A stretch of DNA of 64,000 nt from positions 64,021 to 128,020 of the forward strand of contig CASFGU010000023.1 of the NCBI GenBank assembly GCA_949294395.1, given 5' to 3'. The first letter of the stretch is position 1, and every line of letters starts with the position of its first letter. Source of the stretch: an uncultured bacterium (GTDB taxonomy: Bacteria; Cyanobacteriota; Vampirovibrionia; Gastranaerophilales; Gastranaerophilaceae). The notes under the pieces were generated by a model. That model searched no databases. It was not told the origin of the DNA and worked only from the letters and a program-made list of their open reading frames with translations. The position numbers and the translations under genes are program-made. Shown one piece after another: positions 1 to 64,000 of this stretch.

Positions 1-420
1 ATTTACGGTGAAAAAATTCATCTTATAGCCCGTGAAGAAGCAAAAGGCAAAGGAGAATACAACTACCTTTTGCATAAAATTAAAAATGTATCCCTGACCC
101 GCGAACGCTTTGAAGATGACGGTTTTAATCTTAAAGAGTTTGCAAAACGCTCATTCGGGGTCTATCAGGGTGAAATTTATGATGTGAAATTGCGGTTTAA
201 AGCTGACGCGGCGGAAGATGTTCTGCACTATAATTTTCATCCGACGCAGGAAGTCGTAAAGCAGCCGGACGGAAGTATAATCGTGACTTTCAAGGCAAGC
301 GGCAGCAAACACATTATGTGGCACCTTTTTAAATGGGGGCCGGCGGTGGAAATTCTGGAGCCCCAGAACTTGAAAGAGGATTACAGGGATTATTTAAAAG
401 AAGTCTTAGCAGCAATTTAG
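1..420 (+). CDS. WYL-domain transcriptional regulator, C-terminal part (5' end outside window)
   Basis: The reading frame is open from base 1 and continues without a start, so this is the 3' part of a longer gene. The visible ~139 residues match the C-terminal half of the complete WYL protein at 6591-7553 almost column for column (YGEKI, YNYLLHK, FGVYQGEIYDVKL, YNFHPTQ, FKASG, FKWG), at roughly 60% identity by eye. WYL domains sense ligands or nucleic acid and often regulate DNA-repair or phage-defence genes. It ends 9 bp before a helicase-nuclease gene with a good ribosome site (AGGAG), so the two are probably co-transcribed and the WYL protein may control the pair. Family call is secure; the operon role is inferred. 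Confidence 0.85.
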   Translation: MYGEKIHLIAREEAKGKGEYNYLLHKIKNVSLTRERFEDDGFNLKEFAKRSFGVYQGEIYDVKLRFKADAAEDVLHYNFHPTQEVVKQPDGSIIVTFKASGSKHIMWHLFKWGPAVEILEPQNLKEDYRDYLKEVLAAI

Positions 421-429
421 GAGAGTATT

Positions 430-3400
430 ATGATAACAGCAGAAATTTTGCCTAATAAAAAACAGCAGGAATGTATAGAAAATATTGAAGGGCGTTACCT
501 TGTTCTGGCAGGCCCCGGAACAGGTAAAACCTTTACAATGATTCAGCGAATAAAATATATGTTAGAGCAGGGTATAAATCCGGAGAAAATTCTCTGTCTG
601 ACATTTTCTGACGCCGCTGCAAATGAGGTCAGGACAAGGTTGGAAAAAGAGCTTCAAAAGGCTGACACCGGTGTAAATGTTTATACATACCACGGCTTCT
701 GCAACGAAATTATCACAGACAACCTTATTGACTTTGAACTTCCTGAAAATTTCAAAGTTATACCGGCTGCCGTATCAACAATATTTCTGAAAGAATGCGT
801 GGATGAAATTAATCCTGTTGCCTACAGGACAAAGCGCAATGATCCTTATCATTTTATTTCAAAGATTGCAAAGGGTATTGATGCAATTAAAATGAACAGG
901 CTTACCGGAGAGAAATTCAAACATAATATAGAGGTAAATCCGGACTGGAAGCCTCAGTTTGCTGCTTTAGAGAAGGAATTAAAAGAGAAAACTGAGCAGG
1001 GAAAAAATATTCCGCAGAGGATCCCAAACGGTATAGAAAATGTTAAAAAGAATATTGCACGCGCAGAAGAGCTCTGGAAGTTTTACGAACTCTACCGTTC
1101 AAAAATGGAAGAACAGCACTATGTTGATTTTAACGATATGATTAACCTCGTGCTGGACAAGTTTGAGGAGGATGCTGGATTTCTGTCGCAGATTGCAAAC
1201 AAATATGACTATATTCTTGTTGACGAGTATCAGGATACAAACAGAAACCAGAACGAAATAGTCTTTCAGCTGGCAGGCGCGCAGGAGAGCAAAAATGTTT
1301 TTGTAGTTGGCGACGATGACCAGATAATTTATACGTTTCAGGGTGCAAGGCTTGATACTATAGAAAGATTTCTGGAAAAGTTTCCTGATACAAAAGTTAT
1401 CTGTCTTACAGAAAATATGCGCTCCACACAGAGTATTTTGGATGCGGCAAGAAGGGTTGCAGAACTTGATGACAGAAGGCTTGAGAATAATCCGGAATTC
1501 AGCCGGTACAATATTAATAAAACGCTTGCCGCAATGAATGAGAAAGTTACGGTAAAAGATAAAAAAGTCCGGCTGTACCGCTACGCTGATATTCTGCAGG
1601 AATATCAGGAAATTGTTGATGAGATTGAAAAACTTGTAAATTCATCAGACTGTCCTGTTGATGAGAACGGAGAGAAAAAACTTTCCGAAATTGCAATTCT
1701 CACAAGAAGCAATGATGAGCTGTCGCAGTTTGCGGAAATGCTTAAGGAGAGAAATATTCCATCAGAACTAAAAGAGGGCAAAAGTATTTTTGAAATAAAA
1801 TCTTCAGTTATTTTTTATTACTATATGCAGCTGCGTGTTAATCCTGAATTGCACTCTGATAAGTTTTTTAAACTTATGCTTTCCCGTCCGTTCAGTATTC
1901 ATCCGAAAGATTTTGAGGCTCTCTATGAGCAGTACTCACATTATAAATCTTTTGTTGATATGATTAAAGCGGTTGACAGAAGTGCATTAAAAGAGCCTGA
2001 AAAAATTGAAAATATCCTGAAAGTCTTTGAACATCTTCAGGCTTATAAAACAAATGAAACCTTGAAAAATGTAGTTCTTGAAATTGGCGGCAAAACAGGA
2101 ATTTTTGACTATTACATAAATTCTGAGGTCAACAGAATCGAAAATATTGCAGGGCTTAAAAAAATCGTTGATGAAGCCGTTGATTTTTCAGCTGATTATA
2201 AAAAAATCAGCCTTGAAGATTTTGTTGAATATCTTGATATGTGTCTTAATGATGAGATTGCAATTAAAACAGACAAGGCTCCTCTTACTTTGAATGCTGT
2301 CCAGCTTTCCACATATCATTCCGCGAAAGGCAGAGAATTTGAATATGTGTATATGCCGTCGCTTCTCAGACAGAGCTGGGAGAGCAGCACCCGTTCCGTA
2401 AAGCCGGTTGTTCCTCTTGATGTTTCGGAATATAAAACCGATGCAGAATTAAAAGAATTGAAACGCTCTGACGCTATAAAACTTTTGTATGTCGGTATGA
2501 CAAGGGCAAAACATACCTTAAGGCTTTCCTATCCAAAATTTATCGGCGGGAAAGCACAGACCCCGACGGCTTTTCTCGACGGGTTTGAAGATATTTGCGA
2601 AATCGAGCCGGAACCTTTTACATACGATATAAATTCTTTCTGGCATGAAAGAACAAAATCCCTCCTGAAACGGGATTACGATTACAAAAAGGATTTCTGT
2701 GCACTTGTGGATAAAAAACTTGAGGGCAGGTCTTTTTCACCGACCTCTATTAATACATACCTCAAATGCCCGCGGCAGTATTTGTACGATAATATTCTGG
2801 AATTAGGTGCAAAAGACGGAAGTCCGGATGCGATGAATTACGGAAGAGCGGTGCATTCAGCCTGCGAGTTTGCTGTTAACTATGCAATAGAAAACGGCAG
2901 CTATCCTTCAAAAGAGGATTTCATCAACGAATTTAAAAAAGAATTAAATTCACTTCCGATGTCCTCAATGCAGCAGCGGACAATACATGAGCAGAGAGGC
3001 GAACTGGCTCTTGATAAATACTATGTCCAGCTTTGCAATACTCCCGTGAAAAATCTGTTTGCCGTTGAAAAACGTGTAGTTCTGGAACTAGACGGTATAA
3101 CATTCAAGGGTATAATAGACAGAATTGACAAAAATGATGACGGTACATATACAATTTATGACTATAAAACAGGCAGCGCCAAGACAGATAAAGTTATCTG
3201 TCCTGATGGAGAACATGAAGATTATTACAACCAGATAGGGCTTTATAAGTATTACTTTGAACATCAGACCGGCGGAACTGTCAGGGAAGCAACCTTTATT
3301 TTTCCGGAAGAATTTACCGGCAACCTGCAGCTTAATTTGACTGATGAGGAATGTGAAAAAATTAAAGAAAAATTCCATTCGGCAATCGAAGATATAAAAG

Positions 3401-3483
3401 CTTACAAATTTGAGCCTTCATATAAAGAAGAAGCCTGCAGGTGGTGCGGATACAGAGATTTTTGCAATATGGAAACAGTTTAA
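430..3483 (+). CDS. UvrD/Rep-type helicase fused to AddB-like Fe-S PD-(D/E)XK nuclease
   Basis: A 1017-residue superfamily 1 DNA helicase with a nuclease tail. Visible helicase motifs are Walker A GPGTGKT (28-34), motif II DEYQD (265-269), motif III VVGDDDQIIYTFQGA, motif V TYHSAKGREFE and motif VI LLYVGMTRAKH. The C-terminal ~250 residues form a RecB/AddB-type nuclease: GIIDRID followed by YDYKTG gives the D...E/D-x-K core near residues 896-915. Cysteines at about 780, 1003, 1006 and 1012 (KCPRQY ... CRWCGYRDFC) are the four-cysteine 4Fe-4S staple known from AddB and Cas4. It is expected to unwind and degrade or process DNA ends in the cytoplasm, either as a repair enzyme or in defence. No addA/addB partner lies next to it. 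Its WYL neighbour suggests regulated expression, which is common for defence genes. Confidence 0.88.
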   Translation: MITAEILPNKKQQECIENIEGRYLVLAGPGTGKTFTMIQRIKYMLEQGINPEKILCLTFSDAAANEVRTRLEKELQKADTGVNVYTYHGFCNEIITDNLIDFELPENFKVIPAAVSTIFLKECVDEINPVAYRTKRNDPYHFISKIAKGIDAIKMNRLTGEKFKHNIEVNPDWKPQFAALEKELKEKTEQGKNIPQRIPNGIENVKKNIARAEELWKFYELYRSKMEEQHYVDFNDMINLVLDKFEEDAGFLSQIANKYDYILVDEYQDTNRNQNEIVFQLAGAQESKNVFVVGDDDQIIYTFQGARLDTIERFLEKFPDTKVICLTENMRSTQSILDAARRVAELDDRRLENNPEFSRYNINKTLAAMNEKVTVKDKKVRLYRYADILQEYQEIVDEIEKLVNSSDCPVDENGEKKLSEIAILTRSNDELSQFAEMLKERNIPSELKEGKSIFEIKSSVIFYYYMQLRVNPELHSDKFFKLMLSRPFSIHPKDFEALYEQYSHYKSFVDMIKAVDRSALKEPEKIENILKVFEHLQAYKTNETLKNVVLEIGGKTGIFDYYINSEVNRIENIAGLKKIVDEAVDFSADYKKISLEDFVEYLDMCLNDEIAIKTDKAPLTLNAVQLSTYHSAKGREFEYVYMPSLLRQSWESSTRSVKPVVPLDVSEYKTDAELKELKRSDAIKLLYVGMTRAKHTLRLSYPKFIGGKAQTPTAFLDGFEDICEIEPEPFTYDINSFWHERTKSLLKRDYDYKKDFCALVDKKLEGRSFSPTSINTYLKCPRQYLYDNILELGAKDGSPDAMNYGRAVHSACEFAVNYAIENGSYPSKEDFINEFKKELNSLPMSSMQQRTIHEQRGELALDKYYVQLCNTPVKNLFAVEKRVVLELDGITFKGIIDRIDKNDDGTYTIYDYKTGSAKTDKVICPDGEHEDYYNQIGLYKYYFEHQTGGTVREATFIFPEEFTGNLQLNLTDEECEKIKEKFHSAIEDIKAYKFEPSYKEEACRWCGYRDFCNMETV

Positions 3484-3494
3484 CAATAAAGGCT

Positions 3495-3818
3495 TTAAAT
3501 CATTGCAGACGTAATATTATATAACATTTCCAGCTTTTGGGTATCGTTTTCCATAGCTGAGATATTTTGTTTTATTGCTTCAATGTAATCCTGATTAGTT
3601 GCGGGGATTTTAAATGTAAACATACAGGAAATATCTAAATTCAGGGCTTTTGAAATTTTTTCAAGAGTTTCAGGCTGCGGATAATTCCTTCCTGTTTCAA
3701 TTTTACTCAGGCTCGTAATATCCATATTAATCATTTCCGCAAGCCGCTCCTGCGTAATATTTCTGGATTTCCTTAAACTTTTTATTCTTTTCCCTAGTTT
3801 CGTTTTTAAATTTTCCAT
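3495..3818 (-). CDS. XRE-family regulator of pilin module 1
   Basis: A 107-residue DNA-binding protein with an N-terminal helix-turn-helix of Cro/CI type (about residues 8-65; ITQERLAEMINMDITSLSKIE, with the typical YPQPETLEKISKAL third part). It has a ~40-residue helical C-terminus ending in a LEMLYNITSAMI-like segment. That C-terminus is shared, with divergence, by the regulators at 11296, 24016, 50328 and 56343, so these five are paralogs. It is transcribed away from the prepilin gene at 3946 across a 127-bp space that carries a dyad over the pilin promoter, so it most likely represses or activates that promoter and its own. Target assignment is inference from geometry. Confidence 0.88.
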   Translation of the reverse strand: MENLKTKLGKRIKSLRKSRNITQERLAEMINMDITSLSKIETGRNYPQPETLEKISKALNLDISCMFTFKIPATNQDYIEAIKQNISAMENDTQKLEMLYNITSAMI

Positions 3819-3868
3819 AAATCCTCTAAAACATAATAACTTTTTATTAAATTTAAAATAATAGATTA

Positions 3869-3913
3869 TTTGTCATAGTTAATATTGACAAAAATGCCTA
3901 TAAATCATAATAT
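3869..3913 (+). promoter_or_regulatory. Promoter and dyad operator of pilin module 1
   Basis: A consensus -35 box TTGACA (3885-3890) is followed after exactly 17 bp by TAATAT (3908-3913), reading toward the prepilin gene. The -35 box is embedded in an inverted repeat, TTTGTCA at 3869-3875 and TGACAAA at 3886-3892, with a 10-bp spacer. A protein bound to this dyad would cover the -35 element, so the neighbouring XRE protein could act as a repressor here. Confidence 0.7.
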
Positions 3914-3945
3914 ATTGATTGGTGAGCAATATTTTGAGGTATAAT

Positions 3946-4680
3946 ATGTTAAATCAATCAAAATTTTCGGGATTTACTCTGGCGGAAGTGCTGATAACTC
4001 TTGGAATTATCGGTGTTGTCGCAGCCATGACGCTTCCGTCTTTGATTAATAAAATTCAAAATAGGGAGACTGCAGCAAGGTTGAAAAAATTTTACAGTGC
4101 GATGAATCAGGCGATAAACAGGTCTACCGTCGATAATGGTGAGCCCCGTTACTGGATTGAAACTCTGGTATATCATGACCCAGATTCTTTGTACTCCTGG
4201 TTTGATAAATACATAATGAAGTATATGGTTGTGCTAAAAAGATGTAAGGATGCAAATGTTTCATGTATCGGGGGTTATAAATTCTGTATAACTCCTAGCA
4301 AATGTGTAAGCAGTAATGTTATCTCTTCAAGTTCCGTTTTATATATTTTCGGTGACGGGAGTATGATAACATCTCTAACCGGCGGCGGATATGATGAAGA
4401 AACAGGACTTGCAAACTCGTTGACCCTGCATGTTCGATTTGACACAAACGGATATAAAAAGCCTAATGCCTATGGGCAGGATATATTTTCATTTCGTCTG
4501 AATATCAATGACAAATTTCATTATATGACCTGTGATACTGATAAGGATATAACAGGTGGTATTGTTTATATGACAGATAAAAGAGAAAAACTTGTTTCAG
4601 CCTGCAAAACTGATCCCCAGACCTGCGGCTGTCTTTTGATGTATGACGGCTGGGAGTTTAAAAGGGATTATCCATGGTAA
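3946..4680 (+). CDS. Type IV prepilin-like protein, module 1
   Basis: A 244-residue class III signal protein. A short leader (MLNQSKFSG) is followed by the cleavage/methylation site G|FTLAEVLITLG with the conserved Glu at mature position 5 and a long hydrophobic helix, as in type IV pilins and type II secretion pseudopilins. The globular part carries several cysteines (RCKDANVSC, FCITPSKC, and ACKTDPQTCGC near the end), which suggests disulfide-pinned loops. It ends in DGWEFKRDYPW, a tail shared with four other pilins here. The ATG at 3946 is preferred to an upstream TTG because GAGG lies 6 bp before it. It would be inner-membrane anchored and then assembled into a pilus or pseudopilus. Assembly genes are not in the window. 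Confidence 0.9.
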   Translation: MLNQSKFSGFTLAEVLITLGIIGVVAAMTLPSLINKIQNRETAARLKKFYSAMNQAINRSTVDNGEPRYWIETLVYHDPDSLYSWFDKYIMKYMVVLKRCKDANVSCIGGYKFCITPSKCVSSNVISSSSVLYIFGDGSMITSLTGGGYDEETGLANSLTLHVRFDTNGYKKPNAYGQDIFSFRLNINDKFHYMTCDTDKDITGGIVYMTDKREKLVSACKTDPQTCGCLLMYDGWEFKRDYPW

Positions 4681-4718
4681 TCCGGTTGGGTCTGTTATAT
4701 AAAAACTCCCAGCCGTCA
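4644..4718. repeat. 16-bp perfect inverted repeat across the 3' end of pilin 1
   Basis: TGACGGCTGGGAGTTT inside the last codons of the prepilin (4644-4659, encoding the DGWEF tail) recurs exactly in reverse complement at 4703-4718, beyond the stop codon. The loop is 43 bases and contains the stop codon. There is no U-tract, so this is not a classic terminator. It could be a large mRNA 3' hairpin or the remnant of an inverted pilin 3' end. Confidence 0.75.
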
Positions 4719-4742
4719 GTGAGCACGAATGACGTAAAATAT

Positions 4743-5501
4743 TTACATATTAACTTTTTCATATACATTCGGCAGGTCTTTTACATGCTTAAAACCGTTT
4801 TCAATAAGCATTTGGGCAATGTCAACAAAGTTATCGTAATTTCCGGTAATCAAAGTGCAGTTATCCTGTAACCTTAAAGCAAGGTTGCGCACAAGCTGTG
4901 CCCTTTCTTCCTTTGATTTAATATACGGCCAGAAGTTTCTGCAGAAAAGTACGGTATTTCTTGACGGAATATTTTGTGTGTCAGTGCGAATATCTGCAAC
5001 TGAAAAATTTATCAGTTTTTTCAAATAAGGATTAACTCTGGCCGGATAGTGATTTTTAAAGCCTATCCCGCCGGTCGTATATTTGAAATATTTGTTGAAC
5101 TTCCCGTTTGTAAACCTGTTTATTGCCTCATAATCGTAGTAATCCATATTGACATAATCGCCTTTTGCCATACATATTACACTGCAGTCAACGTCTTTTG
5201 CAATTAAAGGAAAGAATTTTTTAGCTTCCTTTCCGAAAACCTCATTTAATAAGATTGCAAAAGACAGAGATTCTGAGCCGTCTGAACAGGCGTAATTAAT
5301 TACATTAACCTTAGCAGTATTTTTGTACTTTTCTTTAAGGTATTTTCCAAACTCATTCCATTTAAGATCCTTTCTGAAAAAATTGGTTGTGTTTCTGTAT
5401 AAAATTTGACCGGTTTTGCTTCTGACGCAACGGGTATTTGTGCCAAAATCCGGCCTGTATGTTGTGTTATAATATGGATTTGTAATCGGTGTAATCTGCA
5501 T
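4743..5501 (-). CDS. CheR-like SAM-dependent methyltransferase
   Basis: A 252-residue protein resembling the catalytic domain of chemotaxis methyltransferase CheR. The segment NVINYACSDGSESLSFAILL (about residues 66-85) matches the SAM-binding motif I of CheR-type enzymes. NTVLFCRNFWPYI (about 182-194) matches the CheR 'FCRN-x3-Y' motif. The N-terminal helical substrate-binding domain of CheR is replaced by a short segment with a YRPDFGTN motif similar to the 'F-x-G' tags of several other proteins here. No chemoreceptor or other che gene is nearby, so the substrate is unknown. Fold call is good; calling it chemotactic would be speculation. Confidence 0.68.
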   Translation of the reverse strand: MQITPITNPYYNTTYRPDFGTNTRCVRSKTGQILYRNTTNFFRKDLKWNEFGKYLKEKYKNTAKVNVINYACSDGSESLSFAILLNEVFGKEAKKFFPLIAKDVDCSVICMAKGDYVNMDYYDYEAINRFTNGKFNKYFKYTTGGIGFKNHYPARVNPYLKKLINFSVADIRTDTQNIPSRNTVLFCRNFWPYIKSKEERAQLVRNLALRLQDNCTLITGNYDNFVDIAQMLIENGFKHVKDLPNVYEKVNM

Positions 5502-5636
5502 ATTCTATATAAAACCACTAAAAAAAAATTTGTTAGTGCCTGTGAAATCAACCGGTTAAAATTCATTAAGATATTTTTGTTGTTTTACGCAATTTAGCTA
5601 TTAAAATTTACTTATATTATATAAGGGGAAAAATAA

Positions 5637-6458
5637 ATGGCATGGGGAAATTTAACAATAAAAGCTGTAAATCTTGCTAAGTCTGCTTTGCAAAAAAGTG
5701 ACCCGAAGGTCTTACAACAATCTTTAAAAAAACTAAAAACATTAGATTCGTTAGAAGCAAAAATTAGAAAGCTGTCTGCGAGCGGACCTCGTGCACCTGA
5801 GGCAAGACCGGAAAGATGGCTGCCGCTTAATCCTCCTGTAAGATACGGAAAACATAAGATAAAAAGATATTTATATCATTTTACAACGGAAGAAAACTAT
5901 CAAAAAATGCTGAAAAGCGGCGTGATAAAACTATCAAATGACGGGTGTCACGGCGTATTAAACGGTGTTTTTATGACAGATTTGGAAAATCTGACAAAAA
6001 GATGGCGCTGCTCAAAAGATTTTCCTGATAGTGATACAAACATCGGCTGTGTCTTGCTGGCACATGCTGCTAAAGATACAGGAAAAATTGTTGCAATAAG
6101 GGTTCCTACAAAATATCTGGATCATAATTTTTTGAGAATAAGAAGTCAAAACCGGCTGTTTAGAAATGAAAGTATTCCAAGAGAAAAGATGCGAAGCGCA
6201 CATGAAGCAGTTGGTTCTCCGGCAAAATACAGAAATTTGTATGCCGGGCGAAAAGAGGCTGTTGAATATATTTACGGTCAGGAAATTCCTATGGATAAGG
6301 TAGAATTTGTCGGATGTGCTGATAATATAAGTAAGTTGAAGTCAATATTAGAATTAGAAGATGTTGATGAATTTGTGCAGCATAAATTAATGATGGATGC
6401 TTTAAAGTCAATTTTCAAAGGACAGCCTGAAAGGAAATGTCTGGATATAATAACCTGA
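5637..6458 (+). CDS. Putative ADP-ribosyltransferase-fold protein
   Basis: A 273-residue protein. After a Lys-rich helical N-terminus (1-75), the segment KRYLYHFTTEENYQKMLKSG (about 80-100) resembles the first strand and helix of ADP-ribosyltransferase-like folds (DarT, HYD1 and Tpt1-type: 'YH-T-x-n-IL-x-G'). GVLNGVFMTDLE (about 114-125) would be the second conserved element and EAVEYIYGQEIPMDKVEFVG (about 204-223) the third, with a Glu in the usual acidic position. If this holds it may use NAD+ to modify a macromolecule. No secretion signal and no antitoxin-like neighbour are visible. It starts 7 bp after GGGGA. Base composition is lower in GC than that of the housekeeping genes. The family call is by pattern only. 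Confidence 0.45.
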   Translation: MAWGNLTIKAVNLAKSALQKSDPKVLQQSLKKLKTLDSLEAKIRKLSASGPRAPEARPERWLPLNPPVRYGKHKIKRYLYHFTTEENYQKMLKSGVIKLSNDGCHGVLNGVFMTDLENLTKRWRCSKDFPDSDTNIGCVLLAHAAKDTGKIVAIRVPTKYLDHNFLRIRSQNRLFRNESIPREKMRSAHEAVGSPAKYRNLYAGRKEAVEYIYGQEIPMDKVEFVGCADNISKLKSILELEDVDEFVQHKLMMDALKSIFKGQPERKCLDIIT

Positions 6459-6590
6459 GTTCCTGTAATTAGGCAATGCCGTCAAAAGATAATATGCAGG
6501 ATAAAATCAGATAAAATAGAACAAGCTGTTCTTTCTAATGTTTGAAAAGTTGAAAAAATATGATAGAATATTCAAAAGAGAAAGCAGCTT

Positions 6591-7553
6591 ATGAAAAATA
6601 AACCGAGATATTCAAGAGTTTCAGACATATTGGATCTGGCAATTTTTATAGAATCAAAAATTCAGGGAGTTACCATATCAGAAATCGCCGAAAGATACAA
6701 TGTTTCAAGAAGAACGGCAGAAAGAATGCGCGATAGCCTGACCTGTATTTTTCCGCAAATTGATGAAATTGAAGTTGAAGACAATCAGAAACACTGGGGA
6801 TTTATTGATTATTCAATAAAAAATTTAATTTCTTTTTCGCCTGAAGAAATTGCAAATCTTGAACAACTGCAAAATATAGCGGTAAATAATCAATTATCGG
6901 AAGAACTCGGCAAAACTATTGAAAAAATAAAAGTTTTAAACAGAAAAAATATAAATAACATGCAAAACAAAATTGAAATGATTTTGCAAACGGAAGGTTT
7001 GGCAGTCCGTCAGCTTCCGGAATATAAAATAGCCTCCGCTCTGTTTGAAAAAGTCAGAAAAGCTATTAATAATACTAAAATATTAAAAGGAACCTATCAC
7101 GGGAGAGAACGCTTCATTGAGCCTCTCGGCGTAATTTACGGAGAAAAAATTTATCTGGTCGCAAGAGAAAAAGCAAAAGGTGACGGCATTTATAACTATT
7201 TGCTGCATAAGTTTGAAAATCTGGAAATTACGGATAAAGATTACGACAGAGGTAATTTTGATTTGCAAGAATATTCAAATAAATCTTTTGGAGTTTATCA
7301 GGGAGAAATTTATGATGTTAAATTAAAATTTTCTCCTGAAGTCGCTTGCGATGCAGAACAATATAACTTTCATCCCACACAAAAAATGCAAAAAGATGAA
7401 AACGGAAATCTTATTGTAAATTTCAAGGCAAGCGGCGACAGAGAAATTATCTGGCATGTTTTTAAATGGGGTAAAGCTTGTGAGATTTTAGCGCCGAAGG
7501 AATTAAGAGAAGTTTATAAAAACTATCTCAAAGAGAATTTAGAAAAATATTAA
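6591..7553 (+). CDS. WYL-domain transcriptional regulator
   Basis: A 320-residue regulator. Residues ~20-50 form a DeoR/HTH_11-type helix-turn-helix (GVTISEIAERYNVSRRTAER). A helical linker follows, and then a WYL domain from about residue 140 (GTYHGRERFIEPLGVIYGEK, LVAREKAKG, YNYLLHKFENLEI) plus a WCX-type C-terminal extension (FKASGDREIIWHVFKWG, CEILAPKELREVYK). It is the intact paralog of the truncated gene at the start of the window. WYL proteins commonly act as ligand-responsive regulators of defence or repair genes. The next gene on this strand is the AAA+ ATPase 327 bp away, so direct co-transcription is uncertain. Confidence 0.88.
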   Translation: MKNKPRYSRVSDILDLAIFIESKIQGVTISEIAERYNVSRRTAERMRDSLTCIFPQIDEIEVEDNQKHWGFIDYSIKNLISFSPEEIANLEQLQNIAVNNQLSEELGKTIEKIKVLNRKNINNMQNKIEMILQTEGLAVRQLPEYKIASALFEKVRKAINNTKILKGTYHGRERFIEPLGVIYGEKIYLVAREKAKGDGIYNYLLHKFENLEITDKDYDRGNFDLQEYSNKSFGVYQGEIYDVKLKFSPEVACDAEQYNFHPTQKMQKDENGNLIVNFKASGDREIIWHVFKWGKACEILAPKELREVYKNYLKENLEKY

Positions 7554-7880
7554 AAATAAAAAACTAACAAAAATAATATTTTAAAAGATTTCCATAGTAT
7601 CTGCTCCTTTGTTTATAATAATTATAAAAGACTCCTCTGTCAAAATCGTTCGTGAAAGCCAGAATTAGTCTTTATCGTTGCTTTTTGTGAATTAAGAAAA
7701 GCTATAAGATACTTTCGTCTTGATAGAATAAAAATATTAAAAGTCATTAAGTAATATTTGTCTGCACCTTATTAAATAGTGTAAATATATAAATTCTCCT
7801 TGCGACCATTTTTGTCGTACGTATTACCTATAATATAAATTGTTATAGGATTTACACTAAAATATAAGGAGTTTACAACA
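7554..7880. promoter_or_regulatory. Intergenic region with nested dyads upstream of the AAA+/TPR pair
   Basis: A 327-bp AT-rich gap without a gene. Near its 3' end two symmetries nest. TAGTGTAAAT (7777-7786) pairs with ATTTACACTA (7850-7859), a perfect 10-bp arm. CCTATAA and TTATAGG (7828-7850) form an inner 7-bp dyad. The outer right arm lies just before the AAGGAG ribosome site of the ATPase gene, so the structure could be an operator pair or a leader hairpin. No promoter could be assigned with confidence. Confidence 0.45.
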
Positions 7881-8774
7881 ATGGAACAGGAGTATGCAAC
7901 ATTTATTGAAACCTCTGATATAACCTTTGAAGATGTCGGAGGTATGTCGGATTTAAAAGAAGAAATTAAATTAAATATCATTTATCCTTTCAAAAATCCG
8001 GAATTATTTATCCAGTACGGCAAAAAAGCAGGCGGCGGCATTCTGTTATACGGTCCTCCCGGATGCGGCAAAACTTATATCGCAAAAGCTACCGCAAACG
8101 AATGCGGAGCAACTTTTTTTAATATCTCAATTGCAGACATTCTGGATATGCATGTCGGAGTTTCCGAACAAAAATTACGTGAAGTGTTCAGGACTGCAAG
8201 AAGAAAAGCGCCGTCAGTAATTTTTATTGATGAAATAGACGCACTCGGCAACGATAGAATGAAAACAGGTGATAATGTTTATGCCAGAACTTTAGTTAAT
8301 CAGTTTTTAAGTGAACTTGACGGACTCGGCTCTAACAACACCTCTGTAATGATTTTAGGAGCAACAAATGTCCCGTGGTTTGTGGATACTGCACTCAAAC
8401 GTCCCGGAAGATTAGATAAAACTATTTTTGTACCGCCTCCGGAAAAGAGTGCACGTGCAAAGATTTTTGAATTATTGTTAAACGGAAAACCTGTTGAAAA
8501 AATTGATTATAATTTGCTGGCAGCAAATACCAGCAGTTTCTCGTCGGCAGATATTAAAGCTGTCTGTAATGCTGCAATTGATATGAAAATAAGAGAAGCT
8601 ATGAAAACAGGACAAAAAGGTTTAATAAGTACACAGGATTTGTTGCAGGCAATTAAAAAGATTAACCCGTCAACTGCAGAATGGCTTTATACTGCTGAAA
8701 ATTATGTTAAATACAGTAATCAAAGCGGGATGTATGATGCCGTATTAGATTATTTGAATAAGAAGGAAAACTAA
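7881..8774 (+). CDS. AAA+ ATPase of the FtsH/Cdc48-like classic AAA clade
   Basis: A 297-residue single AAA module with no protease or membrane segment. It has the FtsH/p97-type entry ITFEDVGGMSDLKEEI, Walker A GPPGCGKT (58-65), a pore-loop-like stretch DMHVGVSEQKLREVF, Walker B FIDEID with DE at 117-118, sensor I GATN, and arginine fingers in the second region of homology (ALKRPGRLD, about 171-179). The lid domain follows (FSSADIKAVCNAA). A short C-terminal extension resembles that of Vps4/katanin-type remodellers. It probably unfolds or threads a protein substrate in the cytoplasm. It lies 4 bp before the TPR-membrane protein at 8779, which is a likely adaptor or membrane anchor. A housekeeping FtsH is excluded by the absence of transmembrane segments and the HEXXH protease motif. 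Confidence 0.85.
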   Translation: MEQEYATFIETSDITFEDVGGMSDLKEEIKLNIIYPFKNPELFIQYGKKAGGGILLYGPPGCGKTYIAKATANECGATFFNISIADILDMHVGVSEQKLREVFRTARRKAPSVIFIDEIDALGNDRMKTGDNVYARTLVNQFLSELDGLGSNNTSVMILGATNVPWFVDTALKRPGRLDKTIFVPPPEKSARAKIFELLLNGKPVEKIDYNLLAANTSSFSSADIKAVCNAAIDMKIREAMKTGQKGLISTQDLLQAIKKINPSTAEWLYTAENYVKYSNQSGMYDAVLDYLNKKEN

Positions 8775-8778
8775 TAAA

Positions 8779-9648
8779 ATGTCAAATTTATCTGAATTAT
8801 TTGAAAAATCTCAGGTTGCAATTTCTCTGGGTAAATATAATCTTGTAATAAGATTCTCACAAGAAGCACTTTCGATTGAGCCTAATAATGTCGTTGCGTA
8901 CTATAATTTAGCTTTAGCTTATTTATATCTCAAAAATTACGATAAAGCCGTGGAGTTTATCAAAATAGCCATCTCCATTGAACCAAATTGGGACGACTGC
9001 CTTGTCTTATATTGCGTTATACTGATTAAAAAAGAGCAGTATGAACCTGCATTGAAAAAGGCTGATGAAGCCTTGAAAATTAGCCCGAATAACGAAATAG
9101 CTATGTATTTAAAAGCTTGTATTTTTAATAACTTGAAAAGTAACAAAGAAGCGGAATGGTATATTAAAAAAGCGCTGGAAATTTCTCCGAATACAAGTTT
9201 ATATCATTTAAAACTGGCAGAAATTTATTCCGATACAAATCGAAACAAGCTTGCAGAACAGGAATATTTGGAAGCCCTGAGGCTGGAACCTAACAATTCG
9301 ACTTTCTTAAACAGCTATGGCATGTATCTTTTAACAAAAAACTGGGGAAGTAAAAAGGGATTAGAACTCCTTAGAGCATCATTAAGAAGAAATCCAGATA
9401 ACAGGGATGTGATAGAGAGCTATGAAGCTTTTCATACTTACCAGAACTTATTTTTTATATTTATGCAATCATATAAGGAAATATGGGAACAATGCTTATC
9501 TAAAAAAGATTTTGTTCTGATTGGTATAATAACAACGATTTTATATTTTTTGGATATTGAATCATTTATAAAGTTTTACGCCTGCTTCTTACCATTTGTA
9601 GTATTATATCTTATTGCTTTTATTTACACTAAGAAAAATATATCATGA
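8779..9648 (+). CDS. TPR-repeat protein with C-terminal membrane anchor
   Basis: A 289-residue protein made of about five to six tetratricopeptide repeats (for example NNVVAYYNLALAYLYLKNYD, then repeats near 75, 110, 145 and 180). Two hydrophobic stretches follow near the C-terminus (about 240-258 and 266-285, ending in a Lys-rich tail). The repeats would therefore sit in the cytoplasm, tethered to the membrane. It follows the AAA+ ATPase by 4 bp and is surely co-transcribed. TPR domains commonly recruit clients or partners to AAA+ machines. The pair's biological role is not recognisable from sequence. It ends about 100 bp from tRNA-Ser. Confidence 0.8.
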   Translation: MSNLSELFEKSQVAISLGKYNLVIRFSQEALSIEPNNVVAYYNLALAYLYLKNYDKAVEFIKIAISIEPNWDDCLVLYCVILIKKEQYEPALKKADEALKISPNNEIAMYLKACIFNNLKSNKEAEWYIKKALEISPNTSLYHLKLAEIYSDTNRNKLAEQEYLEALRLEPNNSTFLNSYGMYLLTKNWGSKKGLELLRASLRRNPDNRDVIESYEAFHTYQNLFFIFMQSYKEIWEQCLSKKDFVLIGIITTILYFLDIESFIKFYACFLPFVVLYLIAFIYTKKNIS

Positions 9649-9754
9649 GGATACTTTACGGGTAAAAATGTCACTGTCAGAAAAAGCGTTTTGTGAGCAT
9701 TTAAAAAAAGGCGACACCCAAAAAATTTAAACAGCCTGAAAACCCAATAAAAAA

Positions 9755-9844
9755 CGGAGTAGCAGGGATTTGAACCCTGGATGCAGGTTAGACCCACATA
9801 ACACCTTAGCAGGGTGCCGCCTTCAGCCACTCGGCCACTACTCC
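9755..9844 (-). tRNA. tRNA-Ser (anticodon GCT)
   Basis: On the minus strand the 7-bp acceptor stem GGAGTAG/CTACTCC closes a full cloverleaf: a D-arm with TGGCCGAGTGG, anticodon loop CTGCTAA (anticodon GCU, reading AGC/AGU), the long variable arm typical of serine, and T-arm GGTTCAAATCC. The discriminator base is G, as expected for tRNA-Ser. CCA is not encoded. Its 3' end faces the accessory block at 1-9.6 kb, the side where tRNA-targeting integrative elements insert. Confidence 0.95.
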
Positions 9845-9982
9845 ATTTTTATTCTTTTGTCATGCCGTTTTTAAACCGGCTTTTTTTATATAATTTAATG
9901 TATCATAAATATTTTTTTTCGTAAATGGTTTTATTTATTTTTTTTCCGGTCTATAATACTTTTATAAGATAGGAGAATGATT

Positions 9983-10756
9983 ATGACTGTAAAAATTGGA
10001 GATAAAGTTTTTAATTCACGTTTGATGGTTGGTACAGGAAAGTTTGACGATTTTGAAACAATGCAGAAGGCTCATGAGGCTTCCGGTGCGGAAATTGTGA
10101 CAGTTGCAATCAGGCGTGTTGATATGAAAGCTCCAGGTCATGTCGGACTAATGGACTATCTTGATCTTGATAAATACTGGCTTTTGCCGAATACTGCCGG
10201 TTGTGCAACTGCTGAAGAAGCTATACGTGTTGCACATCTTTCCAAAGCTATGGGAATTAACAACTGGATTAAGCTTGAGGTTATTCCTGATCCGAAATAT
10301 TTGATGCCGGATCCTATTGCAACGTTTGAGGCTGCAAAAATTCTTGTATCAGAAGGCTTTACAGTTCTGCCATATATAAATGCGGATCCTGTTCTTGCCA
10401 AACGTCTGGAAGAAATAGGCTGTGCTGCTGTTATGCCTTTAGCTTCCCCTATAGGTTCAGGTCAGGGTATAAAAACTCTTGAAAATATAAAGATTATTAT
10501 TGAGCAGGCACATGTGCCGGTAATCTGTGATGCAGGGATAGGCGTTCCTTCTGATGCCGCAACCGTTATGGAATACGGTGCGGATTGCTGCTTGATTAAT
10601 ACAGCAATAGCAAAGGCTTCAGATCCTGTAAAAATGGCAGAAGCTTTTAAATACGGTGTAATGGCCGGACGTGCTGCTTTTGAAGCCGGCAGAATGCCGA
10701 AAAAAGAAATTGCAAGCGCATCTTCTCCGCTTGCTGGCGTAGTTGGTAAATCTTAA
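9983..10756 (+). CDS. thiG: Thiazole synthase
   Basis: A 257-residue ThiG. It condenses 1-deoxy-D-xylulose 5-phosphate, dehydroglycine and ThiS-thiocarboxylate into the thiazole phosphate of thiamine. Hallmarks are the [10 protein letters not shown] start, [30 protein letters not shown] (the lysine that forms the Schiff base) and the phosphate-binding end ([26 protein letters not shown]). The ATG at 9983 is preferred to that at 9977 because AGGAG lies 7 bp before it. It stands alone, with no thiS, thiF, thiH or thiO in the window, and leads a two-gene unit with the BFN protein 20 bp downstream. Confidence 0.95.
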
Positions 10757-10776
10757 ACGTAAAGGAAAAGTTTTTT

Positions 10777-11292
10777 ATGATAGAAATGAAAGTTATGGGA
10801 ATTGCCCTTGATACACGTACAGGTTCGCCGATTGTTGTACTTCACGACAAGGAGAACCGCAAGGCCCTTCCAATCTGGATAGGTTCGGCAGAAGCCAGCG
10901 CTATTATCAGAAAGATTGAAAATCTCTCTGTTGCACGCCCTATGACTCATGATCTTGTTATTAACATAATTGAAAAAACCGGTTACAAACTGGATAAAAT
11001 TGAGATTAATGATGTTGAAAAAGATACATATTACGCAACATTGTTTTTGAAAAATGAGAAAGATGAGGTTCTTGAGATAGATTCAAGACCTTCTGACGCT
11101 ATTGCTCTGGCTATCAGAGTAGATGCCCCTATTTTTGTGACAGCAAATGTAATATCAAATGGCTCTGTTTCCACAGATTCAGCCAAAGATGAGGAAGAAG
11201 CGCAGGAGTTTAAAAAGTTTGTTCAGAGTATTAAGCCTTCAGACTTTGCTAAACTGATGAAGGATAAAGACCACCACGAAAGTGACCAGTAA
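10777..11292 (+). CDS. BFN-domain protein (bifunctional nuclease family, DUF151)
   Basis: A 171-residue protein. The first ~130 residues are a BFN/DUF151 domain: RTGSPIVVLHDKENRKALPI followed by WIGSAEASAI, ARPMTHDLV, YATLFL and the hallmark SRPSDAIALAIR. Plant and bacterial members have been reported to have nuclease activity, and cyanobacteria and Thermotoga carry close relatives. The C-terminal 40 residues are acidic (AKDEEEAQEFKKF, ending HHESDQ) and probably flexible. It is co-transcribed with thiG and converges with the XRE gene at 11296, leaving only 3 bp between the stop codons. Confidence 0.85.
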   Translation: MIEMKVMGIALDTRTGSPIVVLHDKENRKALPIWIGSAEASAIIRKIENLSVARPMTHDLVINIIEKTGYKLDKIEINDVEKDTYYATLFLKNEKDEVLEIDSRPSDAIALAIRVDAPIFVTANVISNGSVSTDSAKDEEEAQEFKKFVQSIKPSDFAKLMKDKDHHESDQ

Positions 11293-11295
11293 ACG

Positions 11296-11610
11296 CTAAA
11301 TCTCATTTACCATCTTAAAAATGAATGTCAGTTTTTCATTATTCAGACGGGATAATTTTGCATTTATTTGTTCTATCATATCGTCTTTGTTAATAAAATG
11401 CGAGTATTTAAATATGTCTTCATAAGAAACATTCAGGCTGTCAAGAATTTTTTCTAAAGTTTCAAATGAAGGGTAATTCCTGCCGTTTTCAATTCTGCTG
11501 AGGTGTTTGGGATCTATACCGACCATTTCTGCAAGTTTGTCCTGCGTAAACTTCCGGTTTTCGCGGAATTCTTTTATTCTCATCCCCAGTAATTCTTTTT
11601 TTGTCGTCAT
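11296..11610 (-). CDS. XRE-family regulator of pilin module 2
   Basis: A 104-residue Cro/CI-type regulator beginning MTTKKELLGMRIKEFR. It has an HTH at about residues 10-65 (FTQDKLAEMVGIDPKHLSRIE, YPSFETLEKIL) and a ~30-residue helical tail (DDMIEQINAKLSRLNNEKL) like that of the other module regulators. The start at 11610 is chosen by alignment with its paralogs and because GGGGCG lies just upstream. An 18-residue upstream extension has no paralog support. It is divergent from the prepilin at 11750. Confidence 0.87.
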   Translation of the reverse strand: MTTKKELLGMRIKEFRENRKFTQDKLAEMVGIDPKHLSRIENGRNYPSFETLEKILDSLNVSYEDIFKYSHFINKDDMIEQINAKLSRLNNEKLTFIFKMVNEI

Positions 11611-11678
11611 ATTCGCCCCGTTTATATGTATATTATTAAAACGCTGTCCGTAAAATAACCACACTTATATAGAATATA

Positions 11679-11707
11679 TTGACAAAAAGTGATAAATAAT
11701 ACATAAT
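11679..11707 (+). promoter_or_regulatory. Promoter of pilin module 2
   Basis: TTGACA (11679-11684), 17-bp spacer, CATAAT (11702-11707), reading toward the prepilin. The extended stretch TATTGACAAAAA matches the -35 surroundings of modules 1 and 5. A weak 5-bp symmetry (CACTT 11662-11666, AAGTG 11687-11691) surrounds the -35 box; it is too short to call an operator on its own. Confidence 0.68.
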
Positions 11708-11749
11708 AGTAATGTTAAATAAAGGATTTTAGTATGAAAGGTGATATTT

Positions 11750-12448
11750 ATGAAGAGTATAATTAAAGGATTTACTCTGGCAGAGGTTTTGATTACTCTG
11801 GGAATAATCGGTATTGTTGCTGCGATGACACTTCCTGCCCTTGTCGGGAAGTATAAGAAACAGCAGATAGTAGCACAGCTGCAGAAGGTTTATACAACTT
11901 TAAATCAGGCGTTAAAGCTTGCCGAGGCTAAATACGGCCCTTATGAATACTGGGAAGTTCCGGCAGTTGATTCTGACGCTCATGATTACTATGAAAAATA
12001 CTGGTTTCCGTATTTTAAAATTTTACAGACCTGTGAGTCATATTCGCATTGCGGCTATAACTCTAACAATCCGTGGCTTCTTTTGAAAGGCGGTTCGTCT
12101 ACAGTTACGTTTACAAGTAATGTACTCCGGGTTCCTTTTATTATAACTGACGGCACCTTAATATCCATATCAATTGCCGCTTTAGGCTTAAATGAAGATG
12201 GAGAGGATGAAATCCTTCCTTCAGGTCTAATTATCGTTGATTTAAACGGAAGTAAAAATCCTAATCAGTTCGGGATAGATGTTTTTAGATTTACAAGAGT
12301 AAACGGGAAAGGCATTTTGCCGGACGGTTATTCCAGGACGGAAGATGAAGTTAATGAGGATTGTTCTTCATCAGGCAAAGGCTGGTATTGTGCTGCAAAA
12401 ATTGTTGCAGACGGCTGGAGTATAAAAGCGGACTATCCGTGGAAATAA
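11750..12448 (+). CDS. Type IV prepilin-like protein, module 2
   Basis: A 232-residue prepilin: leader MKSIIKG, cleavage before FTLAEVLITLGIIGIVAAM with Glu5, then YKKQQIVAQLQKVYTTLNQA, the conserved second half of the pilin helix. The body contains a two-cysteine loop (CESYSHC) and ends with a Cys pair (DCSSSGKGWYC) followed by ADGWSIKADYPWK. The ATG at 11750 is preferred to the in-frame GTG at 11741 because AAAGGTG overlaps that GTG and is correctly spaced for 11750. It is divergent from the regulator at 11296. Confidence 0.9.
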   Translation: MKSIIKGFTLAEVLITLGIIGIVAAMTLPALVGKYKKQQIVAQLQKVYTTLNQALKLAEAKYGPYEYWEVPAVDSDAHDYYEKYWFPYFKILQTCESYSHCGYNSNNPWLLLKGGSSTVTFTSNVLRVPFIITDGTLISISIAALGLNEDGEDEILPSGLIIVDLNGSKNPNQFGIDVFRFTRVNGKGILPDGYSRTEDEVNEDCSSSGKGWYCAAKIVADGWSIKADYPWK

Positions 12449-12607
12449 AAACTATCTGCTGGCAGTCAGAGGATAGGGTAACCGTGGACAATTTAGTCAT
12501 TGTAAATGTAAAATTTGTAACAAAAATATTCATAGTTGAAATTCTGGTTTTGCAAAATTTTTCATATATGTAGAGAGTAAATATAACTAAATTAAAAAGA
12601 GGTCAAG

Positions 12608-12802
12608 ATGTTGGATTCAATCAAAGCGGTACAAGCCCAGCAGCTTTACCGTGTTCAGCCTGTGAGCTTTAATGACGGCTCAGGCGGCAGACAGCAGCGA
12701 AATTCCGAAGTAAACTTTTTCACAAACGGGGCTTACAGCCTGAACAGACCGTCTGTGGAAAATAGTCCTACGCTCGGGCAATCGTTGGATTTGTTAGCTT
12801 AA
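12608..12802 (+). CDS. Small protein, paralog of the next gene
   Basis: A 64-residue protein with a good ribosome site (AGAGG). No known domain is recognised. It shares a plan with the 66-residue product at 12894: a hydrophobic-Val-Gln start, then VQPVSF (TQPVNF in the neighbour), a Gly/Asn-rich middle, and a closing Y-S-L-x-x-P ... LGQSLDLLA (Y-N-L-x-x-P ... LAKHLDLVG). Two adjacent small paralogs with conserved ends argue for real genes. The QPV-S/N-F segment resembles the F-containing tags of other proteins in the window. Function unknown. Confidence 0.65.
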   Translation: MLDSIKAVQAQQLYRVQPVSFNDGSGGRQQRNSEVNFFTNGAYSLNRPSVENSPTLGQSLDLLA

Positions 12803-12893
12803 TATTTCTTAATAATGCTGAGATTTATAGCAATTATTTAATCCCTTTTTACTTTATTAAAGTATAGGGATAAATCAGATTGGGGATTAAAAG

Positions 12894-13094
12894 ATGACAA
12901 TTTCAGCATTAAATGCAGTGAATTTCTTAAGAACACAGCCGGTAAACTTTCTGAATGCACAAAAACTCGAGCATGCAAAAGCAAATCCTTTTATGGCTCA
13001 GGCTTTTAGTGCTTCAAATTCACCGTATAACCTTGAACATCCAAAAATTGCAGGATCTGAAATTTTAGCAAAACATTTAGACTTAGTTGGATAA
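12894..13094 (+). CDS. Small protein, paralog of the preceding gene
   Basis: A 66-residue protein preceded by GGGGAT. Like the gene at 12608 it has a TQPVNF motif near the N-terminus and an LDL-x C-terminus, and it lacks signal peptide, membrane segment and cysteines. It lies about 90 bp after its paralog; an imperfect hairpin (ATCCCT at about 12841 with AGGGAT at about 12866) sits between them. The tandem arrangement suggests local duplication. No function can be assigned. Confidence 0.62.
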   Translation: MTISALNAVNFLRTQPVNFLNAQKLEHAKANPFMAQAFSASNSPYNLEHPKIAGSEILAKHLDLVG

Positions 13095-13122
13095 TAATGC
13101 AAGCCCGAATAAAAATTAAAAC

Positions 13123-13147
13123 ACAGCCGTTTATATAAAACGGCTGT
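13123..13147 (-). terminator. Hairpin terminator
   Basis: A perfect 10-bp stem ACAGCCGTTT/AAACGGCTGT with a 5-base AT loop. On the minus strand it is followed by a T-rich run (GTTTTAATTTTTATT), so it best serves the small minus-strand gene at 13194. It may also end the plus-strand gene at 12894. Confidence 0.7.
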
Positions 13148-13193
13148 TGTAGTATTTATTGGAACTGGTTCCCCTTTGCGGAGACAGTCCTGA

Positions 13194-13352
13194 TTAAAGT
13201 AAAAAGAAGTTGTTTTTAGTGTTGGTACAGTATACAAGCCTTGTGGCTTTGAACTGCGGTTCAAAGTTGTAGACCTTTTCAGTTTTTTTTCTAAAAGCAC
13301 ACAGACCTATAATTTTTTCGTCATCTTTAAAAAGTTTTTTTAACAATTCCAT
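13194..13352 (-). CDS. Small basic protein of unknown function
   Basis: A 52-residue reading frame starting MELLKKLFKDDEKIIGLCAF and ending NTKNNFFLL. The ATG at 13352 has AAGGA upstream at a good distance, which supports this start over an upstream in-frame ATG at 13421 that has no ribosome site. A hairpin terminator lies directly downstream. No domain is recognised. It is divergent from the DUF1858 gene at 13436. Moderate confidence because it is short. Confidence 0.5.
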   Translation of the reverse strand: MELLKKLFKDDEKIIGLCAFRKKTEKVYNFEPQFKATRLVYCTNTKNNFFLL

Positions 13353-13435
13353 ATACACATCCTTCTTTTTATCTTTTTTCGTGTATAATGTATTTAATGG
13401 TGTATGAAAAAAAGTCAACATAAGGAGAAAATATT

Positions 13436-13639
13436 ATGGCAGGAAAAGTAACAAAAGATATGAATATTATGGAGATTGCACAGGCATATCCACAGAGCAT
13501 TGAAGTTTTTCAGAAATACGGCTTGGGCTGTATCGGTTGTGCTGCGGCCAGATTTGAAAATCTTGAAGCAGGAGCCAGAGTGCATGGATTTGATCCTGAT
13601 GCAATGGTCGCAGATATAAATGCTTTAATAGAAGACTAG
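13436..13639 (+). CDS. DUF1858-domain redox/disulfide protein
   Basis: A 67-residue protein consisting of one DUF1858 domain, the family known as hybrid-cluster-protein-associated disulfide domain. It has the opening VTKDMNIMEIAQAYPQSIEV, the central KYGLGCIGCAAA with its CxxC pair, and the closing GFDPDAMVADINALIE. Such proteins stand alone or precede ScdA/YtfE-like or hybrid-cluster proteins and are thought to handle redox or nitrosative chemistry. None of those partners is nearby. AAGGAG precedes the start, and a strong terminator follows at 13660. Confidence 0.85.
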   Translation: MAGKVTKDMNIMEIAQAYPQSIEVFQKYGLGCIGCAAARFENLEAGARVHGFDPDAMVADINALIED

Positions 13640-13659
13640 TTATTACTGTGTTTTTCAAA

Positions 13660-13698
13660 GGCGGAAAGGTTATTTCTAACTTTACCGCCTCTTTTTTT
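13660..13698 (+). terminator. Rho-independent terminator
   Basis: An interrupted stem GGCGG-GGTTA paired with TAACT-CCGCC, followed by CTTTTTTT. It lies 21 bp after the DUF1858 stop codon. Confidence 0.85.
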
Positions 13699-13745
13699 AC
13701 AAAAATTTTGTCATAACAAGTTTTTAAATCTCTGCTTTCTTTTGA

Positions 13746-15776
13746 TTATTTTGCCAGAAACCCTGCCATTGAAGGTTTGTTATTCAGATTGAAGTTCGCC
13801 TTAGCTGCCTCAGCGCTGATAGTTGCTGCAGCCGGCTGTTGTTTATTTGGCTGTTCCGGCTGATTGCCGCCTGCTTTGGCTGCATTTTCTTCTGCAATTC
13901 TGTTTTTAGTCATTCTCTCGCAGGTTCTTGCAAGCCATATCATAAATGACGGAACAAGTACAATTGTAGACAGGAAGCCAAACGAACTATTCATTGTTTT
14001 TGCGTAATTTATGAACTTGTTATTTCTGTTTCTGAAAATTTTGTAGATGTTTTCAAGAGCGTCGCTGTCTTTAACATTTTTGAATGCATTTTTGATTTCA
14101 TCAATAGTTGCATCTTTAAGATCTTTACCGATTATCTTTTCAGCATTTGCTCTAACATCTTTGTCAAGTTTAAGAACTTTTTTGATGTTGCCGCCGTTGT
14201 TTTCAAGGAATTCAAAGAAGCCGTTGATTCCGCCCGGATATTTATCAATATTTGTGTATTTTGAAATAATTTCTTCACTGGTCAATACGTTTACGCCTGA
14301 GCCTGAAGATGGAGCAAAATAATCTCTGAGTCTATTCCAGATTGATTTTTTGTGATCTTCCGGTTTTGTGTTCAACGCTAAGCCGGAAAGTTTGGCAAAG
14401 CCGTCAGAGAATACCCTTGCCAGAGCTTTTGCGCCGAACAATATGGCTGTAAAGCTTGATATATCACGTACAAGAATTTCTTCTTTATCGTACTTATCCT
14501 GAGCCTGAAGGTATCTTGGAGGCAGGCAGAAGCCGAATAAAAGGGCTAACATTGCCGGAACTGACATTGAAGGCCCGTCGAATTCAAGCTTATCAGAAAT
14601 CTTTTTAGCCCAGCCTGAGTTCATAACAGCGTCACCGGTTTGTGAGAAGAGTTTTTCTTTCCCCTGAAATGAAGTTTGTTTAGGCTGAGAGTTTTTGTTG
14701 TCTGTTTTTTTGTCTTTCTCCTCCGGTTGGGAATTTTGTGCGGAGGTGCCTTTAAGCGCCGGATTACCTTTTAACCCGAGGTTGTAGAGCTTCGGAATAA
14801 TTGTATAGAAGCCGACAACTGCAAGATACATAGAAAGGTTGGTAATAAATCTTGAACCGGTACGTTTTTTAGTGAATCTCTGTATAAATTCTTTAACATC
14901 GGTGCCGGCATCTTTTTTCAGCGTTTTATTTACGGAATCTATTGCATCATCACTGAAATCTCTCATATTATCAAGTAATTTTTTGAATGAAAGGCTAATC
15001 GGTTTGTCTTTCCCTTCAACTGTAAGACTTGCTACAATTTCGTTTGCGGAAGGGGAAACATTCTGTTTTCTCAAAAGCATAAATTCATCAGTCAATGCCT
15101 GAGTTAAATCCTGTTTTGAATTCGGTACTGCTTTCCCTATGAGGTGCTTAAACGCATTTTTCTTTTTGGCGCCTTCAATCTCAATGGCTTTGTTAGTATA
15201 ATGTGTTGCCAGTTTATTAATTTCTTCTGAAGAGAGTTTGCCTTCTGTTGAAGTGTTTAAAACGTTGCGGAAGATTTTTTCGTAGAAGTTACGTTTAGTC
15301 GCGGCTTTATCGGTCAGAGCATCCTTGTTTGCACTGTCTCCGGCAAATTCTTCAAAGTTTTTGCCAAGAGCCCTTATCATGTCCATCGAAACATTGTTAG
15401 CTGTTCCGCTGTATTTTTTTATAATGGCAAGCATGCCTGCTGGGATAAGAAATGCGCTCGGGCCGCTCAGGATTTCTCTAACGCCTTCTTTTCGTGCAAA
15501 ATCCCAGTTAAGCGGGCCTGTTTTTTTGCCGTTTGCATCTTCTTCCCGGCCTCTGTTCAGTCCTTCTTTAATTCTCGGCGCAACCATGCCGATACCGTCC
15601 TGCGCAATAAAAGATGCCGCAAATCCGCCTCTGTCAATAGCATCCATTAATGTTACAACAGGATTAAATCCCTGAAAAGACGGATTGTAATGCTGTTGTT
15701 TTTTTTGTTCTTCGTTTTGCCCGCATCTGGTTTTTGCGCCGGAGTTGAGCGCTGAGTTGATTGCTTTTACTGACAT
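13746..15776 (-). CDS. Large lineage-specific membrane-associated protein
   Basis: A 676-residue protein of no recognised family. The N-terminus is Ser/Asn/Gln-rich and carries NPSFQGFNP (about 31-39); a second SFQGKEK tag occurs mid-protein after a Lys/Asn/Gln-rich linker. Hydrophobic segments lie near LSMYLAVVGFYTIIP, VPAMLALLFGFCLPP and FGFLSTIVLVPSFMIWLA, so it is probably an integral membrane protein with large soluble parts. The opening IDRGGFAASFIAQDGIGM ... REILSGPSAFLIPAG echoes the motif of the two smaller proteins at 17404 and 18018 (R-x-x-F, D, a Lys/Glu helix, then a hydrophobic P-containing segment), suggesting a common domain. The tail NLNNKPSMAGFLAK ends abruptly. No signal peptide. 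Function unknown. Confidence 0.75.
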   Translation of the reverse strand: MSVKAINSALNSGAKTRCGQNEEQKKQQHYNPSFQGFNPVVTLMDAIDRGGFAASFIAQDGIGMVAPRIKEGLNRGREEDANGKKTGPLNWDFARKEGVREILSGPSAFLIPAGMLAIIKKYSGTANNVSMDMIRALGKNFEEFAGDSANKDALTDKAATKRNFYEKIFRNVLNTSTEGKLSSEEINKLATHYTNKAIEIEGAKKKNAFKHLIGKAVPNSKQDLTQALTDEFMLLRKQNVSPSANEIVASLTVEGKDKPISLSFKKLLDNMRDFSDDAIDSVNKTLKKDAGTDVKEFIQRFTKKRTGSRFITNLSMYLAVVGFYTIIPKLYNLGLKGNPALKGTSAQNSQPEEKDKKTDNKNSQPKQTSFQGKEKLFSQTGDAVMNSGWAKKISDKLEFDGPSMSVPAMLALLFGFCLPPRYLQAQDKYDKEEILVRDISSFTAILFGAKALARVFSDGFAKLSGLALNTKPEDHKKSIWNRLRDYFAPSSGSGVNVLTSEEIISKYTNIDKYPGGINGFFEFLENNGGNIKKVLKLDKDVRANAEKIIGKDLKDATIDEIKNAFKNVKDSDALENIYKIFRNRNNKFINYAKTMNSSFGFLSTIVLVPSFMIWLARTCERMTKNRIAEENAAKAGGNQPEQPNKQQPAAATISAEAAKANFNLNNKPSMAGFLAK

Positions 15777-16109
15777 TTCCCTACTTTTTTGTTTTCATAA
15801 CTAACTACACATATTATTTAAAAAAATTCTAAATAATTCTTATTGCCTTTTTGGGTAACTTTCTTTAAGATAAATTAACAAAGTAGTAATAAGTGTAATC
15901 ATCATACTTAATCGAAATAAATTTTTCAAGTTTTTTGCTACAAATATAATAATAAATTTACAAAAACTGCAATAATTCTTATTATTAATAAAAAAACATA
16001 TATAAAATTGACATATTATACAGACTGTTTTAAGCTTGAGAAGTATTAGAAAATATGTCGGGCGCTCTGTTGGTACATCGGAGGGGCATGAAACAGTAAC
16101 GGATAAGAT
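15777..16109. other. Divergent intergenic region upstream of trmFO
   Basis: 333 bp between two divergent genes. The first 240 bp are strongly AT-rich with no dyad worth naming. The last 60 bp (from about 16050) are richer in G and contain GGCGCTCTGTTGG and CATCGGAGGGGC blocks directly before trmFO. The SD for trmFO is weak (GGATAAG). I see no known riboswitch pattern. Confidence 0.4.
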
Positions 16110-17414
16110 ATGGAAGTAAATGTTATCGGGGCCGGGCTTGCAGGCAGCGAAGCCGCTCTGCAGCTGGCAAAAAGAGGAATAAAGGTTAATTTATATGAAA
16201 TGCGTCCTGAAAAAACTACAGGTGCGCATGTAAGCGGAGATTTTGCGGAATTTGTGTGCTCAAACAGCCTTGGTTCCGCAGATTGCTCTAATGCGTCAGG
16301 TTTATTAAAAAAAGAGATGCAAATGCTCGGCGGCGAACTTATTAATATAGCATTTGATTGTCAGGTTCCGGCAGGAGGGGCTCTTGCCATTGACCGAAAA
16401 CTCTTTTCGAAAACTGTTACAGAAAGAATTTCGGCATGCTCTGAAATTAATATTATAAGAGAGGAAGTTGATAAAATTCCTGAAGGGGCAGTGATTATTG
16501 CCTCCGGCCCGCTTACATCAGATAGTCTTGCCGAGGATATTAAGAATTTTACACAGAGCGAGCATCTGTATTTCTTTGATGCGATTGCTCCTATTGTGGA
16601 GCGTGACAGTATAAATTTTGATAAAGCTTTTTACGCAAGCCGTTATGATAAAGGTGAGGCGTCTTATATTAATTGTCCTATGAATGAAGAGGAGTATGCA
16701 AAGTTTTATAATATATTAATTAATGCACCGAAAATTGAGTTGAAAACTTTTGAAAAAGATGCAAAGTTTTTTGAAAGCTGTCTGCCTGTAGAGGTTTTAG
16801 CTTCCCGCGGGGTTGATACTCTCAGATTTGGGCCAATGAAGCCTGTAGGGCTTGTAGATAAAAGAACCGGTATTGAAAATTATGCCGTGGTGCAGTTAAG
16901 GCAGGATAATTCAGCAAAAACGTTATATAACCTTGTCGGGTTTCAGACAAATTTAAAGTGGGGTGCGCAAAAAGAACTTCTGCAGTCAATTCCGGGGCTG
17001 GAGCATGTTAATATCGTAAGATACGGAGTAATGCACCGAAATACATTCATTAATTCTCCAAAACTTTTAAGACCCTCGCTGCAATCAAGAAGCCGTGAAA
17101 ATTTGTTTTTCGCAGGACAGATTACAGGAACGGAAGGTTACACCGAATCAATAGCCTCGGGTCTCCTTGCCGGAATTAACATGGCGCGGTATTTGAAAGG
17201 AGAAGAACTTCTTATTCTGCCTGATGTAACCATGCTCGGCTCCTTAACTCATTATATTACTGATGAAAACCATGACAAATTTCAGCCGATAAATTCCAAC
17301 TGGGGAATTGTTGCTCCTGTTGAGATGCCTAAAAAAGAACGTAAAAATAAAAAGCTTAAGGCTGAGTATATTTCAAAACGTTCAATTGATTATCTGAAAT
17401 CAATTATCCCTTAG
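16110..17414 (+). CDS. trmFO: Methylenetetrahydrofolate-tRNA-(uracil-5-)-methyltransferase
   Basis: A 434-residue folate/FAD-dependent tRNA m5U54 methyltransferase. It has the N-terminal FAD motif GAGLAGSEAA (7-16), EMRPEKTTGAH, and the catalytic-cysteine segment EFVCSNSLGS (Cys50). A second conserved cysteine at about 224 lies in ESCLPVEVLASRG. The C-terminal GQITGTEGYTESIASGLLAG is the second FAD-binding signature. The length is normal for the family. It acts in the cytoplasm on the T-loop of tRNAs using 5,10-methylene-THF. Its last 11 bp overlap the convergent gene at 17404. Confidence 0.96.
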   Translation: MEVNVIGAGLAGSEAALQLAKRGIKVNLYEMRPEKTTGAHVSGDFAEFVCSNSLGSADCSNASGLLKKEMQMLGGELINIAFDCQVPAGGALAIDRKLFSKTVTERISACSEINIIREEVDKIPEGAVIIASGPLTSDSLAEDIKNFTQSEHLYFFDAIAPIVERDSINFDKAFYASRYDKGEASYINCPMNEEEYAKFYNILINAPKIELKTFEKDAKFFESCLPVEVLASRGVDTLRFGPMKPVGLVDKRTGIENYAVVQLRQDNSAKTLYNLVGFQTNLKWGAQKELLQSIPGLEHVNIVRYGVMHRNTFINSPKLLRPSLQSRSRENLFFAGQITGTEGYTESIASGLLAGINMARYLKGEELLILPDVTMLGSLTHYITDENHDKFQPINSNWGIVAPVEMPKKERKNKKLKAEYISKRSIDYLKSIIP

Positions 17415-18021
17415 TATTAACATGTTGTGAGTTATCAGGCTTTTTCGGTTTTTCAAGTCCGATAAATCTCAGCGCCGGGTGGATTACGGCATGGCTCAGC
17501 TGCGGCGCAAGGATTGCAAGCCCCAGAACGGAGCCGGTCAATGAGCCAAGTTCTATTGTGCCTTTAACAAGGTCGTATTTTTTAGGCTTTTCTTCCGTAA
17601 TTAATTCCTGTTCAATTTCCGGGGTGAATTTGTCCTGAAGTTTGTGCTGCTGAAGAAGAAGTTTACGGTCTTTAAGTCTTTTGGCAGCATATTTTCTGTA
17701 AGATTCATAGTTTTTAAGGCTTCTGAACTTTTGAAAATCAGGATCGTTTTTGAAAATCTTATTTTTAGCAAGTTTAAATGCTCCGCGCTTAAATAGAGGC
17801 ACTACAAGCAATGCGTAAACCACAAGGCATGTTGCCTGATATAAAAATTCTTTTGCTGCGGCATATTTCTTTGTATCCGGATCTATGTCGTTGTCTATAA
17901 GAATAAACCCCGGTCTGCCGATTGATTTTAATACCGTTTCGGTTGCAACAGACGCGTTTGTATTCTGCGAAAGAGTTGTAAGCGTAGGGTTCGTCAAAGC
18001 TTTTACAAGAGGACTTATCAC
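17404..18021 (-). CDS. Small membrane protein, paralog of the upstream gene
   Basis: A 205-residue protein of unknown family. An N-terminal segment with IGRPGFILIDNDIDPDTKKY then AAAKEFLYQATCLVVYALLV matches, position for position, ICRPMFTMMDKTEKPETKKY and ALREGLTEIIAIPVYWASG of the gene just upstream at 18018. The two are therefore paralogs defined by R-P-x-F ... D ... T-K-K-Y-x-A-x-x-E and a hydrophobic segment. A second hydrophobic segment (GSLTGSVLGLAILAPQL) lies near the C-terminus. It overlaps the upstream gene by 4 bp (ATGA-type junction), indicating translational coupling. Function unknown. Confidence 0.72.
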   Translation of the reverse strand: MISPLVKALTNPTLTTLSQNTNASVATETVLKSIGRPGFILIDNDIDPDTKKYAAAKEFLYQATCLVVYALLVVPLFKRGAFKLAKNKIFKNDPDFQKFRSLKNYESYRKYAAKRLKDRKLLLQQHKLQDKFTPEIEQELITEEKPKKYDLVKGTIELGSLTGSVLGLAILAPQLSHAVIHPALRFIGLEKPKKPDNSQHVNTKG

Positions 18022-18650
18022 AGGAGACCTCCTATTCTAAAGCCGGTTTGCGATTTGTTGTAATTAGATTTATAAATGTTTGCTCCGAAGTTTATCATCT
18101 TAGGCCGCGCGGCTATCTGCAGACGCTTTTCCGGCATGACAGGCTTTTTGTCATTAGTTTGCTGCGGTTTAATAATCTTATGCACAACCGGTTTGATGGC
18201 AGCCGAGCAGACTGCAGGAATAATGAGAAGAGCCGCCGTGCAAACTCCGGCAAGACGCAGGTTGTTTGTGACCTTGTTTTTAGTTTCAACAACACTTTCG
18301 GCAGCATCTTTAATCGCATTTTCGACATGTTCATTTTTTATACCGTCTTTCATCAGTGCTTTGATTTTTTGCGGTATGAAATCCTCTTTTTTAATATTTC
18401 TGGTAAGAAATTTTGAGCAGCTGCCGGCAAGCTCTCCGCTCGCCCAGTAAACCGGGATTGCTATGATTTCGGTTAAACCTTCTCTTAGCGCTGTGTATTT
18501 TTTTGTTTCAGGTTTTTCGGTCTTGTCCATCATGGTGAACATAGGACGGCAAATCCCTTTGACCGACGCGATTGCGATTACCGCATAGGTAGGTTTGTTG
18601 TTCTTTCCGAGAGAAAGACATATTTTCCTGAGTTTATCAGCCAGTGCCAT
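18018..18650 (-). CDS. Small membrane protein, paralog of the downstream gene
   Basis: A 210-residue protein with two hydrophobic segments (around 60-80 and LRLAGVCTAALLIIPAVCSA near 150) and the R-P-x-F/T-K-K-Y motif shared with the product at 17404. The C-terminus contains KMINFGANIYKSNYN and ends RIGGLL. F-x-G-like tags of this sort recur in several otherwise unrelated proteins of this window. It is the first gene of a two-gene minus-strand unit, and its stop overlaps the next start. Function unknown. Confidence 0.72.
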   Translation of the reverse strand: MALADKLRKICLSLGKNNKPTYAVIAIASVKGICRPMFTMMDKTEKPETKKYTALREGLTEIIAIPVYWASGELAGSCSKFLTRNIKKEDFIPQKIKALMKDGIKNEHVENAIKDAAESVVETKNKVTNNLRLAGVCTAALLIIPAVCSAAIKPVVHKIIKPQQTNDKKPVMPEKRLQIAARPKMINFGANIYKSNYNKSQTGFRIGGLL

Positions 18651-18792
18651 AGCAGTTATTTTTAAGTCTGTAAATCAAAATTTTTGCTAACCTGTTAAAT
18701 ATTATTACAAAAATTAACCGGTGCAAATATTTAATTCAGAAAAATGAACTTTTTATTTTGAAATTCGTTATAATGATATAGAGGTTGAAAAC

Positions 18793-19137
18793 ATGAACGA
18801 AAAATGTAATAAATATGAAGCCTTATTTATTTTTTCAGACGAAGAAAAATTGCGCTCACACATAAAAAATTGTGAGGACTGCAGAAAAGAGGATGAGTTA
18901 ATGAACAGGGTTTCAGAATTAATTCAGGAGGCAAAACCTCAAATACTTAAAGCCAGAACTGAGCGGGCAAGATTAAAGATTGCCTGTGCGGCGTTTGCCA
19001 TACTTTTGAGCGGAACGCTGCTCGGCATAATTAATTTTAATCAGGATATTTCAGATACCCTGAGATACGGCGCGCCTCTGACAATTGAGGACTACGGGTT
19101 TCCGGTAGACTCATACGGCTTAATTATGGTGGATTAA
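18793..19137 (+). CDS. Membrane-bound zinc-type anti-sigma factor
   Basis: A 114-residue protein. The cytoplasmic N-terminus has the zinc-associated anti-sigma signature H-x3-C-x2-C (His23, Cys27, Cys30 in RSHIKNCEDC). One transmembrane helix follows (about 63-82, IACAAFAILLSGTLLGIINF), and then a short ~30-residue outer part. It would hold the sigma factor encoded next at the membrane until an envelope signal is perceived. Its stop codon shares one base with the start of the sigma gene. The order anti-sigma before sigma is the reverse of the more common arrangement. Confidence 0.78.
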   Translation: MNEKCNKYEALFIFSDEEKLRSHIKNCEDCRKEDELMNRVSELIQEAKPQILKARTERARLKIACAAFAILLSGTLLGIINFNQDISDTLRYGAPLTIEDYGFPVDSYGLIMVD

Positions 19138-19634
19138 TGAACTTTAACAATATAATAAAGAGAAATAGAGAAAATATCAGAAGCATAATAAAACTGATTA
19201 CAAATGAAGAAAATCAGGACTTAGAGCAGGAAGTGTATGTGAAAGTCTGGAAAAATGCGGATAAATACAAAGAGCAGGGCTCTTTTTCAGGCTGGATAAA
19301 CACTATTGCCAAAAATGTTTCCAAGGATTATCTGAAATCGGCTGTAAAAAGGTGTGAACAGTTAATCGCAGAAGATGACACCTTACTTTTAAACTTAAAG
19401 GATAAAAAATCAACTCCGGAGTTGAAACTTATACGGAATGACAGACAAAAACGCATTATCAAGGCGATAAACAATTTGAAACCAAAATTCAGACAGGTCA
19501 TAATGTATTGTGAAATAAACGGCTATACTTATGAAGAATGTGCACAAAGGCTTAAATGTCCGGTGGGAACCGTTAAATCCCGTATATACAACGCCAAAAA
19601 GCAACTGGCGGTTGAACTTAAAGACTTACTGTAA
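19137..19634 (+). CDS. ECF-type RNA polymerase sigma factor
   Basis: A 165-residue sigma-70-family protein with only regions 2 and 4. Region 2 runs about 20-80 (DLEQEVYVKVWKNADKYKEQ, then GSFSGWINTIAKNVSKDYLK). Region 4 runs about 110-160 (INNLKPKFRQVIMYCEINGY, then TYEECAQRLKCPVGTVKSRI as the recognition helix-turn-helix). It is translationally coupled to the anti-sigma gene and followed 21 bp later by a Spy-like periplasmic protein, so the operon looks like an envelope-stress circuit whose output includes its own operon. The promoter it recognises is not identified. Confidence 0.87.
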   Translation: MNFNNIIKRNRENIRSIIKLITNEENQDLEQEVYVKVWKNADKYKEQGSFSGWINTIAKNVSKDYLKSAVKRCEQLIAEDDTLLLNLKDKKSTPELKLIRNDRQKRIIKAINNLKPKFRQVIMYCEINGYTYEECAQRLKCPVGTVKSRIYNAKKQLAVELKDLL

Positions 19635-19655
19635 AAAAAGAAAGGACTGAGTATT

Positions 19656-20294
19656 ATGAAGAAAACTTTGATTTTAGCAAGTATTTTAGCATTTGCAGCA
19701 TCTACACAGGTTTATGCAGCTGAAGAACAGGCTGCAGTGCCGACAAAAGCTGCTGAACCGGCTGTTGAAAAACAGGCTCCGGACTTCCAGAAACCGCCTA
19801 GAAAACCTGAATGTGATAAGAAAAAAGCTGAGTTTGAAAAACGTCTTAAACTAACAGACGAACAGAAGGCTCAGGCAAAAGAAATTCGTATGAAAGGCCA
19901 TGAGCAGATGAAGCCTATTATGGAAAAGATGAAAGCTCTTAAAGATGAAGAACAGGCTGTAAAGCGTTCCAGAATTGCTGTAGAAGAACAGCAGGCAAAG
20001 ATTAAAGAACTCAGAGGCCAGATGCGCGAACTTCACAAACAGGCAAGAGAAATCCGCAGACAGAATATGCAGGAATTCGAATCAATCCTTACTAAAAAAC
20101 AGCTTAAAGAGCTGAACAAAATGAAAGAAGAAGGAAGAAAACATTTTGAAAAAGAATTCAAGAAACACCATGGCGACCACATAAGACCACCGTTCCCTCC
20201 TGCACCGGAACAGGAAGAAATTGGTCAACCTGCACCGGAGGTTCAGCCGGCAGAACCTGCACCGGCAGCAACAACTGAACCGGTTAAAGAATAA
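19656..20294 (+). CDS. Spy/CpxP-like periplasmic stress protein
   Basis: A 212-residue secreted protein. It has an N-terminal Sec signal peptide (MKKTLILASILAFAASTQVY, cut near AYA), a Pro/Ala-rich linker, and a long charged helical body. Two LTxxQ motifs (LTDEQKAQAKEIR near 67 and LTKKQLKELNKM near 145) define the Spy/CpxP/LTXXQ fold. Such proteins are periplasmic chaperones or metal/envelope-stress sensors. A histidine cluster (KKHHGDH) and a Pro/Glu-rich tail follow. It is co-directional with the anti-sigma and sigma genes and closed by a terminator, which supports a role as regulated output or sensor of that system. Confidence 0.82.
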   Translation: MKKTLILASILAFAASTQVYAAEEQAAVPTKAAEPAVEKQAPDFQKPPRKPECDKKKAEFEKRLKLTDEQKAQAKEIRMKGHEQMKPIMEKMKALKDEEQAVKRSRIAVEEQQAKIKELRGQMRELHKQAREIRRQNMQEFESILTKKQLKELNKMKEEGRKHFEKEFKKHHGDHIRPPFPPAPEQEEIGQPAPEVQPAEPAPAATTEPVKE

Positions 20295-20300
20295 TTCCAC

Positions 20301-20328
20301 AAAGGCGGATGAAATATCATCCGCCTTT
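20301..20328 (+). terminator. Hairpin terminator after the Spy-like gene
   Basis: A perfect 12-bp stem AAAGGCGGATGA/TCATCCGCCTTT with an AATA loop, 6 bp after the stop codon. The following T-run is short. Confidence 0.82.
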
Positions 20329-20376
20329 AAACTTTCTAAATCCATCCGGAGATTTATACCGGCATAAATTTATTTT

Positions 20377-20518
20377 GGGAATTATATACATGTTTACACT
20401 AAATATGCGTAATACTGTCATGCTGAACTTGTTTCAGCATCTCTACATAACGAGACCCTGAAACGAGTTCAGGGTGACAATTTCGATATTGTTTAGTGTA
20501 AACATGTATATAATTCCC
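20377..20518. mobile_element. 142-bp MITE-like palindromic element
   Basis: The element is bounded by a perfect 27-bp inverted repeat (20377-20403 and 20492-20518, starting GGGAATTATATACATG). A second, imperfect inverted repeat lies inside it: GTCATGCTGAACTTGTTTCA near 20417 pairs with TGAAACGAGTTCAGGGTGAC near 20459. It encodes nothing. It fills the gap between the Spy-like terminator and the histidine kinase 3' end, as expected of a non-autonomous transposable or REP-like element. No target duplication is obvious. Confidence 0.7.
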
Positions 20519-20527
20519 TTTATTTTA

Positions 20528-21187
20528 TTAGTCAAGCACAGGAATTGTAATTTCAAACTCTGTTTTTTTCGGTGTTGATTGAATGAGTTTTAAATCGGCG
20601 TTTTGCTTTTGAAGATTATTTTTGCAGATGAAAAGTCCGAGGCCGCTGCCTGTTTTTTTAGTAGTGAAGCCTTCGTCGAACAGGACTTTTTGCGCGGCGG
20701 GCGTAATGGGTTTTCCGTTGTTAGCTATTGAAAGCCGGACTGTTTTGTCTTTAACCTGTGTAGAAATTATGATTTCGCCTTTGTGTTCAATGGCTTCAAT
20801 TCCGTTTTTGATTAAGTTTACAATGCAGGCGCTCAATTTATTTTCGTCAGCGTAGACAGAAACATCCTCTTTGATATTGCATATAATATCAATTTTTTTA
20901 TCGTTGATGTAGACCCGGGCAAGATTTGCGCAATCCTCGATGATATGCTTCAGACTGCAGACCTGAGGTTTAATATTGTCAATTGATTTAAGGTCAATCA
21001 GCGAGTTGTTAATGAGTTTTGCGGATTTTTGAATACAGTTGAGAGCTTTGTTAATGGTTTCATTTTCAACGTTTTCTTTTGCAAGATGTTTTTTTATAAT
21101 TTCGCAGTAAACATCACAAACCGAAATCTGGTTTCTGATTTCGTGGGCAATACATCTTGCCTGCTGCTGTAGTAACTCTGTCTGCAT
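20528..21187 (-). CDS. Cytosolic two-component sensor histidine kinase
   Basis: A 219-residue kinase core without transmembrane or sensor domain. It has the H-box QARCIAHEIRNQIS (His15), a dimerisation helix pair, N-box NLIKNGIEAI, and G-box TGSGLGLFICKNN. It would autophosphorylate and pass phosphate to the response regulator encoded 108 bp upstream on the same strand. The lack of any input domain means the signal must come through a partner protein or through the very short N-terminus. A strong hairpin lies between the two genes (21242-21275) and may set their ratio. Confidence 0.87.
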   Translation of the reverse strand: MQTELLQQQARCIAHEIRNQISVCDVYCEIIKKHLAKENVENETINKALNCIQKSAKLINNSLIDLKSIDNIKPQVCSLKHIIEDCANLARVYINDKKIDIICNIKEDVSVYADENKLSACIVNLIKNGIEAIEHKGEIIISTQVKDKTVRLSIANNGKPITPAAQKVLFDEGFTTKKTGSGLGLFICKNNLQKQNADLKLIQSTPKKTEFEITIPVLD

Positions 21188-21241
21188 ATATCCCCTTTTG
21201 TCCTCCCCGTCGGTACTGGAAATTCCAACAGTTATTATAAT

Positions 21242-21275
21242 AAAGGTTTAGCTTAAAAATACAAGCTAAACCTTT
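21242..21275 (-). terminator. Strong hairpin between response-regulator and kinase genes
   Basis: A perfect 13-bp stem AAAGGTTTAGCTT/AAGCTAAACCTTT with an 8-base loop. The trailing minus-strand sequence is U-rich but interrupted (TTTATTATAAT). It is probably a partial terminator or mRNA-stability element that lowers kinase expression relative to the regulator. Confidence 0.6.
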
Positions 21276-21295
21276 TAATTGAACTATCCAATCTC

Positions 21296-21994
21296 CTATG
21301 CTGAAATTTTAGCGCGGACTTTACTTGTAAATCCGTTATTCAGCGCATACAGAACAGCCTGAGTTCTGTCGTTAACCTGTAATTTTTGGAAAATATTATT
21401 AACGTGTGTCTTAACTGTAGTTTCTGAAATAAATAATTTGCCTGCAATACCCTTGTAGTTATTGCCCTGTGTGAGGAGATCGAGGACTTCTTCTTCTCTT
21501 GTTGTAAGGTAATTAAGGAGGTTTTCTTCGTTGGAAGTTTTGGTTTCAGCTTTGAATGAGCGCTGGAAGTATTCAAAAAATCTTGAAGATAAAGCTGACG
21601 GAAGATAAACTTTGCCGTTAAGAACTTCATCAATAGCAAAGATTAACTGGGCAGAAGCCATAGTCTTTAGAACATAACCTTTTGCGCCGATTTTCATTGC
21701 TCTGAAAATAAGATCAGCATCGTCGTAACCGCTTAGCGCGATAATTTTAACATCGAGTTCAAGCTTCTCAATTTCCTGAATAGCCTGCAGCCCGTCTTTT
21801 TCCGGCATATTAATATCCATTAATACGAGATCCGGACGGTATTTTTTTACAAGGTTAATGCCGACATTAGCGCTTGTGGTGGTGCCGACTACATCGTAAC
21901 TTGTCTCAAGGTTTATTAATTCTTTAACGCCTCTTAAGTGGTCTGCATTGTCATCAATTAATAAAATTCTTGCTTTTCTTTTGAACTCTCTCAT
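21296..21994 (-). CDS. NarL/FixJ-family response regulator
   Basis: A 232-residue regulator. The receiver domain (1-125) has acidic pair DD (14-15 in ILLIDDN), phospho-acceptor Asp60 (LVLMDINMPEKDG), Thr/Ser and Lys switch residues (ALSGYDD, GYVLK). A linker follows, then a LuxR-type HTH (about 163-225; LTTREEEVLDLLTQG, KLFISETTVKTHVNNI). It should bind DNA after phosphorylation by the adjacent kinase. Its start is preceded by AAGGGG. The 512 bp upstream are non-coding and may contain its targets. Confidence 0.92.
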   Translation of the reverse strand: MREFKRKARILLIDDNADHLRGVKELINLETSYDVVGTTTSANVGINLVKKYRPDLVLMDINMPEKDGLQAIQEIEKLELDVKIIALSGYDDADLIFRAMKIGAKGYVLKTMASAQLIFAIDEVLNGKVYLPSALSSRFFEYFQRSFKAETKTSNEENLLNYLTTREEEVLDLLTQGNNYKGIAGKLFISETTVKTHVNNIFQKLQVNDRTQAVLYALNNGFTSKVRAKISA

Positions 21995-22143
21995 CTTATT
22001 CCCCTTTTAAACTTATTAGCTGTTTCCCTCTACACTGAACATATTACAACTTTCAGAGGGGCGTAATCATCCATGCCTTGATTGATATATACGCCTGTAA
22101 AGCATGAATTACTGATTTACATCTTTGGATTTAGAAAATCCCT

Positions 22144-22187
22144 CAATCATGCTCTACACCATGATTTGCGGCATGGTTGATTTTTTA
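22144..22187 (+). terminator. Orphan terminator-like hairpin
   Basis: Stem CAATCATGC (22144-22152) pairs with GCATGGTTG (22171-22179, one G-T pair) and is followed by ATTTTTT. No plus-strand gene ends upstream of it, so it may end an unannotated small RNA or attenuate the leader of the EF-hand gene. Confidence 0.5.
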
Positions 22188-22383
22188 GATTGAAATTTTG
22201 AGTCTAATCTTTTTAGTCTAAATTTGTTGTGGTAATATCTAATTAGTTCGGTTGAGATTGCGGGCTATCATTTCAGGCATAATGGGGGCTGTAACCGGCA
22301 GGGCACTGCCAGTCTTTAATTTCTACAATTGTAAAGAATTGTAAATATAAGTTTAAGGTGGCTGAAATTCAATTATACTCTGA

Positions 22384-22408
22384 GATAGGATAGGATAGGA
22401 TAGGATGG
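22384..22408 (+). repeat. GATAG pentamer tandem repeat
   Basis: Four perfect head-to-tail GATAG units (22384-22403) plus one imperfect unit (GATGG), in the leader or promoter zone of the gene at 22507. Short tandem repeats of a non-multiple of three can change length by slippage and shift promoter spacing. Confidence 0.8.
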
Positions 22409-22506
22409 AGTGGGCGTGTAGTAATTCTTTCCGGAGTATTTACTTTGTATATACATAGAGTTTTAAAACTTTTGAGAGGTATATAAAGTTATGAAAGGAG
22501 ATTTTT

Positions 22507-22800
22507 ATGTTTATTGATCCTACATCACAGTTAAGAGTTGGCACGCAACAGCAAATTGCGAACGGTGGAGCCGCTACAGGTGCGGAAGCAGCAGAACAAA
22601 GCGGGGCAAGTAGTACAAGTATTGCTCTGAAAGATACATTGGTTAAGCTTGGTCTTGCTGCCGCAGATTTAATGCAGTTTGATATAAACAAAGACGGAAC
22701 TATAGACGAAAAAGAATTTATTAAGGCGGTTAATCAGACTCAGGCACAAAAGGATAAATCTACCATTCCTCAGAGCAATAAACCGCTGGAAACAGAATAG
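22507..22800 (+). CDS. Small EF-hand protein
   Basis: A 97-residue protein. A low-complexity Gly/Ala/Gln/Ser half (1-40) precedes one canonical EF-hand: the loop DINKDGTIDEKE (59-70) has Asp1, Asn3, Asp5, Gly6, Thr7, Ile8, Asp9 and Glu12, all ligands for calcium. A single EF-hand can pair between two molecules. There is no signal peptide, so it is cytoplasmic unless exported by another route. An AAAGGAG ribosome site and a 17-bp-stem terminator frame it as a one-gene unit. It resembles calcium-buffer or dockerin-like single-hand proteins, but no dockerin duplication is present. Confidence 0.72.
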   Translation: MFIDPTSQLRVGTQQQIANGGAATGAEAAEQSGASSTSIALKDTLVKLGLAAADLMQFDINKDGTIDEKEFIKAVNQTQAQKDKSTIPQSNKPLETE

Positions 22801-22811
22801 GATGAAAAAAG

Positions 22812-22858
22812 TTAAAACCCCTCTGAAATTGTTCCATACTTTTTCAGAGGGGTTTTAA
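22812..22858 (+). terminator. Strong terminator after the EF-hand gene
   Basis: A perfect 17-bp stem (22812-22828 with 22842-22858; core ACCCCTCTGAAA/TTTCAGAGGGGT) whose outer A/T pairs supply the U-tract. Confidence 0.9.
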
Positions 22859-22936
22859 GCTGTTTAGCTTTATACTTTTGTTATATTATTAATGTATGCA
22901 ATGTTGGAATAAACCGAACGAAACGGAGAGTAGAAG

Positions 22937-24019
22937 GTGGAGATAATAATATTTGCAGCGGGATTTATACTGGGCGGGATTGCGGTGTTTTTGCCGTTTT
23001 ATATGAGCAGAAAAAGCGAGAGCGCAGCAAAAGAGGTTATATTAGAGCAGATGAAGCTCTATTTTGAAAATACTGCAAACCGTGTGATAAAGGACAGCTC
23101 GGCCCAACTTTCCGAAAGAAACTCCGAAAAGCTGGAGGAATTTTTTAACCGCTTTAAAGACAGGATTGAGGATTTTGAAAAACTTGCAAAAGAAAACTTA
23201 AAAACAGAATCTGAGAATTTTTTGAATTTTGATACGAATATCAAGAGATTTCTGGAAGCGGGAAATCAGATTTCAAAGGATGCGGGTTCTCTGGTGAATG
23301 TAATGAAATCAGACAACAGACGTCAGGGACACTGGGGTGAAATTGTGCTTGCAAAGGTTCTGGAAGCCTCGCATCTGAGAAAGGATGAGGATTATGAGCT
23401 GCAGTCCAAAACGACTGACGGAATACCCGATGCAACCATAAAACTTCCGGAAGGCAGACTTGTGTTTGTTGATGCAAAAACATCGTTTTCATCCTGGTAC
23501 AGCTATGTAAATGCAGGAGATGACGCGGAAAGGGAAAGCTGCTTAAAGCAGTTTAAGGATTCTGCAAAATCTCACATATCAGGGCTTGCAAAACGCGGTT
23601 ACTGGAAAGATAAAACCTCTCCGGATTTTGTTTTGATGTTTATACCGATAGAAGGCTGCTATTCTCTTATGTTCTGCGATGACTGCGAACTGTGGAAGTT
23701 TGCGTGGGAAAAAGGGGTTATGCCGGTTTCTCCGTCAACCCTCCTTGCTGCATTAAGGATTATAGAAGCTTTTTATGTTGTTGACAGGCAGAATAAAAAC
23801 GTTCTTGCTATGGCGGAACTGTGCGGAAGTTTATACGATAAAGCTGCGGCTCTATATGCAGATTTGCTGAAAACACGCGACAATCTGAATTCGGCTCTTG
23901 TAAAGCTTGACGGTAAAGGTAATATCTTAAGCAAAATTAAAAAAATAGAAAATCTCGGCGGGGTTATTTCAAAAAAGCTTCCGGAACTTCCGGCAGAAGC
24001 GGACGCTGAGGAGGCTTAA
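22937..24019 (+). CDS. rmuC: RmuC-family DNA recombination protein
   Basis: A 360-residue RmuC homolog starting with GTG after GAGAGTAGAAG. It has an N-terminal membrane helix (IIIFAAGFILGGIAVFLPFY), a coiled-coil (about 30-110), then the RmuC core: RRQGHWGEIVLAKVLE, DYELQSKTTDG, PDATIKLPEGRLVFVDAKTS (the nuclease-like D...D-A-K), and the FVLMFIPIEGCYSLMF block. RmuC limits inversions at short repeats in E. coli and belongs to the PD-(D/E)XK group. Its stop overlaps the convergent XRE gene by 4 bp. Confidence 0.92.
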   Translation: MEIIIFAAGFILGGIAVFLPFYMSRKSESAAKEVILEQMKLYFENTANRVIKDSSAQLSERNSEKLEEFFNRFKDRIEDFEKLAKENLKTESENFLNFDTNIKRFLEAGNQISKDAGSLVNVMKSDNRRQGHWGEIVLAKVLEASHLRKDEDYELQSKTTDGIPDATIKLPEGRLVFVDAKTSFSSWYSYVNAGDDAERESCLKQFKDSAKSHISGLAKRGYWKDKTSPDFVLMFIPIEGCYSLMFCDDCELWKFAWEKGVMPVSPSTLLAALRIIEAFYVVDRQNKNVLAMAELCGSLYDKAAALYADLLKTRDNLNSALVKLDGKGNILSKIKKIENLGGVISKKLPELPAEADAEEA

Positions 24020-24336
24020 CGCCAGTTTTTCTCAACTGCGTCAATAATATCTTTGATAAGGTTAAGATGTTTTGTGTCTGTGGCTTTGATTAATTCAACA
24101 ATACACATACGCAATTCATCTTTTTCTTTGATTCTTATGTTAAAAAATTCGTTAATATCAAATTCGAGGACTTCTGCAATCCTGACAAAAGTATCAAGCG
24201 AGGGGTAAGAATTTCCGGTTTCAATAATGCTCATCTGGCGCGGGGACAGATACACCAGCTCTGAAAGCTTTTCCTGCGACATGCCCCTCGAAATCCGGAT
24301 TTGTTTAAGCTGTTTTCCCAGTATTTTTTTGTCCAA
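24016..24336 (-). CDS. XRE-family regulator of pilin module 3
   Basis: A 106-residue Cro/CI regulator. Alignment with its paralogs (which start ...KKxLGxRIxxLR) places the start at TTG 24336 (then DKKILGKQLKQIR), with AAAAGAGGT 6-7 bp upstream. An ATG further upstream at 24369 would add a leader that no paralog has. HTH: MSQEKLSELVYLSPRQMSII with YPSLDTFVRI. The C-terminal helix (DELRMCIVELIKATDTKHLN) is of the shared kind. It is divergent from the prepilin at 24553. Confidence 0.85.
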   Translation of the reverse strand: MDKKILGKQLKQIRISRGMSQEKLSELVYLSPRQMSIIETGNSYPSLDTFVRIAEVLEFDINEFFNIRIKEKDELRMCIVELIKATDTKHLNLIKDIIDAVEKNWR

Positions 24337-24384
24337 AATTTTACCTCTTTTTTCAAGTATATTAACCATTATAACAATTCTATA

Positions 24385-24433
24385 TGATATACATATCAAT
24401 TATCTTGACAAAATGATATATATGTGGTAAAAT
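24385..24433 (+). promoter_or_regulatory. Promoter and dyad operator of pilin module 3
   Basis: TTGACA (24405-24410), 17-bp spacer, TAAAAT (24428-24433). Seven bases upstream lies TGATAT-AC-ATATCA (24385-24398), a perfect dyad. TGATAT recurs once more inside the spacer (24414-24419), so two operator half-sites flank the -35 box. A long leader of about 110 bases separates this promoter from the prepilin start. Confidence 0.7.
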
Positions 24434-24552
24434 AAGTGTATAATAAATTTTCGTAATAAAAACTGCCCTTATGGTGTAAAAACTGTAGGGAGGGGTAAAA
24501 AAAGTATGAAGATATTTGTACATAGTTAATTTAAGAGAAAGGTGAAAGGATT

Positions 24553-25209
24553 ATGAAAAAATTTAACGCGTTCACACTTGCAGAAGTGTTGATTACACTT
24601 GGTATTATCGGCGTTGTAGCTGCCATGACAATGCCGACATTAATGAACTCAACTAACGGTGCTCAGTACAAAACAGCTTACAAAAAAGCTCTGTCTGTGC
24701 TTTCTCAGGCTGTAGTTCTTAACGTTGCGCTCGATGATTATGATTTGTCGCAGGCTACCACTACTGTTAATGATGGTAAGGATACTTCGTCACCTTCATT
24801 GTTCAACCTGTTCAACAATCGTATGAATGTTATTAAACCTGCTACAGATGCAAGTTGGAATATTACCGGTGGCGTTAAAGCTGATGAAGATTCGGGTGAA
24901 GCTGGTGACCCTACTACTTTTGGCGGTTCATCTAATAATACATTATTCTTTAATGACGGTATAGTATTCACATTCCCAAGTGATGATGTCAATTGTGGTT
25001 TAAAAGGTAAAACACATGATGAGTTGTGTAAGGGTATAATTGATGTTAACGGTGAAAAGAACCCAAACAAGATAGTTACTTGTGATGATGGTACTGATGA
25101 CGATACCTGCACTGTTGAAAATCCAACTGATATTTATCCTGTAGTTATGTTTGATCAGACTATTCTACCGAACTCACCTGCTGCCAGAGCTGTTCTTTAT
25201 GGCAACTAA
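24553..25209 (+). CDS. Type IV prepilin-like protein, module 3
   Basis: A 218-residue prepilin: leader MKKFNA, cleavage before FTLAEVLITLGIIGVVAAM with Glu5. Position -1 is Ala rather than the usual Gly, as in several pilins here. The body is unlike the others: it is Asp/Asn/Thr-rich, has paired cysteines in CDDGTDDDTC and CGLKGKTHDELC, contains a DVNGEKNPNK segment (the D-x-N/G-x-K-x-P-N block of the family) and ends in PNSPAARAVLYGN instead of the DYPW tail. A good AAAGG site precedes it. It may represent a second pilin subtype. Confidence 0.9.
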   Translation: MKKFNAFTLAEVLITLGIIGVVAAMTMPTLMNSTNGAQYKTAYKKALSVLSQAVVLNVALDDYDLSQATTTVNDGKDTSSPSLFNLFNNRMNVIKPATDASWNITGGVKADEDSGEAGDPTTFGGSSNNTLFFNDGIVFTFPSDDVNCGLKGKTHDELCKGIIDVNGEKNPNKIVTCDDGTDDDTCTVENPTDIYPVVMFDQTILPNSPAARAVLYGN

Positions 25210-25312
25210 CCCCTGATGAGCTTGCTTGACGGCGTTTTCTTAGCCAGAGCAGGCTCATAAAACAGATACTTCTTCAAAAGAAGTAAAACCAAATAAATCT
25301 TTTTGTTATAAT

Positions 25313-25346
25313 CTGCGGAGGCTATGACTTCCGCTTTTTTTTGCTT
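25313..25346 (+). terminator. Probable terminator downstream of pilin 3
   Basis: GCGGAG paired (one bulge) with CTTCCGC and followed by a run of eight T. It lies about 100 bp after the pilin stop. Between the two there is a second short hairpin (ACTTCTT-CAAA-AGAAGT). Confidence 0.55.
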
Positions 25347-25395
25347 TAACAACCTAAAAACCTCTCTTGTTTTAGTAAATCCGACCTACTTTACT

Positions 25396-25440
25396 AACCT
25401 CCCTTGTAAGGGAGGTGGCACGTCAGTGCCGGAGGGTTTT
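25396..25440. repeat. Palindromic repeat, CCTCCCTTGTAAGGGAGG type, copy 1
   Basis: CCTCCCTTGTAAGGGAGG (a near-perfect dyad, 25398-25415) is followed by TGGC-ACGTCAGT-GCCGGAGGG. The same 18-mer and the same TGGC...GCCGGAGG continuation occur at the window's right edge (63966-64000), and a related form (CTCCCCTTGAGGGAGG) is at about 26954-26970. It is a dispersed extragenic palindrome of the kind found in many copies in AT-rich gut genomes. Confidence 0.8.
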
Positions 25441-25456
25441 AATAAAATAAAAGCAC

Positions 25457-25488
25457 TTGACAACTGATAGCAAATATGCTATCATAAT
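25457..25488 (+). promoter_or_regulatory. Promoter with operator of the hicAB remnant
   Basis: TTGACA (25457-25462) is followed by a perfect dyad TGATAGCA-AATA-TGCTATCA (25465-25484) filling the spacer, then a -10-like TATCAT/CATAAT. An operator inside the spacer is typical of autorepressed toxin-antitoxin promoters. HicB is the likely ligand. Confidence 0.72.
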
Positions 25489-25491
25489 AAT

Positions 25492-25628
25492 GTGAGTAAA
25501 CGAGATAAACTTATACAAAAAATCCTTAAAGGTAACGCTAACATTTCACCTGACGACGCAATCAAAACCCTTTAAAACCTTATATGGTTGCAAAACTACA
25601 AGCAGTATTAAAATTTGAGGGATACTAA
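25492..25628 (+). pseudogene. hicA: hicA toxin gene with internal deletion
   Basis: The GTG at 25492 opens a frame reading SKRDKLIQKILKGNANISPD, the start of a HicA mRNA interferase, but it hits TAA after 27 codons (25573-25575). In another frame starting at 25575, KPYMVAKLQAVLKFEGY resembles the C-terminal helix of HicA and ends at 25626-25628, immediately before hicB. The middle of the protein, which holds the catalytic histidine strand (the 'SGSHH' part), is missing. So the toxin was inactivated by a frame-breaking internal deletion while the promoter and antitoxin survived. Confidence 0.72.
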
Positions 25629-25629
25629 T

Positions 25630-25992
25630 ATGGAAAAAAATCTTGAATACTACATGAAATTACCTTATAGCTACATTGTCGAATGGAGCGATGCTGATGA
25701 CTGCTATCTTGGCAGTATTGTTGAGCTGGAAAGAAATATGACCTGCGGCGATACACCGGAAGAAGTTATTGCAAACCTGAAAGACGCCCTTGAAGCTTAT
25801 GTTAATACAAGCCTCGCAAACGGAATGGATATTCCGGAGCCCATTAAAATGGCTGATTACAAAGGAAATATCACATACAGAACAACCGGTCTAAATCATT
25901 ATCGGCTTGCTAAAACTGCGAAACTAAAAGGTATGAGCATAAACGCCCTAATTGATGAGGCGGTAGAAGAAAAACTTCAGCAATCCGTCTGA
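25630..25992 (+). CDS. hicB: HicB-family antitoxin
   Basis: A 120-residue antitoxin. The N-terminal RNase-H-like half is YSYIVEWSDADDCYLGSIVE ... CGDTPEEVIANLKDALEAYV. A C-terminal ribbon-helix-helix DNA-binding region follows (RTTGLNHYRLAKTAKLKGMS, INALIDEAVEEKL). The ATG at 25630 follows GAGG and directly abuts the hicA remnant. It normally neutralises HicA and represses its own promoter. Here it is effectively orphaned, and may persist as a plain regulator or as an antidote to HicA toxins elsewhere. Confidence 0.9.
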   Translation: MEKNLEYYMKLPYSYIVEWSDADDCYLGSIVELERNMTCGDTPEEVIANLKDALEAYVNTSLANGMDIPEPIKMADYKGNITYRTTGLNHYRLAKTAKLKGMSINALIDEAVEEKLQQSV

Positions 25993-26005
25993 CCTTATTC
26001 TTATT
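25976..26005. repeat. 30-bp direct repeat flanking higBA, left copy
   Basis: This segment, which begins TTCAGCAATCCG and ends TATTCTTATT, spans the last codons of hicB and the bases after its stop. It recurs with only two mismatches at 26687-26716, after higA. In both places a CACTTGACA promoter follows 17-20 bp later. The repeat pair brackets the higBA cassette. Confidence 0.8.
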
Positions 26006-26025
26006 TAATAGTAGATACAAAGCAC

Positions 26026-26054
26026 TTGACACCTGCAACGTTACGAGTTATAAT
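26026..26054 (+). promoter_or_regulatory. Promoter of higBA
   Basis: A near-perfect sigma-70 promoter: TTGACA (26026-26031), 17-bp spacer, TATAAT (26049-26054). The spacer contains AACGTT, a short dyad. Transcription would begin at about the higB start codon (26061), so the mRNA is nearly leaderless. Confidence 0.8.
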
Positions 26055-26060
26055 ATTAAT

Positions 26061-26345
26061 ATGATTAAATCGTTTAAACACAAAGGGCTTGAAAAATTTT
26101 TTCTGACAGGTAATAAAAAAGGTATTCAAGCAATACATGCAGATAAACTATCAAGAATACTGGCAGTGTTAGATAAAATGACTGCAATAAACGATTTATC
26201 ATCTCCGGCATACAGACTACATCAGCTTACAGGTAACTTAAAAGGTCAATGGGCGGTTACTGTTCAGGCAAACTGGAGAGTTACATTTGAATTTGATGAA
26301 AATTCAGGAAATGTATATATTGTAGATTATCAAGACTATCACTAA
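26061..26345 (+). CDS. higB: HigB/RelE-type toxin
   Basis: A 94-residue RelE-superfamily ribosome-dependent mRNA endonuclease. Opening IKSFKHKGLEKFFLTGNKKG, then LDKMTAINDLSSPAYRLHQL and the diagnostic GNLKGQWAVTVQANWRVTFE with its conserved Trp and Arg, ending VYIVDYQDYH. Full length for the HigB-1 branch (plasmid maintenance killer type). The toxin-first order followed 16 bp later by an HTH antitoxin is the HigBA arrangement. Confidence 0.92.
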   Translation: MIKSFKHKGLEKFFLTGNKKGIQAIHADKLSRILAVLDKMTAINDLSSPAYRLHQLTGNLKGQWAVTVQANWRVTFEFDENSGNVYIVDYQDYH

Positions 26346-26361
26346 CAGAAAGGATAAAATT

Positions 26362-26646
26362 ATGGAAATGTTCAACCCTCCGCATCCTGGAATAATCTTA
26401 CTTGAAGATTGGATTAAGCCGTTAAGGCTATCCATAACTGAATTTGCTCTGAAAATCGGAACAAGCCGTAAAAACCTATCTGAAATTGTCAATTCAAAAT
26501 GCGGTATTAGTCCTGAAATGGCTTTGAAGTTATCTAAGGCACTCGGCACATCTGCTGAACTATGGTTAAATTTACAGCAAGCCTATGACCTCTGGCAGGC
26601 GAAACAGCGTGTTAACCTTGATAACGTTGAAGTTATTGCAATGTAG
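26362..26646 (+). CDS. higA: HigA-type antitoxin
   Basis: A 94-residue HTH antitoxin: the hallmark PPHPGIILLEDWIKPL start, an XRE helix-turn-helix (ITEFALKIGTSRKNLSEIVN), then GISPEMALKLSKALGTSAEL and WLNLQQAYDLWQ, as in VapA/HigA family proteins. It binds and silences HigB and represses the operon. AAAGGA precedes the ATG. Full length and apparently functional. Confidence 0.94.
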   Translation: MEMFNPPHPGIILLEDWIKPLRLSITEFALKIGTSRKNLSEIVNSKCGISPEMALKLSKALGTSAELWLNLQQAYDLWQAKQRVNLDNVEVIAM

Positions 26647-26686
26647 CAAGAAAATCCTTGAAAGTTTTGGATATGTCGCAGTAGGG

Positions 26687-26716
26687 TTCAGCAATCCGCC
26701 TGACCCTATTCTTATT
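26687..26716. repeat. 30-bp direct repeat flanking higBA, right copy
   Basis: Right partner of 25976-26005 (two mismatches in 30). Here it is not part of a gene, which implies that a hicB 3' end or its flank was duplicated when the higBA cassette arrived or was amplified. Confidence 0.78.
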
Positions 26717-26726
26717 AGAAACTCAC

Positions 26727-26842
26727 TTGACAAACTCGAGAAAATAGTAAATAATATAAATACAGGGCGGCAGTTTACCGGACTGCCGGATGCCCTTAGA
26801 GGTCTAACGGTTCTTATCTATTTCGATGAGAGCCGTTTTTTA
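26727..26842 (+). ncRNA. Candidate small RNA with own promoter and terminator
   Basis: Promoter TTGACA (26727-26732), 17-bp spacer, AATAAT (26750-26755). The predicted transcript starts near 26762 and is about 80 nt. A first stem-loop CGGCAGT-TTACCGG-ACTGCCG is enclosed by GGGC/GCCC (about 26765-26796). The second hairpin, AACGG (26806-26810) with CCGTT (26832-26836), is followed by a T-run and is a good terminator. No plausible open frame with a ribosome site lies inside. The promoter's CACTTGACA context matches the hic and hig promoters, so a remnant third toxin-antitoxin cassette is the alternative reading. Confidence 0.55.
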
Positions 26843-27337
26843 ATACAAATAAAATCATGAAAATTAGCAATAAACTAATATTGAATTTATCCATATTGAC
26901 CCCCTTTCTAGTCGGGATTGTTAACGTTTCATTGCAATAAATTTTAAGATTATTGTCCTCCCCTTGAGGGAGGACCGAAATCTCTGATTTCGAGGAGGGG
27001 TTATCAATGAAAAATTAACAGACGCTTTCTAGTCGGGAACCAACCCGAGGTCTACATAATTATTGTAGTTTGTTCCGTTTCGAAAAGAGCATCTTTCTTG
27101 GATTTGCTCCACGCTCACAGAGTTTCGCCTATGTGGCTTTACCACAGGCGGCTCAATCTGCTAGCTATCCGGACTTGTTTCACGTCGTCCGTCCGCAAAT
27201 CCGCTTTACCCTGCAATATTACATTACCATAATCAGGTCTGTTTGTCAGCAGGTTAGAGTTCTCGGGCAAACTCCAGCTTATTGATTTTGAATTGTGTGT
27301 ATGGTATTCTGTTTATGTATTGTGAGGTGGGATTAAG
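26843..27337. other. Repeat-rich intergenic region upstream of pyrF
   Basis: No credible gene. It holds the element at 26904-27038 and then a GC-richer stretch (27090-27210) made of stem-loops. CGCCTATGTGG pairs with CCACAGGCG; GGATTTGC (about 27099) pairs at distance with GCAAATCC (about 27194); CGGAC pairs with GTCCG. The stretch looks like a folded palindromic element rather than a coding region. pyrF has its own GAGGTGGG ribosome site at the end of the gap. Confidence 0.5.
26904..27038. mobile_element. Short palindromic element between 14-bp direct repeats
   Basis: CTTTCTAGTCGGGA occurs at 26904-26917 and again at 27025-27038. Between the copies, TTAACGTTTCATTG and CAATGAAAAATTAA form imperfect inverted termini around a CCTCCCC...GAGGAGGGG hairpin. 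The arrangement (direct repeat, inverted end, hairpin core, inverted end, direct repeat) is that of a miniature inserted element, although 14 bp would be an unusually long target duplication. Confidence 0.5.
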
Positions 27338-28102
27338 ATGATTAAACCTGAATGTCCGAAAGATAGAATTATTCTGGCTCTTGATGTTGATACTCTGGAC
27401 GAAGTCCGCGAACTGGTTATGGAATTGAAAGACTATGTCGGCTATTTTAAAATAGGGCTCCCGCTTATTGTTTCTTACGGTTTTGAGGCTGTAAGGCTTA
27501 TTGAAGAACTCGGCGGAAGATGCTATTACGACAGCAAATTCCACGATATTCCAAACACTGTCCAGAAAGCCTGCATTAATCTCGTTAAAAATAATATTCA
27601 TCTTTTTAATATTCATATTCAGGGCGGCTCAAAAATGATTGCAGGAACCGTAAAAGCGGTTAAGGCTGCTGCCAAACGTCTTGAAAAAGAGCCGCCGGTA
27701 ATCCTCGGCGTTACGCTCCTTTCAAGTTTTGGTCAGAGAACTTTAACTGAAGAATTATGTGTTGAAAAAAGTATAGAAGATTACGTGCTCCAGCTTGCAA
27801 AAGTGGCTTACGATTCCGGGCTCGACGGTGTTGTAGCAAGCGCCGAGGAAGCAAAAAGGATTAGAAAACAGATTGATAACAAAGATTTTATAATTGTATG
27901 TCCTGCCACACGCCCTACATGGGCTTCCGTAAACGATCAGGTAAGGGTTGATACCCCGCGTGATGCTATTCTTTCAGGGGTGGATTATATGGTTATCGGA
28001 CGTCCGATAACTACCGCAGATGACAGGGTTGCCGCTGCAAAACTTATACTTGACGAAGTCGCTACTGCTCTTGAAGATAAAGACGCCGCAAAAGTTTTAT
28101 AG
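27338..28102 (+). CDS. pyrF: Orotidine-5'-phosphate decarboxylase
   Basis: A 254-residue OMP decarboxylase, the last step of UMP synthesis. IILALDVDTLDEV opens strand 1. FKIGLPLI provides a phosphate/substrate lysine. The catalytic tetrad is in YYDSKFHDIPNTV (Asp65, Lys67, Asp70). Phosphate-binding segments are PATRPTWASVNDQVRVDTPR and MVIGRPITTADD. It is of the shorter group I type. The start follows GAGGTGGGATTAAG. Confidence 0.95.
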   Translation: MIKPECPKDRIILALDVDTLDEVRELVMELKDYVGYFKIGLPLIVSYGFEAVRLIEELGGRCYYDSKFHDIPNTVQKACINLVKNNIHLFNIHIQGGSKMIAGTVKAVKAAAKRLEKEPPVILGVTLLSSFGQRTLTEELCVEKSIEDYVLQLAKVAYDSGLDGVVASAEEAKRIRKQIDNKDFIIVCPATRPTWASVNDQVRVDTPRDAILSGVDYMVIGRPITTADDRVAAAKLILDEVATALEDKDAAKVL

Positions 28103-28221
28103 AATTTTTTTTGCACCGGTTACCAGTTAAATTTTTACATTATGTAAATTTTATCTCAAAACCTCTAAAGTTTTTTACATTGCAGTCCGTATTTGTATTT
28201 GTAAAATGGTAGAGGTGTATT

Positions 28222-29982
28222 TTGTACGATAATATTTATACTAAATACGAAGACGCTGTGGAAATGATTAATCCGGTCACTGCAGAATCTATTGTCCGGA
28301 TGCTTGAACAGGATATTAAACAAACCAGTGCAACTGCTGAAAAGTGTGCGTATCTTTCAAAGGCTTACGTCTTTGCAGGGGATGATAAAAAATCACTCAA
28401 GTATGCTAAACTATCGGTTAAACTTGATAAAAATTATGCCTATGGCTATATAAGGCTTGCTTTTACGGAAGGCAGACTGGGGCATCAGTCTGAATGCCTT
28501 AAAAATGCACTTAAAGCAGAAGAACTTGCACCGGATAACTGGCTTATTGAAGCTTTTCTTGTGCATCTTTACAAGTATTGCGGTGAACTCGAACGCGCGG
28601 AAACTCTATGTGAAAACCTTGAAAATCTAGTGGAATGCTGTCCTGCTTACTTTTATAATATGGGCTTTATTAACTATTCTACAGAACCCGTAAATTACGA
28701 AAAAGCCATCGAGTATTTTAAGCTTGCGGAAGAATACGGTTACGCCGATGAATATAATCTTTACTACAAAATGATGGAAACATACGGTGAACTCGGCAAC
28801 CTCGATAAAACTATTGAATATATTGATAAGTGTATTGCAATTCAGGACAGCTGCGACCTCAGACAGAGAAAAGCCATGTGTTATATCTATGCACGTGAAT
28901 ACGATACAGCACTTTCTATGCTGAGAAGTCTTTACAGGGAATCTGATGATAAGCAGATTATATTGGGTTTTATTGCAAAAGTCTTTAACTGTAAAGGTGA
29001 GTATAACAAAGCGCTCAGATATTTGAGGTTTGCTGAATATACAACACGCCCGTCGCTTTTCCTGTTTTACAAACTCGCAGAAACTTACGAAAACCTCCGC
29101 GATTTTGATATGGCGATTTATTACTATAAACGCTCTTTAAGGTTTAACAGGCGTGATGAGGATATAATTCTGAGCCTTTCTTACTGTTATTCCGCCATCG
29201 GCGAAGATATACTTGCAGAAAGATATGCTGATATGGCAATTGCTCTTGACAGCGGTTCCTCTTACGTCTATTTCAGAAAAGGGAAAATCCTTCTTGATAC
29301 TGACAAATACGATGAAGCAATAGACTGTTTCCTTAAAGGGCTTGAAATTTCACCTGAAGATGTTGATTTTTACCAGTGGATTTCTTATGCGTATTCAAAG
29401 AAAGATGACCACGAAAAATCCTTAGAGTTTGCAAACAGAGCCATACTTCTGAATGCAGATGACGCTTATTCATATTTTAGAAAAGCCTGGGCGCTGCAAG
29501 AACTTGAAAGATATTCAGATGCCATAAAAGTCTACGAAAAATGTATTGAGCATGACAGCCAGTATATAGACGCTTACGCAAATATATCTTACTGTTATTC
29601 GAAAATGAAAGAGTTTAAGCAATCGGTGCTCTGGGCAAATAAAGCACTGCTTGTAAACAGCGATTACGCCTATGCACACTACAGAAAAGCCTGGGCGCTG
29701 CAGGAACTCGGCAAGTTCAACGAAGCCATGGATTTTTACAACACTGCAATTTCTCTGGATCCGGCGGATGTTTATAATTACCTCGGAATGGCAAGCGTTT
29801 CTTTAAACACCAGTGAAAACTTGTCAGCTCTGAAATTTGCCAACAAAGCTATTCTTGTTGACAGCGGCTGTGCCGGTGCGTATTACCTGAAAAGCGTTGC
29901 ACTCAGCAACCTCGGTAAAACAAAAGAGGCTGAAATCGTTTTTGCTAAAGCTAAGGAGTTAGGCTATGAAATACCTTGTTAA
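28222..29982 (+). CDS. Long TPR-repeat protein
   Basis: A 586-residue protein built almost wholly from about 14-16 tetratricopeptide repeats (for example TAEKCAYLSKAYVFAGDDKK near 35, RRDEDIILSLSYCYSAIGED, SSYVYFRKGKILLDTDKYDE). The repeats near the C-terminus are almost identical to each other: SYFRKAWALQELERYSDAIK and HYRKAWALQELGKFNEAMD, showing recent internal duplication. No signal peptide or membrane segment, so it is a cytoplasmic scaffold. The start is TTG at 28222 after AGAGGTG. Its last 32 bp overlap the end of the convergent comEC. The partner is unknown. Confidence 0.82.
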   Translation: MYDNIYTKYEDAVEMINPVTAESIVRMLEQDIKQTSATAEKCAYLSKAYVFAGDDKKSLKYAKLSVKLDKNYAYGYIRLAFTEGRLGHQSECLKNALKAEELAPDNWLIEAFLVHLYKYCGELERAETLCENLENLVECCPAYFYNMGFINYSTEPVNYEKAIEYFKLAEEYGYADEYNLYYKMMETYGELGNLDKTIEYIDKCIAIQDSCDLRQRKAMCYIYAREYDTALSMLRSLYRESDDKQIILGFIAKVFNCKGEYNKALRYLRFAEYTTRPSLFLFYKLAETYENLRDFDMAIYYYKRSLRFNRRDEDIILSLSYCYSAIGEDILAERYADMAIALDSGSSYVYFRKGKILLDTDKYDEAIDCFLKGLEISPEDVDFYQWISYAYSKKDDHEKSLEFANRAILLNADDAYSYFRKAWALQELERYSDAIKVYEKCIEHDSQYIDAYANISYCYSKMKEFKQSVLWANKALLVNSDYAYAHYRKAWALQELGKFNEAMDFYNTAISLDPADVYNYLGMASVSLNTSENLSALKFANKAILVDSGCAGAYYLKSVALSNLGKTKEAEIVFAKAKELGYEIPC

Positions 29983-32347
29983 TTTCATATTTGTGATTTG
30001 TCCTGTTGTATGTCAGAACTTTGTATTCGTTCCCGTCAGAGGTGATTTTTATTGAATTGTTTCTGTCGGTTCTGTAAATAGTTGTGTTCCTTAAAATGTC
30101 GAGAGTTCCTTTTGCAGGATGACCGAAATAGTTTAAGCCGGTTGAAATTACAGACACTTCCGGTTTTAATCTCGTAAGCATTTCATCGTTTACGACATTT
30201 TTTGCGCCGTGGTGCCCGACTTTTAAAACTTCTATGTTTTCAGGAAGTCCGGATTTTATCTCATCAAATGCCTTTACACCCGCATCTCCGGTAAAAAGCA
30301 TCTCAAAATTTCCGTATTTCACAAGCGTAATTATTGAATTTTCGTTGTCATTATCCAGATTTGCCCTGAATGTGCGTATTTCAAAGTTATTTTCCCGATA
30401 GATGACTGAATTGTTCGCAGGAATTTCTGTTTTGATATGTTTTTCTTTCAGGGTTTTATAAATTTTGTAAGATGTGTAGGTTTTGTTCGCGAATGTGTTT
30501 ATGTAGCTCTTTTTAACCCTGCGGCTCTCAAGTATGTCAACCGCTCCGCCCGAGTGGTCATTATCAAAATGTGTTATTATTAGTCCTTCAATATTTTTGA
30601 TGCCCCTGTCTTTCATGTATTTCAGAATAATGAATTTTGCCTGCGACGAACTGCTTTTGTAAGGTGCTTTCCCTGTGTCAATAACAAAATATTTGTTTTC
30701 AGGTGATTTGATTAAAAACGCATCTGCATTTCCGACGTCAAAAGTAATTATGTCGAGCGTTTTTTGAGGAAGTCTGACTGTTGAAACTGTTAAAATAACC
30801 GCTGCTGCGCATATAAAAATAATCAGTTTTTTGTGAAATCCTTTTTGGCATAAGTAAGTCAGTGCCATAACAACTGAGTAGTATAAAAGTACCTGAAATA
30901 CGGACGGATGCGGGGTTTCTATTACCGAGTGCGTAAGATTGGCAAAAAAGTTTGAAATGGCAACCAGTATGTCCAGCAAATATTTCAGTACAAAATCAGC
31001 ACAAAGGCATGCCCACTTTGCAAACGGCGGAAACACTGCTATAACGGAACTTACAAATCCGCCAAAGCTTATAACGCTCAGAAACGGCATAATCGCTATA
31101 TTGGCAAGAACAGAATATGTGCTTATTGTGTTAAAATAAAACATCTGCACCGGAATAACCCAGATTTGCGCGATTACAGGAATCATTATGCAGCCTAGAA
31201 ACCAGTTTAAAAACTTTGAACCTTCAAATTTTTTCATAACAACATCGGCTGTTGTCAGCAGCCCGAATGTTACCAGAAATGAAAGCTGAAAGCCGACATC
31301 ATTTATGTATGCAGGGTTATAAATAAGCATTAATCCGCCAACTAGTGCAAGAAGCGCTACACTGTGTGCATCACGGTCTATGAGTTTTCCTGCAAGAATA
31401 AAAAGAAGCATCAAAGCGGCTCTTATAACAGATGGCCCGAGACCGGTCATAAGTGTATATAAAATTACCACACCCATCCCGCTTATTACTGTAAACACAA
31501 ACGGCGCCCTGAGCCTCCGCAATATAAAATACCAGAAGCCGTAAATAAACGCAACATTCATCCCCGATGCTGCCAGAATGTGCAACAGCCCCGAGTTTGT
31601 AAAGGTAGTTTTTATGTAATCCGGCGGAGCAACTGCGTCATCGCCGAATACAATTCCGCCTAAGATTTCAAGGTTCGGACTTTTAAGATATTTAGCGTGT
31701 GTATTTATTATTCTGTTTCTCACGTTATTTAACTTCTGCAAAAATGTCCATTTGAGCGGTAATTTTTCATCAATAACGCTGCATCCTGATTTTTCTGCAT
31801 AAAATACAGAATATGTATTGAAATTGCGTAAGTATTTCCCGTAGTCAAACTGCGAAGGATTGCCGGCTTCAAACGGTTTTCTTAATTTTCCTTCTATTTT
31901 GTATCTGTTTCCGATGTTAAATTCTGAAAAATCATTATCGTCGGAACTTATTGTGACAAGAGTTTTTCCGCTGATTTTTTCGTTATTTAGCGAGGTAGTC
32001 TGTAAGAAAAATTTTGTTTTCCCTGTGCTGCTGCTATTGGGAATTGAAACAATCCTACCTTCAATTACGGCATCTGCAGGCGCTTTCCCTGCAAGATTAT
32101 CAGAGGTTTTTACCCTGAAATACGCATTAAAAAATCCTGCGTAAAATACAAATATCCATAAAAGAATATATTTAAGCGGGATATATTTTTTCCACAGAAC
32201 TATCACTGCAATGATTGTTAATATAAAGGCTGATTGTACAGCAATATTATTAAAATAAGACAATATTCCTGCCATAAAAATAATTGTGGTAATGAACATT
32301 ATCGCATTTTTATTCTGGAGAAATTCAGACACATTTTCCCTAATCAT
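29951..32347 (-). CDS. comEC: ComEC/Rec2-family DNA uptake channel
   Basis: A 798-residue polytopic membrane protein with all three ComEC parts. An N-terminal membrane region with an OB-like insert (DUF4131, about 30-190) comes first. The central Competence domain follows (from about 225, FTNSGLLHILAASGMNVAFI, then many transmembrane helices). A C-terminal metallo-beta-lactamase domain (from about 540) carries ITHFDNDHSGG, FTGDAG and VGHHGAKN. It imports single-stranded DNA during natural transformation, and the C-terminal domain may degrade the other strand. Together with many pilins in the window, it suggests a competence-capable lineage. The other com genes are not here. Confidence 0.93.
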   Translation of the reverse strand: MIRENVSEFLQNKNAIMFITTIIFMAGILSYFNNIAVQSAFILTIIAVIVLWKKYIPLKYILLWIFVFYAGFFNAYFRVKTSDNLAGKAPADAVIEGRIVSIPNSSSTGKTKFFLQTTSLNNEKISGKTLVTISSDDNDFSEFNIGNRYKIEGKLRKPFEAGNPSQFDYGKYLRNFNTYSVFYAEKSGCSVIDEKLPLKWTFLQKLNNVRNRIINTHAKYLKSPNLEILGGIVFGDDAVAPPDYIKTTFTNSGLLHILAASGMNVAFIYGFWYFILRRLRAPFVFTVISGMGVVILYTLMTGLGPSVIRAALMLLFILAGKLIDRDAHSVALLALVGGLMLIYNPAYINDVGFQLSFLVTFGLLTTADVVMKKFEGSKFLNWFLGCIMIPVIAQIWVIPVQMFYFNTISTYSVLANIAIMPFLSVISFGGFVSSVIAVFPPFAKWACLCADFVLKYLLDILVAISNFFANLTHSVIETPHPSVFQVLLYYSVVMALTYLCQKGFHKKLIIFICAAAVILTVSTVRLPQKTLDIITFDVGNADAFLIKSPENKYFVIDTGKAPYKSSSSQAKFIILKYMKDRGIKNIEGLIITHFDNDHSGGAVDILESRRVKKSYINTFANKTYTSYKIYKTLKEKHIKTEIPANNSVIYRENNFEIRTFRANLDNDNENSIITLVKYGNFEMLFTGDAGVKAFDEIKSGLPENIEVLKVGHHGAKNVVNDEMLTRLKPEVSVISTGLNYFGHPAKGTLDILRNTTIYRTDRNNSIKITSDGNEYKVLTYNRTNHKYEINKVFHSLTP

Positions 32348-32449
32348 AAGTTGATGTTAGCATAAATATAGCCTGACGGCTAACCTGCAGGGGGAAAGTG
32401 TTCAACTGTGAACAATGACTGCAACACCAGTAAATTTTGTCCATACCCC

Positions 32450-32473
32450 GCGCCAGCCCCGCGCCGCTGGCGC
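32450..32473. other. GC-rich hairpin in the comEC upstream gap
   Basis: GCGCCAGC and GCTGGCGC form a perfect 8-bp stem with an 8-base loop, in a short GC-rich island inside AT-rich DNA. There is no T-run on either side, so it is more likely a repeat fragment or mRNA structure than a terminator for the upstream genes. Confidence 0.55.
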
Positions 32474-32507
32474 AAATCCGTAATCCGTTGCCCCTTATTA
32501 AGACCGT

Positions 32508-34361
32508 TTATTTAAATATCCACCACTGGTTTTTCTTTTTCGGAACTACAAGCGCCGGTTCGGCTGTGTTTTCAGGTATGCTGATAGTTGTCTGTTTGGG
32601 TGCATTTTTAGGATTGAAAACTCTTGTGCCGAGTGTATGTACATATCTGTTATCAAGGTGTGCGTAATCAAAAAGAATTACACCGCCAATATCAAGTTTT
32701 CGTATTTCATGAATTTCTCTTATTAAGTCCTCTTCGCTTCCGCCCATAAAAGTAACAAATAAACCGGCATAAAGTTCTGTAGACGGAGCTTTGTGCGCAA
32801 GAATGCTTAATATCATTGAGTTTAAAGTTTTTGCATTGCAGGTTAAAAACAGCGGTGTAAAACCGTTTACATAATTATTCGCCGACCATGTCTGCCAGTC
32901 CTGCTGCTTGTATGCTCTTGCTTTTTTTAAATCAGGAAAGATTGCGGCTGTTATGTAAGTGTTAGTTGACTTTCCGAGTTTTCCTATTTTTTCAACAAAG
33001 TTTGTAACCTGAGTTCTTCTGTAGATATTCCAGTATTCCCATAGAGGGTCTGATGCGGTTAATTTTACCGGATCAATTCCGTATTTCCTGTAAAAATCAG
33101 TGCGGGCGTATTCTGTAAATCCCCAGCTGCTGATTGCGGCTGTTGAAACCGATTGAGGGTATCTTATGTAATCAAGATTTATGCCGTCCGGTTTGTAGGT
33201 TGTAATTATTTCCGTAATTAATTCCTGTAGAAATTTTTGAACTTCAGGGTTGGCGGGATCAAGAAAGTATCCGTTATGTTCTGATTGTGACGGGGTTGCA
33301 TTGCCGGATTCGTAGAATTGTCTGGTCTTGTTGCCCCATTCAGGTTTTACGGCAAGAATATTTCGCGGGTTTGAATTAGGTTTCTGATTGCCGACGTAGA
33401 ATGTTTCAAACCAGATGTGAATTTTTATATTGTTTTTATGGGCTTCTTTAATCCAGATTTTCAGAGGGTCAAGTCCGTTGAATTTTTCATTTTGCGCAAT
33501 AAACCCGTATTTTTCCATTGTCTTGCTCGGAAAAATTGTTCGCCCGTGGAAGTAGGTTTCCAGAATAATATTATCAATGCCGGCTTTTTTTAACTTTTGT
33601 ATTGCCTGAATGATTGCTTCTTCAGTGGTTTCTGTCGGCCGCAGCCAGACGCCTTTAAACTCGTTGTTTTTATAAGGTATTACGCTTTTCAGTGCGGAAT
33701 TTGCCGCATTGATGGCAAGATGGGAATATTTTTGAACTTCTTCCGGCTTTTTGGCAGCTTTTTTAAGATAATTTTCAGCATCTTTTATGTAATCGTTAGG
33801 CTCATCCCAATCATAGGACTGGTTTGTATTTTTGTAATAATTTACCATGTTGCGGGCTTCGTCGATTTTTTTATGAGCGTCAAAAATGAGACTTTCAGAG
33901 GTGGTGAAAGTTGTTATTACTTTAGTTGCCTCATCGTAGTATATTCTTGTTCCAACGGTTATGTTTTCAGTAATCCATTTTTTAGCAACCCCGTGTCCGC
34001 TGATTACTCCTCCGTTCTCGGGAATAAAGGAATCCGCCCCGCTTAGTTCTGTGACTACATTCCCTTCAATGATGGCTTCTGTGCCGAATTCATTTGTATT
34101 AGTTCTTTCTCCGTAATCTTTTGTGTATAAAACAAGCTGATTGGCACCTCGGGCTCCAGGGAAAATTCCGCCGGATTTGTTTGTGGTTATTGTAGGGTTA
34201 ACAAGGTCAACCTGTCTTTTTGACTGGTTAAGAAGAATTTCGCCCTTTTTCAGGGTGTAAGGCTTGAACATGGTGTCTGCTGTGTCGGCTTCCGCAGCGA
34301 AGGCTCCAATCCCGCAGACAAATGATAAAAATAATAATATTATTATACTTTTTAATTTCAT
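32508..34361 (-). CDS. Secreted glycosyl-hydrolase-like protein (GHL10/DUF187 type)
   Basis: A 617-residue exported protein. A Sec signal peptide (MKLKSIIILLFLSFVCGIGA, cut after FAA) comes first. An N-terminal region (25-220) follows with a repeated beta pattern on display of a phosphodiester/exopolysaccharide type (FPGARGANQLVLYTKDYG). From about residue 240 a GHL10 TIM barrel begins: FKGVWLRPTETTEEAIIQAI, IILETYFHGRTIFPS, IKIHIWFETFYVG and the hallmark PDGINLDYIRYP with its catalytic Asp. The family (PF02638, YngK-like) is thought to cut peptidoglycan or other glycans. It is downstream of the TPR lipoprotein-like gene by 3 bp and likely acts at the cell envelope. Confidence 0.85.
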   Translation of the reverse strand: MKLKSIIILLFLSFVCGIGAFAAEADTADTMFKPYTLKKGEILLNQSKRQVDLVNPTITTNKSGGIFPGARGANQLVLYTKDYGERTNTNEFGTEAIIEGNVVTELSGADSFIPENGGVISGHGVAKKWITENITVGTRIYYDEATKVITTFTTSESLIFDAHKKIDEARNMVNYYKNTNQSYDWDEPNDYIKDAENYLKKAAKKPEEVQKYSHLAINAANSALKSVIPYKNNEFKGVWLRPTETTEEAIIQAIQKLKKAGIDNIILETYFHGRTIFPSKTMEKYGFIAQNEKFNGLDPLKIWIKEAHKNNIKIHIWFETFYVGNQKPNSNPRNILAVKPEWGNKTRQFYESGNATPSQSEHNGYFLDPANPEVQKFLQELITEIITTYKPDGINLDYIRYPQSVSTAAISSWGFTEYARTDFYRKYGIDPVKLTASDPLWEYWNIYRRTQVTNFVEKIGKLGKSTNTYITAAIFPDLKKARAYKQQDWQTWSANNYVNGFTPLFLTCNAKTLNSMILSILAHKAPSTELYAGLFVTFMGGSEEDLIREIHEIRKLDIGGVILFDYAHLDNRYVHTLGTRVFNPKNAPKQTTISIPENTAEPALVVPKKKNQWWIFK

Positions 34362-34364
34362 TAC

Positions 34365-35018
34365 TTACTCCCTGATGAAATTCCGGTAATATTCAGATTC
34401 TCCGTAGTTTAACCGGTTTAACTGTTCTATTTTGGTTAATATCTCTGTTTGCGACGGATCTATGGTGCTTGCAAAATTATAATATCTTTTTGCATTTTCC
34501 AGATCCCCTAGCTTTTCATATATGACTGCCAATCTAAGGTTTAATTCATATATATTGTCATATCCGTTTTCGTAGGCTATAAGATAATATCTCAATGCTC
34601 TTCTGAAATCATCACGTCTGAAATAATACTCCCCAAAGTAAAAATTTGCAAACGGACTTAAGTTTTCAATGTTTGTTGCCCTGTAGAAATATTCTTTGGC
34701 GTACCGGTCTTTTCTTGTTATATCGTAAATTCTTGCAAGCTGTACATAAGGTGTGACAGCCTGAGGATTTATTTTTGACAGAAGAAAATATTTTCCTGCA
34801 GCTATTTCAAGAAGGTGCTGTTTTGTTTTTTCGTCGTCTGTCACAAGGGCCATATCCAGATACGCATCTGCTTCTGTCTGAACGGGCACCGGATCCATCA
34901 TTGAATAATCCACACGATTATCGCTATACTCCAGCATCCCTTTTTGAATACTAAATGCCGGAGTATTTAAAAAAGAGGTGAATATTATTGTGAAAACTAT
35001 GGCAAAACGCCGTTTCAG
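34365..35018 (-). CDS. Exported TPR protein with probable CTG start
   Basis: About 217 residues with four to five TPR-like repeats (AVTPYVQLARIYDITRKDRY, ANFYFGEYYFRRDDF, YELNLRLAVIYEKLGD). The ATG at 34937 is a poor start: AAAAGGG touches it directly. The same frame is open upstream to CTG 35018 and adds KRRFAIVFTIIFTSFLNTPA, a textbook Sec signal peptide ending in AFS. AGGAT lies about 7 bp before this CTG, and the upstream gene stops 1 bp before it, as in a coupled operon. An in-frame ATA at 35027 is the alternative rare start. The protein is therefore probably periplasmic. It sits between a small secreted protein and the secreted hydrolase, all on the minus strand. Confidence 0.72.
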   Translation of the reverse strand: MKRRFAIVFTIIFTSFLNTPAFSIQKGMLEYSDNRVDYSMMDPVPVQTEADAYLDMALVTDDEKTKQHLLEIAAGKYFLLSKINPQAVTPYVQLARIYDITRKDRYAKEYFYRATNIENLSPFANFYFGEYYFRRDDFRRALRYYLIAYENGYDNIYELNLRLAVIYEKLGDLENAKRYYNFASTIDPSQTEILTKIEQLNRLNYGESEYYRNFIRE

Positions 35019-35019
35019 A

Positions 35020-35349
35020 TTAAATATCCTCGTAGCCTGTCTTAAATCTCAAATCACGTACAAAGAATCTGTTGTCATCATAAGACGGATCTATATAAAT
35101 AAATATTTCTCTGAGCACATCGCTTGTTGTATCAAAGAATTTGTTGCCGATTTTATAATGGTTTGGATCAGGCAGATTAATCGGAACAGCATTCGCATAA
35201 GCTTTATTAAGCTGAATTAATCTGATAGCTTCTTCTGAATAATTCCCGTTTCTTAAAGTTTCCGGAGATGTAGATTCTCTGACATCCATACCGGCAAAAG
35301 CAGGTGCCGCAATCATTGCAACTAATCCTAACAATAGTAATTTTTTCAT
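35020..35349 (-). CDS. Small secreted protein of unknown function
   Basis: A 109-residue protein with a clear signal peptide (MKKLLLLGLVAMIAAPAFAG, cut after AFA). The mature part is mostly polar (PDPNHYKIGNKFFDTTSDVL, VRDLRFKTGYEDI) with no cysteines or known domain. GAGGTG precedes its start. It leads the operon with the exported TPR protein and the GHL10-type hydrolase, so it probably works at the cell envelope with them. Confidence 0.75.
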   Translation of the reverse strand: MKKLLLLGLVAMIAAPAFAGMDVRESTSPETLRNGNYSEEAIRLIQLNKAYANAVPINLPDPNHYKIGNKFFDTTSDVLREIFIYIDPSYDDNRFFVRDLRFKTGYEDI

Positions 35350-35434
35350 ATTTCACCTCATATTTTTATATTGTAATACTTTTTTTAAAGACTTACAAAA
35401 GTATTATAATTTCTTTACAAAAAAATAAAATGAA

Positions 35435-36490
35435 TTATTTGTATGATTTTCTTATAACTTCTTCGAGTTTTTCAATAAGCTGGTTTTCGGGAACCCTTGC
35501 AACAATTTCGCCCTTTTTAAATACATAACCCTCTTTGATACCGCCGGCAATCCCAAAATCAGCATGTCTTGCCTCTCCGGGGCCGTTTACCGCGCAGCCC
35601 ATTGTTGCAATCGTAATAGGATACGGAAGATTTTTAAACTTTTCTTCGACTTTTTTAGCGAGATTTATCAAATCAATCTGGGTGCGACCGCATGTAGGGC
35701 AGGATACAAAATTTACTCCCCGTACTTTTAATCCGAGAGCTTTTAAAATATCAATACCGGAGGTTACTTCTTCCACCGGATTTTCTGTTAAAGAGACTCT
35801 TATTGTGTCTCCTATGCCTTCGGCGAGTAGTGTTCCTAAACCAATTGCGGATTTTATTAACCCTCCGCGGAGGGTGCCGGCTTCGGTTACTCCGAGATGA
35901 AGCGGGTATGGAATTTTCTCAGCAATTGAGCGGTAAGCTTCTATGGTTGTCAAAACATCCGATGATTTCAGCGAAACTTTTATCAGGTCAAAGTCTAAAT
36001 CTTCCAGGATTTTAATGTGTTTCATTGCGCTGATAACCATTTTTTCAGAAAGCGGAATATCTTTTTCAAGAAGTTCTTTTTCTAAAGAGCCTGCGTTAAC
36101 CCCTATTCTGATCGGAATTTTTTGCTGTTTTGCAAGCGAAACAACTTTTTCAACATTTTCACGTCTGCCTATGTTTCCGGGGTTAAGCCTGAGTGCGTCA
36201 ATCCCGTTATTTATGCACTGTATCGCAAGCCGGTAATCAAAATGTATATCTGCAACAAGCGGAACCGGTGATTTTTTTACAATTTCTTTAATACTTTCCG
36301 CAGCGTCTTTGTTTAGCACTGCAAGTCTTACAATATCGCATCCGGCAGCTGCAAGTTCGTTAATCTGCTCAAGTGTTCTTGCAGCATCGCGGGTATCTGT
36401 ATTGCACATGGATTGAACACTTATAGGAGCATCCCCGCCTATTTTTATGTTTCCTATGCTGATTTGTTTTGATTCTCTTCTTTTTATCAT
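35435..36490 (-). CDS. ispG: (E)-4-hydroxy-3-methylbut-2-enyl-diphosphate synthase
   Basis: A 351-residue IspG (GcpE), the 4Fe-4S enzyme of the MEP isoprenoid pathway that turns MEcPP into HMBPP. Seen: IGGDAPISVQSMCNTDTRDA, VRLAVLNKDAAESI, ADIHFDYRLAI, RLNPGNIG, RIGVNAGSLE, LGVTEAGT. The C-terminal iron-sulfur ligands are SCPTCGRTQIDL and MGCAVNGPGEARHADFG with the catalytic Glu. The start is ATG 36490; a much longer in-frame extension upstream has no homology to the family. No SD is visible before it, and a dyad covers the start codon. Length is normal for the short bacterial form. Confidence 0.95.
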   Translation of the reverse strand: MIKRRESKQISIGNIKIGGDAPISVQSMCNTDTRDAARTLEQINELAAAGCDIVRLAVLNKDAAESIKEIVKKSPVPLVADIHFDYRLAIQCINNGIDALRLNPGNIGRRENVEKVVSLAKQQKIPIRIGVNAGSLEKELLEKDIPLSEKMVISAMKHIKILEDLDFDLIKVSLKSSDVLTTIEAYRSIAEKIPYPLHLGVTEAGTLRGGLIKSAIGLGTLLAEGIGDTIRVSLTENPVEEVTSGIDILKALGLKVRGVNFVSCPTCGRTQIDLINLAKKVEEKFKNLPYPITIATMGCAVNGPGEARHADFGIAGGIKEGYVFKKGEIVARVPENQLIEKLEEVIRKSYK

Positions 36491-36502
36491 AATTTTATGA
36501 TA
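36485..36502. promoter_or_regulatory. Perfect dyad over the ispG start codon
   Basis: TATCATAA-TT-TTATGATA, 8-bp arms, in the 39-bp gap between the divergent ispG and phosphoesterase genes. On the minus strand the outer TATCAT could be a -10 box placing transcription at or near the ispG ATG, so ispG may be leaderless. Confidence 0.5.
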
Positions 36503-36529
36503 CCATAAAAATAAAGAGAGGAGAAATTT

Positions 36530-37267
36530 ATGAAAGTTGCGGTAGTATCTGATATTCACGGAAATCTGCAGGCATTGCAGAGTGTTATTGCTGATATTGA
36601 AAAAGAACAGTGTGAGAAGGTGTTGTGTCTTGGCGATCTTGCAATGGCAGGGCCTCTGCCTGTTACAACGGTCGATTATATTAAAAGAAATTGTTCGGAC
36701 TGGATAATTATTCAGGGAAATACAGATAAAATTATCGCTGAATTTTCTCTTGATATGTACAGTAAAATGCAAAAAGTGTATCCGGTCATGGCAAACGCAG
36801 CGCTTGATGATGCAAATGTAATGGATGAAGATTTAAAACAGTATCTCGGAAGCCTCCCGCCGAGAAAAGAACTTATGATAGAAGGGGTTTCTGTACTTAT
36901 GGTTCACGGTTCGCCAAGACGTATGAATGAAGATATTCTTCCGGGAATGAAACTCTCGCAGGTGGAAGAAATGATTGAAGGCGAACTTGCCGATTTAATT
37001 CTCTGCGGTCATACGCATATTCCATGCGGGTACCAGACATTAACAAAGAAAACTGTTGTTAATGTGGGAAGCGTCGGACGCCCGATGACAGGGATTCCAA
37101 AAGCTAATTATGCGGTTATTGATTTTGATAGCGGTTCATTTACCGTTAAACATAAAGATGTTGATTACGATTGCGAAACTGCTGCAAAACTTATGCGTGA
37201 ACGCGGTTTTGAAGGATGTGAACAGATTGCTGATCAGCTTCTTGTGCCTCTTATCAGACACCTGTAA
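36530..37267 (+). CDS. Calcineurin-like metallophosphoesterase
   Basis: A 245-residue phosphoesterase of the YfcE/MJ0936-like group. Metal-binding motifs in order: VVSDIHGNL (Asp8, His10), CLGDLAMAGP, IIQGNTDK, MVHGSPR and CGHTHIPCG, followed by VVNVGSVGRPM. All two-metal ligands are present, so it should hydrolyse a phosphomono- or diester. The substrate is not predictable. GAGGAG precedes the start. It heads a plus-strand run with a sugar kinase, a DUF4330 protein and an O-antigen ligase. Confidence 0.88.
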   Translation: MKVAVVSDIHGNLQALQSVIADIEKEQCEKVLCLGDLAMAGPLPVTTVDYIKRNCSDWIIIQGNTDKIIAEFSLDMYSKMQKVYPVMANAALDDANVMDEDLKQYLGSLPPRKELMIEGVSVLMVHGSPRRMNEDILPGMKLSQVEEMIEGELADLILCGHTHIPCGYQTLTKKTVVNVGSVGRPMTGIPKANYAVIDFDSGSFTVKHKDVDYDCETAAKLMRERGFEGCEQIADQLLVPLIRHL

Positions 37268-37357
37268 ATATTTTTCGAAGTGCGTATCTTGCCTGAATTT
37301 TGATTTTTTTTCTGTTTGTGGTAATGTTATGCCCGTAAGGATTTTGATTATTTAGTT

Positions 37358-38362
37358 ATGGATATTAATAAAGAAAAACTTGTTTCTTACATAAAAAAAT
37401 TATCGCAGCCGAAAATTCTTGTTATAGGCGATCTCGCTATGGATGAGATGATTTACGGTGATGCGGAAAGAATTTCAAGAGAGGCTCCTGTTCTCATTTT
37501 GCAGCACACATATACAAAGCTTATACTGGGCGGTGCTTCAAATGCTGCGCATAACGCTGCAACTCTTAACGACAGAAAAGTCAGCGTAATTGGGGTTATG
37601 GGAGAGGACTATCAGGCCGGACAGCTGATTGAAACTTTTGAAAAGGCCGGAATAAGCTGTAATCATGTTATAAAAGATAAAACAAGAAAAACTACTACAA
37701 AAACCAGAATTTCCGGTTCAATTACCACATCTATAACACAGCAGATTGTGCGTGTTGACAGGCAGACAAATGAACTTCTCTCAAAAGAAACAGAAGCAAA
37801 AGTTCTCACCGAAATTGAAAAAGCCATACCGCAGCATGATGCGGTAATTTTATCTGATTATCATATAGGAACGCTCACCCCTGCTGTGATAAAACGGGCT
37901 ATAGAAATCGCAAACAGACATAGTAAAATTATCGTTGTGGATGCGCAGAAAAATCTCGGCAGTTACAAAAATATTACATCAATGACGCCGAACCTTCCTG
38001 ATACCCAGAAATCAACCGGATTTTTGATAAAAGATGAAACAGGTTTAAAGGCTGCCGGCGATAAGCTTCTGGAGGAAACTAACGCTAAGGCTGTTTTAAT
38101 TACCTGCGGGGCGGACGGAATGTTTGTTGCTGAGCCGGACAAAAAGTATACAAAAATTCCGGTATTTAATAAATCGGAAGTTTTCGATGTTACCGGCGCC
38201 GGAGATACGGTTACTGCAGTTTATACGCTTGCGCTTGCAGCAGGAGCGGATTTTCCGTATGCGGCGATAATAGGAAATATTGCCGCCAGTATTGTCGTAA
38301 GGCAGTACGGCTGTGCTACAACAACAATTGATGAACTTTTGTCAGCTGTTGAGAGACTCTAG
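37358..38362 (+). CDS. RfaE1-like ADP-heptose pathway kinase (PfkB family)
   Basis: A 334-residue ribokinase-type carbohydrate kinase closest in pattern to the kinase half of HldE/RfaE (D-glycero-beta-D-manno-heptose-7-phosphate kinase): ILVIGDLAMDEMIYGDAERI, the typical EAPVLILQH, LGGASNAAHNAATLN, ISDYHIGTL-like loop, and the catalytic FDVTGAGDTVTAVY with the base Asp. It lacks the nucleotidyltransferase half of HldE. It likely makes a heptose precursor for lipopolysaccharide or S-layer glycan, which fits the O-antigen ligase two genes downstream. Confidence 0.85.
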   Translation: MDINKEKLVSYIKKLSQPKILVIGDLAMDEMIYGDAERISREAPVLILQHTYTKLILGGASNAAHNAATLNDRKVSVIGVMGEDYQAGQLIETFEKAGISCNHVIKDKTRKTTTKTRISGSITTSITQQIVRVDRQTNELLSKETEAKVLTEIEKAIPQHDAVILSDYHIGTLTPAVIKRAIEIANRHSKIIVVDAQKNLGSYKNITSMTPNLPDTQKSTGFLIKDETGLKAAGDKLLEETNAKAVLITCGADGMFVAEPDKKYTKIPVFNKSEVFDVTGAGDTVTAVYTLALAAGADFPYAAIIGNIAASIVVRQYGCATTTIDELLSAVERL

Positions 38363-38376
38363 AACAGGAGAATTTT

Positions 38377-38949
38377 ATGGAAAACGAAAAGAAATTTAAA
38401 ACGGTCGATTTAATTATTATTATAGGTGTGTTGATTGCGCTTGTTGTCGGATTTTTAACTTATAAAAACTTCCGCCAGACAGCGTCAAAACAGATTGAGG
38501 CAACCTCTCAAATATCTTTTGATGTATTTATCAGAGGGATTACATACACAGGTTCCGGGGCTTTAATTCAGCCGGGTGATACAACTTTTATAAGCATAAG
38601 AAATGTTCCTTATTCTGACCTTGAGGTTGTTGATGTAAAGATGGAGAAGAAAAAGACACTTTTACCAATGCTGATGCCTTCGACCAAAAAGATGCAGAAG
38701 AATGTTCTGGTTGTGGAAGATGTGTCGCAGCCGAACGTTTATGATATGCTTGTAACCCTTAAAGACACCGCTAAAATTACAAAAGACGGCGCTGTTGTCG
38801 GCGGTAACAAGATTAAAATCGGGTTACCTATTACTCTGGAAGGACAAAATTATAAATTTAACGGAACAGTTTCCGATTTGAAGGTATCAAACTACAATTC
38901 TCAGAATGAATTAGGTTCGGAAATTAATAACAGCGATGATATTCAATAG
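38377..38949 (+). CDS. DUF4330 membrane-anchored protein
   Basis: A 190-residue protein with one N-terminal transmembrane helix (TVDLIIIIGVLIALVVGFLT) and a periplasmic beta-rich domain of the DUF4330 type (FDVFIRGITYTGSGALIQPG, TVSDLKVSNY). DUF4330 proteins are common in cyanobacteria and some Firmicutes and often sit next to polysaccharide or O-antigen polymerase genes, as here. It starts 14 bp after the kinase stop, and its end overlaps the ligase start by 14 bp. Function unknown, probably glycan export or assembly. Confidence 0.8.
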   Translation: MENEKKFKTVDLIIIIGVLIALVVGFLTYKNFRQTASKQIEATSQISFDVFIRGITYTGSGALIQPGDTTFISIRNVPYSDLEVVDVKMEKKKTLLPMLMPSTKKMQKNVLVVEDVSQPNVYDMLVTLKDTAKITKDGAVVGGNKIKIGLPITLEGQNYKFNGTVSDLKVSNYNSQNELGSEINNSDDIQ

Positions 38950-40255
38950 TATTTTAAAATTTAGTCAGGGAAGGTTAAACTATTTGTACGAAAACAGTTT
39001 GTTTCTTCAAAACATTGATAAACTGATTTTCGTATCAATTCTTGCGGTATTTGTGTCATCTGTTGTTTTAAGTTCGGACGGTATCGGGTTTATTGCCTTG
39101 ATTACCGTATTTTTAACCCTACTTAAGGTTCTTACAAAACGAGGAGAAAAATTTGAGCCAAATCATTTTGAAATATGGCTTCTGGCATATTTTATGATTG
39201 TTCTGATAAGCCTTGCCGGCTCAACTCTTTTCGCGCTGAGCTTTAAGGGGTTTATGAAAACTGTCACCTATCTCGGGTTTTATATAGCAGTCGTTCATTA
39301 CCTGAAAGACAACAGGGATAAAATTCCTTATCTGCTTGGCACAATAGGGTTATGCGCAGGGTTTGAAAGCTTAGCCGGAATTTTGCAGAATTTTTCACAT
39401 GTTCAGGAAATTTCAACATGGCAGGACGTATCTTCGCTTAATCCGGAACAGGTCATGACAAGAGTTTACGGAACTTTAAAACCATACAATCCGAATTTAC
39501 TCGGAGGGTATTTTGTTGCCGCGATTCCTGCCATATTTGGTTTGTCCGGATATTTTTTGTATGAGAAAAAGAATATTCCAGCAGTTATTTCAGGTGTGCT
39601 GGCGTTGAGTTCGGTTGTAGCATTATTTTTGACAGGCTGCAGGGGCTCATATATCGGATGTATGGTAATATTCTGCGGGCTTTTTGCAGTATCGGCAAAA
39701 TATTTGTGGAAGAATTACAAAAAAATATATCTTTCAATTGCAGGAGGGGCTGCAGCTATTGCGTGTGCGGCGCTTCTGTTTGTCACATCTTTAAGGGCTC
39801 GGGTTCTGTCAATTTTTGCTATGCGTCAGGATTCTTCAAACTCTTTCAGATTCAATGTTTACCAGTCAGCACTTCAGATGGCAAAGGATAACTGGCTTCT
39901 GGGGATCGGTGTAGGAAATAAAAATTTCCGTGAGATATACGGACTTTATATGAAAACAGGGTTTGATGCTCTGAGTGCTTATAATATTTTTCTGGAAACC
40001 GCAGTAGAAAGCGGTATCTTTGCGTTGATTGCATTTGTCGGGTTTTTGATTGTTATGATTAAAGACTCTGTACTGTATATTTTAAAATCAGATAATATCA
40101 AAAACGTAATATTTATATCTGCAGGAATAATTTCGATAATTGCCGTAATGGTTCACGGACTTGTCGATACTGTATTTTTTAGACCTCAGATACAGTTTGT
40201 ATTCTGGACTATGGCTGCTGTTGTTTCCTCAACCCTGAAGGGAGAAACAAGATAA
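38936..40255 (+). CDS. O-antigen ligase/polymerase-like membrane protein
   Basis: A 439-residue protein with about 11-12 hydrophobic helices and the Wzy_C/O-antigen ligase (WaaL-like) domain: TRVYGTLKPYNPNLLGGYFV, the FLTGCRGSYIGCMV segment and GIGVGNKNFREIY with its periplasmic loop ending ALSAYNIFLETAVESGI, where an 'H/A-N-x-x-L-x-x-x-x-E-x-G' motif is recognisable. It would transfer a lipid-linked glycan to its acceptor on the periplasmic face. It is translationally coupled to the DUF4330 gene. Nine G follow 9 bp after its stop. Confidence 0.86.
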   Translation: MIFNSILKFSQGRLNYLYENSLFLQNIDKLIFVSILAVFVSSVVLSSDGIGFIALITVFLTLLKVLTKRGEKFEPNHFEIWLLAYFMIVLISLAGSTLFALSFKGFMKTVTYLGFYIAVVHYLKDNRDKIPYLLGTIGLCAGFESLAGILQNFSHVQEISTWQDVSSLNPEQVMTRVYGTLKPYNPNLLGGYFVAAIPAIFGLSGYFLYEKKNIPAVISGVLALSSVVALFLTGCRGSYIGCMVIFCGLFAVSAKYLWKNYKKIYLSIAGGAAAIACAALLFVTSLRARVLSIFAMRQDSSNSFRFNVYQSALQMAKDNWLLGIGVGNKNFREIYGLYMKTGFDALSAYNIFLETAVESGIFALIAFVGFLIVMIKDSVLYILKSDNIKNVIFISAGIISIIAVMVHGLVDTVFFRPQIQFVFWTMAAVVSSTLKGETR

Positions 40256-40264
40256 GCTGAAGAC

Positions 40265-40273
40265 GGGGGGGGG
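40265..40273 (+). repeat. Poly-G tract (9 G)
   Basis: A run of nine G in an AT-rich gap, ten bases after the O-antigen ligase stop codon and before the convergent rel gene. G tracts of this length are prone to slippage and are rare in low-GC genomes. Confidence 0.85.
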
Positions 40274-40331
40274 AGACTTGCCGCGTTGGTGAGGGTATTT
40301 AATACGTCCCTGTAAATTTTCTGTACCGGAA

Positions 40332-42554
40332 TTAATTTCTCTTTTTCTGCTGTTTAGAATTGTTGTTTTTGTGATAATTTTTGTTATTCTGCCTCTGGTT
40401 ATTCTGGTGCGGGGCGTAGGATGTTTGTATTCTTTTCACGCTGTAAACGTCCGGAATAGCCTGAACACAGTTGATAACTTTTTTAAGTGTTTCGACGTTA
40501 TCTAACTCCATGCCGAGTTCAATTATACCGATTTTGTTATTTTTTGACTTAACGTTTGCGTAATTAATGTTAATGTTGTTGTCGGAAACCGCCGCAATAA
40601 TATCTTTGAGAAGTCCCATTTTTTCGCCGGTTTCAATCCTTATTGTTGTTGAATACGTCTTGTTGACATTCATTCCTGACCAGTGAATATCAAGCAGTCT
40701 TTCCGGCTGGACGTTTTCAAGAGTTTTGCAGTCAATCCTGTGAACAGAAACGCCTTTTGAGCGGGTTACAACTCCAACAATTGGTTCTCCTGGTATTGGG
40801 GAGCAGCAGCGTGCAAAAGAGTACATAAGCCCTTCCAGTCCGACAATGTCTTTTTCGGATTTCTTTCTGTTTGAGGTGTGGAAGCTGCTTTCCGGACTTT
40901 TTGCCTGCGGTTTTTTGAGTTTGTTTATAATTTTGTTGATTGTGGTTTCACCGTAGCCGAGTGCTGCAAAAAGGTCATCTGCGCTCTGGTAGTTCATCTG
41001 TTTGGCAACTTTTTCAAACTCGCCCTGCTTTACGTATTCATCAAAAACTGCTTTTGTAAGTTCGTGTTCAAGGTTGGCTTTTCCTGTTTCGAGGTGGCTT
41101 TCGCGGTTATTTTTCTTGAACCACTGCTTAATCTTGGAGGACGCCTGTTTTGTTACGACAAAATTAAGCCAGTCAAGCCGCGGCGCAGGGGTTTTGGAAG
41201 TTAAAATTTCCACAATGTCGCCATTGTTTAATTTTGTATCAAGCTGTGCAATTCTTCCGTTAATGAGGGCTCCAACGGTTTTGTTGCCGACTTCCGAGTG
41301 AATTCTGTAGGCAAAATCGACCGGTGTTGCATTAACAGGAAGGTCAAACACATCTCCGTTAGGCGTGAAGGCAAAAACCTGATCCGAGAAAAGGTCAAGT
41401 TTAACCGAGTTTACGTAATCTTCAGCAGAGGTTACATCTTTGTCATATTCGGCCATCTTCCTCATCCATGAAAACTGCATATCGGAAGGGTTGTCGGCTT
41501 TTTGTGAGCCTTTTTCTTTGTATCTCCAGTGAGCGGCAACACCGTATTCTGCGACCTCGTGCATTTCCCATGTTCTGATTTGAACTTCAAGCGGCTTGGA
41601 GCGCGGGCCGATAACAGAGGTATGCAAAGACTGGTACATGTTGCCTTTCGGCATGGCTATGTAGTCCTTAAATCTCCCCGGTATCGGTTTAAACTGTGAA
41701 TGGATAAGCCCCAGAACTTCGTAGCATTCTTTTTCCGTATCAACGATTACGCGTACTGCAGTGATGTCGTAGAGGTCGTGAAATGCTATATTAAGCCGTT
41801 TCATCTTTGAATAAATACTGTAATAGTGCTTGGCGCGTCCTGTGATTTGTGCGTTTATTCCGCTTTTTTTTACGTCTTTTGAAATTTTATCTATAAGAAG
41901 CTGAACAGTCATTTCGCGCTCTGCCTTTGTCTGCGAAACAAGCTGTGCAATTTCAAAGTATTTGTCCGGCTCAAGGTAGCGGAGCGACAAATCTTCAAGT
42001 TCGGCTTTAATTTTCCCCATACCTAAGCGATTTGCAAGCGGAGCAAAAATGTCTAAGGTTTCGCGGGCTATTTTCTGCTGTTTCGGTGCTGCCATAAAGT
42101 TCAGTGTGCGCATATTGTGCAGTCTGTCCGCAAGTTTTAGAAATATAACCCTTATATCGTTTGCCATTGCTATGAATAGCCGGCGGAAGTTTTCAGCCTG
42201 CCGTTCTTCTTTAGATTTAAACTGTAATTTGCCAAGTTTTGTAACCCCTTGAACGAGAGAGAGAACGTCTTTGCCGAAAAGCTGTTCAATTTCTTCGGGT
42301 TTTGTGTCTGTATCTTCCAGAATATCATGCAGAAATGCCGCAATAATCGTGTGGGTATCGGCTTTCAGATTAACAAGAATTTTTGCAACCTCAACCGGAT
42401 GGACAATGTATGGTTCTTCCGAAACCCTGTACTGCCCGCTGTGCAGCCGTTCCGCAAAAAGAAATGCCTGTTCTATTTTTTTTATATCTTCAGGATTTCT
42501 CTCCTGAGCCGTTAATTCTTGTTTTATATCCGTAAAAAGTGATTTTTCTGACAT
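40332..42554 (-). CDS. rel: Bifunctional (p)ppGpp synthetase/hydrolase
   Basis: A 740-residue long RSH protein. The HD hydrolase domain (about 30-180; VHPVEVAKIL, FLHDILEDT with His76-Asp77, LKLADRLHNMRTL) comes first. The synthetase domain (about 235-345; YDITAVRVIVDTEKECYEVL, FKDYIAMPKGNMYQSLHTS) follows. A TGS domain (VFAFTPNGDVFDLPVNATPV), a helical/zinc-finger-like region (FARCCSPIPGEPIVG, conserved Cys-Cys) and a C-terminal ACT domain complete it. Intact HD and synthetase motifs indicate that it both makes and degrades ppGpp in response to stalled ribosomes. An Asn/Lys/Gln-rich tail of about 30 residues is unusual. Confidence 0.95.
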   Translation of the reverse strand: MSEKSLFTDIKQELTAQERNPEDIKKIEQAFLFAERLHSGQYRVSEEPYIVHPVEVAKILVNLKADTHTIIAAFLHDILEDTDTKPEEIEQLFGKDVLSLVQGVTKLGKLQFKSKEERQAENFRRLFIAMANDIRVIFLKLADRLHNMRTLNFMAAPKQQKIARETLDIFAPLANRLGMGKIKAELEDLSLRYLEPDKYFEIAQLVSQTKAEREMTVQLLIDKISKDVKKSGINAQITGRAKHYYSIYSKMKRLNIAFHDLYDITAVRVIVDTEKECYEVLGLIHSQFKPIPGRFKDYIAMPKGNMYQSLHTSVIGPRSKPLEVQIRTWEMHEVAEYGVAAHWRYKEKGSQKADNPSDMQFSWMRKMAEYDKDVTSAEDYVNSVKLDLFSDQVFAFTPNGDVFDLPVNATPVDFAYRIHSEVGNKTVGALINGRIAQLDTKLNNGDIVEILTSKTPAPRLDWLNFVVTKQASSKIKQWFKKNNRESHLETGKANLEHELTKAVFDEYVKQGEFEKVAKQMNYQSADDLFAALGYGETTINKIINKLKKPQAKSPESSFHTSNRKKSEKDIVGLEGLMYSFARCCSPIPGEPIVGVVTRSKGVSVHRIDCKTLENVQPERLLDIHWSGMNVNKTYSTTIRIETGEKMGLLKDIIAAVSDNNININYANVKSKNNKIGIIELGMELDNVETLKKVINCVQAIPDVYSVKRIQTSYAPHQNNQRQNNKNYHKNNNSKQQKKRN

Positions 42555-42630
42555 GATATAATTATAATACGGATTTTATTTCAAATTTTCAATAAAAACG
42601 GCTAAATTTCATACATAAGGATTAAGTACA

Positions 42631-42912
42631 ATGCGCGAAACAAAAGACGGAATAGTATTTCAGCTTAAAATTTCACCGAACGCCTCAAAAAATGAGGTTA
42701 TCAAATCGACAGAGGGTGTAAAGGTTAAAATTACTGCCCCGCCTGTGGACGGCAAGGCTAATAAGTGTTTGATTGAGTATCTTGCAAAGCTTTTCAAGGT
42801 GCCGAAAACCTCTATTGAAATTCTGCGCGGGGAAACCTCTAAAGAAAAAACTCTGTTGATTAAAGTTTTTGATGATGATAAGATTAATATTATAAAAAGC
42901 GTTTTAGAGTAA
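42631..42912 (+). CDS. YggU/DUF167-family protein
   Basis: A 93-residue DUF167 protein: FQLKISPNASKNEVIKSTEG, the conserved VKITAPPVDGKANKCLIEYL, the IEILRGETSKEKTLLI block. Small alpha/beta protein found across bacteria, archaea and eukaryotes without an agreed function. It lies 22 bp before a secreted serpin-like gene on the same strand and divergent from rel. Confidence 0.9.
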   Translation: MRETKDGIVFQLKISPNASKNEVIKSTEGVKVKITAPPVDGKANKCLIEYLAKLFKVPKTSIEILRGETSKEKTLLIKVFDDDKINIIKSVLE

Positions 42913-42934
42913 TTTGAAAAAAGGAGTTATTTGA

Positions 42935-43993
42935 ATGAGAAAAGTTATGGTAACGATGCTTGCGGCACTGCTGGTTTTAGGCGGCATGTCGGCAGCGTTT
43001 GCGTTCGGCAAAAAAGCTGAAAGCATTGCGCTTGTTCCTGCAATGAAATCAGAATCCGCTGCAACTAACAGAATCTGGGTCGGAACATTCCAGCTTGCCT
43101 GGAACGATTTGATGGACGGAATCGTAAAAGGGCCGGTTGTGTTTAAGGGTTCAAAGTCAAGGACTGCAAAGCTTTTAAATCAAAAAAGTTTTACAAAAGA
43201 GGATATTTCTGAGGATGCTTATTACACAACATACGGCGAAATATCACCTGATTTAAAAATAAAGATAGAAAAAGCCATTATGGAAAAGTTTAACGAAACA
43301 AGTGATGTATTAAATGCTGTTGACTGGACACCGGCGCCGGAAAAATATCTGGTTTATGCAATGTTGAAAAAGGATTTCAAGTTCCTCACAGCTTTTGACA
43401 AGCTTAAACCGGCAAAATTCGGCTCAAACAGAACAAAAGTTGAATATTTCGGTATTGATAAAAACAGCGAAAAAATTCTGAGAGAAACTGTTCATGTAAT
43501 GTTTTACAATTCATCTAAAGATTTTGCTGTTGCAATTAACACGCAAGGGGCGGATGTTGTCTATCTTTACAGAACTGATGACGATGAAAATTTTGAAAAA
43601 CTTTATTCCGATATGTTCATTAAAAGAGCAGAGTTCAACGGAAACTCTGACTTTACAGAAAAGGATGAGTTGAAGGTTCCAAATATTAATCTTTATAAGG
43701 AACAGTCCTTCAATGAGCTTTGCGGCCGTGAAATTAAGGGAACAAAGTTCATGATAGATCAGGCTCTTGAAACTGTTGATTTCAAAATGGACAACGAAGG
43801 CGTCAAACTGAAAAGCGAAGCAGTAATTGCGACCAGAATGTCTGCCTTAATCCCTCCACAGAAGATTAAACCGAGAAAATTCTATTTTGATGACACTTAT
43901 GTAATCTTCCTGCAGGAAACAGGTAAAAACAAACCGTATTTTGCAATGCGGGTGAACGATGTCGAAACAATCAACATGACAGGAAAGAAATAA
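42935..43993 (+). CDS. Secreted serpin-like protein
   Basis: A 352-residue exported protein with a signal peptide (about 1-24, ending SAAFAFG). Its order of motifs follows the serpin fold. A strand like s3A (EKYLVYAMLKKDFKFLTAFD followed by PAKFG) comes first. LKVPNINLYKEQSFNELCG corresponds to the 'VKVPKFKIE..YDL...L' region, and FMIDQALETVDFKMDNEGVK resembles helix/strand s5A and the hinge. The C-terminal FYFDDTYVIFLQETGKNKPY is the 'F-x-F-D-x-P-F-x-F-x-I' ending plus 'AMRV'. The hinge reads GVKLKSEAVIAT instead of the small-residue GTEAAAAT of inhibitory serpins, so loop insertion may be impaired and the protein non-inhibitory. If inhibitory, it could block host or neighbour proteases. A hairpin terminator follows. 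Confidence 0.62.
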   Translation: MRKVMVTMLAALLVLGGMSAAFAFGKKAESIALVPAMKSESAATNRIWVGTFQLAWNDLMDGIVKGPVVFKGSKSRTAKLLNQKSFTKEDISEDAYYTTYGEISPDLKIKIEKAIMEKFNETSDVLNAVDWTPAPEKYLVYAMLKKDFKFLTAFDKLKPAKFGSNRTKVEYFGIDKNSEKILRETVHVMFYNSSKDFAVAINTQGADVVYLYRTDDDENFEKLYSDMFIKRAEFNGNSDFTEKDELKVPNINLYKEQSFNELCGREIKGTKFMIDQALETVDFKMDNEGVKLKSEAVIATRMSALIPPQKIKPRKFYFDDTYVIFLQETGKNKPYFAMRVNDVETINMTGKK

Positions 43994-44000
43994 TAAAGAG

Positions 44001-44026
44001 GCGCCGGAATTTTTCAATTCCGGCGC
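44001..44026 (+). terminator. Terminator after the serpin-like gene
   Basis: A perfect 11-bp stem GCGCCGGAATT/AATTCCGGCGC with a TTTC loop, 7 bp after the stop, followed by TTTA. Confidence 0.82.
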
Positions 44027-44042
44027 TTTACTTCATGAATAT

Positions 44043-44237
44043 TTTATCAGGAACTGCAATTAAAAATTTTTCTGTCTGTAACTTCACTCGCTAGCCGTTT
44101 GTAATCAGTTCAACCCGAAGCAAGTGAACTCGTCACTTGCGTTCCTCAGACAGCACTTGCTTTTATTATTGTTTCGCTGAACAACGGCTGCTCTTTCCGT
44201 TGAGCCAGAAAAATTTTTAATTGCAGTTCCCGATAAA
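44043..44237. mobile_element. 195-bp MITE-like element, copy A
   Basis: Terminal inverted repeats of 32 bp with one mismatch (44043-44074 and 44206-44237; core GGAACTGCAATTAAAAATTT) enclose a non-coding core. In the core, GCTAGCCGTTTGTAATC at 44090 and GAACAACGGCTGCTC near 44179 are again complementary in part (CCGTTTGT/ACAACGG). The core closely matches the region at 53864-54016. It lies between convergent genes, where insertion is harmless. Confidence 0.75.
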
Positions 44238-44258
44238 GTAAGCTGCAGTCCTGTCGGG

Positions 44259-44471
44259 TTAATCAAGGCATTTTACGCGCAGTTCTGCGATTGCGGAATA
44301 TATTTTATCCGCATTCTCCTTTAGTATTCCGGTAATAAGATAGTAATCTTCGTGGCATTCGCCAATAAAGTCAGGCTGTGCAAGCTTATCGAGAAAATCT
44401 ATAAGCTCCTCCTGTCCTGCGTATTGTTTTTCCAACTCCTCAAACAGTTTTTTAAGCTCTTTACGTTCCAT
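44259..44471 (-). CDS. Small acidic protein divergent from an XRE gene
   Basis: A 70-residue, mostly helical and acidic protein (RKELKKLFEELEKQYAGQEE ... LKENADKIYSAIAELRVKCL) with a good AGGAGG site. No domain recognised. It shares a 114-bp divergent region with the XRE gene at 44586, which contains a 29-bp near-perfect palindrome, so it is probably under that regulator's control. Confidence 0.65.
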   Translation of the reverse strand: MERKELKKLFEELEKQYAGQEELIDFLDKLAQPDFIGECHEDYYLITGILKENADKIYSAIAELRVKCLD

Positions 44472-44518
44472 ATTGTAGCCTCCTATTGCTTTTAAATGTA
44501 AAAATGTGAATTATTAAT

Positions 44519-44547
44519 GTAATACTATTGATTATCAATGGTATTAC
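44519..44547. promoter_or_regulatory. 29-bp near-perfect palindrome, probable XRE operator
   Basis: GTAATACTATTGAT, a central T, then ATCAATGGTATTAC: 14-bp arms with a single mismatch. It lies midway between the small acidic gene (-) and the XRE gene (+); TATAAT at 44574-44579 follows toward the XRE gene. It is the longest mixed-composition operator-like dyad in the window. Confidence 0.78.
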
Positions 44548-44585
44548 ATGTGGTATTGGATTTGTCAATAGGATATAATTTCCTT

Positions 44586-44831
44586 ATGAAAAAGAACAAA
44601 GATTTAACTATCTTAGGTGATAGCATAAGGATTGAGCGTCTTAAACGTAAGCTGTCGCAGGAGCGTCTTGTTGAGTTGACCGAGGTTATTACAGCACAGC
44701 ATCTCGGAAAAATTGAAAAAGGTGAGGTGGATTTGCGTGCCACAACGCTCTTTGCAATTCTGCGCGCACTGAATTGCAGGCTTGAAGATTTAATCGATTT
44801 AACAGGCGGGGAAAATAATGGCAAAAACTAA
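44586..44831 (+). CDS. XRE-family regulator coupled to radA
   Basis: An 81-residue HTH protein (MKKNKDLTILGDSIRIERLK, LSQERLVELTEVITAQHLGK, a shortened recognition helix with KGEVDLRATTLFAIL). It differs from the pilin-module regulators: it has no C-terminal helical extension, and the gene is not next to a pilin. Its end overlaps the radA start by 14 bp, so the two are translationally coupled. TATAAT lies only about 7 bp before the ATG, so the transcript may be leaderless. It probably binds the palindrome at 44519 and adjusts radA expression. Confidence 0.85.
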   Translation: MKKNKDLTILGDSIRIERLKRKLSQERLVELTEVITAQHLGKIEKGEVDLRATTLFAILRALNCRLEDLIDLTGGENNGKN

Positions 44832-46194
44832 GTCAAAATGGGTTTGTAAAGAATGCGGGTATGAAACAGCGGGTTATCTCGGCAAGTGTCCTGAATGCGG
44901 TTCTTGGGGCTCTTTTATTGAAGAAATCCAGTTTTCTCAAAAGCTTCCGAACGCTGCAGCTAACGAGTTTATAAACACTGAAAAACCCGAACTTTTGAAA
45001 GATATACATATAGGTGAAGAAGTCAGAATTTCTACAAAAATTCCTGAATTTGACCGTATTCTCGGCGGCGGGTTTGTGCAGGGCTCGCTTGTTCTTCTTG
45101 CAGGCGACCCGGGTATTGGTAAATCCACAATTACGCTACAGACCTGCGGTGAACTCTGCAAATCCGGCAGAAAGGTTCTTTATATCTCAGCCGAAGAAAG
45201 CGCCAGCCAGGTTAAACTCCGCGCCGAACGCCTTAATATTGCAGAAGATAATCTCTACATCTACCCGCAGACTAATATGGAAAATATTAAAAACCAGATA
45301 GAGGAGCTTTCTCCGGATTTTGTGGTTGTGGATAGTATTCAGGCAATTTATTCAAACAATGTACCGAGTTCGGCAGGCTCTGTTTCACAAATACGTGAAT
45401 GCTGCAACATTTTAATGCACATTGCAAAAAATAAAAATATTACAACTATTGTTATCGGTCACGTTACAAAAGACGGTAATATTGCAGGCCCGAAAGTTCT
45501 TGAACACATGGTGGATACGGTTATTTATTTCGAAGGCGACAAATATAAATCCTACAGGATTTTACGTTCAATGAAAAACCGTTTCGGCAACACTGCAGAA
45601 GTCGGAATTTTTGAAATGGCTGCAGACGGATTGCGCTGTGTAAGCAATCCGAACGAACTTTTTCTTAACGAGCGCTCTCAGATTGCGGCTCCGGGAAGTG
45701 CTATTATCGTTACAAACGAAGGTACCAGACCTCTGCTTGTGGAAATTCAAGCGCTTGTGGGAACCACTTCTTACCCTTCTCCGAGAAGGGTTACAAACGG
45801 GGTTGATCTGAGCCGGCTCCACCAGATTCTGGCTGTTCTTGAAAAACGCGTCGGGCTAAACCTTTCCAAGCAGGATGTTTATGTGAACGTTACCGGCGGA
45901 ATTGAGGTTGATGAACCCGGGGCGGATCTCGGGATTGCGCTTGCGGTTGCAACATGCGCCAGGGATGTTGTTGTGGACAGCCAGACCGTAATCGTCGGTG
46001 AAATAGGTCTTTCCGGTGAAATTCATCCGGTAAATAATATTGAAAGACGGCTTAACGAAGCAATCGCATCAGGTTTTAAAAAAGCTATTATCCCTGAAGC
46101 AAATAATATCCCTAAAGATTTGAAAAAGATTGAAATAGTTAAAGTAAAACGGCTTATTGATGCCATTGCAGCCTGCGTTTCTGCGGGTCAATAG
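44818..46194 (+). CDS. radA: DNA repair protein RadA (Sms)
   Basis: A 458-residue RadA. A C4 zinc finger (VCKECGYETAGYLGKCPECG, Cys10/13/24/27) opens the protein. A RecA-like ATPase follows with Walker A GDPGIGKS (96-103), FVVVDSIQAIYS as Walker B, and the RadA-specific KNRFG motif (about 253-257). A C-terminal Lon-protease-like domain ends it (GGIEVDEPGADLGIALAVAT, GEIGLSGEI) without the protease serine. It is a hexameric helicase that extends recombination intermediates and aids transformation, which agrees with comEC nearby. Confidence 0.96.
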   Translation: MAKTKSKWVCKECGYETAGYLGKCPECGSWGSFIEEIQFSQKLPNAAANEFINTEKPELLKDIHIGEEVRISTKIPEFDRILGGGFVQGSLVLLAGDPGIGKSTITLQTCGELCKSGRKVLYISAEESASQVKLRAERLNIAEDNLYIYPQTNMENIKNQIEELSPDFVVVDSIQAIYSNNVPSSAGSVSQIRECCNILMHIAKNKNITTIVIGHVTKDGNIAGPKVLEHMVDTVIYFEGDKYKSYRILRSMKNRFGNTAEVGIFEMAADGLRCVSNPNELFLNERSQIAAPGSAIIVTNEGTRPLLVEIQALVGTTSYPSPRRVTNGVDLSRLHQILAVLEKRVGLNLSKQDVYVNVTGGIEVDEPGADLGIALAVATCARDVVVDSQTVIVGEIGLSGEIHPVNNIERRLNEAIASGFKKAIIPEANNIPKDLKKIEIVKVKRLIDAIAACVSAGQ

Positions 46195-46304
46195 TTATTT
46201 TTCTTTCGAACTACAGGATTAATGCAGTAATTGTGTTTACACTGGCAATTTTTTTTATGGCTGTGTTTTATAATAATATAAGTGTAGTTATAAAAGGGTA
46301 TAAT

Positions 46305-46937
46305 ATGAGTTTAAATATTTCTCAGATTACAAATACTCCATGCCGTTTTACCGGAGCCGCAGCAGTTCAGTCTGCTCCGAACTCTCAAAGTCTTCCGGCA
46401 GATACTGTTGAACTCAGCAAAAAAAATGTTAAAAAAGCCGGAGGAACTTTTGCTGATAAAAAGTTTACAATCGAGGCCTCTGGAGGCTTTACGCACCGAG
46501 ATCTGGCAGGCGAAATTGACGGCGTTGAATTTGATATTCGCCATCAGGGAAAATTTTTAAAAGCCGATACAATTACCGGTTTTGTCGGTGATAAAGAATT
46601 AAATCTGAAATCAAAAGCAAATCTCACAGGTTCTGTTGTCGAAGGAACTATTGGCGGCAAACCTGTTAACCTCAAAATATCTGACACCTGGACAGGCAAA
46701 AGGATTAAAGGAACTTTTAAAGACAAAAATATTGATATTAAATTGAACAGCAAATTTATCGGATACGGACTTAAGGGCGACAACATCGATTTACGTATTA
46801 AGAACAAAAATATTTTCGGAGATGATGTTAATGTAAAAGGTGTTTTTAATGAGGATCCAGACTTAATTCCGATACTTATGGATACGGTTTACTGTCTGCA
46901 GGCAGAAGAACTTATGATGGCTCTGGTGTTGATGTAG
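46305..46937 (+). CDS. Lineage-specific beta-rich repeat protein
   Basis: A 210-residue protein of no recognised family. The ATG at 46305 has AGGG 7 bp upstream and gives MSLNISQITNTPCRFTGAAA, an N-terminus with the F-x-G tag seen in other proteins here; longer in-frame starts upstream lack a ribosome site. Residues ~50-185 form a regular beta pattern of about 12-16-residue units (GEIDGVEFDIRHQGKFLKAD, GFVGDKELNLKSKANLTG, GTIGGKPVNLKISDTWTGK, GTFKDKNIDIKLNSKFIGYG), likely a small beta-solenoid. Its end overlaps the convergent gene at 46912. Confidence 0.7.
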   Translation: MSLNISQITNTPCRFTGAAAVQSAPNSQSLPADTVELSKKNVKKAGGTFADKKFTIEASGGFTHRDLAGEIDGVEFDIRHQGKFLKADTITGFVGDKELNLKSKANLTGSVVEGTIGGKPVNLKISDTWTGKRIKGTFKDKNIDIKLNSKFIGYGLKGDNIDLRIKNKNIFGDDVNVKGVFNEDPDLIPILMDTVYCLQAEELMMALVLM

Positions 46938-47265
46938 GTTTTGTTTTTTCAATCCCGTTTGCATCTTTTATGATAAAAGGTCTTACAAAAGCCCATGTTC
47001 CGTAGAGTGAAGTTAATAAGCCGGCAGCCATTGTGCCTTTAAAGAGTTTTGGCTGCTTTTTTCTGTTTACAAGCCCTCCGAGCGTTACAAGTGTTGTGCC
47101 GGTCATAATCCCGAGATACCCTTTGAAAATCGTCCGCGGAACAACTATTGTATCTGTCATATCCGAGGAATTCTTTGTCTTTTCATGAATTTTATCCAGC
47201 CAGCTTTTATTTTTAGGTGTTGTGTTTGCAGTAAATACGGCGGTGTTAATGTTTTGAATTTTCAT
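46912..47265 (-). CDS. Small membrane protein of unknown function
   Basis: A 117-residue protein. The N-terminus (MKIQNINTAVFTANTTPKNK) resembles the tag-like starts of other proteins in the window. Two hydrophobic segments follow (YLGIMTGTTLVTLGGLV near 50-66; GTMAAGLLTSLYGTWAFV near 78-95), with a Pro/Thr-rich tail. It overlaps the convergent gene at 46305 by 26 bp and lies 12 bp downstream of the XRE gene at 47278, so it may be co-transcribed with that regulator. Function unknown. Confidence 0.68.
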   Translation of the reverse strand: MKIQNINTAVFTANTTPKNKSWLDKIHEKTKNSSDMTDTIVVPRTIFKGYLGIMTGTTLVTLGGLVNRKKQPKLFKGTMAAGLLTSLYGTWAFVRPFIIKDANGIEKTKPTSTPEPS

Positions 47266-47277
47266 ATCTTCCCTAGT

Positions 47278-47496
47278 CTAGTCAGGTATGTGTTCAAATA
47301 TATCCTGAACTCTACAATTTAAAGCATTACACAATTTGTTCAAAGTTTCAAGTTCTATTGTTTTGGTTTTGTCGTGGTATATTCTGAAAACTGTTACATG
47401 TGTTAATCCGGCAAGCCTTGCTACTTCTGCCATATTTAGCCGCCGCCGTCCCATTATTTCAGAAAGTTTATTCTTTATCATATTAAAATTGTGCAT
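47278..47496 (-). CDS. Short XRE-type regulator of pilin module 4
   Basis: A 72-residue HTH-only regulator (MGRRRLNMAEVARLAGLTHV, TVFRIYHDKTKTIELETLNK, LCNALNCRVQDIFEHIPD) of the compact Cro/CI (HTH_26) kind. It lacks the C-terminal extension of five other module regulators, so this module has a different regulator subtype. It is divergent from the prepilin at 47595, and a 28-bp AT palindrome lies between them. An in-frame ATG five codons in (47481) is an alternative start. Confidence 0.85.
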   Translation of the reverse strand: MHNFNMIKNKLSEIMGRRRLNMAEVARLAGLTHVTVFRIYHDKTKTIELETLNKLCNALNCRVQDIFEHIPD

Positions 47497-47509
47497 TTTT
47501 GGTTCACTC

Positions 47510-47564
47510 TTGTAAATTTTATTATAATACTGTATAATAATATTATATATGTATATAATATTAT
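47510..47564 (+). promoter_or_regulatory. Promoter and long AT dyad of pilin module 4
   Basis: TTGTAA (47510-47515), 17-bp spacer, perfect TATAAT (47533-47538). Immediately downstream, ATAATATTATATA (47537-47549) and TATATAATATTAT (47552-47564) form a perfect 13-bp-arm dyad around TG, overlapping the -10 box and the expected start of transcription. Being A/T only, part of the symmetry may be chance, but 13 bp without a mismatch is long. Confidence 0.68.
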
Positions 47565-47594
47565 TTAATTATTATTTATAATTCAGGAGGTCTT

Positions 47595-48254
47595 ATGAAA
47601 AAAGCATTTACATTGGCCGAAGTCCTTATAACTCTTGGAATTATCGGTGTTGTTGCAGCGATGACCCTGCCTGCCATTGTACATAATTATAAAAAGCAGG
47701 AAGTGGAAGCAAAAGTTAAAAAGTTTTATACAACTATGGCACAGGCGGTTAAACTTTCTGAACTGGAGAACGGGCCTGTTTTTTACTGGTCAAAATCCCC
47801 GAGAATAGATGACGGTGAGGGCGGTAATGCCGGCAATCGCGAAGGAGTTCTTGCCTTTTATGATACGTATCTGGAAAAATATTTAAAAAAAGCGGCCGTA
47901 ATAGATAAAGGCGGTACAGCTATAGCAATAATGCTTGCAGACGGCTCTACTCTCAGACTCAGCAGCGGGTATTGTATGGATATAAATTTTGACTACAACG
48001 GAGCAAAAGCCCCTAATACCCAGGGTGTTGATATGTTTGATTTTCTGCTCTGTACTGAAGAAGGTTACAATGCTGGTCTGCTACGGAACCGTCAGAATCC
48101 GTTTGATGCGTATTTTCCGTACTCATGCGTCAGAAAAGGGTGTACCAGAGAGCAGCTTCTTTCGTCATGCAAATCAAATCCTATAACCTGTTCTGCTTTA
48201 ATAATGCACGACGGCTGGAAAATTGCCGACGACTATCCTTATAAACTTAAATAA
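47595..48254 (+). CDS. Type IV prepilin-like protein, module 4
   Basis: A 219-residue prepilin with the shortest leader of the set (MKKA) before FTLAEVLITLGIIGVVAAM; Glu5 is present, residue -1 is Ala. NYKKQEVEAKVKKFYTTMAQ continues the helix. The globular part has a DINFDYNGAKAPNTQGVD block (the 'D-x-N-G-x-K-x-P-N' feature shared by the family) and the cysteine group SCVRKGCTREQLLSSC, ending MHDGWKIADDYPYKLK. AGGAGG lies 5 bp before the ATG, the best ribosome site of the seven pilins. Confidence 0.9.
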   Translation: MKKAFTLAEVLITLGIIGVVAAMTLPAIVHNYKKQEVEAKVKKFYTTMAQAVKLSELENGPVFYWSKSPRIDDGEGGNAGNREGVLAFYDTYLEKYLKKAAVIDKGGTAIAIMLADGSTLRLSSGYCMDINFDYNGAKAPNTQGVDMFDFLLCTEEGYNAGLLRNRQNPFDAYFPYSCVRKGCTREQLLSSCKSNPITCSALIMHDGWKIADDYPYKLK

Positions 48255-48356
48255 TTAACTTTTTCTTAATAATTCAAACGTCCTAAACCTATTGATTAGT
48301 TTTTTTGTTGATGATATAAAAAACATGTTATAGATTTACAGAATAAGAAGGAGTAA

Positions 48357-49367
<1,011 letters not shown>

Positions 49368-49382
49368 TTTCAAATTGTAATT

Positions 49383-49414
49383 AAAAAGACCTCTCGAAAG
49401 AGAGGTCTTTTTTT
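49383..49414 (+). terminator. Rho-independent terminator of gap
   Basis: Stem GACCTCTC/GAGAGGTC with a GAAA tetraloop, preceded by AAAAA and followed by TTTTTTT; the A-rich side makes it work in both directions. Confidence 0.93.
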
Positions 49415-49437
49415 GACTTTTAAAACCTGAAAAATTT

Positions 49438-50194
49438 TTATTCACACTTAGTGTTTTTGTTCAAGGAAAGTCCTTCACAGTGCAGGTAATCCATGTTTTC
49501 ATTTATAATGACCCATGCAGTGCACCCTCTGCCCTGATCTACCCCGCTTTTTTTTAGGATTGCAATAGTTATCAAACAGATAGTAGCCTGAAACTCCCCA
49601 TGGAATTATTTTATTTTTCTGAATCGAAAATGAAAAAACATCTTTCCCCATAGTGTTGAGTGGAGCTTCCCCGTTAATATCTATTCTGTAAAAACCGCTG
49701 TCAGAATTGTCGCTGTATGTCATAATCATGCTGCCGTCAGCAAGTATAGCTTTTGAGAAATAACCTCTGTCAGGGTAAACAAAGACGCTGCCGTTTAAAG
49801 AATATATAGGTGTTGAATACCAGCATCCTTTTTCTAATCCGCAGTATTTTGTAACTTTTAAGTAGTCTTTTAAATGATATAGTATATTTTCTGTATCATC
49901 ATAAAGAGAGATGTCCTGTTCCTCATCCGAGTCCCTGCCATCATTAGACTTAGCGAGTCCCCAGGTTTCAATAGGTCCTTTGTCATTAACTGCCATTAAG
50001 TAAGCCTGCTGCATTGTAGAATAACTTTTTTTTTATTTTGCTATGATAACTTTTTCCTGATGGCGCTGAATAAGTGTTGGAAGCGTCATGGCTGCAACAA
50101 CTCCTATTATCCCGAGTGTAATCAGAACTTCCGCAAGCGTAAATGCTGACTTATCAGAGTTTTGTGATAAACATTTTTTGTAGTGTTTGTTCAT
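49438..50194 (-). pseudogene. Broken type IV prepilin-like gene, module 5
   Basis: The frame starts at ATG 50194 after GGAGT and reads MNKHYKKCLSQNSDKSA, then FTLAEVLITLGIIGVVAAM. It stops at codon 54 with TAA (50033-50035) where paralogs have Leu (TTA), inside an A-rich stretch. The same frame continues with KKSYSTMQQAYLMAV, so this is an in-frame nonsense change, not a shift. Further down, a run of eight A (about 49549-49556) puts the frame out by one. With seven A the protein would end GCTAWVIINENMDYLHC ... NTKCE, the usual ending of a major subclass of these prepilins; as written it ends HCMGHYK. Two lesions mean no full-length pilin. The regulator opposite is intact. Confidence 0.82.
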
Positions 50195-50227
50195 ATATTA
50201 CTCCTCAATATGATTTATTATATCACT

Positions 50228-50256
50228 ATTATGAATTATTTTGTCATTTTTGTCAA
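50228..50256 (-). promoter_or_regulatory. Promoter of pilin module 5
   Basis: On the minus strand: TTGACA (50256-50251), 17-bp spacer, CATAAT (50233-50228), about 30 bp before the pilin start. TGACAAAAA is repeated directly next to itself (TGACAAAAA TGACAAAAT), giving two tandem half-sites over the -35 region; the surrounding TATTGACAAAAATG equals that of module 1. Confidence 0.7.
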
Positions 50257-50327
50257 TAATAACTGATTTAAAAAATCATCATAAGTGCTTTATTTAAAGT
50301 ATATGATTTTATTTAAAGGAGTTTTTA

Positions 50328-50633
50328 ATGCAAAATGTAAAAGAGCTATTCGGCAGAAGGATAAAAGAACTGCGGAAAGAGAAAAATCTTACGCAGGAGC
50401 AGCTTGCGGAACTTGTGGATATAGACACACGAAATATTATAAAGATAGAAAATTCGCAGACTTTTCCGAGATTAAAAACCATTGAAAAGTTTATGGAAAT
50501 TTTTGAAATTAGTGCATCGGATTTGTTTCGTACAGAACATTTGCAGGATACAACCTTTTTAAAAGAAAAAATCTTACAAAAGCTTGATAAAGATGATGAT
50601 TTAGTCAGACTGGTTTATAAAATGCTGTTTTAA
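50328..50633 (+). CDS. XRE-family regulator of pilin module 5
   Basis: A 101-residue member of the paralogous set: MQNVKELFGRRIKELRKEKN, HTH LTQEQLAELVDIDTRNIIKI, then the F-P-R-L-K-T variant of the YPSxET element, and the shared C-terminal helix (TFLKEKILQKLDKDDDLVRL followed by VYKML). AAAGGAG precedes the ATG. It is divergent from the broken pilin. Its coding sequence shows no damage, so it may now regulate only itself or act in trans. Confidence 0.87.
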   Translation: MQNVKELFGRRIKELRKEKNLTQEQLAELVDIDTRNIIKIENSQTFPRLKTIEKFMEIFEISASDLFRTEHLQDTTFLKEKILQKLDKDDDLVRLVYKMLF

Positions 50634-50712
50634 ATAAGTCTGTTTGCTAGCCGGTTGGTTCTTGTTTATTTTACAAAACTTTCTGAAAATATTGACGAAA
50701 GGAGATATTGTT

Positions 50713-50916
50713 ATGAGAGCGTTAAAAATTATTTCTTATATTCTTGTTATTATCGGTGCATTGAACTGGGGGCTTGTAGGATTATTTAACATAGATTTGG
50801 TAGCCCTTTTATTTGGAGAAATGACATTGCTTTCCAGAATAGTTTATTCGCTAGTCGGGATTGCGGCCGTAATTTCAATAATTACAAGCTACAGAGATAT
50901 TGCAGACTACAATTAG
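50713..50916 (+). CDS. DUF378 small membrane protein
   Basis: A 67-residue inner-membrane protein of the DUF378 family: two helices (IISYILVIIGALNWGLVGLF and IVYSLVGIAAVISIIT) with the hallmark GALNWGLVG and a YSLVGIAA stretch. The ATG at 50713 has AAAGGAG upstream; a longer in-frame start lacks one. It lies 80 bp after the XRE gene. Its stop overlaps that of the convergent protease gene by 4 bp. Confidence 0.87.
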   Translation: MRALKIISYILVIIGALNWGLVGLFNIDLVALLFGEMTLLSRIVYSLVGIAAVISIITSYRDIADYN

Positions 50917-53720
50917 GCTTCCTCCAGCGACTTTAAAAAGTCTTTGTTTGCATTAAGGGTATTTTCAGTTGCTACGATTGAATATGTCGGCATACCGCTA
51001 AAAATATAGTTTGCTGTGTTATAAATATCGTCAACGGTAATTTTGTCTACCATATCGAGAAGCTGATTTTCTCTTGAAATTCCATAAACGCTGTATGCGT
51101 TATAATCAAGACCGTCTGTCTTGCCGGAATTACTTTCATTCTGTGCAAGAATACGGTTTTTGAGTGCTAATTTAGCGTTATTAAGTTCTTCTTCCGAAAC
51201 TTTTTCGGTTTTTAGTTTGTTAACGTGATACCTGAAGCCGTCTATTGACTTTTTAAGGTTGTCGTAACTGATTTCTCCTGTTTCTTTGTTCTCGGTTGTT
51301 GTTCCGATTGCGAGGTTAAGCACTCTTGTCGTATCAATGCCTGAAAGGCTTGAGCGGACAGAGTAGGCAAGTTTCTGCTGTTCTCTCAGGTCGTTAAATA
51401 GTCTTGATGAAGGGCCTCCGCCGAGAATTATGTTCATTAATTCAATAGCGGTGCTGTCTTTCAGGTTGCCGTTGATATTGAATTTATATGCCATAACAAT
51501 ATTCGCCTGATTTTTATTGTGTATATCAGTAAGAACTTTTGTTTTTTCAACAGGAGTATAGTTGCGGAAGATATAAGGCTCAAATCGTTTTACTTCCGGC
51601 ATCCCTGCAATATTTCTGAATAAAATGGTCTTTAATTCAGGCTTTTTCTCAAACGGCGCGGAAACTGTAATCGACGCTTTTGCCTCTTTCATCATAGAGG
51701 CGTAGAGCGCCTTTACATCATCCAGTGTCACGCTGTCAAGGCTGTTTAAGATTTCTTCCTCGCTGCAGCCGAGAAGAGTTCCTTTGAACAGTTCTGCATC
51801 AAGCTTTTTGTAAGGGGTTTTCTCCGAACGCAGAAGGGAATCCTTTATGGAAGCCTTTACTGTATCCAGAGTTTCCTGAGTGAAACGCGGGTTAAGCAGC
51901 ACTTCTTTTGCTGATTTTAGCGCGTAATCCATATCATCTGCATCAAAACTTGCATCACAGCTTATAAGGTTGACACCTGAGGCAAAATCAATTGTTATAC
52001 CTCTTTTTTCATTGTCGTTGGAAAATTGTGCACAGGATCTTAAGATTGAACCTTCATTTAAAAGTCCGCTTAGTATAAATGCCGTTGCAGCTTTTTCCGG
52101 CTTGCGCGGCAGGTCGTCGCGGAATGAAATTTTCATATACGCGTTTCTGTTTCTGGTGTTATTTGTAATTATCCGGAAGTTATTGTCCGGCATGTTATAT
52201 TGTTTAACATTATCTGTATTGATAGCCTGTTTCCGGCTGGTGCCGGTGAAGGAAATTTTTGCTGCGGTCTTATAGTTGCCGGCAATCGTTTTTTCATCAG
52301 AAGTCGAAGGATGAACCACTGTAATTGCGGTTTTATTAAGGTCAAGATATTTTTTTGCCGTATTCATAATATCTTCCGGCTTCATTTCATTGACTATTTT
52401 TTCAAAGTTGTTTATGTAATCCAGATTATCTTCCAGAATAGATTCGCCGATAAGATTATTCATCAGCGCTGAGTATTCAAATTTTTCTGAAAAAGAATTA
52501 AGAAGCCGTTTTTTTACAATAAGCATTTCATCCTCTGTCGGAAGAATATTAGAGCGGTTTTTAATCTGTTGATAGAGGATTTTCAGAATTTTTTCGGAAT
52601 TTTCTTCATTAGTATCGGTGCTGAACATGATGGCAGTCGGCGCGTTTTGCTGCGGACTGATTTTTTCATCTTCATAGAAAAGATGAGCGTTCAACGGTTT
52701 TATCCACTTCATTGTTGCGGGAGAGGATGTGAGCAGAACTCCGAGCGCTTTCATATAAATTCTGTCTTTAATATTGTTATTTTCAGGGCCTTTGAAGCCT
52801 GCTGCCACAATTGTTGAAACCGCCTTATCCGAAATAATATCTTCTCTTACAGTTTTTGTAACCGGTGTAAAATCTTCAAAATGGCGCTCATTCACCGGCG
52901 GCTTGTTAGAGGTGAAGTATTTTGACACAAGCTGCATTGCATCATCGGGTTTTACATCACCGGAAATTACAGTTACCATATTGGCAGGATAATAATTTCT
53001 GTTGAAGTAATCAACAACATCTTCTCTTGTTAAGTTTGTAATGTTATCTGTCCTGCCGGCAATAACATCCGAGGAGTTTGTTTTTATATTAAAAAGATTT
53101 TTAAAAGTTCTGTTAAAAGCTATATTGTCCGGATTTGATGTAATCATATTTATTTCGGAATTCACGATACCTTTTTCTTTCTCGAGCATGTCCGCGGCAA
53201 AACGCGGGGTTTCGAGCATTGAGGCGTGAATTTTAATTTTCTTTTCAAGATCCCCGTCGTTCAGCAGGAATGAACTAATATAGTAATTAGTTTCCGCAAG
53301 TCCGGTGCTGGCATTTGTTTCGGCGCCCATTTTATCTGTAGTTTTGAAAAATTCTCCAGCCTCAAGACCTTCAGAGCCGTTAAAGAGGTTATGTTCAATA
53401 TAGTGGCTGATACCTCGAATATTGTCAGGCTCGTTCATTGAACCGGTATTCACATAAGTTTTAACAACTGTTTCGCCTTCATTCGGAACAATAATAACCC
53501 GCTGACCGTTTGCAAGTTTATACATGTAAGCTTTTGTATCAAACGGAAGTTCTATTTCTCCGGTTTTAGCATATTTCATCGGAGTTTTTACACTAAAATC
53601 CGGAGTTACATTAGAGATAGTATTTGTCTGCGCGGCGGAATTGTCCGGCTTTTTTTTCTGTGCGGACGGGCGAAGCTGATTATTTATATTTACATTACCA
53701 ATCGGGTTAAAATTTAACAT
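50913..53720 (-). CDS. M16-family zinc peptidase (two-lobed, pitrilysin-like)
   Basis: A 935-residue peptidase of the insulinase/pitrilysin superfamily. The N-terminal lobe has the inverted zinc motif HYIEH (His106, Glu109, His110) in GISHYIEHNLFNGSE and a distal Glu in EKGIVNSEINM. The inactive C-terminal lobe begins after a linker carrying KISFTGTSRKQ (an F-x-G tag as in other proteins here) and includes GGGPSSRLFNDLREQQKLAY, the R-x-Y-type substrate motif. There is no signal peptide; instead it has a Lys/Gln/Asn-rich, proline-containing N-terminus of ~50 residues. It would degrade peptides in the cytoplasm or, if exported by an unrecognised route, outside. Confidence 0.9.
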   Translation of the reverse strand: MLNFNPIGNVNINNQLRPSAQKKKPDNSAAQTNTISNVTPDFSVKTPMKYAKTGEIELPFDTKAYMYKLANGQRVIIVPNEGETVVKTYVNTGSMNEPDNIRGISHYIEHNLFNGSEGLEAGEFFKTTDKMGAETNASTGLAETNYYISSFLLNDGDLEKKIKIHASMLETPRFAADMLEKEKGIVNSEINMITSNPDNIAFNRTFKNLFNIKTNSSDVIAGRTDNITNLTREDVVDYFNRNYYPANMVTVISGDVKPDDAMQLVSKYFTSNKPPVNERHFEDFTPVTKTVREDIISDKAVSTIVAAGFKGPENNNIKDRIYMKALGVLLTSSPATMKWIKPLNAHLFYEDEKISPQQNAPTAIMFSTDTNEENSEKILKILYQQIKNRSNILPTEDEMLIVKKRLLNSFSEKFEYSALMNNLIGESILEDNLDYINNFEKIVNEMKPEDIMNTAKKYLDLNKTAITVVHPSTSDEKTIAGNYKTAAKISFTGTSRKQAINTDNVKQYNMPDNNFRIITNNTRNRNAYMKISFRDDLPRKPEKAATAFILSGLLNEGSILRSCAQFSNDNEKRGITIDFASGVNLISCDASFDADDMDYALKSAKEVLLNPRFTQETLDTVKASIKDSLLRSEKTPYKKLDAELFKGTLLGCSEEEILNSLDSVTLDDVKALYASMMKEAKASITVSAPFEKKPELKTILFRNIAGMPEVKRFEPYIFRNYTPVEKTKVLTDIHNKNQANIVMAYKFNINGNLKDSTAIELMNIILGGGPSSRLFNDLREQQKLAYSVRSSLSGIDTTRVLNLAIGTTTENKETGEISYDNLKKSIDGFRYHVNKLKTEKVSEEELNNAKLALKNRILAQNESNSGKTDGLDYNAYSVYGISRENQLLDMVDKITVDDIYNTANYIFSGMPTYSIVATENTLNANKDFLKSLEEA

Positions 53721-54088
53721 AACTACCTGTATTTATAAAAACGGGGAGATGAAAAAAATTGCGCTCTGATTTTATTTATGCCCGCGGAGCAGTCTTGTGA
53801 CTGAGGCTGTATTTTTTGTAATTTTTAATTATCGTATTTTGTATAAAATTTAACCTGTTACTACATTCGCTAGCCGTTTGTAATCGGTTCAACCAAAAGC
53901 AAGTGAACTTGCTTGCCGATTTGTGTTCTCATTACAACCGGTATTTTTCACTCACGCCCGGACAGCACTTGCTTATGAAGTTGTTTCACCGAACAACGGC
54001 TGCTCATTTCGTTGAGGTTGCATTTTAACAAAGCACAATAATACTTCATTTAGATGTATGGGAGTTTTTTCTACTGAATTGCAACGCT
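53721..54088. other. Intergenic region between M16 peptidase and purA
   Basis: 368 bp between the start of the peptidase gene and the end of purA, both on the minus strand. Most of it is repeat copy B (53838-54032). The peptidase promoter region should lie near 53721-53837. That stretch has no clear consensus boxes. Confidence 0.5.
53838..54032. mobile_element. MITE-like element, copy B
   Basis: The core (53864-54016) matches copy A at 44085-44204 through blocks GCTAGCCGTTTGTAATC, GTTCAACC, AAGCAAGTGAACT, GACAGCACTTGCTT and GAACAACGGCTGCTC. It carries an extra ~35 bp in the middle. Its ends are only weakly inverted (TTTGTATAAAATTTAACCT versus AGGTTGCATTTTAACAAA), unlike the near-perfect ends of copy A, so B is older or truncated. 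Non-coding. Confidence 0.68.
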
Positions 54089-55360
54089 TTATTTCCGGAT
54101 TGTCTGTTCCCTGTCCGGCCCGACGCTTACAATTGAAATAGGCACTTCAAGAAGTTCTTCCAGTCTGGTGAGGTATTTTTTGCAGTTTTCAGGAAGCCTT
54201 TCGTACTCTTTAATTCCTGTAATATCTTCCCTCCAGCCTTTGTGTGTTTCGTAGACAGGTTCTAAGTATTTATGAATAAATACATCTGTCGGGTAGGAGG
54301 TGTAAATCTTTCCGTCACGGGTGTCTTTATAGGCTGTGCAGACTTTTATTTCATCAAAAGTATCAAACACGTCGATTTTAGTTAAGGCAATAGAGGTAAG
54401 CCCTCCCACCAGAACTGAATATTTCATAGTCACAGCATCAAACCAGCCGCATCTTCTAGGACGTCCGGTTGTAACACCGAATTCATGCCCTATTTCGCGG
54501 ATTTTGTCGCCTGTTTTATCTGTTAATTCTGTTACAAAAGGCCCTTCCCCGACACGGGTTACGTAAGCTTTTGCAACCCCGATAACTTCATCAATCATTT
54601 TCGGGCCAAAGCCTGAACCTGTTGCTGCCCCGCCGCCTATAGGGTTTGATGAAGTTACAAAAGGGTATGTTCCGTAGTCGACGTCAAGCATTACACCCTG
54701 AGCGCCTTCAAAAAGCACCTGTTTTTTCTTTGAAGCATTCAGCATTTCCTGCCAGTCAAAGCATACATAAGGCTTGAAAATTTCCGCGTATTTTTCGCAG
54801 AGGGCGAGTATGCACTCTTTTGTGTATGGCTGGAGCCCGTAAACTTTTTCTAAAATCTTATTTTTCAAAGGCAAAATAACATCGAGTTTTTCGCTCAAGG
54901 CTTCAGGAGAATATAAATCTTCAATCTTTAACCCTGTACGTGCCATTTTATCGGTGTATGTAGGGCCTATTCCCTTTTTGGTTGTGCCGATTTTACCTTT
55001 TTTTGCATTGTCTTCGCTGTAGCCGTCAACTTCTGTGTGATAAGGCATTGTGATTGATGCAAGCGGACTGACTTTTAAGCCGGAAACATCAATTCCCTGT
55101 TCAATCAGTTCCTTAACTTCTCTTTCAAAGGCTTCCGGCAGAATAACCGTTCCAGCCCCGATAAAGCAGGTTTTATTACCGTATAAAATTCCTGACGGGA
55201 TTAAGTGAAATTTAAATGTTTTATTATGCGCAACAACAGTATGCCCTGCATTACAGCCGCCCTGATAGCGGATGATTAAATCAGCATCCTGTGCCAGTAA
55301 ATCAGTAATTTTCGCCTTTCCTTCATCGCCCCACTGGGCTCCGACTACAACTTTATTCAT
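54089..55360 (-). CDS. purA: Adenylosuccinate synthetase
   Basis: A 423-residue PurA joining IMP and aspartate with GTP in AMP synthesis. P-loop-like GAQWGDEGKAKITDLLAQ (the usual GKGK is GKAK here), RYQGGCNAGHTVV with the catalytic His, GTTKKGIGPTYTDK, EGAQGVMLDVDYGTYPFVTS, and the C-terminal TTGRPRRCGW loop. The QGG-x-NAGHTV form resembles cyanobacterial PurA. Full length. It is the last minus-strand gene before the repeat gap. Confidence 0.97.
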   Translation of the reverse strand: MNKVVVGAQWGDEGKAKITDLLAQDADLIIRYQGGCNAGHTVVAHNKTFKFHLIPSGILYGNKTCFIGAGTVILPEAFEREVKELIEQGIDVSGLKVSPLASITMPYHTEVDGYSEDNAKKGKIGTTKKGIGPTYTDKMARTGLKIEDLYSPEALSEKLDVILPLKNKILEKVYGLQPYTKECILALCEKYAEIFKPYVCFDWQEMLNASKKKQVLFEGAQGVMLDVDYGTYPFVTSSNPIGGGAATGSGFGPKMIDEVIGVAKAYVTRVGEGPFVTELTDKTGDKIREIGHEFGVTTGRPRRCGWFDAVTMKYSVLVGGLTSIALTKIDVFDTFDEIKVCTAYKDTRDGKIYTSYPTDVFIHKYLEPVYETHKGWREDITGIKEYERLPENCKKYLTRLEELLEVPISIVSVGPDREQTIRK

Positions 55361-55458
55361 GACATATCCTCTCTTAAATTTTTCTTGCTGCCGGAAATTT
55401 TAACGGCAGACAAAAGGTCATTTACTGATTTATTTTAGCACAAAAAATAAAATTTATC

Positions 55459-56190
55459 TTACCATGGATAGTCATCTTTTATTTCCCAGCCGTCAATCAT
55501 AATCAGGGCTGCACAGTAGAAGCCGGACTGGGTTTTGTTGCATCCTCTGCCGTTTCCGCCGTTCAGGAACCAGTCTCTGTCAAATCCGGTAGACCCTTCT
55601 ATTGCGGAAGTGTAGCCTACACCTGCAGGGACAAAGCGTTTTTCAGGCTGAATTGAAAAGGCAAACACATCTTTCCCGTACTGGTTTGGTCTTTTGAAAC
55701 CGTTTAAATCAATAATGATATTCATTGCCTGATGTACTGTCCCTGTATCAGGATCCGGCAGGCTGTCAACTAAATCTGCCGCAACTATCATGGTTCCGTC
55801 TGCGAAAACCAGTTTAGGGTTGTTTTCTTTTGCCTCGCCGTAGTGGTCGCAATTTCCGCCTTTAAGACAGGTGTAATGTATATCTTCTGGAAAATCTCCG
55901 GGAAGATATTCTTTTATAATTTTTATGTATGGTTTTATATATTTATCAGTAAACATTTCAGTATGGTCATTGCCGCCAATCATAAAATCCCAGTCTTTAA
56001 CAGGGCCGTGGTCTACTTCTGCCCGTGTAATCGCCTGCTGCATGATTGAATAGAATTTCTTTAACTGTGTTGCTGTTTGTTTTTTCTGATAATTGCCGAT
56101 AAGAGTTGGCAGCGTCATGGCAGCGACGACTCCGATAATCCCGAGCGTGATAAGCACTTCTGCAAGTGTAAAAGCGTTTTTCTCTTTCAT
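55459..56190 (-). CDS. Type IV prepilin-like protein, module 6
   Basis: A 243-residue prepilin. The start ATG 56190 is chosen because GGAG lies 6 bp upstream; an upstream ATG at 56202 would place that SD inside the gene. Leader MKEKNA, then FTLAEVLITLGIIGVVAAM with Glu5 and NYQKKQTATQLKKFYSIMQQ. Body with CLKGGNC loop, NIIIDLNGFKRPNQYGKDVF (the family's D-x-N-G-x-K/R-x-P-N segment) and FSIQPEKRFVPAG. C-terminal cysteines in RGCNKTQSGFYC precede MIDGWEIKDDYPW. Minus strand, divergent from the regulator at 56343. Confidence 0.9.
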   Translation of the reverse strand: MKEKNAFTLAEVLITLGIIGVVAAMTLPTLIGNYQKKQTATQLKKFYSIMQQAITRAEVDHGPVKDWDFMIGGNDHTEMFTDKYIKPYIKIIKEYLPGDFPEDIHYTCLKGGNCDHYGEAKENNPKLVFADGTMIVAADLVDSLPDPDTGTVHQAMNIIIDLNGFKRPNQYGKDVFAFSIQPEKRFVPAGVGYTSAIEGSTGFDRDWFLNGGNGRGCNKTQSGFYCAALIMIDGWEIKDDYPW

Positions 56191-56225
56191 AAAATTCTCC
56201 ATCTGTTATATTGAATTCTATTATT

Positions 56226-56289
56226 ATTATATCTTATAAATAGAAATAATTCAACTCATTAGATATAAATATTTAATTTTTATGTCTAA
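56226..56289 (-). promoter_or_regulatory. Promoter and dyad operator of pilin module 6
   Basis: On the minus strand: TTGAAT (56254-56249), 17-bp spacer, perfect TATAAT (56231-56226). Just upstream, TTAGATATAA (56259-56268) and TTATGTCTAA (56280-56289) form a 10-bp-arm dyad with one mismatch and an 11-bp spacer, between the two divergent promoters. Confidence 0.72.
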
Positions 56290-56342
56290 TAGATTGTTAT
56301 ATTGCTTTGGTATAGACGTAATGATTAATAAGGAGTTAAATT

Positions 56343-56648
56343 ATGTCATTAAAAAAGCAATTGGGACAGAGAATACAGGATTTAAGAAAATCAAAAAAGC
56401 TTACGCAGGAAAAATTTTCAGAACTTGTAGGTATTGATCCAAAAAATGTAAGCAAAATTGAAAACGGAATTAATTACCCGTCAGCAGAAACACTTACATC
56501 AATAGCAAAAGCTTTAGATGTTGATGTTTACGAATTGTTTGTGTTCACTGACGGTATTCCTTATGAGCAAATGAGGCAGGAAATTGTGAAATCTCTTGAG
56601 CATGATAAAACAGTTCTATATTTATATAGAATGTTAAAGGGGATATAG
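56343..56648 (+). CDS. XRE-family regulator of pilin module 6
   Basis: A 101-residue regulator: MSLKKQLGQRIQDLRKSKKL, HTH LTQEKFSELVGIDPKNVSKI with ENGINYPSAETLTSIAKAL, followed by the shared tail (EQMRQEIVKSLEHDKTVLYL followed by YRMLKGI). AAGGAG 8 bp upstream of ATG. It resembles the module 2 regulator most by eye (both have GIDPK in the recognition helix). Confidence 0.88.
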   Translation: MSLKKQLGQRIQDLRKSKKLTQEKFSELVGIDPKNVSKIENGINYPSAETLTSIAKALDVDVYELFVFTDGIPYEQMRQEIVKSLEHDKTVLYLYRMLKGI

Positions 56649-56712
56649 TTTATTGTAAATCCTGGTTTTTATAGCATCATGATTGAAAAACTGTATTTAC
56701 ACCAGACACATA

Positions 56713-57735
56713 TTAAGGTAACTTCTTCCAGGAGGCATCTTCTGTTAGAGCTTTGTATTTAAGCAATTCCGGCAGGATTTCAAAGACATCGCCGGCCAGC
56801 CCGAAATCTGCTATTTCAAATATCGGGGCTTTCTCATCTTTGTTTATTGCTATAATTTTTTCAGATTTATCCATGCCTATTGTATGCTGGATTGCGCCAG
56901 AAATTCCGCAGGCAATGTAGAGTTTCGGTGTAACAGTTTTTCCTGTCTGACCAACCTGCATATCATGAGAGGCAAGCCCCATTTCTACTGCTGCACGGCT
57001 TGCGCCAACTGCGGCGCCGATTTTATCCGCGAATTCTTTTAGAAGTTTGAAACCATCAGCGTTTTTCATTCCTCTGCCGCCGGCCACTATAATTTCAGCG
57101 CTGTCAAGTTCGTTTATTTCCGTTGTTAGTTTTTTATGAAATTCCAGAAGTTCAACTTTTTTTTCTATTTCATCAAGATTTACCGTTTTATAAATTATAT
57201 CAGCCGGTTTGATATTATCTTTTTCCGCCGGTTTAAAGACTTTAGGTCTGACTGTTGCCATTTGCGGCAAGTTTTTGCAGAGGATTGTAGCCATAAGCTG
57301 CCCCCCGAATGTCGGACGGGTTGCAGCAAGCTGTCCTTTTTCATTAATATCAAGTCCTGTGCAGTCTGCAGTTAAACCTGTATGAAGTGCTGTTGAAATT
57401 CGGGGTGCTAAATCCCGCCCCTGATTTGTTGCTCCGAGAAGAAGAATTTCAGGCTGAACCTCTTTTGCAATCTCGACAGCGGCTTTTGTAAAGTATTCTG
57501 TTGAATATGTTTTAAGCCGGTCATCTTCGCATACGTAAATTTTTGAAATTCCGCTGTTTTTGAATGCTTCTCTATAGTCCGCTGCAAGTCCTTTTGGGGA
57601 AATTAAAAGCGCGTTAACTTCTGCCTCATCGAGTTTTTCCGCGAGTTCCTGAGCTTTATTTGCAAGTTCAAAAAATACCGTGTGGATATAGTTATCTCTT
57701 GTAACCTCTGCATAGATAAGGATTTCTTTAGTCAT
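56713..57735 (-). CDS. etfA: Electron transfer flavoprotein alpha subunit
   Basis: A 340-residue EtfA. The start ATG 57735 has GGAGGG upstream; a longer in-frame start overlaps etfB too far. The N-terminal domain has ILLLGATNQGRDLAPRIST. The C-terminal FAD domain has IIVAGGRGMKNADGFKLLKE, GASRAAVEMGL, QVGQTGKTVTPKLYIACGIS, and GAIQHTIGM plus INKDEKAPIFEIADFGL. It receives electrons from flavin dehydrogenases and passes them on. Its first 8 bp overlap the end of etfB. No acyl-CoA dehydrogenase or ferredoxin partner is adjacent. Confidence 0.95.
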   Translation of the reverse strand: MTKEILIYAEVTRDNYIHTVFFELANKAQELAEKLDEAEVNALLISPKGLAADYREAFKNSGISKIYVCEDDRLKTYSTEYFTKAAVEIAKEVQPEILLLGATNQGRDLAPRISTALHTGLTADCTGLDINEKGQLAATRPTFGGQLMATILCKNLPQMATVRPKVFKPAEKDNIKPADIIYKTVNLDEIEKKVELLEFHKKLTTEINELDSAEIIVAGGRGMKNADGFKLLKEFADKIGAAVGASRAAVEMGLASHDMQVGQTGKTVTPKLYIACGISGAIQHTIGMDKSEKIIAINKDEKAPIFEIADFGLAGDVFEILPELLKYKALTEDASWKKLP

Positions 57736-58513
57736 TTTTCCCTCCTTTGCAGATTTGAATTTTTTCCGCAAGTTCCTCTGCCGAGTTAACAAAAACGCAT
57801 TCCGTGTTTTTCGGTTCAGGGCGGAACGCTTTGCTTACATAAGTCGGCGAGCCTCTAAGTCCGGCTTCTTCCGGCAAAAGTCCAATATCATCCAGACCGT
57901 AAGTGGTGATTTCAGAGTTTTGCGCTTTTATAATCCCGTTAATTCTTGCCCTTGCCGGTTCAAAGTAATCCTGAAGCATGCAGATAAGTGCAGGCAGTTT
58001 TACCTTAACAATTTCTGTTCCGTCATCAAGTTCGCGGCGGACTTTCAACTCTCCGTTTTCAGAAGATATAATTTCCTGAATATAAGTAACCTGTGGAATA
58101 TTCAAGGTATTCGCGATACTAGGCCCTGTTTGTGCAGTATCTCCGTCGATTGCAAACTGGCCGCAGATGATTAAATCAAAGTCAGGAAGTTTTTGTTTAA
58201 TTGCAGTTCCTATTGTTTTTCCGGTTGCATAAGTGTCAGCGGCTGCAAATTTTCTGTCAGAAAGAAGTATGGCATTGTCAACTCCGAGTGCTAATGTCTT
58301 TTTTAACATATCACCTGCCTGCAGTGGCCCCATGCTGAGTGTTGTAATTTCTATATTATCGTAAGATTTTTTTAATTTCAGCGCAGCTTCCAAAGCATAA
58401 ACATCGTATGGATTCATTACGCTTTCAAGACCTTCACGCTGAATTGTGTTGTTTTCCGTCCATTTTATATCGGAAGTATCCGGAACCTGTTTTATGCACA
58501 CTACAATTTTCAT
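57728..58513 (-). CDS. etfB: Electron transfer flavoprotein beta subunit
   Basis: A 261-residue EtfB: VVCIKQVPDTSDIKW, VMNPYDVYALEAALKLKK, TTLSMGPLQAGDMLKKTLAL, LLSDRKFAAADTYATGKTI, and DLIICGQFAIDGDTAQTGPS, the adenine-nucleotide loop. It is 5' of etfA and overlaps it by 8 bp. GGAGG precedes its start. Whether the pair is bifurcating cannot be decided from these motifs alone. Confidence 0.95.
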   Translation of the reverse strand: MKIVVCIKQVPDTSDIKWTENNTIQREGLESVMNPYDVYALEAALKLKKSYDNIEITTLSMGPLQAGDMLKKTLALGVDNAILLSDRKFAAADTYATGKTIGTAIKQKLPDFDLIICGQFAIDGDTAQTGPSIANTLNIPQVTYIQEIISSENGELKVRRELDDGTEIVKVKLPALICMLQDYFEPARARINGIIKAQNSEITTYGLDDIGLLPEEAGLRGSPTYVSKAFRPEPKNTECVFVNSAEELAEKIQICKGGKND

Positions 58514-58544
58514 AAAAAATTTCCTCCCGATTATAAAGGGTTTT

Positions 58545-58582
58545 GTGTAATAATACCGGCTGTGCAGCGAAAGTTATTACAC
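58545..58582. promoter_or_regulatory. 9-bp inverted repeat upstream of etfB
   Basis: GTGTAATAA (58545-58553) and TTATTACAC (58574-58582) are perfect complements separated by 20 bp; ACCGGC and GCCGGT nearby add a second partly overlapping symmetry. It lies 30-70 bp upstream of etfB, where an operator or a 5' leader hairpin would be. The end of the cysteine-rich small gene is 44 bp away. Confidence 0.5.
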
Positions 58583-58625
58583 TCTTGCCTGCCGGTTGAA
58601 TTCTGTCTGGTTTATATATTATAAA

Positions 58626-58814
58626 CTAAATTCGTTTCTTTGGAACCTGTCTGGTGTTCGCATCCAACAGGGCATCATAAGCAATGATATAGAGAGAACA
58701 TTTTCTTATATTCGGAACATACCATGCACAGCGTTCCTGCGTGCAAACCTTATCTATATCGCAGCCTGCGCTCATAAGCGGACAAAACGGGATAGTATCT
58801 TTTTTTTCAGCCAT
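58626..58814 (-). CDS. Small cysteine-rich protein next to an NfnA-like subunit
   Basis: A 62-residue protein with five cysteines (11, 18, 24, 29, 39) in CPLMSAGCDIDKVCTQERCA and RKCS, a spacing suited to metal or Fe-S binding. No transmembrane helix. It starts 15 bp after the NfnA-like gene on the same strand with AGGAG upstream, so it is co-transcribed and may be a small electron carrier or assembly factor. No named family is recognised with certainty. Confidence 0.68.
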   Translation of the reverse strand: MAEKKDTIPFCPLMSAGCDIDKVCTQERCAWYVPNIRKCSLYIIAYDALLDANTRQVPKKRI

Positions 58815-58828
58815 ATCTTTCTCCTAAT

Positions 58829-59671
58829 TTATTTTGCTGCGGCCTGTTTTAACAGGTTACAGTTCTCATCTCTTTTTCTTTCCTGATCTTTGTAAATTTT
58901 AGTTCTATTGATAACTTCATCAAAGTCAATTTTATGAGCATCAAAGTCAGGCCCGTCAACGCATGCAAATTTCACTTCTCCGCCGACAGTAACCCTGCAG
59001 GCTCCACACATACCGGTACCGTCAACCATAATCGGATTCATGCTGGCTTCAGTATAGATGCCTTTATCTCTTGTAAGGTTTGCAACAGCCCTCATCATAG
59101 GCATAGGCCCGACTGCAATTGCATAATCGATTTTTTCTTTTTGCATAAGCCTTTCAAGAACCTGTGTTACAAAGCCTTTTTCGCCCATAGTTCCGTCGTC
59201 TGTTGTGATAAATAATTCTGTGCATGCCTCTTTCATTTTGTCAGCCCAGAAAATGAGGTCTTTGTTTCTTGCACCCATAATCATGTAAACTTTATTACCG
59301 GCTTCTTTAAAGGCTTTTGCAATCAAATAGCATGGAGCTGCACCATAACCTCCGGCAAGACAAACAACAGTTCCGTATTTTTTAATATGAGTAGGCTTGC
59401 CCAGAGGGCCGACAATATCAGCAATTTCATCACCTACGCCCAGAGATGCAAGGCGTTTTGTTGAATATCCGACAGCCATAAATACTAAAGTTAAAGCGCC
59501 TGTTTCTTTGTTAACATCGGCGATAGTCAGAGGAACTCTTTCTCCGTTTTTGTCTGCTCTGAAAATTATGAACTGTCCTGCCTGAGCGTTTCTGACAACG
59601 TATGGCGCATCTATTGTAATTTCATACTGATTTGGGCAAATTTCTTTTTTTGATAAAATCTTATATCCCAT
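58829..59671 (-). CDS. NfnA/PyrK-like FAD/NAD(P) and [2Fe-2S] oxidoreductase subunit
   Basis: A 280-residue protein of the ferredoxin-NADP+ reductase alpha (NfnA, sulfide dehydrogenase beta) family. It has an FAD-binding beta-barrel (about 1-95; AGQFIIFRADKNGERVPLTI), an NAD(P) domain (VCLAGGYGAAPCYLIAKAFK) and a [2Fe-2S] site DGTGMCGACRVTV followed by VKFACVDGPDFD. Its usual partner NfnB (gltA-like) is absent from both sides. Instead the 62-residue cysteine protein follows. It probably passes electrons between NAD(P)H and ferredoxin; etfBA lies just beyond. Confidence 0.88.
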   Translation of the reverse strand: MGYKILSKKEICPNQYEITIDAPYVVRNAQAGQFIIFRADKNGERVPLTIADVNKETGALTLVFMAVGYSTKRLASLGVGDEIADIVGPLGKPTHIKKYGTVVCLAGGYGAAPCYLIAKAFKEAGNKVYMIMGARNKDLIFWADKMKEACTELFITTDDGTMGEKGFVTQVLERLMQKEKIDYAIAVGPMPMMRAVANLTRDKGIYTEASMNPIMVDGTGMCGACRVTVGGEVKFACVDGPDFDAHKIDFDEVINRTKIYKDQERKRDENCNLLKQAAAK

Positions 59672-59773
59672 TTGTTTATCTCTCCTTACTATTTATAAAA
59701 ATATTATACACAAATGAATTTTTATAATCAAGTAAGAGATTAAGTCCTTGAAGTCATGAAAAATTTTTAGTGC

Positions 59774-60541
59774 TTAATAACTGACCTTGTACGGGTAATC
59801 GTCAGGTATTTTCCAGCCGTTAAGCTGGATTAATGCAGTACAGTAAGCTTTGCCGGCATTAACATTTTCACTTGTGTAAATTGGTTGATTTTTATAGCAG
59901 GCATTTTTTAATTGTTCATCTGTTCCGTCCCAGAAATATTTCCATGGCTCAAATCCTTTGTTGTAACTGTACGACCACCCAGGCTGCGTGTTTGCAGGAT
60001 TAAAATTAAAATGAAACATGCAGGTACCATAGCTGTTTCCGTTCGTGTAATCACATTTATCGGGTTTTCCGGGGAAAAAGACCCAGTCTCTTGTTGTGTG
60101 CGACAGTGTTCTTAATCCGCTCCCGTCAGGAAAATAAACCATCAGACTCCCGTCTGAAAGAATTTCTGTTTTAATAATTTTCATGTAAGGCGCAAGATAT
60201 TTGTTAAACCATTTTTCAGCCTCGGAGCTTCCCGGAACGGGCTTTCCCTCATCGTCCAGTTCGGCGCCTGCAAGATCCTGATACCAGATTTTTTTATCGC
60301 CGTAATCTGCTTCCGCCATTTTTACGGCCTGATTGATTGATGAATAGAATTTCATAAGCCTTGTTTCCACAACACGGTTGTTATTTTTTTGAATTAAAGC
60401 CGGCATTGTCATTGCCGCAACAACCCCTATTATGCCGAGGGTTATCAAAACCTCTGCCAGCGTAAATGCTGATTTAGTGTCCCTGCCTGATAGGAAATAA
60501 ACATTTGCTGCTGTAGTAAACGAGTATGAAAACTTTTTCAT
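59774..60541 (-). CDS. Type IV prepilin-like protein, module 7
   Basis: A 255-residue prepilin with the longest leader (about 26 residues, MKKFSYSFTTAANVYFLSGR, DTKSA) before FTLAEVLITLGIIGVVAAM; Glu5 present, residue -1 Ala. NNRVVETRLMKFYSSINQAV continues the helix. Three or more cysteines (KCDYTNGNSYGTC, ACYKN, AYCTALIQL) and the ending NGWKIPDDYPYKVSY, a DYPY variant of the shared tail. GAAAGG precedes the ATG. Divergent from the small HTH gene at 60673. Confidence 0.9.
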   Translation of the reverse strand: MKKFSYSFTTAANVYFLSGRDTKSAFTLAEVLITLGIIGVVAAMTMPALIQKNNNRVVETRLMKFYSSINQAVKMAEADYGDKKIWYQDLAGAELDDEGKPVPGSSEAEKWFNKYLAPYMKIIKTEILSDGSLMVYFPDGSGLRTLSHTTRDWVFFPGKPDKCDYTNGNSYGTCMFHFNFNPANTQPGWSYSYNKGFEPWKYFWDGTDEQLKNACYKNQPIYTSENVNAGKAYCTALIQLNGWKIPDDYPYKVSY

Positions 60542-60577
60542 ATTTAACCTTTCTTTACAAAAATAACACTGATTTAA

Positions 60578-60620
60578 ATGTAATTACATGAAATATATTG
60601 TAATAATTCTGTTTTGTCAA
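60578..60620 (-). promoter_or_regulatory. Promoter and dyad of pilin module 7
   Basis: On the minus strand: TTGACA (60620-60615), 17-bp spacer, TATATT (60597-60592). ATGTAATTACAT (60578-60589), a perfect 12-bp palindrome, lies directly downstream of the -10 box, where a bound repressor would block initiation. On the plus strand TATAAT (60661-60666) is only 6 bp from the regulator's ATG, so that transcript may be leaderless. Confidence 0.68.
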
Positions 60621-60672
60621 GCTAAAATCTCTGAAAAAGGCTTTTTTTGCGCTATCACTCTATAATTAAAGA

Positions 60673-60885
60673 ATGGAAGCAAAAACCGCACGTGAAGTTG
60701 TTAAAATATTATTGATGCAAAGTAATGTATCATTAAGTAAACTTGCCAGAATGATGTCAACGGAAGAAAAGAGAGTTTACCAGCAGTCGCTTTCCGCCAA
60801 ACTGATTAACGGAACCCTGAAGTATAACGAACTCGTTCAAATCTGTGATATTCTCGGGTATGATATAGAGTTCAGAAAAAAATAA
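60673..60885 (+). CDS. Small HTH-like protein of pilin module 7
   Basis: A 70-residue protein with a compact helical plan resembling a single helix-turn-helix (VSLSKLARMMSTEEKRVYQQ, SLSAKLINGTLKYNELVQIC, DILGYDIEF). The 'S-x-x-L-A-x-x-M ... L-N-G-T-L ... L-x-x-I-C-x-x-L-G-Y' order parallels short XRE proteins, but the loop between helices is longer. It takes the same divergent position as the other regulators and has no C-terminal extension. DNA binding is inferred. Confidence 0.65.
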   Translation: MEAKTAREVVKILLMQSNVSLSKLARMMSTEEKRVYQQSLSAKLINGTLKYNELVQICDILGYDIEFRKK

Positions 60886-61089
60886 ACATTTACTCTTTTT
60901 TAATAAAATCAATATTTTTCTTTACAATGTATTTTTCTTTATCTATAATTTTTTTATATTAAAATTGTCCCGAAAAATTTTACCTATGTGATGTGAACGA
61001 AATTTTTTAGTGACGTAAGAATGGTTGAGCCGCAAAATGGTTATAAAAACCGGCAAATTGCGGCAGCAACCGGTAAGAACAGGTGAGAT
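60886..61089 (+). promoter_or_regulatory. Structured leader upstream of glyS
   Basis: The first ~80 bp are A/T-rich. The last ~110 bp (from 60975) contain linked complementary blocks: GCCGCAA (about 61029) pairs with TTGCGGC (about 61059), and the nested ACCGG (about 61049) can instead pair with CCGGT (about 61069). The two pairings are mutually exclusive, which would suit a switch. There is no T-box consensus. Function is a guess. Confidence 0.4.
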
Positions 61090-63159
61090 ATGAGTAAATA
61101 TTTATTGGAAATAGGAACAGAAGAACTTCCTTACAGGTTTATACCGCAGGCAATTGAACAGCTGCATAACGGTTTTGAAAGTTTTTTGAAAGATAACAAA
61201 GTCGGATATGAAAAGGTTGATGTATATGCAACCCCGCGCAGACTTGCTGTTATAGTAAGCGGTCTTGAGGCGCAGACTTCTGATGAAACAAAAATTGTTA
61301 AAGGCCCGATTGCAAAAGTCGCTTATGATGAAAACGGCAATCTCACAAAAGCCGGCGAAGGTTTTGCAAAGAAAAACGGGATTGCGCCGGAAGATTTGTA
61401 CGTGGAAAATGATTACGTTTATGCAAAGGTGGTTATTAAAGGCAAATCAATTGTTGAACTTTTGCAGGAAAATGTTCCTGTTATTTTCTCAAAACTTCAG
61501 GGTGCTCACTTTATGAGATGGGGATATAACGAACAGAAGTTTTCACGCCCGATAAAATGGATTGTTTCAATTCTTGATAGAGAAGAAGTTAAAATAAAAA
61601 TTATTGATAAAGAATCTTCAAATGTTTCACGCGGTCACAGGTTCGCCCAGCAGAATGTGATTATCGGGCATCCTGATGATTATGTTGAAATTATGCGCAA
61701 CTGCTGCGTAATAGTTGACCAGAACGAGAGAAAACAAATTATTATTGATAAAGCAAAAGCAGAGGCTGAAAAACTCGGCGCTGAAGCTCATTATACCGAG
61801 GATTTGCTTGATGAGGTAACCTTTATTACCGAATATCCGGTGCCTGTAACATGTGAATTCTCCGAAGAATACTTAAAACTTCCGGAAGAACTTGTAGTTA
61901 CAGTCATGGCCGTTCACCAGAGGTATTTTGCTCTATATAAAGACGGAAAACTTATCAACAAATTTATTACAATGACAAACTATATCGGTGATGAATTTGA
62001 AAACATAAAAGCCGGAAACGTAAGAGTAATTAAGGCTCGTCTTGATGATGCAGTATTTTTCTTTAATGAAGATACAAGAAAGCCTCTTGATGATTATGTA
62101 GAGGGGCTTAAAGGCGTAACCTTCCAGAAAGGCATGGGCTCCGTCTATGATAAAACCCAGCGGTTAATCACTTTATCAAAAGATATTGCAAAAGAACTCA
62201 ACGTTCCTTCAAAAGATATAGAAAGAACAGCACTCCTCTGTAAAGCTGATTTAGTAACCCAGCTTGTGTTTGAGTTTACCGAACTGCAGGGCTTTATCGG
62301 TTCTGATTACGCAAGGGTTAGCGGAGAAAATGAAAAAGTAGTGGAAGGGATTAAAGAGCACTACTTCCCGCTTAATGCTGAAAGTGAAACCGCAAAAGGG
62401 CTGGAAGGTCAGGTTGTAGGTATCGCTGATAAGCTTGATACTATCTGTGCGGTGTTTGCTGACGGCAAAAAGCCTACGGGTTCATCGGATCCTCTCGGGG
62501 TAAGGCGTGCGGCGCTCGGAATTATCAGAACGGTTTTAAACAACGGATTGAAAATTAACCTCAGCAATCTAATTCAGAAAGACTTGCTGCTTCTTCCTGT
62601 TTCAATTGAAACTTCTGCAGAGAAAAACGCGTTTCAAAAGATTGCCGACACAGTGAAAAAGAATGTTGCAAGAATTTCTCCTGACAAATGCCTTGCCGAG
62701 ATTAACGAATTTTTTGTGCAGCGTTTGATAATCTTTTTAGGCGACAGATACAGCAAAAATGTTCTTGAAGCATGCGCTTCCAACAAAAATCCTATGGAGG
62801 ATTTGTCAGATTATATTGAACGTGTAAAAGTTATTCAAGCTCTTGATAATCCTGCACTTCTGGAATGCGCCAACAGAGTTATCAGAATCCTGAAAGAGGA
62901 TTCAAAATCTCAGGTTAACAGAGATTTGTTCAGGGAAGCTTCTGAGGGCATGCTATACGGTGAGATAAAATCACTCGATGAAAGTCTGGATTACACATCC
63001 TATCTTAATCAGTTGATTGCCATAAATCCTGCTGTTGAAAAATTCTTTGAAGATGTTCTTGTCATGGATAAGGATGAAAAAGTAAAAGAAAACAGGCTTG
63101 CACTTCTTACTATGCTAAAGAAAAAATATGAAGTCCTGACGGATTTCAGCAAGCTGTAA
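61090..63159 (+). CDS. glyS: Glycine-tRNA ligase beta subunit
   Basis: A 689-residue GlyS of the alpha2-beta2 bacterial glycyl-tRNA synthetase. Opening LLEIGTEELPYRFIPQAIEQ, then VYATPRRLAVIVSGL, GAHFMRWGYNEQKFSRPIKW, VTVMAVHQRYFALYKDGKLI, LDDAVFFFNEDTRKPLDDYV, and KLDTICAVFADGKKPTGSSD, where the degenerate HD-like and GlyS motifs sit. It ends in a C-terminal anticodon-binding-type helical domain. The alpha subunit gene glyQ is not upstream within the window, so the two genes are separated in this genome. GGTGAG precedes the start. Confidence 0.96.
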   Translation: MSKYLLEIGTEELPYRFIPQAIEQLHNGFESFLKDNKVGYEKVDVYATPRRLAVIVSGLEAQTSDETKIVKGPIAKVAYDENGNLTKAGEGFAKKNGIAPEDLYVENDYVYAKVVIKGKSIVELLQENVPVIFSKLQGAHFMRWGYNEQKFSRPIKWIVSILDREEVKIKIIDKESSNVSRGHRFAQQNVIIGHPDDYVEIMRNCCVIVDQNERKQIIIDKAKAEAEKLGAEAHYTEDLLDEVTFITEYPVPVTCEFSEEYLKLPEELVVTVMAVHQRYFALYKDGKLINKFITMTNYIGDEFENIKAGNVRVIKARLDDAVFFFNEDTRKPLDDYVEGLKGVTFQKGMGSVYDKTQRLITLSKDIAKELNVPSKDIERTALLCKADLVTQLVFEFTELQGFIGSDYARVSGENEKVVEGIKEHYFPLNAESETAKGLEGQVVGIADKLDTICAVFADGKKPTGSSDPLGVRRAALGIIRTVLNNGLKINLSNLIQKDLLLLPVSIETSAEKNAFQKIADTVKKNVARISPDKCLAEINEFFVQRLIIFLGDRYSKNVLEACASNKNPMEDLSDYIERVKVIQALDNPALLECANRVIRILKEDSKSQVNRDLFREASEGMLYGEIKSLDESLDYTSYLNQLIAINPAVEKFFEDVLVMDKDEKVKENRLALLTMLKKKYEVLTDFSKL

Positions 63160-63292
63160 GAGTTTTTTAACTTTTTTATAAAGAATTGTAAATAATCCAT
63201 CAAAAAGAGTAAATTATTTTTTTTAGGTTACTTTAAAATAGTACAATAAGGTAGTGAATTCCAATTCAACTAATCAAAAAGCAGAGGTTCTT

Positions 63293-63607
63293 ATGTTAAA
63301 CCGATTTAAAAACTTAAAAATTGTAAGAAAGCTGAAAAATGAAATCAGTCCGCGATTGAGATGGTTAATGTTTGAAAAACAATCTATCGACAAATCGTCG
63401 CCTGAATACATTAAAATGATTAGCGGAGTTGAGGATATACAGACAAATTCTGACGAACGTAGGCTGGAAGCAATGGTCAGAGAACAACTCAAGGAAGAGT
63501 TCCCGAATATTGAGAACATGAAATCCTATGAACTTCTTGTTGATGCAGTTATGCACAATTTAAAGAAAAAACAGCTTCAAGCCACAGATGACCTTGATAT
63601 TGAATAG
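63293..63607 (+). CDS. Small charged protein of unknown function
   Basis: A 104-residue, strongly charged, largely helical protein (MLNRFKNLKIVRKLKNEISP at the start, basic; EFPNIENMKSYELLVDAVMH and KKKQLQATDDLDIE at the end, acidic). The ATG at 63293 has AGAGGT upstream and is preferred to the GTG at 63254. No domain or signal peptide is seen. It is followed by a terminator, so it is a separate unit behind glyS. Confidence 0.68.
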   Translation: MLNRFKNLKIVRKLKNEISPRLRWLMFEKQSIDKSSPEYIKMISGVEDIQTNSDERRLEAMVREQLKEEFPNIENMKSYELLVDAVMHNLKKKQLQATDDLDIE

Positions 63608-63652
63608 TAAGGTCAGGCAAAAAGGAGAAATAAAACTCCATTTAAAAAAGAA

Positions 63653-63688
63653 AATAATACCCCGTTTGCGGGTGTTATTTTTTTTTAT
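63653..63688 (+). terminator. Rho-independent terminator
   Basis: AATAA-ACCC pairs with GGGT-TTATT around a GTTTGC loop, followed by nine or more T. It ends the small charged-protein gene. Confidence 0.85.
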
Positions 63689-64000
63689 TAAAAATAAAGA
63701 TTAGAAAATTGCACATTGATTTTATAATATATGTTATCGGAAGAAAGAAGTTCTACTACTTCTTTTATTTGTTCACTTTTTCTTTTTTTTGCGAAGAAAA
63801 AAGAAAAAGTGAACCGAAAAAGAAAAACACGCATTATTATAGCGCTGCTGCGCAGCGCACGGCCGAATGGATGTAGTTAAATGCTGACCGCATTTAACCT
63901 CTTAGCCTCACTATCGCATTTCGTGCACGTTCGGCAACCTGCCTAAGGCAGGTCTGAATAAAACCTCCCTTGTAAGGGAGGTGGCGCAAAGCGCCGGAGG
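63689..64000. repeat. Cluster of extragenic palindromes at the right edge, including CCTCCCTTGTAAGGGAGG copy 2
   Basis: 312 bp with no gene, made of successive hairpins. A long A/T stem GTTCACTTTTTCTTTTTT/AAAAAAGAAAAAGTGAAC lies at about 63772-63815. GCGCTGC-T-GCGCAGCGC follows at about 63841-63858. GTTAAATGC pairs with GCATTTAAC at about 63877-63899, and CCTGCCTAAGGCAGG lies at about 63939-63953. The last is CCTCCCTTGTAAGGGAGG with TGGC...GCCGGAGG (63964-64000), the same repeat as at 25396. It continues beyond the window. Likely a hotspot of small palindromic elements. Confidence 0.7.

Follow-up and report, generated by a model that had tools for sequence, protein, structure and literature searches.

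Inhibitory and Non-Inhibitory Serpins

Inhibitory serpins (PF00079), among them alpha-1-antitrypsin and the bacterial chloropin, miropin and siropins, are among the closest known counterparts of the bacterial family described below. The mark of an inhibitor, in the passages of PMC2689274 and PMC8233489 that bear on it, is threonine or serine at P14 followed by small residues at P12–P9, and arginine at P14, P12 or P10 is described as abolishing activity (PMC6329500, passage on the hinge). Prokaryotic serpins were placed in groups S–U by Spence et al. 2021, where most are stated to carry N-terminal transport peptides and a Streptomyces clade of Group U is proposed from sequence to be non-inhibitory (PMC8233489, passages cited); no word beginning cyanobacteri occurs in the main text of that paper. 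The chloropin paper, in the part drawn on here, states that it is not known whether any prokaryotic serpin functions other than as an inhibitor (PMC10090351).

Non-inhibitory eukaryotic serpins such as ovalbumin combine the serpin fold with a hinge off the inhibitory consensus, as does the bacterial family described below. HSP47 is another serpin of this kind. In ovalbumin the residue at P14 is arginine (PMC6329500, same passage). The family described below differs from these proteins in having hydrophobic valine or leucine rather than a charge in the hinge, in the conservation of that hinge across a bacterial family, and in a reduced core. Compared with inhibitory serpins, it keeps the element order from helix F onwards and a similar loop length before s4B, but its core is shorter, its hinge is not ExGTEAAAA, and its identity to solved serpins is 8–14%. 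The Streptomyces clade of Group U is likewise prokaryotic with proposed non-inhibition; there, however, it is the breach and shutter that diverge, while many members keep the hinge motif and can be found by BLAST (PMC8233489, passage on that clade), whereas in the present family it is the hinge that differs, and a search with the window protein alone finds no serpin. Among the literature matches listed, judged by title and the start of the abstract, there was no paper on this family.

The Gene and Its Surroundings

The gene lies in a 64,000-nucleotide stretch of DNA, referred to as the window, from an uncultured gut bacterium of the family Gastranaerophilaceae (class Vampirovibrionia). A preliminary description had placed an open reading frame for a secreted serpin-like protein at 42935–43993; the start and stop are exact, and the two motifs it quoted, GVKLKSEAVIAT (residues 289–300) and FYFDDTYVIFLQ (residues 316–327), are both present in the protein. 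The features of the gene, those outside the reading frame being read from the sequence, are as follows:

42920..42926, + strand: ribosome binding site AAAGGAG, 9–15 bases 5' of the ATG
42935..43993, + strand: reduced serpin-fold gene, ATG to TAA, 352 amino acids plus stop
42935..43003, + strand: putative signal peptide, residues 1–23, cleavage after AFA by eye
44001..44027, + strand: terminator-like GC-rich hairpin followed by the T-run TTTACTT, just past the stop

The putative signal peptide agrees with the claimed secretion, and a simple rule finds an N-terminal hydrophobic stretch in 106 of the 109 family members (distinct ORFs among loci L001–L189, near-identical ORFs being counted separately). 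Lipobox-like motifs in 26 of the 109 come from a permissive pattern and carry no weight. The gene is single-copy in its genome. Upstream lie a yggU (DUF167) gene, with its stop codon 22 bases from the ATG, and relA/spoT on the opposite strand; a small helix-turn-helix gene and radA are the 3' neighbours.

Several other elements of the window were recorded. Just past the gene, at 44040–44240, a 38-base inverted repeat (92% complementary) encloses 125 bases; with 28 match rows in the genome, including its own copy and its two arms, this element has the appearance of a dispersed, MITE-like small repeat. Two stretches, 47595–48254 and 55459–56202, hold prepilin-like genes whose N-terminus reads FTLAEVLITLGIIGVVAAMT, and 50913–53720 encodes a 935-amino-acid protein that, by eye, has the look of a double M16-type peptidase, with the motif HYIEH.

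Relationship to Serpins in Sequence

When the window protein is the only query, no serpin is matched in Pfam, NCBIfam or the PDB. Its Pfam result is WHIM1 alone (E 0.018, under its cut-off), it is not over the Pfam Serpin cut-off (the library threshold), and a PF00079 search of its own genome returned nothing at E ≤ 1. The serpin assignment therefore rests on the family to which the protein belongs and on the predicted fold.

Among 64 sequences, composed of the window protein and 63 of 80 loci kept from a public genome collection, 24 have a PF00079 match at E ≤ 1 (best E 8.9e-6), and the next Pfam family matches four. In a set of 24 divergent members, six reach E ≤ 0.01, and one of them, L176, is over the PF00079 cut-off (27.5 vs 27 bits). 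A class-wide PF00079 search gave matches at E ≤ 0.01 in 41 genomes of the window's taxonomic family; among the matches listed, which cover 38 of those 41 genomes, 37 of 38 rows fall inside the serpin-fold gene when coordinates are compared by eye, and the row outside it, in G025, has five internal stops. Nearly all rows in this gene correspond to the last quarter of the Serpin model, about positions 285–369. The strong, canonical serpins of that search came from two further families, f3 and f8, of the class.

Profile comparisons point the same way. The profile of the 24 divergent members found 33 PDB sequences at E ≤ 1 (best E 0.0072), all of them variants or pieces of one protein, alpha-1-antitrypsin; the 64-row profile found no serpin in the PDB, so that the more diverse profile was needed. 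Aligned by hhalign with 24 canonical serpins of the class, the divergent profile gave P 9.6e-5 and a probability of 58.5%, collinear from helix F to the C-terminus, against 6.7% in a first run with the larger, less diverse profile. The canonical set comprises 24 of the 30 loci L111–L140, after removal of L133 and L134 (failed pattern) and of L115, L116, L120 and L130 (likely near copies). At the level of the family, these matches indicate serpin-superfamily homology to PF00079. The label serpin-like, and the search with the serpin family model by which it was to be checked, thus fared unevenly: 24 of the 64 sequences and L176 bear it out, while the window protein and its own genome give no match.

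Predicted Fold and Reduced Core

An AlphaFold2 model built from the 64 sequences (pLDDT 85.9, pTM 0.81) was compared with solved structures. Foldseek returned 280 PDB chains at E ≤ 0.001 (best E 2.8e-11), the best 50 of the 280 all being serpin entries, although TM-scores by query length reach just 0.38–0.53. The top matches were to corticosteroid-binding globulin in its cleaved form, whose VIA Z-score is tied with those of other cleaved serpins; that protein retains a hinge capable of insertion together with a hormone site, both counted here as differences from the present family. VIA gave Z 19.8 with cleaved vaspin (3.5 Å over 270 residues; identity 8–14%), and all 50 VIA matches listed are serpins. 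Vaccinia K2 and Pso p27, which we take to be serpins, are among the structural matches. A canonical serpin (L200) treated alike reached Z 49.6 against the best value of 19.8 for the window protein, which marks the latter as a clear but distant serpin. The structural comparison proposed in the preliminary description is borne out by the Foldseek and VIA matches listed; at the family level neither an absence of serpin matches nor a different fold was found.

The model contains sheets A, B and C and a C-terminal loop followed by s1C, s4B and s5B, as in a serpin fold. Its elements were assigned as follows:

before helix 51–64, + strand: strand 45–49 (s6B), from the model
43085..43126, + strand: helix 51–64, helix B equivalent, motif WVGTFQ (model, element order vs control)
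43247..43291, + strand: helix 105–119, helix F equivalent (model and profile alignment)
43346..43384, + strand: strand 138–150 (YLVYAMLKKDFKF), s3A equivalent (model; by-eye match to LVLVNAIYFLGKW of L200)
43757..43789, + strand: strand 275–285, s5A equivalent (model and profile alignment)
43799..43822, + strand: hinge GVKLKSEA, residues 289–296, modelled within strand 289–300
43823..43873, + strand: remaining reactive-loop equivalent, residues 297–313, variable, model low-confidence from residue 300 on
43874..43954, + strand: C-terminal strands 314–340, s1C, s4B and s5B equivalents, FYFDDTYVIFLQ...PYFAMRV (model, profile alignments)

Set against the element list of the control, the model has s6B, helix B, a short helix C, a strand at 96–102, helix F, s3A and most later elements. 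Helices A and D, one strand and helix E between helices C and F seem to be without counterparts in the model, as probably is helix I, and sheet A appears to be one strand short. Compared with the canonical class serpins, the family has about 38 residues fewer between helix B and s3A (medians 91 vs 129) and about 14 fewer between s3A and the hinge (148 vs 162); both distances were measured by regular expression with some false matches (negative values), so that medians alone are given. Helices of at least four residues after the signal peptide number six in the model and nine in the control, and a serpin core is described as having 7–9 helices (PMC11226102, passage on the fold). The protein is therefore described here as a reduced relative and not as a typical serpin.

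The Hinge and Its Register

The hinge conforms to G-[VGAI]-x-[LVI]-[KR]-[SN]-E in all 109 members. Glycine at 289 and glutamate at 295 are invariant (109/109 each), and the positions between and after them vary little: 290 is V in 87, G in 13, A in 8 and I in 1; 292 is L in 103, V in 5 and I in 1; 293 is K in 106 and R in 3; 294 is S in 104 and N in 5; and 296 is A in 108 and S in 1. Of the seven regions measured the hinge varies least, with a mean entropy of 0.39 bits compared with 1.54 bits over residues 30–345 and 2.66 bits in the distal loop. The canonical Gly-Thr/Ser hinge occurs in none of the 109, while all 24 canonical class serpins have E-x-G-T and alanine at both P12 and P10. The hinge had been called non-canonical from the window protein alone, and the description extends to the family: the canonical form is missing from every member, and a near-constant sequence stands in its place.

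Whether that hinge is substituted or interrupted by a four-residue insertion depends on the register of the alignment. Without a gap, and counting from the glycine as in the larger profile, P14 is V, P12 is L and P10 is S; among the 109 members, E is found at P17 in one, and T/S at P14, A/G/S at P12 and A/G/S at P9 in none. The strand ends support this register, as four residues separate the end of s5A from the glycine in both model and control. HMMER and hhalign instead insert four residues after the hinge glycine, which makes S-E-A P14–P12 and gives the hinge a nearly normal beginning; P14 is then S in 104 members, P12 is A or S in all 109, and P10 is small in one. Judged from the aligned sequences, the hinge falls outside the published inhibitor rule in the ungapped register and only partly outside it in the gapped one. 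It has neither a charged P14 nor a proline, so that the specific changes published as destroying inhibition are absent. At what we take to be the breach and shutter positions (the Asn of NAxYF, the Trp of GxW and the His of HKxF), the equivalents by eye are Tyr/Ala, Phe and Glu/Thr, in a part of the alignment where the register is uncertain.

The gapped register gives rise to the main alternative, that protease inhibition by loop insertion persists and that a VKLK insertion has merely displaced the hinge, leaving S294-E295-A296 as P14–P12. The gap that both HMMER and hhalign open after the hinge glycine aligns S/K-E-A-A with T-E-A-A, the residues concerned are kept (S or N in 109/109, E in 109/109, A in 108/109), the distal loop is variable, and insertion would still be conceivable for S-E-A in this register. 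However, the larger profile aligns without a gap, and 28–35 residues separate the glycine from the s4B aromatic in the family against 29–32 in canonical serpins (26–29 to the D/N of D-R-P-F, plus three), similar distances for which no insertion is needed. P10 in the gapped register would be I, M, L or V in 108 of the 109, and sheet A is apparently one strand short. We consider a displaced but working hinge possible, with perhaps one chance in a handful of being right. A different, near-constant sequence appears to stand where the trap hinge would be, and the function is therefore probably other than classic serpin inhibition; as two alignments keep S-E-A after a four-residue insert, the loss of inhibition is likely but unproven. 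Between the two interpretations offered at the outset, lost inhibition or another use appears the likelier. The link to inhibition of host proteases found no support, the canonical hinge being absent from 109 of 109 members.

The model places residues 289–300 in a strand that follows s5A, the arrangement of serpins in the cleaved or latent form. A reading of this inserted strand as a constitutively relaxed state was dropped because the canonical control folds likewise: L200 was also modelled loop-inserted, with a strand at 320–330 from the hinge glycine, so that the conformational state cannot be read from the model. The control fold is itself thin, having been built from five sequences against 64 and without templates, with a best model at pLDDT 80.5 and three of five models at mean pLDDT 43–51. 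AlphaFold is said to force serpins into the native state, and the loop-inserted L200 is contrary to that report (PMC11226102, passage on prediction).

The Upstream BlaI/MecI-Type Operon

Scoring covered the flanks of 92 of the 109 members (loci from L031 on), 88 of which have at least 900 bases upstream. Directly upstream in 54 of the 88 stand genes for a BlaI/MecI-type repressor and a small helical protein. If the first in-frame ATG is taken as the start, 18 of the 54 have an ATGA overlap of stop and start and a further 13 have a spacing of -1 or 0; the repressor of L039 matches Penicillinase_R (E 1.8e-17). This arrangement would suit a BlaI-controlled envelope unit in which the serpin-fold protein, the repressor and the small protein are made together and act in the same pathway, and was at one point taken as strong evidence of partnership. 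Against it, neither gene is upstream in 32 of the 88, the genome of the window splits the operon (contig C25) from the serpin-fold gene (C23), and no BlaR1-type M56 match was found in that genome at E ≤ 0.01. That reading was weakened by the distribution of the small gene: 184 of 191 genomes carry it, and among the genomes without the serpin it occurs in 18 of the 20 listed out of 44. Being near-universal with or without the serpin, it leaves the operon link positional and optional, and we regard a common pathway as unlikely.

The small protein merits a remark of its own. At L197 3247–5279, in the genome of the window, a secreted-looking 392-amino-acid protein stands with a BlaI-type repressor and a 122-amino-acid protein, without a serpin; a relative of the latter (L039:4615–4998) has no Pfam match. 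The 122-amino-acid family, found in those 184 genomes, is an unnamed core gene.

Distribution and Conservation

A six-frame search found the serpin-fold family in 147 of 191 genomes of the window's taxonomic family, and in 135 of the 160 of high quality; no match was obtained in 44 of the 191. In the public collection 103 relatives were confirmed, and 47 of the 80 kept are labelled Gastranaerophilales (37), Melainabacteria (8) or Scatousia (2). Profile searches at class and phylum level, in genome sets that are samples from larger groups, gave matches in 170 of 289 and 156 of 386 genomes, respectively, all in the window's family except two genomes from a second family of its order. IMG/VR yielded no relative. 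Between the window gene and its 97% identical relative L031, dN/dS is 0.047.

Two variants of gene architecture were noted. In genus g29 (L170–L175; for example L173 3595–5121, + strand, and L172 3295–5121, + strand) a signal peptide and then a Pro-, Ala-, Glu- and Val-rich linker of some 150–280 residues precede the serpin-like domain, which gives the impression of a domain tethered across the envelope. At L179 3873–6087 and L180 4044–6183 the gene is in tandem duplicate.

The occurrence in 147 of 191 genomes, the low dN/dS and the serpin signal that arises independently in relatives make the observation more than chance. AlphaFold was trained on many serpins, and the fold might be a modelling bias laid over an unrelated one; the window protein has no serpin match alone, and its structural matches are only 8–14% identical, but relatives match serpins independently by sequence, and the alignment is collinear from helix F onwards, as far as the C-terminus, which makes this very improbable. 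That the gene is a decaying, functionless former serpin, as the 44 genomes without a match and the rows with internal stops in G080, G084, G106 and G176 might suggest, is scarcely credible, being already contradicted by the conservation seen in dN/dS against L031, in G289 and E295 in 109 of 109 members, and in retention by 135 of 160 high-quality genomes.

Proposed Role and Significance

The reading that we prefer, and to which we give an even chance, is that of an exported, reduced serpin relative in which the fast trap is gone, the hinge is built into sheet A as a stable strand, and the molecule has a binding or chaperone-like role in the envelope. The gene, its conservation, the serpin-related sequence of its relatives, the serpin fold and reduced core of the model, and the altered hinge are established above, and the remaining points are proposals. 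On this reading a divergent, shortened serpin relative is kept within one order (Candidatus Gastranaerophilales), and its putative signal peptide would export it to the periplasm or outside. Fast insertion of the hinge would no longer serve to trap proteases; the amphipathic hinge, with V, L, S and A on one face and K, K and E on the other, may instead form a stable strand of sheet A. The envelope job, whether binding or chaperone-like, might involve partner contact through a conserved surface and the variable loop. A more specific form of this proposal is offered tentatively: metastability would have been given up altogether, with the hinge strand permanent in a smaller sheet A, and the conserved protein would act in the envelope of this one order of gut bacteria as a factor for binding or folding.

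Present in 147 of 191 genomes, reduced in its core and constant in its non-canonical hinge, the family offers a natural test of the minimal size of a serpin, and of whether a serpin can lose its trap and yet stay useful.
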